A stretch of 33,915 bases of DNA from Chloroflexota bacterium (lineage in GTDB: Bacteria; Chloroflexota; Dormibacteria; Dormibacterales; Dormibacteraceae): assembly GCA_005889495.1 (NCBI GenBank), contig VBHA01000166.1, positions 1 through 33,915 of the forward strand. The letters are read 5' to 3'. Position numbers and translations under genes: made by a program. The notes beneath the pieces were generated by a model. It had not been told where the DNA came from. It searched no databases and saw nothing but the letters and a program-made list of their open reading frames with translations. How positions within the stretch are numbered: the first letter of the stretch is position 1; every line of letters begins with the position of its first letter. This document shows, in pieces, positions 1 through 33,915 of the stretch.

Positions 1-373
1 AGATGTTGATCTCGAATCCCGCGACGCCGGGCACCCCGTCGAGCATGGCCGCCAGCTCGCCGTACTCCGCGGCGGACTCGCCGTTGATGTTCACCAGCAC
101 CGGGAAGTCCCACTCGGCCCACCTGGGCGCGTAGTCGCGGATGAGCACCTCCGAGCCCGGGCCCTGGAGGCCGATGGCGTTGAGCATGCCGCTGGGCGTC
201 TCGGCAATCCGCGGTGGCGGGGTGCCTTCGCGAGCCCGGAGGAAGATGCCCTTCGACACCATCGCGCCGAGCGCGCGGCGCTCGAGCAGCGGCACCTCCG
301 TGCCGTACCCGAACGTCCCCGACGCAGCCAGCACGGGGCCACGCAGCTCGAGCCCGCCGATGTCGACCGACAT
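1..373 (-). CDS. pyrD: dihydroorotate dehydrogenase, class 1B catalytic subunit (partial, N-terminal part)
   Basis: Oxidises dihydroorotate to orotate with FMN and passes electrons to PyrK. The gene runs off the window edge, so it is missing from the ORF track; I translated it from the sequence. About 124 codons are visible. They show the family N-terminus with ASGTFGYG, a VSKG motif carrying the FMN-phosphate-side lysine, PPRIAETPSGMLNAIGLQ and VLVNINGES, all typical of class 1B enzymes. The ATG at 373 lies 11 nt after the pyrK stop; an in-frame TTG at 388 would overlap that stop as TTGA and is a real alternative. It is the last visible gene of the pyr operon. The direct pyrK link supports the NAD-linked 1B type rather than the quinone-linked class 2 enzyme. 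Confidence 0.93.
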   Translation of the reverse strand, partial: MSVDIGGLELRGPVLAASGTFGYGTEVPLLERRALGAMVSKGIFLRAREGTPPPRIAETPSGMLNAIGLQGPGSEVLIRDYAPRWAEWDFPVLVNINGESAAEYGELAAMLDGVPGVAGFEINI

Positions 374-384
374 GTTCGGCGCGG

Positions 385-1123
385 TCAAGCGCCCACCCCA
401 TAAGGGAGATGCGCGGGGAGGACGGTCCAGTCGATGTCCGCCGCGCGGTAGACAGGGCCTTCCTTGCACGCACGGTCGTAGCCGCCTGCGCGCAGCGGAA
501 CCGCGCAGCCCAGGCAGACGCCCGTGCCGCAGCCCATGTAAGTCTCGACCGCGACCTGCGCGTCCGGCCAGCGCTCCGCCGCGGCCGCGAGCATCCGGTT
601 GGGCCCGCACACAACGATGGCGCCCGATGTGGGCGCGGCCGCGACAGCGGTGCCGTGGAAACCCCGGGAGCCATCGTCGGTCGCCCAGACGACGACTTCG
701 CCCTCGGCCTCTGTGCACAGCTCGGCGGCGGTCCTCGCGCCGTGGACCCACGTCACCTTCATGCCGGCGGCATGGGCGTCGCGGGCGGCGAGCGGCATGG
801 GAGCCACGCCCAGGCCCCCGCTCACGAGGATTGCATGAGGGCCGCTCAAATCGAAACCATGCCCCAGCGGGCCGAGGCAGCTCACGCGATCGCCCGGCCG
901 GAGCCCGAGCAGCTGCGCGGTCCCGACCCCGACCGCTTTCAAGACGACTTCGATCGTCTCGCCTTCAGCGCGGTAGACCGAGAAGGGACGGCGCAGCAGC
1001 GGACCTCTGGGCCAGGCCAGGTTGACGAACTGGCCGGCGCGAACGATTGCGGCGATCTCGGGCGCATGCATGCCGACGATGAACATGCCCCGCGCGACCT
1101 CGCGCCGGCCCGTGACCGGCGCG

Positions 1124-1137
<14 letters not shown>
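385..1137 (-). CDS. pyrK: dihydroorotate dehydrogenase electron-transfer subunit (FAD, 2Fe-2S)
   Basis: The 250-residue partner of PyrD 1B carries electrons from FMN through a 2Fe-2S cluster and FAD to NAD+. In order there is a ferredoxin-reductase-like FAD domain with RRPFSVY near residues 49-55, an NAD-binding domain with VSGGLGVAP near 105, and a C-terminal cluster motif [10 protein letters not shown] followed by another cysteine (RACKEG), which together supply the four Fe-S ligands. The start is a TTG at 1137, inside the last 14 nt of carAB, so the two are probably translationally coupled. Length and domain order match the family. Some spacing between the NAD domain and the CGP motif is slightly short but within normal variation. 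Confidence 0.93.
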
Positions 1138-5438
<4,301 letters not shown>

Positions 5439-5449
<11 letters not shown>

Positions 5450-5975
5450 CGATCACCGCCTGGTCGATTCCGTCCTCTTCGGCCACCAGCACCTCGATGC
5501 GCTCGCCCTCGGCGGTGGGCACGTTCTTGCCCACGTAGTCCGGCCGGATGGGGAGCTCGCGGTGGCCGCGGTCGACCAGGACCGCGAGCTGGATGGCCCT
5601 CGGGCGGCCGAAGTCCATCAGGGCATCCATGGCCGCGCGGGCGGTGCGGCCGTGGTGGATCACGTCGTCGACGAGCACCACCACCTTGCCGCGAATCTCG
5701 GGCATGTCGCTCGTGGGACGGCGCGAGGCCGGCCGCGAGTCGAGGTCGTCTCGATGCATGGTCACGTCGAGCCGGCCGAAAGGCACGGGTGCGTGCTCGA
5801 GCTGCGTGAGCGTCGTAGCCAGCCTCTGCGCCAGCACGTCGCCTTTGCTGACGATGCCCACGAGCACGACGTCGCCGACACCCCGGTTGCGCTCGACGAT
5901 CTCATGCGCGATCCGGGACAGCGACCGGCGCATCTGGTCCGCATCCATGACGGTCGCCTTGAGGACTGTGCTCAT
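5439..5975 (-). CDS. pyrR: bifunctional pyr operon regulator / uracil phosphoribosyltransferase
   Basis: PyrR senses UMP/UTP against PRPP, binds a hairpin in pyr mRNA, and can also convert uracil plus PRPP to UMP. The track ORF is longer, but the true start is the ATG at 5975, which overlaps the pyrB TGA as ATGA; this gives 178 residues, the normal PyrR size. The PRPP-binding motif [16 protein letters not shown] lies at about 98-113. The C-terminal [22 protein letters not shown] stretch (about 130-151) is diagnostic of PyrR, as against ordinary upp. It is the second gene of the operon, downstream of the leader hairpin it presumably binds (see 6914-6931). Confidence 0.95.
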
Positions 5976-6898
5976 GTCAGCAACCGATCCAGGAGGGCCA
6001 TGCGGATGTGCAGTCCGTTGCGTGCCTGGCGGAAGTAGGCCGCGCGCGGGTCCGCGTCGACCTCGGGGGCGATCTCGTCCACACGCGGCAGCGGGTGCAT
6101 CAGAATCGCGTACTTGCGCATTCGGGCGAGAGCGGCGCCGTCGATTCGGTACACACCCTTCAGTGCGTTGTAGACCTCGGGGTCCGCGAAGCGCTCCTTC
6201 TGGATGCGGGTCATGTAGACGACGTCGACGTCGGGCAGCACCGAATCCAGGTCCGCGGTCTCGACCCATGGAACATGGTGCTCGTCCAGGTGCGCCTTCA
6301 GGTCGTCGCGCATGGCGACCTGAGGCGGGGCGACAAACCAGACTTTGACGTCCTTGAACTTGCTGAGCAGGTAGGTGAGGGAGCGGACCGTGCGCCCGTT
6401 GGCGAGGTCGCCGACCAGCGCGACGCGGACGCCGTCGATCCGGCCGAGCTCGTCGCGAATCGTGTACAGGTCGAGCAGCGCCTGCGTCGGATGCTGGCCG
6501 GGCCCGTCCCCGGCGTTGATCACGGGGACGCCGCTGACCGCGGCCGCGCGCCTGGCCGCGCCCTCTTCGCTGTGGCGGAGCACGATCACGTCCGCGTATC
6601 CGCTGACGATCCGGATCGTGTCCTCGAGCGTCTCGCCCTTGGCGGCCGACGAGAACTCGCGCGCGTTGTCGGTCCCCATGGTCTGGCCGCCCAGCCGAAG
6701 CATCGCCGCCTCGAAGGACAGGCGGGTTCGCGTCGAGGGTTCGTAGAAGAGGGCCGCCATCACCTGGCCGGCCATGCGGCCGATGAAGCGCTGGGGCTCG
6801 CGCTTGATCTCGTCAGCGCGCGCGATCAGGTCTTCGAGCAGGGCGCGCGAGAACTGTTGACTCTCGATCACGTGGTGCAGCCGCGACGTGACGGCCAT
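5972..6898 (-). CDS. pyrB: aspartate carbamoyltransferase catalytic chain
   Basis: Condenses carbamoyl phosphate with aspartate to carbamoyl aspartate. The 308 residues are family length. The carbamoyl-phosphate motif STRTR is at 55-59 and HPTQALLDLYT begins at His136; the C-terminal MHPLPRVDEI aspartate-side motif is also present. The ATG at 6898 follows GAAGGAG with 8 nt between AGGAG and the start, the clearest ribosome binding site in this operon. It is the first gene of pyrB-pyrR-carAB-pyrK-pyrD and divergent from the zinc-ribbon gene at 6975. The next pathway enzyme, dihydroorotase (pyrC), which often follows pyrB, is not in the window. Confidence 0.96.
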   Translation of the reverse strand: MAVTSRLHHVIESQQFSRALLEDLIARADEIKREPQRFIGRMAGQVMAALFYEPSTRTRLSFEAAMLRLGGQTMGTDNAREFSSAAKGETLEDTIRIVSGYADVIVLRHSEEGAARRAAAVSGVPVINAGDGPGQHPTQALLDLYTIRDELGRIDGVRVALVGDLANGRTVRSLTYLLSKFKDVKVWFVAPPQVAMRDDLKAHLDEHHVPWVETADLDSVLPDVDVVYMTRIQKERFADPEVYNALKGVYRIDGAALARMRKYAILMHPLPRVDEIAPEVDADPRAAYFRQARNGLHIRMALLDRLLT

Positions 6899-6913
6899 GA
6901 AAAAATCTCCTTC

Positions 6914-6931
6914 CCTGGCTCTCTGGCCAGG
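6914..6931 (-). promoter_or_regulatory. candidate PyrR-binding hairpin in the pyrB leader, adjacent to the ribosome binding site
   Basis: On the transcribed strand the leader reads CCUGGC-CAGAGA-GCCAGG: a perfect 6-bp stem with a six-base loop. The PyrR recognition consensus from Bacillus (ARUCCNGNGAGGYU) is a hairpin with hexaloop CNGNGA closed by a C-G pair; CAGAGA closed by C-G fits exactly. The second closing pair is G-C here, whereas the consensus has U-G. The stem ends directly before GAAGGAG, the pyrB ribosome binding site. There is no terminator after it, so bound PyrR would most simply block ribosome entry, as proposed for mycobacterial pyr operons. The presence of pyrR in the same operon supports the call. 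Confidence 0.7.
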
Positions 6932-6974
6932 ACTTAAAGGCGAGCTCCGCGGAGTTTACCGTAACTTAGGCCGG

Positions 6975-7340
6975 ATGAACAGGCGACCGGGACACGTCAA
7001 CGTCACGACCGAGGTCGGCTTCTGCAACTTCTGCAGCCGCACCCGCAACCTTCGCAGCGAGGAGCACCAGCTGGGCCAGCTCGTGCGCACGATCGTGACC
7101 TGCGAAACCTGCCACCGCACCCTGTCGAGCACGATCGGGGTGGCCGCGACTCCTGAACCGGTCGAAGAGGAGGCACCGGCCGCAAAGCCTTCGCTGGAGG
7201 CTGAGCCGGAGGCCGCTCCCAAGCCAAAGCGTGCCCCGGCCAAGAAACAGACGAAGGCCGCCGCGGCCGCAAAGCCCAAACCCAGGACGCCGGCGAAGCC
7301 AAGGTCGACGGCCACGAGGCACACGACCCGGAAAAAGTGA
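6975..7340 (+). CDS. small zinc-ribbon protein with basic Ala/Lys/Pro tail, function unknown
   Basis: A 121-residue protein I do not recognise by name. Residues 1-55 contain two CxxC knuckles, FCNFC and TCETC, spaced like a zinc ribbon. After a short acidic stretch (EPVEEEAPAAK) the last 50 or so residues are low-complexity Lys/Ala/Pro/Arg (KPKRAPAKKQ, KPKPRTPAK) resembling histone-H1-like nucleic-acid-binding tails. The ATG at 6975 is chosen over the track start at 6888 because the upstream codons fall in the pyrB leader and look non-coding; an AGG lies five bases upstream. It is divergent from pyrB with only 76 bp between the starts, so the promoters must overlap or one mRNA must have a very short leader. 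A nucleic-acid-binding role is inference from composition only. Confidence 0.7.
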   Translation: MNRRPGHVNVTTEVGFCNFCSRTRNLRSEEHQLGQLVRTIVTCETCHRTLSSTIGVAATPEPVEEEAPAAKPSLEAEPEAAPKPKRAPAKKQTKAAAAAKPKPRTPAKPRSTATRHTTRKK

Positions 7341-7373
7341 CCGGGTATCCCCACTAAGTCAGAGGCTGGCGCC

Positions 7374-8120
7374 GTGACTTCGCGGGGACCCCTCATGGAG
7401 GCGGCGGTCAGGGTCGATCGCCTCGAAAAGACGCTCGGCCCGAACAAGGTCCTGCGCGGCATCTCCCTGGAAGCCCGGTCGGGCGAGATCTTCGGCCTGC
7501 TCGGCCCGAACGGCGCGGGCAAGACCACCACGCTGCGCGTCATCTGCACCCTGCTCGGCCCCGACGCCGGGTCGGTCGATGTCCTTGGCTTCGACACCCG
7601 CACCCAGCCTGAAGAGGTGAGGCGCCGCGTCGGGGTGGTCACCGCCGAGATCGGTGTCTATCCGCGCCTCTCGGCCCGCGAGAACATCGCCTACTTCGCC
7701 GAGCTGAGCGGCATCCTCGACGGAGAGGTCTCGCGCAGGGTCGACACCGTGATCGAGCGCCTGGACATGGGGTCGTTTGCGAAGCAGCGGGCGGAGAGCC
7801 TCTCCTCGGGCCAGAAGCAAAAGGTCGCGATCGCGCGAGCCATCGTCCACGACCCTCCGGTCCTGATGTTCGACGAGCCGACCTCCAACCTCGACGTCCT
7901 CGCGTCGCGCGAGATCCGCGACTTCATGGTCGAGTCGAAAGGGCGCGGCAAGTGCGTCATCTTCTCCACCCACGTCCTGCACGACGCCGAGCGGCTCTGC
8001 GACAGGGTCACGATCATCCACGAGGGACGGGTCGTGGCCGGAGGACCCACCGCCGAGGTCCGCGGCCGGTACCAGGACCTCGAGGATGCCTTTCTCTCCC
8101 TCGTCGAGGCCGCGCGGTGA
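7374..8120 (+). CDS. ABC exporter ATP-binding protein (NatA-like)
   Basis: ATPase subunit of a two-gene ABC exporter. Walker A GPNGAGKTT is near residue 43, the signature LSSGQKQKV near 142, and Walker B VLMFDEP near 162 is followed by a typical SNLD D-loop; a switch histidine appears in FSTHVLHD. About 248 residues is a single-NBD length with no extra domains. The track start is a GTG at 7374; the ATG at 7395 (MEAAVRV) is equally plausible and neither has a strong ribosome binding site. The downstream permease overlaps its stop as GTGA, so the two are made together. The substrate cannot be told from sequence; NatA/NatB-type systems are linked to Na+ or drug export, but the fold is shared by many others. 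Confidence 0.9.
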   Translation: MTSRGPLMEAAVRVDRLEKTLGPNKVLRGISLEARSGEIFGLLGPNGAGKTTTLRVICTLLGPDAGSVDVLGFDTRTQPEEVRRRVGVVTAEIGVYPRLSARENIAYFAELSGILDGEVSRRVDTVIERLDMGSFAKQRAESLSSGQKQKVAIARAIVHDPPVLMFDEPTSNLDVLASREIRDFMVESKGRGKCVIFSTHVLHDAERLCDRVTIIHEGRVVAGGPTAEVRGRYQDLEDAFLSLVEAAR

Positions 8121-9253
8121 AGGCCGGCGCGATCGTCTTTCGCAAGGAGATGCGCGAGATCCTTCGCGACCGGCGAACGCTGATCGCGATCGGACTCGCG
8201 GCCCTGGCGACGCCACTCGTGCTGTTCGTCATCTCGCAGGTCTCGACCCGAACGGTCGCCCAGGCCTACACCGTCGGCTACACCGGCACGATGCCCGCCG
8301 GCCTGGATGTGCTCTTCAATGCCACCGGGTTGAACCTGAAGCTGGTGGACGATCCCGCCGAGGCCGCCAAGCAGCAAGTCGACATCGGGATCGTCTTCTC
8401 CGACAAGGGACTCGACGAGTACTACGACCCGACGCGCCAGAGTGCGCAGATCGCCGACATCCGGCTCCAGGCGATCCTGAGCAAGTACGACGCGGCGAAG
8501 GTCGCCGCTTCGCTGCAGGCGAAAGGCGTCGACCCGTCGGTGCTCAACCCGCTCCCTGTCTCCGTGCACCCCTTGAGCTCACCGGCTCAGGCGGCGGGCA
8601 ACTCCTTCCTGAGCTTCTTCCTCCCCTACATCCTGATCACGATGAGCCTGACCGGCGGGCTCTCGGCCGCCCTGGACACCTCGGCGGGCGAGCGGGAGCG
8701 CAAGACGCTGGAGAGCCTGCTGCTGACGCCCGCACCACGCGGCAACATCCTGATCGGCAAGATCCTGGCCGTCAGCGTGATCAGCCTCGTCGCGGCCATC
8801 GCCGCCATCACCTCGATGCTGATCGCCTTGAGCCAGATCAGCTTCGGCGTGAGCCAGGGCGAACCGGCGCACATCGGCCTCAGCCCGCTGGCGGCCGGGG
8901 TGATGATCTGGCTGGCGGTCCTGCTGGCCGCGTCTTTCGCCTCGCTGACGATCGCGCTGGGCACCCTGGCTCGCAACTTCCGCCAGGGACAGGCTTATGC
9001 GACGCCCCTCTACTTCATCACGATCTTTCCGGCCTCGATCGTGCTGTTCATCCCCGACTTCAACCCGAGCCTCGCCTATTACCTGATCCCCATCCTCAAC
9101 GCCGTGCTGGTGCTTCGAGACGTGATCGTGCACGGCACAGTCGCCTGGACCGCGCTGGCGGTGACCACGCTCAGCCTGGTCGTCACGGGTGCGGTGTGCT
9201 TCTACGCCGCGCTCCGGCTGTTCACGCGGGAGGCGCTCCTGGTCCGCTCCTGA
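8117..9253 (+). CDS. ABC-2 type exporter permease (NatB-like)
   Basis: Membrane partner of the preceding ATPase, 378 residues. It begins with a cytoplasmic amphipathic stretch (FRKEMREILRDRRTL), then TM1 (about 20-40) and a large extracytoplasmic domain of roughly 140 residues. Five more hydrophobic segments form the ABC-2 core, with SAGERERKTLESLLLTP on the cytoplasmic side, a hallmark of the NatB/ABC-2 family. The track ORF begins inside natA; the GTG at 8117 is preferred because it overlaps the natA stop as GTGA and gives the normal N-terminus. Confidence 0.88.
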   Translation: MKAGAIVFRKEMREILRDRRTLIAIGLAALATPLVLFVISQVSTRTVAQAYTVGYTGTMPAGLDVLFNATGLNLKLVDDPAEAAKQQVDIGIVFSDKGLDEYYDPTRQSAQIADIRLQAILSKYDAAKVAASLQAKGVDPSVLNPLPVSVHPLSSPAQAAGNSFLSFFLPYILITMSLTGGLSAALDTSAGERERKTLESLLLTPAPRGNILIGKILAVSVISLVAAIAAITSMLIALSQISFGVSQGEPAHIGLSPLAAGVMIWLAVLLAASFASLTIALGTLARNFRQGQAYATPLYFITIFPASIVLFIPDFNPSLAYYLIPILNAVLVLRDVIVHGTVAWTALAVTTLSLVVTGAVCFYAALRLFTREALLVRS

Positions 9254-9338
9254 ATACGCGCGAGTGGCAAACTGTTCTTGCAAGCAGATGGGCCGGCGAC
9301 TGGAGCTACGGGATCTTCGCAGCCTCGAGCGGAGGAGC

Positions 9339-9587
9339 ATGTACTCGATCTTCCACCCGCTCGACGTGAACGAGCGGCTGCCGCGTGAGCTCCTGCTCGA
9401 GGGCCGGCGCAATCGCTGGCTCGACATGAGGCATCTTCAGGTCATCGGCTTCCTCTACCTGCCGGCCCTGATCCTGGTCGTGGTCGTGCTGGGGTCCGCG
9501 AATCTCAGCCTGCTTCTCGCGTTCGCCGTCGCCGGGGTCGCGCTGCTGGCCGTGTACCTCTACGTCCTCGCCGCCCGAGAGCCTTAG
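9339..9587 (+). CDS. small two-TM membrane protein, function unknown
   Basis: An 82-residue protein with a charged N-terminal segment of about 40 residues (PRELLLEGRRNRW) and two adjacent hydrophobic helices (FLYLPALILVVVVL and LLLAFAVAGVALLAVYLYVL), ending soon after. I do not recognise a family. The ATG at 9339 sits just behind GGAGGAG, although the spacing is short; an in-frame ATG at 9288 would add 17 arginine-rich residues that look like shadow coding. It lies between the ABC exporter and the thiolase on the same strand and could be an accessory membrane peptide of the exporter, but nothing in it proves this. Confidence 0.6.
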   Translation: MYSIFHPLDVNERLPRELLLEGRRNRWLDMRHLQVIGFLYLPALILVVVVLGSANLSLLLAFAVAGVALLAVYLYVLAAREP

Positions 9588-9604
9588 GGGCGTATAACCG
9601 TCGC

Positions 9605-10768
9605 ATGACGGAAGCTGTGATCGTCGCGTACGGCCGCTCGCCCATCGGCCGGGCGCGCAAGGGCTCGCTGGTCGACGTCCGGCCGGACGACCTGGCGGCG
9701 CACGTCGTGAGCAGGGTGCTGGACAAGGTCCCGGAGCTCGACCCGGCGCAGATCGAAGACCTGATCTGCGGTTGCGGCCTTCCCGGCGGTGAGCAGGGCC
9801 ACAACATCGGTCGGGTGGTGTCGATCCTGGCCCGGCTTGACGTGCCAGGCGTCACCGTCAACCGGTACTGCTCGTCATCGCTCATGACCACGCGCATGGC
9901 CGCGCACGCCATCGAGGCCGGCGAAGGCGATGTCTTTCTTTCGGTCGGCGTGGAGTGCGTCTCGCGCTATGGCAGCGGCTACCCGGACGCGCCCGACACA
10001 TACAACCCCAGGCTCGTCCCAGGCAACAGCGACGAGTACCCGGACATCTACATCACGATGGGTCAGACCGCGGAAAACGTCGCCGAGCGGGAGAAGATCA
10101 CCCGCGAGGAGCAGGACCGGTACGCGGTCAAGAGCCAGGCCGCGGCGGTCAAGGCTCGCGACAACGGTTTCTTCGACCGGGAGATCATCCCGGTGCCGCT
10201 GCCCAACGGGCAGACATTCACAAAGGACGACGGGCCGCGTCCAGGAACGACCCTGGAGGTCCTGGCCGCGCTGCAGCCGGTCTTCCGCGAGAACGGCACT
10301 GTCACCGCCGGCAACGCCTGCCCGCTCAACGACGGCGCGGCGGCCGTGGTCGTGATGTCTGACCGGCGGGCCAAGGAGCTAGGCATCAAGCCCATCGCCC
10401 GTGTCGTCTCCACGGGCCTGTCAGCCCTCGAGCCGGAGTTCATGGGCCTGGGCCCGATCGACGCCTCCAGGCAGGCGCTCAAGCGTGCCGGGATGAGCAT
10501 CGACGACATCGACATCGTCGAGATCAACGAGGCTTTCGCCGCCCAGGTGATCCCCGCGGCGCGGGGCATCGGGGTCGACCCGTTCAGCGACAAGCTCAAC
10601 CCGCATGGCGGGGCGATCGCGCTCGGCCATCCCTTCGGCATGACCGGAGCCCGGATCCTGTGCACCCTGCTCAACGGCCTGCGCGAGAAGGACAAGACCG
10701 TCGGCCTGGAGACGATGTGCGTCGGCGGCGGCCAGGGCATGGCCATGGTCCTCGAGCGCCTGAACTAG
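9605..10768 (+). CDS. acetyl-CoA acetyltransferase / thiolase family protein
   Basis: 387 residues, the normal thiolase length. The acylated cysteine is in NRYCSSSL near residue 89; the second half has NEAFAAQ, GGAIALGHPFGMTGAR with the catalytic His, and the C-terminal CVGGGQGMAM carrying the proton-transfer Cys. This is a FadA/AtoB-type thiolase that either condenses two acetyl-CoA or cleaves 3-ketoacyl-CoA; the direction cannot be set from sequence. The loop after VECVSRYGSG is short, as in some actinobacterial-type enzymes. No hydratase or dehydrogenase genes lie nearby, so it does not sit in a beta-oxidation cluster. The ATG at 9605 is clear. Confidence 0.92.
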   Translation: MTEAVIVAYGRSPIGRARKGSLVDVRPDDLAAHVVSRVLDKVPELDPAQIEDLICGCGLPGGEQGHNIGRVVSILARLDVPGVTVNRYCSSSLMTTRMAAHAIEAGEGDVFLSVGVECVSRYGSGYPDAPDTYNPRLVPGNSDEYPDIYITMGQTAENVAEREKITREEQDRYAVKSQAAAVKARDNGFFDREIIPVPLPNGQTFTKDDGPRPGTTLEVLAALQPVFRENGTVTAGNACPLNDGAAAVVVMSDRRAKELGIKPIARVVSTGLSALEPEFMGLGPIDASRQALKRAGMSIDDIDIVEINEAFAAQVIPAARGIGVDPFSDKLNPHGGAIALGHPFGMTGARILCTLLNGLREKDKTVGLETMCVGGGQGMAMVLERLN

Positions 10769-10773
10769 CGGCC

Positions 10774-11361
10774 TTGCGCGACGACAACCGCCGCCTGTGG
10801 GCGGAGTGGGTTGCGGCCAACGTCGGCGGCGACCCGGCGCGCCAGCGCGTGGCCCTCGATGCCGCCCTCCAGTCACTGGCGGCAGGGCAGACGTCCGGCG
10901 AGGCCGCGGGAGCCGCCCGGCGAGCGGCGGGAGGCAGCATGCAGCCGCCGCCTTACGGTCAGACCGGAGCCATGCGATGCCGCTTCTGCGGTTCGGTTCC
11001 CGCGGTGCCGATGACGATCTACGAGCACAACGGTTACCTCGTCCTCATGCAGTTCAAGAACCTCAAGGGCCCTTACTGCCGCCTTTGCGGGCTCCACGTC
11101 TGGCGCCGCATGACCGACGCGACCCTCCTCCGCGGCTGGCTGGGATTCCTGTCCTTCTTCATCGCGCCCATCACGGCGCTCATCAACCTGGTCAACCTTC
11201 GGAAGCTCTCCTCGCTGGCGGCACCAGAGCCCGGCTCGAGCGTCAGGACTCCGGCCGACCCGGGTCCGGGGATGTTCCAGCGCCCGGGCGTCTACGTGTA
11301 TGCGGGCGTGGTCGCGGTCGCCCTGCTGATCGTGATCCTGCCGGCTCTCGCCGGCCGCTAG
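10774..11361 (+). CDS. zinc-ribbon membrane protein, function unknown
   Basis: About 195 residues from a TTG at 10774, six bases after the thiolase stop; an ATG at 10939 preceded by GGGAGG would give 140 residues. The N-terminal part (RLWAEWVAANVGGDP and following) looks like real protein, so I keep the longer form with caution. Next comes a CRFCG...CRLCG zinc ribbon of about 40 residues containing a VLMQFKN segment, then a hydrophobic segment (GWLGFLSFFIAPITALINLV) and a C-terminal TM helix (YAGVVAVALLIVILPAL). Proteins with this zinc-ribbon plus TM layout are common, mostly unnamed, in actinobacteria-like genomes. It is convergent with marR, with four bases between the stops. Confidence 0.68.
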   Translation: MRDDNRRLWAEWVAANVGGDPARQRVALDAALQSLAAGQTSGEAAGAARRAAGGSMQPPPYGQTGAMRCRFCGSVPAVPMTIYEHNGYLVLMQFKNLKGPYCRLCGLHVWRRMTDATLLRGWLGFLSFFIAPITALINLVNLRKLSSLAAPEPGSSVRTPADPGPGMFQRPGVYVYAGVVAVALLIVILPALAGR

Positions 11362-11365
11362 CGCC

Positions 11366-11821
11366 TCAGGCCCGGATGTCGGCCGGCTGGACCATTGCGT
11401 CCAGCACCCTCTGGACGAGCTTGAGGAGGGTCTTGCGCTCCTCGGCCGAGAGGGCCGCGAGCAGGTCGTCCTCGAGGTTCTCCCGGGCCGAGTCTGCCCG
11501 GTCCAGCGCCCGGCGCCCGGCCGGCGTCAGCTCGACGATGTGCCGGCGGCGGTCCTGAGGGTCGCGCCGCCGCACCGAGAACTGGGCCGCCTCGAGCTCG
11601 TTCAGGATGAGGACGACGGTGTTCGCGTCCATCCAGAGCCCGTTTTCGAGCTCCTGCTGGGTGGTGCCGGGATGATCGCGGATGTACCCCAGGGCCATGT
11701 AAGCCTTGAGCCGCATGCCTAGGAGCTCTTCCGTCGACCGGCGGTGGAGAAGCTTGGAGAGCTGGGTCACGAGCGAGACGAACCCTCCGTCCGAGCGCTT
11801 CACGCTGTCGTTCACGTCCAT
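11366..11821 (-). CDS. MarR-family transcriptional regulator
   Basis: About 151 residues with the MarR winged-helix layout: an N-terminal dimerisation helix, a helix-turn-helix region (TTQQELENGLWMDANTVVLILNELE) and the basic wing RRRDPQDRRRHIVELTPAGRRAL, which is the family signature, then C-terminal dimer helices. The ATG at 11821 is used; a GTG at 11833 is the track start and also possible. Divergent orientation to the MFS efflux gene, with a shared AT-rich spacer containing a palindrome, strongly suggests that it represses the pump and itself and is released by a pump substrate. That is the usual MarR arrangement, but the ligand is unknown. Confidence 0.9.
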   Translation of the reverse strand: MDVNDSVKRSDGGFVSLVTQLSKLLHRRSTEELLGMRLKAYMALGYIRDHPGTTQQELENGLWMDANTVVLILNELEAAQFSVRRRDPQDRRRHIVELTPAGRRALDRADSARENLEDDLLAALSAEERKTLLKLVQRVLDAMVQPADIRA

Positions 11822-11883
11822 CGATTCTATCACCGAGTATTAATATTCCCGCCCTCCAGATAATCCATGCAATAAAGACCATA

Positions 11884-11905
11884 ATGATCCTGTTATAGTG
11901 ATCAT
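11884..11905. promoter_or_regulatory. candidate MarR operator palindrome overlapping a -10 box in the marR/MFS divergent promoter
   Basis: The 116-bp spacer 11822-11937 is clearly AT-richer than its surroundings. It contains ATGATC-N10-GATCAT, perfect 6-bp arms in a 22-bp site, the usual size for a MarR dimer. The spacer of the palindrome holds TTATAGT, a fair -10 box reading toward the MFS gene, so a bound repressor would cover the promoter. A second AT palindrome, TATTAATA near 11839-11846, lies closer to marR and may belong to its own promoter. Confidence 0.5.
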
Positions 11906-11937
11906 CCTTGCATCGGTTCGGTTCTTTGGAGGCGATT

Positions 11938-13344
11938 ATGAATTCGAATTTGCGACGGTGGGCGGCCCTGGTCGTCGTCTGCCTTGGACAGCTGATGATC
12001 ATGGTCGACTCGACCATCGTCAACGTGGCGCTGCCCTACATGCAGCGGGACCTAGGCTTCACCCCGTCCAGCCTGACCTGGGTCGTCAACGCCTACCTGA
12101 TCGCCTACGGGAGCTTCCTCCTGGTGGCGGGAAGGCTGGGTGACCTGATCGGGCGCCGCAAGGTCTTCCTGGCCGGGGTCTTCCTCTTCACCGTCGCGTC
12201 GGTCGGGACCGGGTTCGCCCAGGGCGCGGACCACCTGATCGTCGGCCGCTTTCTGCAAGGCCTCGGTGGCTCGCTGTCCGCCGGCGTGATCATCGCCATC
12301 ATCGTCACGGAGTTTCAAAAGCCGGCGGAGCGCGCGCAGGCGATGAGCGTCTTCACGCTGGTCATCGCGGGCGGCGGCTCGCTGGGTTTGCTCGCCGGCG
12401 GGTTCCTGACCGAGTGGGTCAACTGGCACTGGATCTTCTTCATCAACGTGCCGATCGGCATCGCCACGATGGTCCTCGGCTCCTGGCTGATCGAAGAGAA
12501 CGAGGGACTGGGTTTGAGCCACGGCGTGGACATCGCGGGCGCTGTTCTGATCACCTCCGCGTTGATGCTCGGCGTCTATGACATCGTCACGGCGGCGGAC
12601 TACGGCTGGACCTCGGCGCACACGGTCGGGCTCGGCGGCGCCGCAATCGCGCTCCTGGCGGCCTTCATCGCGCTCGAGTCGCGCCTCAGGAACCCGCTCG
12701 TCCCGCTGCGCGTTTTCGCGATTCGCTCGCTGACCGGCGCGACGGCCGCTCGCGCCCTCCTGTTCAGCGGCCTGTTCACGAACTTCTTCGTCGGCGCGCT
12801 GTATCTCCAGCACGTCCACGGTTACTCCGCGTTCGAGACCGGCCTCGCCTTTCTGCCCACGACGTTGATGATCGGCGTGATGTCGGCTGGCCTCGCGGCG
12901 AGGTTGATGACCCGAGTCGGACCGCGGAACCTGCTCGTCTTGGGCCTGACGGTCATCATCGCCGCGCTCGTCATCCTGTCAGGCGTCGGCGCGCAGACCG
13001 GCTATGCTCCCTCGCTCCTCGTGGCATACATGCTGCTTGGCGCGGGCGGAGGGATGTCGTTCCTGCCTCTGCTCACGATCTCGATGTCCGAGGTTCCCAT
13101 CGCCGACGCCGGCCTGGGCTCTGGGTTCAGCAACGTCGTGATGCAGGTCGGCGGGGCGCTGGGCCTGGCCTCGATCACTTCGATCTCGACTTCGAATGCT
13201 CAGGGAAACGGCGCGTTTCAACTCGCCTACATCCTGGCGGCGATCTGCGTCAGCGCCTCCCTGATGGTCGTGCTGGCAGTGCTCCGCGCACCCGCCGCAC
13301 GGGTCGTGCGCCGCGAGCAGGTGCAGGTGGAGGAAGCGGCCTAG
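11938..13344 (+). CDS. MFS drug-efflux transporter, DHA2 / EmrB-QacA type
   Basis: 468 residues, mostly hydrophobic, consistent with a 14-TM proton-coupled exporter. The N-terminal helix carries the DHA2 motif MVDSTIVNVALP; motif A appears as GRLGDLIGRRKVF between helices 2 and 3, and helix 5 has a Gly-rich motif C-like run (GGGSLGLLAGGFLTE). The ATG at 11938 with TTGGAGG upstream is preferred to the TTG track start at 11908. Its placement opposite marR across an operator-like palindrome points to substrate-induced efflux. Substrate unknown. Confidence 0.92.
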   Translation: MNSNLRRWAALVVVCLGQLMIMVDSTIVNVALPYMQRDLGFTPSSLTWVVNAYLIAYGSFLLVAGRLGDLIGRRKVFLAGVFLFTVASVGTGFAQGADHLIVGRFLQGLGGSLSAGVIIAIIVTEFQKPAERAQAMSVFTLVIAGGGSLGLLAGGFLTEWVNWHWIFFINVPIGIATMVLGSWLIEENEGLGLSHGVDIAGAVLITSALMLGVYDIVTAADYGWTSAHTVGLGGAAIALLAAFIALESRLRNPLVPLRVFAIRSLTGATAARALLFSGLFTNFFVGALYLQHVHGYSAFETGLAFLPTTLMIGVMSAGLAARLMTRVGPRNLLVLGLTVIIAALVILSGVGAQTGYAPSLLVAYMLLGAGGGMSFLPLLTISMSEVPIADAGLGSGFSNVVMQVGGALGLASITSISTSNAQGNGAFQLAYILAAICVSASLMVVLAVLRAPAARVVRREQVQVEEAA

Positions 13345-13357
13345 GATCTGGATACCG

Positions 13358-14539
13358 ATGAGCAAGGGCGGCTTTTCCGACCGGCGGCTGCGTCGCATGC
13401 ACGACGTGCTCGCGGCGTATGTCGAACGCGGAGAGCTGCCCGGGCTCATCACGCTGGTGAGCCGGCGCGGCGACGTCCACGTCGATTGCGTCGGTTACGA
13501 GCGCGACACGATCTTTCGCATCTCATCGATGTCCAAGCCGGTGACCGCCGTCGCCGCGATGATCCTGATCGAGGAGGGGGTCATTCGGCTCGACGACCCG
13601 GTGGATGGTTTTCTGCCGGAGCTCGCGAACATCAAGGTCCTTCGGCGGGTCGACTCGCCGCTCGATGACGTCGTCCCGGTCAACCGGGCGATCATGGTGC
13701 GCGACCTGCTCACGTTCACGCTCGGCACCGGGCTGATCTTCGCCTTGCCGGGCACCTATCCGATCCAGGAGGCGATCGACCAGGCGGGTCTCGGTCCGGG
13801 CGCTCCAGATCCATCGCGACAGCCGGCGCCAGACGAGTGGATCCGGCGGCTGGCGTCGCTGCCGCTCCTCTACCAGCCTGGCGACCGCTGGATGTACAAC
13901 ATCGGTTCGGAGGTCCTGAGCGTCCTGATCTCGCGCGCGTCAGGCCGGCGGCTGGACGACTTCATGCGCGAGCGCATCTTCGACCCCCTCGGAATGCGCG
14001 ACACGGGCTTCTGGGTCTCCGAAGACGCGATCGATCGCCTGGTCACGAGCCACGCGCTCGACACGACGGGCAAGCTCGTGCTCAACGACGCCGCCCGTGG
14101 CGGCAGTTGGAGCCGGCCGCCGGCCTTTCCGTCCGGAGCGGGGGGACTGGTTTCGACTGCCGATGACTTCGCGAGATTCGGCGAGATGATGCTCAACCAC
14201 GGTTCGCTGGACGGAACCCGCATCCTCAGCCGGCCGACCGTCGAGACGATGACCTCCGATCAGCTGACCTCAGACCAGAAGGCTCGCACGCCGTGGCTGC
14301 CGGGATATTTCGAAACTCACGGCTGGGGCTTCGGCATGTCGGTCGTGACTCGAAGGGACGAGATCGCCTCGAGCATCGGCAAGTACGGCTGGGACGGCGG
14401 CATGGGCACGTCCTGGTACTCCGACCCTGCCGAGGAGATGGTGACGATCCTGATGACCCAGGTGAGCTGGAGCTCGCCCAACCCCCCGAACGTGTTTCGT
14501 GACTTCTGGACCCTGTCCTATTCCGCGATCGACGACTGA
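13358..14539 (+). CDS. serine hydrolase, beta-lactamase (class C) / esterase fold
   Basis: 393 residues. The nucleophile motif SxxK is SMSK at 57-60, the catalytic Tyr is in WMYNIGSE near 180, and a KTG-equivalent GMGT appears near the C-terminus in GWDGGMGTSWY. There is no signal peptide, so it is likely cytoplasmic and more probably an esterase or amidase than a true beta-lactamase. It lies 13 nt after the MFS gene on the same strand and may be transcribed with it, which would pair a pump with a hydrolase; this is inference. It converges with the aminotransferase gene, with four bases between the stops. Confidence 0.88.
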   Translation: MSKGGFSDRRLRRMHDVLAAYVERGELPGLITLVSRRGDVHVDCVGYERDTIFRISSMSKPVTAVAAMILIEEGVIRLDDPVDGFLPELANIKVLRRVDSPLDDVVPVNRAIMVRDLLTFTLGTGLIFALPGTYPIQEAIDQAGLGPGAPDPSRQPAPDEWIRRLASLPLLYQPGDRWMYNIGSEVLSVLISRASGRRLDDFMRERIFDPLGMRDTGFWVSEDAIDRLVTSHALDTTGKLVLNDAARGGSWSRPPAFPSGAGGLVSTADDFARFGEMMLNHGSLDGTRILSRPTVETMTSDQLTSDQKARTPWLPGYFETHGWGFGMSVVTRRDEIASSIGKYGWDGGMGTSWYSDPAEEMVTILMTQVSWSSPNPPNVFRDFWTLSYSAIDD

Positions 14540-14543
14540 GCCC

Positions 14544-15608
14544 TCAGGACCGCGCCTGGTTCTGGAGGAAGGCGACAAGGCGCTCCACGTCGCCCTCGTC
14601 GTTCCACCACCCGACTGACGCCCGCAGCCAGCCGTCCGGGAGGTTGCGGATGACGACCTCCGTCGCCTCCGCATCCTTCACGAGCTGGGCGGGGTCGCCC
14701 GGGACGCGAAACGAGATCAGCGTCCCCTGGCCGGCCTCGGTGCGCACCTCGACGCCGGCCGCCAGCAACGACTCTCGACAGTGAGTGACCAGGCGTGCTG
14801 CGCGCTCGAACCCCCACTCCGGAATCTCGGCCAGCGCGGCCAGCAGCCCCGCCACCATCGCCGGCGCAAGGTGCACCAGCCCCACCCGGCGTGCGTCGGT
14901 GTAGGCATGGGCGGCGAAGCTCTGGACCTGGGGGCGAAGCCGCTCGTGGTCGGCGACGTACAGCGCGCCGGTCGTCTCCGGACCGCAGAGCCACTTCTGG
15001 CCGGACACGGTGTACCAGTCCGCGACCGATGCGTCGACCGGGATCGCTCCCGCCGATTGCGCGCCGTCCACGAGCAGCGGCACGCCGGTGGCCCGCTTGA
15101 TCTCGGCGAGCGGAAGCACGTGCCCGTTGAGCCAGAGCACGTGCGAAAGCGCGATCAGGCTGGTACGCGGCGTGACCTCGTCGAGGATCGCCCGCAGCGA
15201 CTCCGCGGCCGGCCTTTCCATCAACCTGGCCTGCTTGATCCGCGCCCCCGAGGCGAGCAGAGGCATGGAGAGACCCGGGTGCTCGGCGTCGGTGGTGACG
15301 ACCTCGTCCTCCGGGCCGAGGCGCAGGCCGCTGATGACGATGTTGCAGCCTTCGGTGGTCGAGGCGGTGAGCAGCATGTTGTCGGCCGGCACCCCGATCA
15401 GCGACCCGATCCGCGCTCGCAGCTCTGTCTCCGCCGGCGCGCCAGACTCCCACGTGCTGACTGCGCCGCGCCCGCGCTCCAGCGCCACCGCCTGCGCGGC
15501 CTGCATCGCCTCCACCGTCCGGCGCGAGAGCGGTCCGACCGAGCCGGCGTTCAGGTAGGCACGGCGCTCGAGGACAGGAAAGAGGGCCCGGGCTTCGGCG
15601 GGCGTCAT
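14544..15608 (-). CDS. class V aminotransferase-fold PLP enzyme (cysteine-desulfurase-like)
   Basis: 354 residues from the ATG at 15608, which overlaps the stop of the small Cys-rich ORF as ATGA; the longer track ORF is not needed. PLP landmarks are DGAQSAG (the Asp that contacts the pyridine ring) and the Schiff-base lysine in VSGQKWLCGPE, where the family usually has SGHK. The N-terminal YLNAGSVGPLS is typical of the isopenicillin-epimerase/cysteine-desulfurase branch and unlike kynureninase, so the adjacency to a tryptophan dioxygenase gene does not by itself make it a kynurenine enzyme. No desulfurase Cys loop is evident to me. The specific reaction is not assigned. Confidence 0.85.
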   Translation of the reverse strand: MTPAEARALFPVLERRAYLNAGSVGPLSRRTVEAMQAAQAVALERGRGAVSTWESGAPAETELRARIGSLIGVPADNMLLTASTTEGCNIVISGLRLGPEDEVVTTDAEHPGLSMPLLASGARIKQARLMERPAAESLRAILDEVTPRTSLIALSHVLWLNGHVLPLAEIKRATGVPLLVDGAQSAGAIPVDASVADWYTVSGQKWLCGPETTGALYVADHERLRPQVQSFAAHAYTDARRVGLVHLAPAMVAGLLAALAEIPEWGFERAARLVTHCRESLLAAGVEVRTEAGQGTLISFRVPGDPAQLVKDAEATEVVIRNLPDGWLRASVGWWNDEGDVERLVAFLQNQARS

Positions 15609-15805
15609 TTGACGGGCGAGTAGAAGCGGCAGGGCGGCGATTCGGCCGTGGTGTGGAAGTTCCAGTGCCGGCACCAGGCTGTGCCGTCGAACTTCCGGCA
15701 CGAACCGCAGGTGACCCGTGGGCTCTCCACGCGCGTCTTCTTCATGTGGTGCTGCGGTTTCTCGCCCGGGAATGATTCCTTCAGAGCTGCGAGCGGACCT
15801 CCCAT
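15605..15805 (-). CDS. small Cys-rich protein, function unknown
   Basis: 66 residues from the ATG at 15805, or 46 from the ATG at 15745 (MKKTRVES). The C-terminal half has CGSC, then WCRHWNF and PPCRFYSP: four cysteines plus two histidines with spacing suited to a metal or Fe-S site. It overlaps the broken tdo gene at its start and the aminotransferase start at its stop (ATGA). That coupling, with the conserved-looking Cys/His/Trp pattern, is the main reason to believe the gene is real. I do not recognise a family. Confidence 0.6.
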   Translation of the reverse strand: MGGPLAALKESFPGEKPQHHMKKTRVESPRVTCGSCRKFDGTAWCRHWNFHTTAESPPCRFYSPVK

Positions 15806-16433
15806 AGCTCGGGATAGAAACGTTTGCCGAGGGTGCTGCGCAGGTACTGCGCGCCAGTGCTGCCGCCCGTGCCGGTCTTGCTGCCGATCTGCCTTTCGAC
15901 CATCAGCACGTGTCTCGACCGCCAGTGGGCAAACGCCTCATCGTGGTCGAGCAGCGCCTCGCAAAGGTCGAACAGGTCGCCATGTCCCTCGCGATCGCGG
16001 AAGATCTCGAGCAGGGAAGGCGACCCGCGCCGTTCCACCAAGGCGTGAAAGGCGTCGTCCACCGTCGGCTCCTCGAGCCGCTTGCGCAAGCGCGCCATCT
16101 CCTCGGGGCTCGCCTCCAGCCGGGCGCGAGGAAGTCCTGGGGCGACATCGTCTCCAGGACCTCGATCTGCTCGATCAGCAGCCTCTCGATCACGTAGACG
16201 CGATGCAGGTGATGCCGGGCGAAGAAGACATGGTCCGCCGCGATCTCGTCGCGGGCTGCCTCGAGCTCGAACAGGATCACCTTGAACCAGAGCTCGTAGG
16301 CCTGGTGGGCGACGATGAAAAGAAGCTCGTCATGCTCCTTGCTGAGGCCCTGCTGCAGCGACAGCAGCTGCGGGACCTTGAGATACGTGCCGTAGGAAAG
16401 CTCTCGGCCCTCCTCGCCGAACCGCCGCGACAC
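15781..16433 (-). pseudogene. kynA: tryptophan 2,3-dioxygenase, internal deletion with frameshift
   Basis: The enzyme normally opens the tryptophan indole ring to N-formylkynurenine using heme. Two frames are needed. The first, from a GTG at 16433 one base after the purH stop, encodes LSYGTYLKVPQLL through AHQAYELWFK (proximal-side His) to SPQDFLA. The second encodes RLEASPEEM through SRHVLMVERQIG and KTGTGGSTG (heme-ligand His and substrate Thr region) to PELWEVRSQL. At about 16118-16131 the expected segment of roughly 30 codons (DFLxFRxxL...SGFQSxQFR) is gone, including the Arg that binds the substrate carboxylate. The total of 653 nt is not a multiple of three. It is either a decayed gene or an assembly or library deletion; the flanks are otherwise well preserved. 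Confidence 0.85.
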
Positions 16434-16434
16434 G

Positions 16435-17961
16435 CTAGTGCCTGAAGTGACGGCGGCCCGTCGCGACCATCGCAATGCCGGCCGCGTCCGCGGCTGCGAC
16501 GACATCCGCGTCCTTCATCGAACCGCCTGGCTGAATCACAGCCGTCACACCCGCGCGCACGCCAAGCTCGAGCCCGTCCGGAAACGGAAAGAAGGCATCC
16601 GATGCCATGACCGCTCCGGCCGACCGTTCACCGGCCCGGTTCACGGCCAGCTGCACGGCTTCGACGCGCGACATCTGCCCCGCCCCGACGCCGACCGCCG
16701 CGCCGTCTTTGAACAGGACGATGGCGTTCGACTTCACGTGCTTCACGGCGGTCCACGCGAGCCCGAGCTGAGTCCATTCGTCCTCGGTCGGAGCGCGACG
16801 CGTCACCGTCTGGCACGAAGCGCGGTCGAAGCGCGCGCGGTCCCACTCCTGGACGAGGAAACCGCCCTCGACCGAGCGCACGTCGAAGTCGAACAGGTCA
16901 CCACGCGGCGGTGCGGCGGCCAGCACGATCATGTTCTTGCGCCGCGCCAGCACGTCTTTGGCCTCGGCCATGACCTCCGGGGCGATCACCACGTGGGTCA
17001 CGATCTGCACGATCTGCTCAGCGGTCGCGCGGTCGAGCGGCCGGTTGACAGCAACGATGCCGCCGAAAGCCGAGACCCGGTCGCATTCGTACGCCTTCAG
17101 GTACGCGGTGACGAGGTCCGCCGCCACGGCGAGCCCGCACGGGTTCATGTGCTTGACGATCGCGGCCGCCGGGTCCTCGTAGTCCATCACCAGCTTGATC
17201 GCCGCCGAGGCGTCCTGGATATTGTTGAAGCCGGGCGCCGCGCCCTGCACCTGCTCGGCGCCGCCGAGGCCGCCCGGGTCGGGCCCGAGCCGGTAGAACG
17301 CAGCCTTCTGATGCTCGTTCTCCCCGTACTTCAGCGGCTGCGCCAGCAGGCCGGCGATCGAGATCTCTGGCGGGAAGCCGTTGCCGCCCTCGCGCCTGAG
17401 ATAGGCGGCGATCCAGGCGTCGTACGCCGACGTGTGCGCATAAGCCTCGGCCGCCAGCCTCTTGCGCCCGGCCTCGTCCAGCGTGCCTTCGTTCAAGGCA
17501 CCGAGGACGTCCGAGTATCGGTTCGGGCGGACGACGACCACCACCGACACGTGGTTCTTGGCCGCCGCGCGGATCATCGCGGGCCCGCCGATGTCGATCT
17601 GCTCCACCGCCTGCTCGAAGGTGACGCCGTCGCGCAGGACCGTCTCGACAAACGGATAGAGGTTGCAGCAGACCAGGTCGATCTGGCGCAGGCCGTGCTC
17701 CGCGAGGGCGGAAATGTGCTCTGGCCTGTCACGCCGCGCCAGGATGCCGGCGTGGACGCCTGGGTGAAGCGTCTTGACCCGGCCGTCCATCATCTCGGGA
17801 AAGCCTGTGAGGTCGCTGACAGGCTGGACATCGAGCCCGGCGTCCTGCAGCACCTGCATCGTGGTCCCCGTGGCAAACAGCTCGTAGCCCAGGCGCTGGA
17901 GCCCGCGCGCAAAGCCGGCCACGCCCGTCTTGTCGCTAACGGAGAGAAGAGCTGCCGGCAA
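16435..17961 (-). CDS. purH: AICAR formyltransferase / IMP cyclohydrolase
   Basis: Catalyses the last two steps to IMP. 508 residues, family length. The N-terminal MGS-like cyclohydrolase domain starts LLSVSDKTG and has RVKTLHPGVHAGIL; the C-terminal formyltransferase part has KYGENEHQKAAFY and the catalytic IVKHMNPCG, and the protein ends MVATGRRHFRH as in most PurH proteins. The start is a TTG at 17961, 26 nt inside purN; no other start gives the conserved N-terminus. It is the last purine gene of the operon and is followed directly by the broken tdo gene. Confidence 0.96.
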   Translation of the reverse strand: MPAALLSVSDKTGVAGFARGLQRLGYELFATGTTMQVLQDAGLDVQPVSDLTGFPEMMDGRVKTLHPGVHAGILARRDRPEHISALAEHGLRQIDLVCCNLYPFVETVLRDGVTFEQAVEQIDIGGPAMIRAAAKNHVSVVVVVRPNRYSDVLGALNEGTLDEAGRKRLAAEAYAHTSAYDAWIAAYLRREGGNGFPPEISIAGLLAQPLKYGENEHQKAAFYRLGPDPGGLGGAEQVQGAAPGFNNIQDASAAIKLVMDYEDPAAAIVKHMNPCGLAVAADLVTAYLKAYECDRVSAFGGIVAVNRPLDRATAEQIVQIVTHVVIAPEVMAEAKDVLARRKNMIVLAAAPPRGDLFDFDVRSVEGGFLVQEWDRARFDRASCQTVTRRAPTEDEWTQLGLAWTAVKHVKSNAIVLFKDGAAVGVGAGQMSRVEAVQLAVNRAGERSAGAVMASDAFFPFPDGLELGVRAGVTAVIQPGGSMKDADVVAAADAAGIAMVATGRRHFRH

Positions 17962-18508
17962 GCCGCGCCTCCATCATGCGTACTCCCTGGGGCAGGATCC
18001 GGTGCTCCGCCTCCTGGACGCGCCGGCGTAGAGCATCGACGGTGTCACCTTCCAGGATGGGCACCGCCTCCTGGAGCAGGATCGGGCCCGCGTCGAGCTC
18101 GGCGGTGACGACGTGGACCGTCGCGCCGGTCCGCGTGGCGCCGGCGGCGAGCGCCTGCTCGATGGCGTCCATGCCGCCGCCGAACTCCGGCAGGAGAGAA
18201 GGATGGACGTTGACGATCCTGCCCTCGAACGCGTCGAGAAACGGTGCCGTGTGGATGCGGTCGTATCCGGCGTCGACGACGAGCTCCACGCGGCGCTCGA
18301 GAAAGAAGTCTCGCATCGCGGCATCCCGCTGCTCGGCGGAGGCGAAGGACTTCTGCGAAAGCTCCGCGACCGGGATCCCGGTCTGCCTCGCGTATTCCAA
18401 AGCCGGGCATGAAGGGCGGTTGGTCGCGACTCCGACGACATCGAATCCGCGCTCGACGAGGTTGCGCAGGTTGGTTCCCTGGCCGGAGACGCAGACCCCG
18501 AGCCTCAG
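17936..18508 (-). CDS. purN: phosphoribosylglycinamide formyltransferase
   Basis: Transfers formyl from 10-formyl-THF to GAR. From the CTG at 18508 the product is 190 residues, normal for PurN; the track ORF extends into purM with arginine-rich shadow sequence. The N-terminus LRLGVCVSGQGTNLRNL aligns with the family SGxGSN loop. The catalytic triad is present: Asn and His in IVNVHPSLLPEF and Asp in VTAELDAGPIL. AGYDRI replaces the usual AGFMRI. No ATG, GTG or TTG exists in frame near the right place, whereas CTG overlaps the purM TGA as CTGA, echoing the TTGA/GTGA overlaps of its neighbours. I therefore call a rare CTG start. Confidence 0.88.
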   Translation of the reverse strand: MRLGVCVSGQGTNLRNLVERGFDVVGVATNRPSCPALEYARQTGIPVAELSQKSFASAEQRDAAMRDFFLERRVELVVDAGYDRIHTAPFLDAFEGRIVNVHPSLLPEFGGGMDAIEQALAAGATRTGATVHVVTAELDAGPILLQEAVPILEGDTVDALRRRVQEAEHRILPQGVRMMEARLAGSSSLR

Positions 18509-19320
18509 CTGACCTTCACCCGGTCCGGGCCTGACTGCTTCACGACCTCGCCCACGACCGTGACCTCGGCCGGAACGTCTGTCGGATCCACGACGAGGAT
18601 CATCCCGAGTCCCATGTTGAACGTTCCCCACATCTCATCGTCGGAGACGCGGCCCCGCTTGCGAATCTCCTCGAAGATCGGAGGCGCTTCCCAGGCGCCT
18701 TTGCGCACGGACGCGGCCAGGCCGCCGGGCAGGCAGCGAGGCAGGTTGCCGGTGATGCCTCCGCCCGTGATGTGCGCCGCGCCCTTCCAACGGATCTTCC
18801 GGAGGTCATCGAGGTAGGAGAGATGCGGCGCCATCAGCCTTTCGGCCAGGCGGCCGGCCAGCGGCACGCCTTCGAACACCTTGCGCGCCAGCGAGTACCC
18901 ATTCGTGTGGAGCCCGCTCGAGGGCAGCCCGACCAAGACGTCGCCTGCGTGCACCGAATCGCGACGATGGTCCGCTTCGACCAGGCCGACGATGAACCCC
19001 GCCAGGTCGTAGTCGCCGAGCGCATACATCCCAGGCATCTCCGCCGTCTCGCCTCCGAGCAGGGCGCATCCCGCCGCGCGGCAGGCCTCGGTCATCCCCT
19101 CCACCAGGGAAGTGAACACAAGGGGGTCGAGCTTGCCGGTCGCGAAGTAATCGAGGAAGAACAGCGGCCGCGCGCCGGCCGTCGCGATGTCGTTGACGCA
19201 GTGGTTGACGATGTCCAGGCCGATGACGGCCGCGATCAGCGGCTTGATACGCTCGAGCGCCCGCTCGTAGGCCTCGATGTCGACGCCCGCCGCGGCGTAC
19301 GAAAGTCCCTCGGAGGTCAC
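18505..19320 (-). CDS. purM: phosphoribosylformylglycinamidine cyclo-ligase, with in-frame internal deletion
   Basis: Closes FGAM to AIR using ATP. The ORF is 271 codons; the family is about 340-350. From a GTG at 19320 it opens with the expected YAAAGVDIEAYERALERIKPL, then jumps at about residue 32 (near 19224) to IGLDIVNHCVNDI. The missing 60-65 residues normally hold the GGxGGFG loop and the DGVGTKLK motif that builds the ATP/active site. The rest is well conserved: FFLDYFATGKLD, LLGGETAEMPGMY, GLPSSGLHTNGYSL and AHITGGGITGNLPR. As written, the protein should be inactive. With every neighbouring purine gene intact, a sequencing, amplification or assembly deletion is at least as likely as a real mutation. 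Confidence 0.88.
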   Translation of the reverse strand: MTSEGLSYAAAGVDIEAYERALERIKPLIAAVIGLDIVNHCVNDIATAGARPLFFLDYFATGKLDPLVFTSLVEGMTEACRAAGCALLGGETAEMPGMYALGDYDLAGFIVGLVEADHRRDSVHAGDVLVGLPSSGLHTNGYSLARKVFEGVPLAGRLAERLMAPHLSYLDDLRKIRWKGAAHITGGGITGNLPRCLPGGLAASVRKGAWEAPPIFEEIRKRGRVSDDEMWGTFNMGLGMILVVDPTDVPAEVTVVGEVVKQSGPDRVKVS

Positions 19321-19342
19321 ACTTTCGCGAGCTGGGGCGTCG

Positions 19343-19443
19343 CGGGCTCGAATTGCATCTGTCCCCCCACGCTTCGCGTGGGGACCCCGGCAGGTAAAGA
19401 CATCAGGTTCTCACCGCACTTAGTACGGGCTCGAATTGCATCT
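19343..19443. repeat. 18-bp direct repeat pair bounding an insertion-like palindromic element at the purF/purM junction
   Basis: The sequence cgggctcgaattgcatct occurs exactly at 19343-19360 and 19426-19443, 83 nt apart, same orientation; just beyond both is gtcc (tgtcc for the second). On the coding strand both copies read MQFEP. The copy nearer purM continues ATPQLAKV and stops with a TGA that overlaps the purM GTG as GTGA, the junction style of this operon. The copy nearer purF continues VLSAVRT and stops inside the element. The simplest reading is that PurF once ran straight into purM and that an element of about 65 nt plus a repeated 18-bp flank was inserted. It resembles REP or miniature-element insertions; no transposase is present. 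Confidence 0.7.
19365..19383. repeat. strong palindrome with GCGAAGC tip inside the purF/purM element
   Basis: CCCCACGC-TTC-GCGTGGGG forms a perfect 8-bp stem with a 3-base loop, extendable by two more pairs past a two-base bulge. On the minus strand the tip reads GCGAAGC, known as an unusually stable single-stranded DNA mini-hairpin. There is no U-run after it, so it does not look like an intrinsic terminator. It could slow 3' exonucleases or serve as a recognition hairpin for REP-type mobilisation; both are inferences. Confidence 0.7.
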
Positions 19444-20830
19444 TGTCCATTTCTAACTGTTGCGGCACGGGCACCGGGTAGGACCCGTCGAAGCACGCCC
19501 GGCAGAACTCCCCCGCGGCGCCTCGCCCAATGGCGCGGATGAGGCCGGGGATGGAGAGGTAGTGCAGCGAGTCGGCGCCGATCTGCTTGCGCACCTCGTC
19601 GACCGAGCGCCCGGCGGCGATCAGCTCCTTGGTCGAGCCGATGTCCACCCCCATGAAGCAAGGGAAGCGCATGGGCGGACTCGAGATCCGCATGTGGATC
19701 TCGCTGGCGCCGGCGGCGCGAAGGCGTTCGATGATGCGGCTCGACGTCGTCCCGCGCACGATCGAGTCGTCGACCGCGATCACGCGCTTGCCCTTGATCG
19801 ACCGCGGCAGAGGGTTGAGCTTCAGCATGACCCCGGCCTCGCGCAGCGACTGGTCCGGCTGGATGAAGGTGCGGTTGATGTAGCGGCTCTTCATCAACGC
19901 TTCGCGAAACGGAATCCCAGAGGCTTCCGCGTAGCCGATCGCCGCGGGCGTGCCCGAGTCGGGGAAGGGGACCACCATGTCCGCCTCGACCGGGGCTTCC
20001 TGCGCGAGCTCGTGGCCCATGCGGATGCGCGCGTCCTCCAGCTCGCAGTTCTTGAGGATCGAGTCGGGGCGGGCGAAGTAGATGAACTCGAAGACGCACA
20101 TCGCGTGCTTGTTCGACGTCTGGAAGGTGAGGCTGTGCACGCCGTGCTCGTCCATCACGACCATCTCCCCGGGCTGGACCTCGCGGACGAAGGTCGCGCG
20201 CACGGTGTCCAGCGCGCACGTCTCCGACGCGACCACGTGCGCCGGCTGGCCGGGCAGTGGGATGTAGCCGATGCACAGCGGCCGGAACCCAAACGGGTCG
20301 CGCAGCGCGATCAGCTGGTTGGGCGTGATGATGCCGCACGAGTAGGCGCCGACGATGCGCGCGAACGTGCGCCGGATCACATCTTCCCAGGACTTGCCGT
20401 GCGTGCTCTCGATCAGTCTCGCCATGACCTCGGTGTCGAGCGCCGTCTCGAAACCGACTCCCTGGTCTATGAGCTGCGCCCGCAGAGAGTCCGCGTTGAG
20501 CAGGTTGCCGTTGTGAGCGATCGCGCCGGGGCCGAGGGTCGGATGGTGGAAGGGGAGCGGATGCGCGTTCTCCGCCCGGCTCGATCCGGTGGTCGAGTAG
20601 CGCGTGTGGCCGAGGGCGATCATCGATCCTTCGCCCAGCTCCTTGATCGTGGCCGGCGAGAAGACCTGGGCGACGAGTCCCATGTCGCGCTGCACGCGCA
20701 CGGATGAGCCGTCCGAGACGGCGATCCCGGCCGACTCCTGGCCGCGGTGCTGGAGGGCGAACAGCCCGAAGTAGGTGAGGTTGGCGACGTCGATGCCCTG
20801 CTTGGCGCAGATCCCGAAGACGCCGCACAT
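19403..20830 (-). CDS. purF: amidophosphoribosyltransferase (Fe-S type)
   Basis: First committed purine step: glutamine plus PRPP to phosphoribosylamine. 475 residues from the ATG at 20830, two bases after the purL stop; the longer track ORF is shadow. After Met removal Cys2 (MCGVFG) is the glutaminase nucleophile, and the PRPP motif VIAVDDSIVRGTTS is at 350-363. Cysteines 245 (AMCVFEF), 391 (FPCFMG), 443 and 446 (CRAC) match the four Fe-S ligands of the Bacillus enzyme, so it probably carries a 4Fe-4S cluster and is oxygen-sensitive. The last seven residues, VLSAVRT, come from the insertion-like element; the ancestral C-terminus probably read MQFEPATPQLAKV. Confidence 0.95.
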   Translation of the reverse strand: MCGVFGICAKQGIDVANLTYFGLFALQHRGQESAGIAVSDGSSVRVQRDMGLVAQVFSPATIKELGEGSMIALGHTRYSTTGSSRAENAHPLPFHHPTLGPGAIAHNGNLLNADSLRAQLIDQGVGFETALDTEVMARLIESTHGKSWEDVIRRTFARIVGAYSCGIITPNQLIALRDPFGFRPLCIGYIPLPGQPAHVVASETCALDTVRATFVREVQPGEMVVMDEHGVHSLTFQTSNKHAMCVFEFIYFARPDSILKNCELEDARIRMGHELAQEAPVEADMVVPFPDSGTPAAIGYAEASGIPFREALMKSRYINRTFIQPDQSLREAGVMLKLNPLPRSIKGKRVIAVDDSIVRGTTSSRIIERLRAAGASEIHMRISSPPMRFPCFMGVDIGSTKELIAAGRSVDEVRKQIGADSLHYLSIPGLIRAIGRGAAGEFCRACFDGSYPVPVPQQLEMDKMQFEPVLSAVRT

Positions 20831-20832
20831 GA

Positions 20833-23025
20833 CTAGCTGATCACCATCGAGTCCCAGGCCATGCGCAGCTCGGCGAGGGACAGCTTCAGCTGGCCTTCGA
20901 ACTCGATGACTTCGCCGCCGGCCAGGCCGAGCAGCGAGAGCTCGACGTTGTGCCGTCTGGCGAGCGACTGCATCTCGGGCATGGCGCGCGAGGGAACGCT
21001 GACGATGAATCGGCTCGGCGACTCGCCGAAGAAGGCGGCGTCCAGGCGGAGCGGCGGCTCGGGCCGGATCGCGGGACACCGCACGCCGATGCCACCGAGG
21101 AGGCACGCCTCGGCGAGCGCGACCAGCATCCCGCCTTCCGCGCAGTCATGCGCAGAATGCAGGTAACCGCTCTGGGCGGCGCTGAGGATCAGCCGGAGCA
21201 CGGCCTTTTCCCGAGTGAGGTCCAGCGCTGGGGGGCGGCCGGCGACGTGACCGTGCTCGACCTTGAGGTACTCGCTGCCGCCGAGGTCGTTGTGGCTCGA
21301 GCCGATCAGGAGGACGAAGTCGCCTTCCGCGCTCAGGCCGGCCCCGAGACGCTTGCCGTAATCGTCGATGACGCCGACCATCCCGATGACCGGCGTCGGA
21401 TAGATGGCCGAGGTGCCATTGCTGTCGTTGTAGAGACTCACATTGCCGCTCACGACCGGCAGGTCGAGGGCCCGGCACGCATACGCGAGGCCCGCAACCA
21501 CCTCCTCGAGCTCCCAGTAGACCTCCGGCCGGTCTGGGTTGGCGAAGTTCAGGCAGTCGGTCACCGCGAGCGGGCGGGCGCCTGTGGCGACGATGTTGCG
21601 CGCCGCCTCCGCGACCGCGAGCTGAGCGCCGAGGTGCGGGTCGAGATGGCAGTAGCGGGCGTTGCAGTCGGTCGTGACCGCGATCCCGAGTCGCGTGCCC
21701 TTGATGCGGAGCATCGCCGCGTCACCGCCGGGCGCCACGACGGTCGAGTCGCCGACCATGTGGTCGTAGCGGCGGAAGATGCCTCGACGGCTGCTGAGGT
21801 TGGGGCTCGCGAGCATCCGAAGCAGACTCGCGCCGGGATCGGCCAGCGGCGGCAGCGCGTCGACCTCGAGCCCGTACGGGGGCTCGGGCGGCAGCCCGAT
21901 CAGGCGCCGCATGGGCACGCCGTCGGTCAGCAGGCGGACCGGCACGCGCGCCACCTGGTCCTCGCCGTCCAACACCGTCAGCTGTCCGTCGCCGGTCACC
22001 TCGCCGATCACCGCCGAGGTCAGGTCCCACGCCTGGAAGATCGTCTCGACCTCGCGCTCCCGACCGCGGCGGACGACCACGAGCATCCGCTCCTGCGACT
22101 CCGAGAGCATCACGTCGTAGGGGGTCATGCCACGTTCGCGGCGAGGGACTCGGCCGACGTCGATCCTGGCGCCCGCGCCCTCGACCCGGCCGGCGCACTC
22201 GGCGACGGCCGAGGTCAGGCCCGCCGCGCCGAGGTCCTGGATCGCGACCACGGCATCGGTGTGCGCAAGGTCCATGCAGGCCTCGAGCAGGCATTTCTCC
22301 AGGAAGGGATTGCCGACCTGCACCGCGGGCCGGCGCTGGGCGCTCTGCTCGTCCAGCTCGAGCGACGCGAATGAGGCGCCGTGGATGCCGTCGCGGCCCG
22401 TGTCGGCGCCCACCAGCATGAGGCTGTTGCCGGCGCCTTCGGCCCGCGCCCGCATGAGCTGGTCGGTGCGCACGAGGCCGACGCACATCGCGTTGACCAG
22501 AGGGTTGCTGGCGTAGCAGTCCTCGAAGTAAACCTCGCCGCCGACGGTGGGGATGCCGATGCAGTTGCCGTAGCCGCCTATGCCGGCGACCACGCCCTCG
22601 ACATGACGCGCCGACGCAGGCAGCGGCCCAAACCGAAGCGAGTCGAGGAGCGCGATCGGCCTCGCACCCATGGCGATGACGTCGCGGATGATGCCGCCGA
22701 CGCCCGTGGCCGCGCCCTGGTACGGCTCGATCGCCGAGGGATGGTTGTGCGATTCGATCTTGAAGACCACCGACCATCCTTCGCCAATCTCGACGGCGCC
22801 GGCGTTCTCTCCCGGGCCCTGGACGACGCCTTGGCCTGTCGAGGGCAGGCGGCGGAGCAGCGCCCTGGACGACTTGTAGGAGCAGTGCTCGGACCAGAGC
22901 ACGCCGAGCATTCCCAGCTCGACCTCGTTGGGGGCTCGCTTGAGCTGCTCGACGATGGCCCGGTACTCATCTGGGGTGAGGGCGACCTCGCGTAATCGCC
23001 TCTCGTCCACAGATTTGATGCTCAA
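20833..23025 (-). CDS. purL: phosphoribosylformylglycinamidine synthase, large subunit
   Basis: Synthetase subunit of the PurS-PurQ-PurL complex, converting FGAR to FGAM. 730 residues, the size of the small-type PurL that needs separate PurS and PurQ. Landmarks are [14 protein letters not shown] near the N-terminus, [23 protein letters not shown], the [10 protein letters not shown] loop, and in the second half [21 protein letters not shown] and AHDCAEGGM. The TTG at 23025 overlaps the purQ TGA as TTGA; the 851-residue track ORF would run back through purQ. No internal gap is apparent. Confidence 0.96.
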
Positions 23026-23726
23026 GACACGAGCACCTTGAAAGCGTTCTCCGCCACCGAACGAAACAGTTTGAGGCCGTCGGTGCCGCCGAGCTCGGCC
23101 TCGGCGCACCGCTCCGGGTGCGGCATCATGCCCAGCACGTTGCCGCGGGAGTTGACGATCCCGGCGATGTTGTGCAGCGAGCCGTTCGGATTCGCGCCAG
23201 GAACGACGCGGCCTCCGGCGTCGCAGTAGCGGAAGACGACCTGCCCGCGCTGCTCCATGCCCGAGAGCGTGGCCGGGTCCGCGAAGTAGCTGCCCTCGCC
23301 GTGCGCGATCGGCACGCGGAGGACATCGCGTTCGGTGCACTGGCCCGTGAAAGCAAGGTCGGTGCGCTCGACGAGCAGGTGGGTCCACTCGCAGCGGAAC
23401 TCGAGCGAAGCGTTCCGGATCAGCGCGCCAGGCAGAAGCCCCGCCTCACAGAGGACCTGGAAACCGTTGCAGATCCCCCAGACCAGACCGCCGCGGTCGG
23501 CGAACTCACCGACCTTCTCCATGATCGGCGCGAAGCGCGCGATCGCGCCCGTCCGCAAGTAGTCGCCGTAGGCGAACCCGCCTGGCAGGATCACGCAGTC
23601 GCAGCCCTTGAGGTCCGAGTCCTTGTGCCAGAGATAGACGAGCTCCTGGCCCAGCACCTGGTCGATGACCCAGCCACAGTCGCGGTCCGACCACGTGCCG
23701 GGAAATACGACCACACCAAATTTCAA
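23022..23726 (-). CDS. purQ: phosphoribosylformylglycinamidine synthase, glutaminase subunit
   Basis: Supplies ammonia from glutamine to PurL. 234 residues from the TTG at 23726, which overlaps the purS stop as TTGA. The class I glutaminase fold shows [13 protein letters not shown] at the start, [17 protein letters not shown], the nucleophile Cys86 in [12 protein letters not shown] and the His/Glu pair in [11 protein letters not shown]. Length and motif order are normal. The 333-residue track ORF includes shadow sequence upstream. Confidence 0.96.
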
Positions 23727-23980
23727 CGGCGCTTGCGCTCCGGCTCGATGTCGAACTGGAAGTCCTCGATCACGTGGTTGGCGAGCAGCTGCCGGCACAT
23801 CTCCTCGACCCGCCGGCGGGCCTCGTGCTCGCTCGAACCCTCGAGGTTGACCTCGATGTACTTGCCGACGCGAACGTCCGTGACCTCGCGGAAGCCCAGC
23901 GAGGCCAGCCCCTGCTTGACGGTCAGGCCCTGCGGATCGTTGACGACCGGTTTGGGCGTGACGATGACTCGAGCAATCAC
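23723..23980 (-). CDS. purS: phosphoribosylformylglycinamidine synthase, PurS subunit
   Basis: An 85-residue structural subunit that bridges PurQ and PurL for ammonia transfer. It has the family pattern [26 protein letters not shown] near the start (kept here as a short landmark: [12 protein letters not shown]) and [13 protein letters not shown] in the middle. The GTG at 23980 overlaps the purC stop as GTGA, and its own stop overlaps the purQ TTG. The order purC-purS-purQ-purL is the classic Gram-positive/Chloroflexi-type arrangement. Confidence 0.95.
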
Positions 23981-24897
23981 GGTTCGTTCCTCGGCTTGGG
24001 AGGGAACAGCTGCTTGCCGACAAGCCTCTGATAGGCGGTCAGGTAGCGCAGGCGCGTCTGCGTCACCACGTCAGCTGGCAGCTTGGGCGGCTCCGACTGC
24101 TTGTCCCAGCCCGAGTGCGTCAGCCAGTCGCGCACGAACTGCTTGTCGTACGACTCGGGCGACGTGCCGGCCACGTATGTCGCCGCGTCCCAGTACCGCG
24201 AGCTGTCGGGCGTCAACACCTCGTCGATCAGGATGAGGTCTTCGCCGATCTGGCCGAACTCGAACTTCGTGTCGGCGAGGATCAGCCCACGACGTGCCGC
24301 GAACTCGGAGCCGTACTTGTACAGCTCGAGGCTCGCGTCTCGGAGCCTGGTCGCAAGACCGTCGCCGAGCTCTTTTTTCATCTGGTCGAAGGTGATGTTC
24401 TCGTCGTGGCCCGTCTCCGCCTTGGTCGCCGGCGAGAAGATCGGGTAGGCCAGCTTTTCACTCTGGCGGAGACCCGGCGGCATCTTCTCCCCAGCCAGGC
24501 TCTGCGATTCCTCGTATTCCTTCCAGGCGCTGCCGGCCAAGTAGCCCCGGACGACGCACTCGAAGTCGATGCGCTTGGCCTTGCGCACGATCATGAAGCG
24601 GCCGGCGAGCTCGTCCCGGAAGTTCTTCAGCACCGCGGGCAGGTCCGGCACCATGCCCGAGACCAGGTGGTTGGGCTGGAAGGTGTCGGTCTGGGAGAAC
24701 CAGAAGATCGAAAGCTGGGTGAGGACCTTGCCGCGGTCGGGGATGCCGTTGGGAAGCACATGGTCGAACGCGGAGATACGGTCGGTGGCCACCATCAGGA
24801 GGTGTTCGTCGTTCAGCTCGTAGGTGTCGCGCACCTTGCCCCGGGCGAAGAGCTTGAGAGGCAGCTCGGTGTCTGTCAGCGGAGGCCCGGCGATCAA
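23977..24897 (-). CDS. purC: phosphoribosylaminoimidazole-succinocarboxamide synthase
   Basis: Joins CAIR to aspartate using ATP, giving SAICAR. 306 residues from a TTG at 24897 that overlaps the purB stop as TTGA. Motifs include [13 protein letters not shown] (ATP-binding N-lobe), [32 protein letters not shown], and [23 protein letters not shown], which carries the acidic metal ligands. This is the longer PurC type of about 300 residues rather than the 240-residue type. The track ORF starts upstream in shadow sequence. Confidence 0.95.
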
Positions 24898-26204
24898 GTC
24901 GTCGTCCTCACTCCGAGACCGAGACGCTCGTAGGCCAGGTCGGTGTGCTCCAGGCCCCTCCACGGGTCGAAGAGATGGTCCATCTTCGGGCCGATGCGCC
25001 CCGAGACCTCGTCGTTCCTTTCGAGCAGCGCGCGAAAACCCGCGCCTGGATCATCCATCGCCTGCATCGCAGCCTTTTGAACTATGAGGTATGCGTCCTC
25101 GCGCGACATTCCGCTCTCGACCAGGGCGAGAAGGACGCGCTGCGAGAAGACGACGCCACCAGCAAACTGCAGGTTGGCGAGCATCCTCTCCGGCCGGACC
25201 TCCAGGCCCCGCAGCACCTTGTGCATCTGGATCGCCATGTAGTCGAGGGCGGCGCAAGCGTCGGGGAATATGACGCGCTCGGCGGAGGAATGGCTGATAT
25301 CGCGCTCGTGCCACAGCGCGGTGTTCTCGAGCGCCGTGACCAGGTGTCCGCGCAGGACGCGCGCGAGCCCGCACACGCGCTCGGTGAGGACGGGATTGCG
25401 TTTGTGCGGCATCGCCGAGCTTCCCTTCTGCTCCTTGCCAAAGGGTTCGAAGGCCTCGCTGATCTCGCTGCGCTGGAGATGTCGGATCTCGGTCGCGATC
25501 CGCTCCAGCGTGCCGGCCGCGATGGCGAGGGCGGCCATGAACTCGGAGTGCCGGTCGCGGGCGACCACCTGGGTCGAGACGACGTCCACCTTGAGCCCCA
25601 GCTCACGGCAGACGTGCTCCTCGACCCGAGGGTCGATGGTGCCGTGCGTGCCCACCGCGCCGCTGACCCGGCCGACGCCGGCGTCCTCGGCCGCCTGCTC
25701 CAGGCGGGCGATCGACCGGTCCAGCTCCGCCACCCAGCCTGCAACCTTGAACCCGAACGTGATCGGTTCGGCGACGATGCCGTGAGTCCGGCCCGCCATC
25801 AACGTCTTCCGATGCTTGATCGCCAGCTCGGCAGCGGCCTCGCGGACGGTGGCCAGGTCGTGGCCGATGATGCGCGCCGACTCCACCATCTGCACCGCCA
25901 TCGCCGTGTCGTTGAGGTCCTGGCTGGTCATGCCCAGGTGGACGTAGCGAGCCTCAGGTTGGCCGATCGATTCGTTCAAGACCGTCAGGAAGGCGATCAC
26001 GTCGTGCCCGACGCGTGCCTCAACCTCCGCGATCTTCGTTACGTCGAACGTGCCCCCGCGGATCTTCGGCAGCGCTGAGGGCGGGATCCGGCCAAGCGAT
26101 GCCCAGGCTTCGCAGGCCAGGATCTCGATCCGCAGCCACAGCTCGAACCTGTGCTGGTCGGACCAGACCGCCCGCATCGCGGGCGGCGAGTATCGCTCGA
26201 TCAA
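24894..26204 (-). CDS. purB: adenylosuccinate lyase
   Basis: Acts twice in purine synthesis, releasing fumarate from SAICAR and from adenylosuccinate. 436 residues with the superfamily signature GSSAMPHKRNPV in the middle, HLGMTSQDLNDTA near residue 90 and AGRTHGIVAEPITFG near 140. The start is a TTG at 26204 with GGGAG about seven bases upstream; MIERYSPPAMRAVWSD is the normal N-terminus. It is the first gene of the long purine operon, and the promoter candidate lies just upstream. Confidence 0.96.
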   Translation of the reverse strand: MIERYSPPAMRAVWSDQHRFELWLRIEILACEAWASLGRIPPSALPKIRGGTFDVTKIAEVEARVGHDVIAFLTVLNESIGQPEARYVHLGMTSQDLNDTAMAVQMVESARIIGHDLATVREAAAELAIKHRKTLMAGRTHGIVAEPITFGFKVAGWVAELDRSIARLEQAAEDAGVGRVSGAVGTHGTIDPRVEEHVCRELGLKVDVVSTQVVARDRHSEFMAALAIAAGTLERIATEIRHLQRSEISEAFEPFGKEQKGSSAMPHKRNPVLTERVCGLARVLRGHLVTALENTALWHERDISHSSAERVIFPDACAALDYMAIQMHKVLRGLEVRPERMLANLQFAGGVVFSQRVLLALVESGMSREDAYLIVQKAAMQAMDDPGAGFRALLERNDEVSGRIGPKMDHLFDPWRGLEHTDLAYERLGLGVRTTT

Positions 26205-26238
26205 GCAGGGCTCCCAATCAGCACGGGCGACCGCTGGA

Positions 26239-26270
26239 ATTATATCGGCGACCGGCTGATCAAGATCTTG
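26239..26270 (-). promoter_or_regulatory. candidate purine operon promoter with overlapping palindrome
   Basis: On the minus strand a perfect TATAAT lies at 26244-26239, about 35 nt before the purB TTG. No convincing -35 hexamer is present at 16-18 bp, but that position is covered by a perfect 10-bp palindrome, CAAGATCTTG (26261-26270), which could be an operator or activator site. The rest of the 221-bp spacer 26205-26425 has a second small palindrome, CTCGATAATCGAG (26340-26352), and otherwise nothing I can name. Confidence 0.4.
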
Positions 26271-26374
26271 TTATCGCCATTGCGCCAGGCCCAAGATGTC
26301 GTGGCCATAGCCCCTCGAGAGCCGTCTCCGAGCACCTGGCTCGATAATCGAGGACTCACTCATGCCGCCAACTC

Positions 26375-26400
26375 GTAACCAGCTTCGGAAACCCCTCGTT
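26375..26400 (+). promoter_or_regulatory. possible ECF-type promoter ahead of the sigma factor gene
   Basis: GTAACC (26375-26380), 16 bp, then CGTT (26397-26400) is close to the GGAAC / CGTT pattern used by many ECF sigma factors, and lies about 25 nt upstream of the GTG at 26426. It would allow autoregulation. One -35 base departs from the common pattern and such short motifs arise by chance, so this is a weak call. Confidence 0.22.
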
Positions 26401-26425
26401 TGAGTCGGCACAGGCTGAACGGCCG

Positions 26426-26983
26426 GTGAGCGACCCGTCTCGCGACGATGAGCGAGAGCTCGTCGAACACGCCAAGCGGGATCCCCGTCAATTCGGGACG
26501 CTCTACGACCGGCACTTTCAGCAGATCTACAGGTTCGTGTATTCAAGAGTGAGGGAGCAAACCGCGGCAGAGGACGTCACTTCGGAAGTCTTCATGAAGG
26601 CTCTGAAGGCCATGCCCCGTTACCAGGACACGGGGCGGCCCTTTGCTGCCTGGCTTTACCAGATCGCGGTCAACGCCATCGCCGACCGCTACCGCTCGCT
26701 GCGCACGGCCCAGCCTCTGGACGACTTCCACGACCTCTCGGTCGCAGGCCCTGCCCTCGAGGACCTGGCGGCGCATCGCGACGAGGTGCGGCGGGTATGG
26801 GCTCTGGTCGAGGCGCTGCCGCACCAGCAGCGCACGGCCCTGGTCCTCAAATTCCAGGAAGACATGAAGATCGAGGACATCGCCGTCGCCATGGCGAAGT
26901 CTCCCGGGGCGGTCAAGCTGCTCATCCATCGCGGAGTCACGAAGCTCCGCGAAGCCGCGGACACCCTGAGGCCCGTGGAATGA
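26426..26983 (+). CDS. RNA polymerase sigma factor, ECF / sigma-70 family
   Basis: 185 residues. Region 2 spans about 22-95 (FGTLYDRHFQQIYRFVYSRV, then AEDVTSEVFMKALK and PFAAWLYQIAVNAIADRYR) and recognises the -10 element and melts DNA. Region 4 spans about 120-175 (LPHQQRTALVLKF, then EDIAVAMAKSPGAVKLLIHRG) with the helix-turn-helix for the -35. There is no region 1.1 or 3. The GTG at 26426 is the track start. Its stop overlaps the next gene as ATGA, the usual arrangement for a sigma factor and its anti-sigma partner. Confidence 0.93.
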   Translation: MSDPSRDDERELVEHAKRDPRQFGTLYDRHFQQIYRFVYSRVREQTAAEDVTSEVFMKALKAMPRYQDTGRPFAAWLYQIAVNAIADRYRSLRTAQPLDDFHDLSVAGPALEDLAAHRDEVRRVWALVEALPHQQRTALVLKFQEDMKIEDIAVAMAKSPGAVKLLIHRGVTKLREAADTLRPVE

Positions 26984-29154
26984 ACTCGTACCACGACCCC
27001 GAGCTGGATGACGTCCTCCAGGACGAAGAAGTCAGGCGCATCGCCTCGGTGCTGAGCAGCGTCCGCATGCCGGAGCCTCCGCTCGACGAGGCCTTTCGCA
27101 CCGGCCTGCGCCGGCAGCTGATGAACGAGGCCTGGGCGATGACGGAGGGCCGGACATCGTGGTGGCGGCGGGCGTTCGCACCGCCGGGGCTGGCGTGGGC
27201 CGGCGCCGCGGCCGGCCTGCTGCTGATCACGTCCGTGGTGGTCTTCTATGCGCTCCAGCGCCCGGGCGGCTTCTCGACCACGATCGTCGCGACGAGCCCG
27301 CTCGACGGCAACCGGAGCGTGGCCCTCGAGCAGCCGATCCTGGTCGCGTTCAACCAGCCGATGGACCATCCGTCCACCGAGCATGCGGTCCAGATCACGC
27401 CGGCCACCAATGTCACCTTCGGGTGGCGGGCAAACACGCTCTCGGTGCAGCCGACCGGCGGCACGCTGGCGCCGAACACGCAGTACCAGGTGACCATCGG
27501 CCCGGGGGCGAAGACGGCTTCAGGCAAACCGCTCTCGACCCCGCAGACGATCACCTTCGTGACGAAGACCCCGACGACGCCTACGGCGACGCCCACGCCT
27601 CGGCCCACGCCCGCGAGCGCCCTGGGCGAGAAGCAGGTGGCCGGCCTCGGCGGCGCGACCAGACTGTCCGCGCAATGGTCGTCGGACTCCTCGTCGGTCT
27701 ACTACATCGACGGTCACGGGGCGCTGAACGTCGTTCCCGCCAGGGGCGGCGCGGTCACCACCATCGCCCCCGACGGAGCGTCCTCGCCCGCGCTCTCGCC
27801 AACCGGCGACCGCCTGGCGTACATCCGCGCGGGCAAGGTCGAGGTGCTGACCTTCGCGTCGGGCAAGACCGAGGAGCTTTCGCTCAGGCCGGCGCCGACG
27901 CTGGTTGGATGGGCCCAGGACAGGATCATCTGGGCAGCCGTCGACGGGTTCTATACGCAGGCGGACGACGGGTCCGGCCACCAGGTCGCTGCACTGCCGG
28001 CGACGGGATCCATCACCGTCCTGTCGATCGCACCTGACGGCGGTCATGCGATCTACCGGCAGGGCCAGAACCTTTTCATCCTGGACTTTGCCAGCGGCAA
28101 GAGCGCCCAGCTCGGCCCCCCAGGCGCCGCGTTCGAGACCTGGTCGCCAGGCGGATCGCAGCTGATCTACTCGACCGTCGACAAGGTCGTGGTCTCCGAC
28201 ACCCAGGGCGTCACGCAATCGACGCTGCCCGCCGGCGATGCGGCCTGGTCGAGCCAGGACGCGATCCTGATCGGGGGAGACACCGACATCTTCCAGACCA
28301 GGCCCGACGGCACGAACCTTGGCCGGATCGCCAGCGGCACCTTCCACTCCCCGCTCTGGGCGCCCAACGGCTCGGCCTTCGCGTTCGTGCGGGGTGGAGC
28401 GCTGTGGACCGCCACCGCTCCGGCGCTGCCTCCGGAGCCGACTTCGCTGGACGAGGCCTCTGCGGTCATAGACAACTTCATGAAAGCCCGCCTGGCCGGG
28501 CAATCGGACCAGGCCGGGGCGTACCTCGACGCCAACGGCAAGGCTGCCTATGCGAGCGGCGGCCCGAGGCTGGTGATCACCGGTGACCCGAGCTTCACCC
28601 GCTACTACGTGCTGACCGCGGAGATCACCGGTTCGCAGCCCGACACCGCGAGGTTCGTCGTCCGGCTGGTGCTATCGCACGGAAAGCTCGACGTGAGCGA
28701 CCAGGAGGAGATCCTCACCCTGGTCCGAGATGTGACCAGCAAGCAGTTCATGATCGACCAGGCGGCGGCCGGCGCGCATCGCGACCTCGGCAAGGGCGCG
28801 GAGGTGGTGAGCATCGACGTGCAGGCCGACACGGTCAGGGTGACGTTCGACAGCGACCTCAACCCCGCGACTGTCACCGACGGCGTGACGGTCCTCGACG
28901 CCAAGGGCAAGAGGCTCGAGGCCACAGCGTCTTACGCCAACCGCGTCGTGACCGTGAGCGGCCTCAACCTCAAGCAGGGCGACTCGTACAGGCTGGCGGT
29001 GCTGACCTCGCTGCTCGACGTATCGGGTCAGAACGTGGCCGCCGAGTACGACCTCGACTTTGTGGGTCCCACGATCAAGAAGCACCCCAACCACAAAGAA
29101 GACGTGACCGCGTCGCCTTCGCCGTCTCCCTCTCCCAGTCCGACTCCCGCCTAG
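26980..29154 (+). CDS. membrane anti-sigma-like protein with Ig-like, beta-propeller and NTF2-like extracytoplasmic domains
   Basis: 724 residues from an ATG overlapping the sigma stop (ATGA). Residues 1-65 are charged, cytoplasmic and the likely sigma-binding part; 70-92 is one TM helix (AGLLLITSVVVFYAL). Outside follow a bacterial Ig-like domain of the SbsA/Big_5 kind (about 100-195, TSPLDGNRSVALEQPI...FNQPMD), a Thr/Pro linker (197-212), a TolB/WD40-like beta-propeller (about 225-475, repeated SxDGxxLxY-type blades such as SPTGDRLAYI and WSPGGSQLIY), an NTF2-like region (about 487-595) and a second Ig-like domain (606-695) ending in a Ser/Pro tail. No HxxxCxxC zinc motif is present. The anti-sigma role is inferred from position and topology; the large external part suggests sensing of envelope or ligand state. 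Confidence 0.82.
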   Translation: MNSYHDPELDDVLQDEEVRRIASVLSSVRMPEPPLDEAFRTGLRRQLMNEAWAMTEGRTSWWRRAFAPPGLAWAGAAAGLLLITSVVVFYALQRPGGFSTTIVATSPLDGNRSVALEQPILVAFNQPMDHPSTEHAVQITPATNVTFGWRANTLSVQPTGGTLAPNTQYQVTIGPGAKTASGKPLSTPQTITFVTKTPTTPTATPTPRPTPASALGEKQVAGLGGATRLSAQWSSDSSSVYYIDGHGALNVVPARGGAVTTIAPDGASSPALSPTGDRLAYIRAGKVEVLTFASGKTEELSLRPAPTLVGWAQDRIIWAAVDGFYTQADDGSGHQVAALPATGSITVLSIAPDGGHAIYRQGQNLFILDFASGKSAQLGPPGAAFETWSPGGSQLIYSTVDKVVVSDTQGVTQSTLPAGDAAWSSQDAILIGGDTDIFQTRPDGTNLGRIASGTFHSPLWAPNGSAFAFVRGGALWTATAPALPPEPTSLDEASAVIDNFMKARLAGQSDQAGAYLDANGKAAYASGGPRLVITGDPSFTRYYVLTAEITGSQPDTARFVVRLVLSHGKLDVSDQEEILTLVRDVTSKQFMIDQAAAGAHRDLGKGAEVVSIDVQADTVRVTFDSDLNPATVTDGVTVLDAKGKRLEATASYANRVVTVSGLNLKQGDSYRLAVLTSLLDVSGQNVAAEYDLDFVGPTIKKHPNHKEDVTASPSPSPSPSPTPA

Positions 29155-29618
29155 ACGAGCTTGAGCGCGCGGGCGGCTCGGCAAAGCGCCGTGACCGAAC
29201 CCGAGTGGACGATCTGACCCTCGAGGGCGGCGTTGAGCGCCTCCGTGAACGGGAGTCGCAGCACCTCCATGTCCTGCTCGTAGGTCTCCGGCGCCCGCGC
29301 CGACTCGGTGAGCTGCTCGGCCAGGAACAGGTGCGCGAGCCCGGTGAGGATCGCGGCGCCGTGGACCACCCCCAGCGATGTGTAGCGGGCGGCGACCAGG
29401 CCGGTTTCCTCGGCGAGCTCGCGCCGAGCGCACTCGAGCGGGTCCTCGCCGTGGTCGGAGGTCCCGGCGGGCACCTCCCACGAAGAGACCTTCCACGCGT
29501 GACGCCACTGCCGCACCAGCATCGTGTCGCCGTCGTCGAAGTACGGCACGACAAACGCCGAGTCGGGATTGGTGATCACCGTGTACAGCGCCTCTGATCC
29601 GTCCGGAAAGCGGATCAC
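29151..29618 (-). CDS. NUDIX hydrolase, ADP-ribose pyrophosphatase-like
   Basis: 155 residues from a GTG at 29618. The Nudix box is complete: GTSDHGEDPLECARRELAEETGL, matching Gx5Ex7REUxEExGU (core: RRELAEETGL). The preceding WEVPAGT is typical of ADP-ribose pyrophosphatases. Family-like residues continue upstream in frame (GRSGLFELRDDV) to the accC stop, but with no ATG, GTG or TTG. The true start may therefore be non-canonical, or an upstream start may have been lost. Its stop shares the CTAG with the anti-sigma stop on the other strand. It is the last gene of the purD-purE-pycB-accC run. Confidence 0.88.
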   Translation of the reverse strand: MIRFPDGSEALYTVITNPDSAFVVPYFDDGDTMLVRQWRHAWKVSSWEVPAGTSDHGEDPLECARRELAEETGLVAARYTSLGVVHGAAILTGLAHLFLAEQLTESARAPETYEQDMEVLRLPFTEALNAALEGQIVHSGSVTALCRAARALKLV

Positions 29619-29710
29619 GTCGTCCCGCAGCTCGAACAGGCCAGACCTGCCGCGCTTCGTCGTCCCCGTGACCTCGAACGGAGCGCCGCCTTCGGGATGC
29701 CGAAGCGGGG

Positions 29711-31066
29711 CTATCGGCGCACCATCGAGGCCACCGCGGCCGCCGCCGCGGCCACGTGGCGGGGGTCGGGGCCGTAGTCGAACGGAGACTGGTCCTCGGC
29801 CAGCTTCTTCGCCTGCTCGATCAGCTGCGGGTGGTCCTCGATGAAGCGTGTGCTGAGGCTTCCCGAGCGGAAGTCGGAGTTCTCGAGGATGGCGCGGTGG
29901 TAGGGGATGGTGGTCGCGGGCCCCGCGACGACGAATTCACGAAGGGCGCGGCTCGCGCGAGCGATGGCGTCGGCGCGGTCGCTGCCATGGACGATGAGCT
30001 TGGCCACGAGCGAGTCATAGTTCGGCGGCACGTCGGAGCCCGGCCCGAAGCCAGAGTCCACTCGCACGCCGGGCCCGGCGGGAGCCACCCAGCGCGAGAT
30101 GCGCCTGGGATTGGGGATGAAGTTGCGCAGCGGGTCCTCGGCGTTGATGCGCATCTCGATCGCGTGCCCCCTCCACTGCAGCTCTTCCTGGGTGAAGCTC
30201 AGCTCGAGACCGGCGGCCACCCGAATCTGTTCCTTCACCAGGTCGATCCCGGTCACGGCCTCTGTGATCGGATGCTCGACCTGGAGGCGGGCGTTCACCT
30301 CGAGGAAGTAGAACTCGCCTTCGCTGTAGATGAACTCGACCGTGCCTGCGTTCACGTAGCCGGCCGCCCGCGCGGCCCGGATCGCGGCCGCGCCCATCGC
30401 CGCCCGGACGTCGGGCGTCAGGGCGGGCGACGGAGTCTCCTCCATGATCTTCTGGTGGCGGCGCTGGATCGAGCATTCGCGCTCGCCGAGGTGGACGGCA
30501 TGGCCGTGGCTGTCGCAGATGACCTGGATCTCGATGTGCCGCGGCTTGCGCACGTAGCGCTCCAGGTACACGGTCGGATCCCCGAATGCCGACCGTGCCG
30601 CCTGCGCTGTGCTCTCGATCGCCTCGAGCGCGGTCGCGGGCTCGACGGCGCCGCTACCAGGCGTCACGGGCACGCCATGCTGCGCGGCCAGCTGGCGCGC
30701 GGCGAGCTTCGAGCTCAGCGCACGCATCGCCGAGGCGGGAGGGCCGATGAAGGTGACGCCCGCCTCTCCGCACGCCTCGGGAAACCGAGGCTTCTCGGCG
30801 AGAAACCCGTAGCCGGGGTGGATCGCGTCCGCGCCGCAGTCGTGCGCGACCTTGACGATGCGGTCGAGCTGCAGGTACGACTCCGCCGGTGGCGCTGCGC
30901 CGATGTGATGCGCCTCGTCCGCGTAGCGGACGTGGATGGCGGAGCGGTCGGCGTCCGAATACACCGCGACGGTGGCGATGCCGAGCTCGCGGCACGCGCG
31001 CATGACCCGGATCGCGATCTCGCCGCGGTTGGCGACCAGGACCTTGTTGAAGAGCTTCTTCTTCAC
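29711..31066 (-). CDS. accC: biotin carboxylase / pyruvate carboxylase subunit A, with in-frame internal deletion
   Basis: Carboxylates biotin using ATP and bicarbonate. 451 codons from a GTG at 31066, overlapping the pycB stop as GTGA. It opens VLVANRGEIAIRV and has IHPGYGFLAE, RHIEIQV, GERECSIQRRHQK and FLEVNARLQVEHP, all diagnostic. After VPVTPGSGAVEPATALEAI (about residue 150) the sequence goes straight to ESTAQAARSAFGDPTVYLE. The usual GYPVxxKAxxGGGGxGM segment, about 30-35 residues with the Lys and Gly-rich loop that hold ATP, is missing, with the junction near 30616. The reading frame is kept. As written, it should not bind ATP properly. Being beside pycB it is likely a pyruvate carboxylase subunit rather than the acetyl-CoA carboxylase one. 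Confidence 0.88.
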   Translation of the reverse strand: MKKKLFNKVLVANRGEIAIRVMRACRELGIATVAVYSDADRSAIHVRYADEAHHIGAAPPAESYLQLDRIVKVAHDCGADAIHPGYGFLAEKPRFPEACGEAGVTFIGPPASAMRALSSKLAARQLAAQHGVPVTPGSGAVEPATALEAIESTAQAARSAFGDPTVYLERYVRKPRHIEIQVICDSHGHAVHLGERECSIQRRHQKIMEETPSPALTPDVRAAMGAAAIRAARAAGYVNAGTVEFIYSEGEFYFLEVNARLQVEHPITEAVTGIDLVKEQIRVAAGLELSFTQEELQWRGHAIEMRINAEDPLRNFIPNPRRISRWVAPAGPGVRVDSGFGPGSDVPPNYDSLVAKLIVHGSDRADAIARASRALREFVVAGPATTIPYHRAILENSDFRSGSLSTRFIEDHPQLIEQAKKLAEDQSPFDYGPDPRHVAAAAAAVASMVRR

Positions 31067-32859
31067 CCGATGTTGAGGAGGGGTTGGTTCGGCGTGACCA
31101 CCTCGCCTTCCTTGACGTAGACCGCGGAGACCTTGCCGGCGACCGTGGTGACGATGTCGTTCTGCATCTTCATCGCCTCGAGCACCGCCACCACGTCGCC
31201 GAGCTTGACGTCATCGCCCGGCTTGACGGGTACCTTGACGATGAGCCCTTGCATGGGGGCGAGCACGGTGCCCTCCGTGACCTTCGGTACGGCGGGGGTG
31301 GAGTTCGCTGACGCGGCCGGGACCGCGCCGCCACCGATGACCGACAGTCCGCCGCCGCTCACACGCACCTTGAAGACCTCGCCCTCGACCTCGACGTCGA
31401 ACTCCGCGGCCTGACCGGCGGTCGCGACCGCGACGGGCTCGGGTTCCGGCGGAGGAGGAGGCGGAGCAGTCTCGACCTGCACGGCGGCGGGCCTATGCCC
31501 ATCCGCCTTCTCGGGCTGCGGGCCCCGTGCGTAGTCCGGCGCGAGGTTCGGAAACATCAGGTGAATCAGGACCATGTCATCGGTCGGTTCGAAGCCGAGC
31601 TTGCGCACCTGCTGGCGGGCGAGCTCGACCTGCGGTTCGAGCAGGTCGGCGGGCCGGATCGTGATCGGCTCCTCGCGGCCCAGGACCAGCCGTCGCAGCT
31701 CGTGGTCGGCGGGCACGGGAGGCCGCCCGTACAGCCCCTGCAGGTAGTCCTTCAGCTCCTGGGTCACGGTCGCGTAGCGCTCCCCGCCGAGCACGTTGTG
31801 GACGGCCTGGGTCGCGATCATCTGCCGGATCGGCGCGACCAGGGGCGGGTAACCCAGGTCCTTGCGCACGCGATTGGCCTCGTCGAGCGCCTCCCCGCGC
31901 CGGGCGCTCGCCTTGCGCACGTCGAGCTCGTGAAAGATGTCTTCGAGCATGAAGCCCGGCATGTGGTAGCGGAGGATGCTGGCGTCGATCCGGTCCGCGA
32001 CGGGGCTTAAGTGCTCGATGTGGCGCAGCTTCAGCTGCTCGACCTCGTGCTGGACGTCCCACATCCGATTCAGATCAAGGCCGGTGTCGTACTCCCCACC
32101 CTCGAGCGCCGCGACCACGCTCTCCGCCGCCGGTTGGGAGGCGCCCCATGCGAACGGCGAGATGGCGACGTCGAGCACCTCGGCGCCGGCCTCGACCGCG
32201 GCCATGTACGCCATCGGCGCCATCCCGCTCGAGCAGTGGGAGTGGACGTCGATTGGGACTTTGACCATGTGCTTGAGCGCAGAGACCAGCTCCCATGTCG
32301 CCTGCGGGCTCAGAAGCCCCGAGGTGTCCTTGATCACGATCTCGTGACAGCCCATGTTGACCAGGCCCTTCGCGAGCGAGCCCCACAGCTCGAGGTTGTG
32401 GGCGGGTGAGATCGCGTAGCTGAGCGCGCCCTGCACTCGCTTTTTGGCCTTGAGCGCCGCCGCGATCGACGCCTCCATGTTGCGAAGGTCGTTGAGAGGA
32501 TCGAAAACCCGGAAGACGTCGACGCCGGACCTGGCGGCGTGCTTGATGAACAGCTCGACGACGTCGTCGGCGAAGTTGCGCTTCGAGACGAGGTTCTGGC
32601 CGCGGATCAGGGCCTGGATCGGAGTGTTGGGCGTCGCTTTGTTGAGCTTGCGAAGGTACTCCCAGGGGTCCTGGTGGATCCGCAGCTGCGTCTCGAACGT
32701 GGCGCCGCCGAACGCCTCCATGGCCGCGAACCCGATCGAGTCCATCTGGGCGGCGATGGGCACGATCTCTTCGGTGCGAAGGTAGCCACCGAGCAGCGAC
32801 TGCTGCGCGTCGCGGAAGGTGGTGTCGACGAGGCGGACCCGCGCCTTCTTCTTCGCCAA
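31063..32859 (-). CDS. pycB: pyruvate carboxylase subunit B / oxaloacetate decarboxylase alpha-type carboxyltransferase with biotin domain
   Basis: 598 residues. The N-terminal HMGL-like TIM barrel has VDTTFRDAQQSLL, FRVFDPLND, the catalytic Lys in VIKDTSGLL and the metal-binding HSHCSSG. The middle PYC/OADA domain has LGYPPLVAP and GERYATVTQELKDYLQGLYG. A Pro/Glu-rich linker (PPPPPPEPEP) leads to a C-terminal biotinyl domain with EAMKMQ, biotin on Lys564. With the neighbouring biotin carboxylase this makes a two-subunit pyruvate carboxylase forming oxaloacetate. No membrane beta subunit of a Na+ pump is present. The start is a TTG at 32859, one base after the purE stop. Confidence 0.93.
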   Translation of the reverse strand: MAKKKARVRLVDTTFRDAQQSLLGGYLRTEEIVPIAAQMDSIGFAAMEAFGGATFETQLRIHQDPWEYLRKLNKATPNTPIQALIRGQNLVSKRNFADDVVELFIKHAARSGVDVFRVFDPLNDLRNMEASIAAALKAKKRVQGALSYAISPAHNLELWGSLAKGLVNMGCHEIVIKDTSGLLSPQATWELVSALKHMVKVPIDVHSHCSSGMAPMAYMAAVEAGAEVLDVAISPFAWGASQPAAESVVAALEGGEYDTGLDLNRMWDVQHEVEQLKLRHIEHLSPVADRIDASILRYHMPGFMLEDIFHELDVRKASARRGEALDEANRVRKDLGYPPLVAPIRQMIATQAVHNVLGGERYATVTQELKDYLQGLYGRPPVPADHELRRLVLGREEPITIRPADLLEPQVELARQQVRKLGFEPTDDMVLIHLMFPNLAPDYARGPQPEKADGHRPAAVQVETAPPPPPPEPEPVAVATAGQAAEFDVEVEGEVFKVRVSGGGLSVIGGGAVPAASANSTPAVPKVTEGTVLAPMQGLIVKVPVKPGDDVKLGDVVAVLEAMKMQNDIVTTVAGKVSAVYVKEGEVVTPNQPLLNIG

Positions 32860-32860
32860 G

Positions 32861-33197
32861 CTACGCGAGGGCCAGGGCGGCGCGCTTGTCGCCGTGGCGC
32901 CGCTCCACGTCCACGTCGCTCAAACCGAGGATCCGCGCCGCGAGCCAGGCGGCGTTCTTCGCCCCGGCCTCGCCGATGGACACCGTGGCGACGGGCACCG
33001 CCCGCCGCCGCGATGACCACCTTCAATCCACGTGACCGCGCGCTGGTCGCCCACTCCATCACCCCACGCGGATTTCGGTGGGCGGAGCACACCTTCAGCT
33101 CGTGCGTCAATCCCAGGTCCTCGAGGACTTTGACGCAGGACTCCATCAACGGCAGGTCCGACTTCGAGCCGAGGATGACGCCGACAACTGGCTGCAA
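32861..33197 (-). pseudogene. purE: N5-carboxyaminoimidazole ribonucleotide mutase, internal deletion with frameshift
   Basis: PurE converts N5-CAIR to CAIR. From a TTG at 33197, right after the purD TAG, the first frame reads VVGVILGSKSDLPLMESC, then KVCSAHRNPRGVMEWA and VVIAAAGG, the expected N-terminal half. At about 32996-33005 the reading must change frame to VPVATVSIGEAGAKNAAWLAARILG, the expected C-terminus, ending at TAG 32861. The 337 nt is not a multiple of three and is short of the usual 480-510. The missing part is about 45 codons (AAHLPGMVAA...LLSIVQMP region). A GGTGCC at the junction fits both sides, consistent with deletion between short repeats. purK is not in the window. Confidence 0.88.
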
Positions 33198-33915
33198 CTA
33201 CTCGGCCTCCTGAGCTATGTCGTGGCGATAGAAAGCTCCTTCGAATCGTACCTGCCGGGCCCCGGCCAGCGCGGTCTGCCGGGCCTGCGCCACGGTGTCG
33301 CCCAACGCGACGGAGGTTACGACCCGACCGCCGTCGGTGACGAGACCGGTGCCCGGCACAAACTTCGTCGCCGCGTGAAAGATCAGCACGCCCGGCGGCA
33401 TCTCGGCCAGCCCCCGGATTCGGTGGCCCACCGTCATGGCCACGTCGTCGGGATACTTCCCCGACGCCACCACGACCCCTACACACGATTGCTCGCTCCA
33501 GCTCAGGTCCGGATGGGCCGCGAGGCCGCCGCGTGCGGCCGCCAGGGCCAGGGTGACGAAATCGCTCTTCAGCCGAGGCAGCACGACCTGGGCCTCGGGG
33601 TCGCCAAACCGGGCGTTGAACTCGAGCGTGCGGAGGCCGTCCTTGGTGAGCATCAGACCCGCGTACAGCACGCCCCGAAACTCGTTTCCAGACGCGGAAA
33701 GCTCGGCGACCGCGGGCCGCATGACGCAATCGACGACCTCTTTGAGGAGTGCGTCATCGACTCCCTTCGGCGGCGAGTAGGCGCCCATCCCGCCTGTGTT
33801 CGGGCCGGTGTCGGCCTCATTCGCGCGCTTGTAGTCGCGGGCCGGCGCGAGCGCGACCACATCGGTCCCGTCGGTCACCCCGAGGACCGAGAGCTCTGGT
33901 CCCTCGAGCCTCTCT
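33198..33915 (-). CDS. purD: phosphoribosylamine-glycine ligase (partial, C-terminal part)
   Basis: Joins phosphoribosylamine to glycine using ATP (GARS). About 239 codons are visible and the N-terminus lies beyond the window; the track start at 33878 is internal, because the frame is open to the edge with ERLEGPELSVLGV, typical of GARS. Diagnostic stretches are ARDYKRANEADTGPNTGGMGAYSP in the ATP-grasp domain (core: DTGPNTGGMGAYSP), EFNARFGDPEAQVVLPRL with metal ligands, and the C-terminal GARS domain SCVGVVVASGKYP...GHRI. It is the first visible gene of the purD-purE-pycB-accC-nudix run; purE starts directly at its stop. Confidence 0.95.
   Translation of the reverse strand, partial: ERLEGPELSVLGVTDGTDVVALAPARDYKRANEADTGPNTGGMGAYSPPKGVDDALLKEVVDCVMRPAVAELSASGNEFRGVLYAGLMLTKDGLRTLEFNARFGDPEAQVVLPRLKSDFVTLALAAARGGLAAHPDLSWSEQSCVGVVVASGKYPDDVAMTVGHRIRGLAEMPPGVLIFHAATKFVPGTGLVTDGGRVVTSVALGDTVAQARQTALAGARQVRFEGAFYRHDIAQEAE

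Follow-up and report, generated by a model that had tools for sequence, protein, structure and literature searches.

The locus described here raises the question of what an ECF sigma factor coupled to an unusually elaborate external sensor might be watching, and which genes it would control in response. It lies at 26426-29154 of the window, i.e. the whole 33,915-nucleotide stretch analysed, and belongs to the genome of a soil-dwelling member of Dormibacteria, an as yet uncultured class of the Chloroflexota; this genome is assembled to 2.73 Mb in 201 contigs at 87% completeness. Dormibacteria are known mainly from metagenomes and very little is known of their regulation. The explanation we consider probable is that this is a canonical ECF sigma/membrane anti-sigma pair, which senses the envelope and drives cell-wall synthesis.

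The sigma gene (26426-26983, plus strand) begins with GTG and encodes 185 amino acids, with Pfam matches to Sigma70_r2 (E 2.8e-18, residues 26-93) and Sigma70_r4_2 (E 2.8e-12, residues 123-174); the presence of regions 2 and 4 alone in so short a protein identifies it as an ECF (group 4) sigma factor. Its best match in the PDB is the sigma factor of 6dxo (E 2e-21), an entry which we take to be the sigma-BldN/RsbN complex, and of all NCBIfam models the BldN-family model TIGR02952 scores highest, at 125.5 bits. This is below the cut-off of 206.45 bits for BldN-family membership, a shortfall (125 against 206 bits) that makes it plausible on sequence grounds that the pair represents a distinct ECF group. 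The same model has 25 matches in the window genome, i.e. many ECF-like genes for 2.7 Mb. The presumed anti-sigma factor (26980-29154, plus strand; 724 amino acids) starts at an ATG overlapping the sigma stop codon (ATGA). Both the coordinates and the reading frames given in the initial annotation were right. At its other end, the stop codon overlaps that of a convergent NUDIX-hydrolase-like ORF (29151-29618, minus strand) at 29151-29154.

The part of the large protein presumed to bind the sigma factor is the cytoplasmic head (residues 1-65; 26980-27174, plus strand), followed by a single transmembrane helix (residues 70-94; 27187-27261, plus strand), which is apparent from hydropathy in all members and is placed at residues 72-92 by the structural model. 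Hydropathy of the window protein finds one hydrophobic helix, at about residues 69-94, with about 630 residues beyond it, confirming the extent of the external part first proposed; together with the Pfam sigma regions and the ATGA overlap, this upholds the coupling of an ECF sigma factor to a large external sensor. The head is conserved class-wide, as the motif DPELDDxFxDPEL...PPLDPxFRxxLRRQLMxEA recurs across the Dormibacteria, and L43, R44 and L47 are invariant among 23 diverse members; AlphaFold2 predicts three helices here, at pLDDT below 50. The window protein contains no cysteine at all and therefore no zinc motif, as had been noted for its short cytoplasmic part. The Hx3Cx2C signature of class I (ASDI/ZAS) anti-sigma factors is thus missing from the window protein, and none of the 23 heads matches zf-HC2, RskA_N or RseA_N in Pfam. 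Because zinc is dispensable in the ASDI, with approximately 44% of class I anti-sigmas being zinc-free (PMC7406223), the head may still be a divergent ASDI. A profile of the 23 heads gave no confident chain match in the PDB (best E 0.2), and homology to RsbN or the ASDI was detected neither in this search nor by Pfam on the same heads.

On the combined evidence of sequence families and structure prediction, the layout of the large protein is head, transmembrane helix, Ig, propeller, alpha+beta and Ig, with all of its features on the plus strand. The first Ig-like domain (residues 101-195; 27280-27564) is a Pfam Big_5 domain, as the initial annotation had suggested in more general terms; this family matches the window protein in two stretches (whole-protein E 2.6e-21) and is present in all 16 diverse members searched. 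A Pro/Thr-rich linker of low pLDDT (residues 196-215; 27565-27624) leads to a TolB/WD40-like beta-propeller (residues 216-480; 27625-28419), for which the number of strands indicates about six blades. The propeller is weak by Pfam in the window protein (DPPIV_N 1.4e-4, PD40 0.006), with PD40 found in 7 of the 16 diverse members at best at 1.6e-6, and it is structure prediction that bears it out: repeated four-strand blades are modelled, at pLDDT of about 80-90 for residues 230-370 and lower for 402-456, and the Foldseek matches are beta-propellers, including TolB 2ivz (E 9.5e-8) and the bacterial WD40 protein 5yzv (1.3e-8). The AlphaFold2 model was built on six sequences and has a mean pLDDT of 61.8 and a pTM of 0.38, the regions outside the propeller core being poorly placed; the two following domains were read from a separate model of residues 472-697. 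In this, residues 488-602 (28441-28785) form an alpha+beta domain of a helix and long strands at low to moderate confidence, for which neither a family nor a fold match was obtained and no NTF2 appeared among the structural matches, so the NTF2-like label originally given to it was dropped as unconfirmed. The second Ig-like domain (Big_5/CopC/SbsC-like; residues 605-697, 28792-29070) is modelled confidently, at pLDDT mostly 85-93, and matches CopC 5icu and the S-layer protein SbsC 2ra1, in agreement with the earlier reading; a Ser/Pro-rich C-terminal tail of low pLDDT (29071-29151) completes the protein. Elsewhere in the window genome (L002, G000:C83:4042-4446), a lipoprotein-like protein of 560 aa, in which Big_5-like and propeller-like regions are present, resembles the outer part of the sensor and has no anti-sigma head.

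The search with the large protein gave matches in 101 of 110 genomes of the class, some of them merely Ig matches to other proteins, and 52 distinct loci with a sigma gene, chosen by their proteins rather than by their promoter and covering all four Dormibacteria families, were examined. At every one of the 52, the gene for the large protein comes immediately after the sigma gene, mostly with an overlap of 4, 1 or 8 bp; at one of them (L062, in G010) a profile search placed a full-length anti-sigma match some 20 nt beyond the stop codon of the sigma gene. Its length is about 680-800 amino acids, unless cut by a contig end. The sigma factor is 83-94% identical to that of the window in close relatives and about 44-50% in other families, and the sensor is less conserved, the propeller being among its least conserved parts, with about 20% identity to the window between families. 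The large multi-domain ectodomain that had been called unusual is the standard form across the whole of Dormibacteria, and a single-TM TolB-like anti-sigma factor of 645 aa, Tt-TolB, has been demonstrated experimentally (PMC3397946). As for the same architecture beside other ECF genes, for which a search had been proposed, it is found at the 52 Dormibacteria loci. When 400 Chloroflexota genomes were searched with a profile, all matches outside the class were partial, to isolated Ig or propeller regions. Two of 20 such regions inspected adjoin an ECF gene, and both of these have zinc heads.

Upstream of the sigma gene lies a putative autoregulatory ECF promoter, GTAACC-N16-CGTT (-35/-10; 26375-26400, plus strand), with 29 nt from the start of the -10 to the start codon. 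The word GTAAC-N17-CGTT is invariant in 52 of 52 loci, at 26-37 nt before the sigma start, and its nine columns carry 2.0 bits each, against a mean of 0.38 bits for the 16 other spacer columns, i.e. the spacer drifts. Such a conserved ECF-type promoter ahead of the sigma operon appears to be a textbook autoregulated ECF promoter, as predicted from its sequence. Some 30 nt ahead of the ECF promoter, the sequence CTCGATAATCGAG contains a GATAAT (26343-26348) that is also seen in many relatives of family f1; it may be a housekeeping -10 element serving basal or divergent transcription.

The motif was then sought genome-wide. It has 17 sites in the window genome, compared to 2 for the reversed control, and, summed by family, exceeds the control in f1 (547 versus 202), f3 (116 versus 34) and f4 (261 versus 101); in f2, where some genomes have very high control counts, it does not (209 versus 258). 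The genes behind the sites were clustered in seven genomes, where sites stand 11-71 nt before cell-wall genes. The motif precedes the sigma operon and glmS (TIGR01135, above cut-off) in all seven genomes, an LCP glycopolymer transferase in six, either a class A PBP or a monofunctional transglycosylase also in six, and a 407-aa lipoprotein and an NQR2/RnfD-like membrane protein in five each. As an independent check, 30 additional genomes drawn from the four families were examined: the motif precedes glmS in its strict form in 21 of them and in a slightly relaxed form in another 7 (28/30). At the control density, we estimate the chance of a site in so short a stretch at about one per ten thousand genes. 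The relatives of the PBP and LCP genes in these more distant genomes, some of these relatives perhaps being paralogues, have a site in only 2 of 30 each, so a full class-wide wall regulon was rejected: outside the relatives of the window, the firm regulon consists of the operon, glmS and a few others, and LCP and PBP targets are claimed only for these relatives and genome G068. Five sites in the window genome with no convincing gene close behind (L121, L124, L129, L130 and L131) may be due to chance.

Two further features of the motif sites were observed. A near-palindromic GTAACG...CGTTAC (L127/L128; C157:31071-31098 in the window genome) can be read as the ECF promoter in duplicate, the two copies being divergent and overlapping. 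It recurs at L178/L180, L183/L185, L217/L218 and L231/L233 and is thus retained by five of the seven genomes, family f4 included; it lies between the gene for the NQR2/RnfD-like membrane protein and that for a lipoprotein, the latter being clear in G000, G083 and G051. The motif-preceded secreted proteins or lipoproteins at L116, L120, L122, L123 and L127 (minus strand) have no match to a Pfam or NCBIfam family, and the distance from the first base of the -10 to the start of their genes is 13-29 nt, in some cases short enough for leaderless transcripts.

These findings suggest the following model. In ECF systems, a co-transcribed membrane anti-sigma factor holds the sigma factor, and release is usually by regulated intramembrane proteolysis (PMC8999054). 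Here, the short zinc-free head would hold the sigma factor at the membrane, while the Ig-propeller-(alpha+beta)-Ig ectodomain would monitor the cell wall or a wall-derived ligand; a signal would free the sigma factor, probably via regulated proteolysis. The freed sigma factor is predicted to recognise GTAAC-N17-CGTT and so to transcribe its own operon and the genes behind this motif, above all glmS; in close relatives it would also drive the LCP glycopolymer transferase, class A PBP, monofunctional transglycosylase and lipoproteins. GlmS is the entry to amino-sugar and peptidoglycan precursors. Of the distinct envelope- or ligand-sensing ECF group first suggested, the envelope link thus gains support from the class-wide operon, the invariant self-promoter and the wall genes bearing the motif, and a distinct group is plausible, with TIGR02952 below its cut-off.

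Whether the large protein is an anti-sigma factor at all can be questioned, as its head matches no known anti-sigma domain and its ectodomain resembles TolB and S-layer Ig modules; it could instead be a co-transcribed envelope protein, such as a TolB-like scaffold, with a real sigma factor and motif and a sigma factor controlled otherwise. This we judge very unlikely, given the tight and mostly overlapping coupling to the sigma gene in every locus examined, the conservation of the head with its invariant L43, R44 and L47, the placing of ECF, zf-HC2 and Big_5 proteins in the same position by other Chloroflexota, and the precedent of Tt-TolB (PMC3397946). If it is a sensor, it might read an external polymer or solute (a polysaccharide or protein) rather than the state of the envelope, the wall genes being secondary. 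RsgI-type anti-sigmas sense plant polysaccharides, propeller and Ig modules often bind ligands, and the propeller is the part that varies most between families; against this, no catabolic genes figure among the predicted targets, of which glmS is the best conserved and the remainder encode lipoproteins and enzymes of wall synthesis, which makes an external ligand unlikely.

The extent of the regulon is a separate matter, since GTAAC-N17-CGTT might be shared by several ECFs, in which case the predicted targets would belong to more than one sigma factor. Overlapping ECF regulons are known elsewhere, as for sigma M, W and X of Bacillus subtilis, and the window genome has 25 ECF-like matches. Most targets of Streptomyces coelicolor sigma E are likewise only partly sigma-E-dependent (PMC6767563). 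Yet the remaining 24 ECF-like matches of the window genome all lack a site in front of them; the operon described here is the only ECF operon behind one of the 17 sites, and it is so preceded at all 52 loci, so that a shared motif seems rather doubtful. We regard with similar reserve an extension of our preferred reading, according to which the pair would be a class-wide controller of cell-wall supply whose ectodomain binds a peptidoglycan or glycan intermediate, whose sigma factor directly sets the glmS step together with glycan polymerisation and attachment, and whose head is of a new class. If true, this would be sigma-level feedback on the first amino-sugar step and a new class of anti-sigma head; to our knowledge, no such feedback loop on glmS has been described elsewhere.

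Irrespective of that extension, the operon, the domain layout, the conservation across the class, the invariant self-promoter and the motif-bearing targets could all be demonstrated at the level of sequence. Through a class-invariant promoter word, what began as a curiosity of sequence becomes a regulon that can be tested, and watching the cell wall becomes the likely job of the sensor. GTAAC-N17-CGTT also provides a simple motif with which envelope genes of Dormibacteria can be mapped, and the large protein is a clear candidate for an anti-sigma head of a new kind joined to a multi-domain receptor. In the literature searched, which covered few subscription papers, neither the class-wide operon nor its promoter or glmS link was found.

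Several known systems share part of this design. Two loci of other Chloroflexota (L102:2181-4384 and L109:879-3561) also have an ECF gene followed by an anti-sigma gene with Big_5 outside the membrane, but with a classical zf-HC2 zinc head, frames of 539-660 aa, no propeller match and, in L109, LGFP repeats. Sigma-BldN/RsbN of Streptomyces (6dxo), with a class III anti-sigma, offers the closest solved sigma factor, nearly the same promoter and a membrane-anchored anti-sigma factor. RsbN is not known to contain zinc, and the genes for which BldN is known are developmental (bldM) rather than glmS or those of wall synthesis; the head of the window protein, in which three short helices are predicted at very low confidence, has no detectable similarity to a PDB chain. 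The sigma-BldN site, CGTAAC-N16-CGTTGA, resembles the Dormibacteria cGTAAC-N17-CGTT and is one base shorter (PMC2375139). The functional theme is shared by sigma E of S. coelicolor, whose regulon includes PBPs, LCP proteins and a transglycosylase, typical envelope-stress targets, and is described in a text that makes no mention of glmS (PMC6767563); sigma E, however, has another promoter and is classed among ECFs that have no anti-sigma factor and are regulated transcriptionally (PMC8999054). Similar in layout is Tt-RpoE1/Tt-TolB of Thermoanaerobacter tengcongensis, where an ECF gene is followed by that of a 645-aa single-TM anti-sigma factor, shown experimentally, which binds its ECF via the N-terminus and has a head of 39 residues and a TolB-like part of 584 residues outside (PMC3397946). 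The window protein likewise adjoins its ECF and has one TM helix, a short head and a TolB-like propeller, the likeness being one of layout and position, and no Ig domains have been described for Tt-TolB; the Tt-RpoE1 promoter, tGTTAC-N16-CGTC, is autoregulated and of similar form with other letters (PMC3397946). Since a propeller-bearing anti-sigma thus has experimental precedent in Tt-TolB, the sensor is not wholly new in kind: its parts are of known kinds, and it is their combination that is new.
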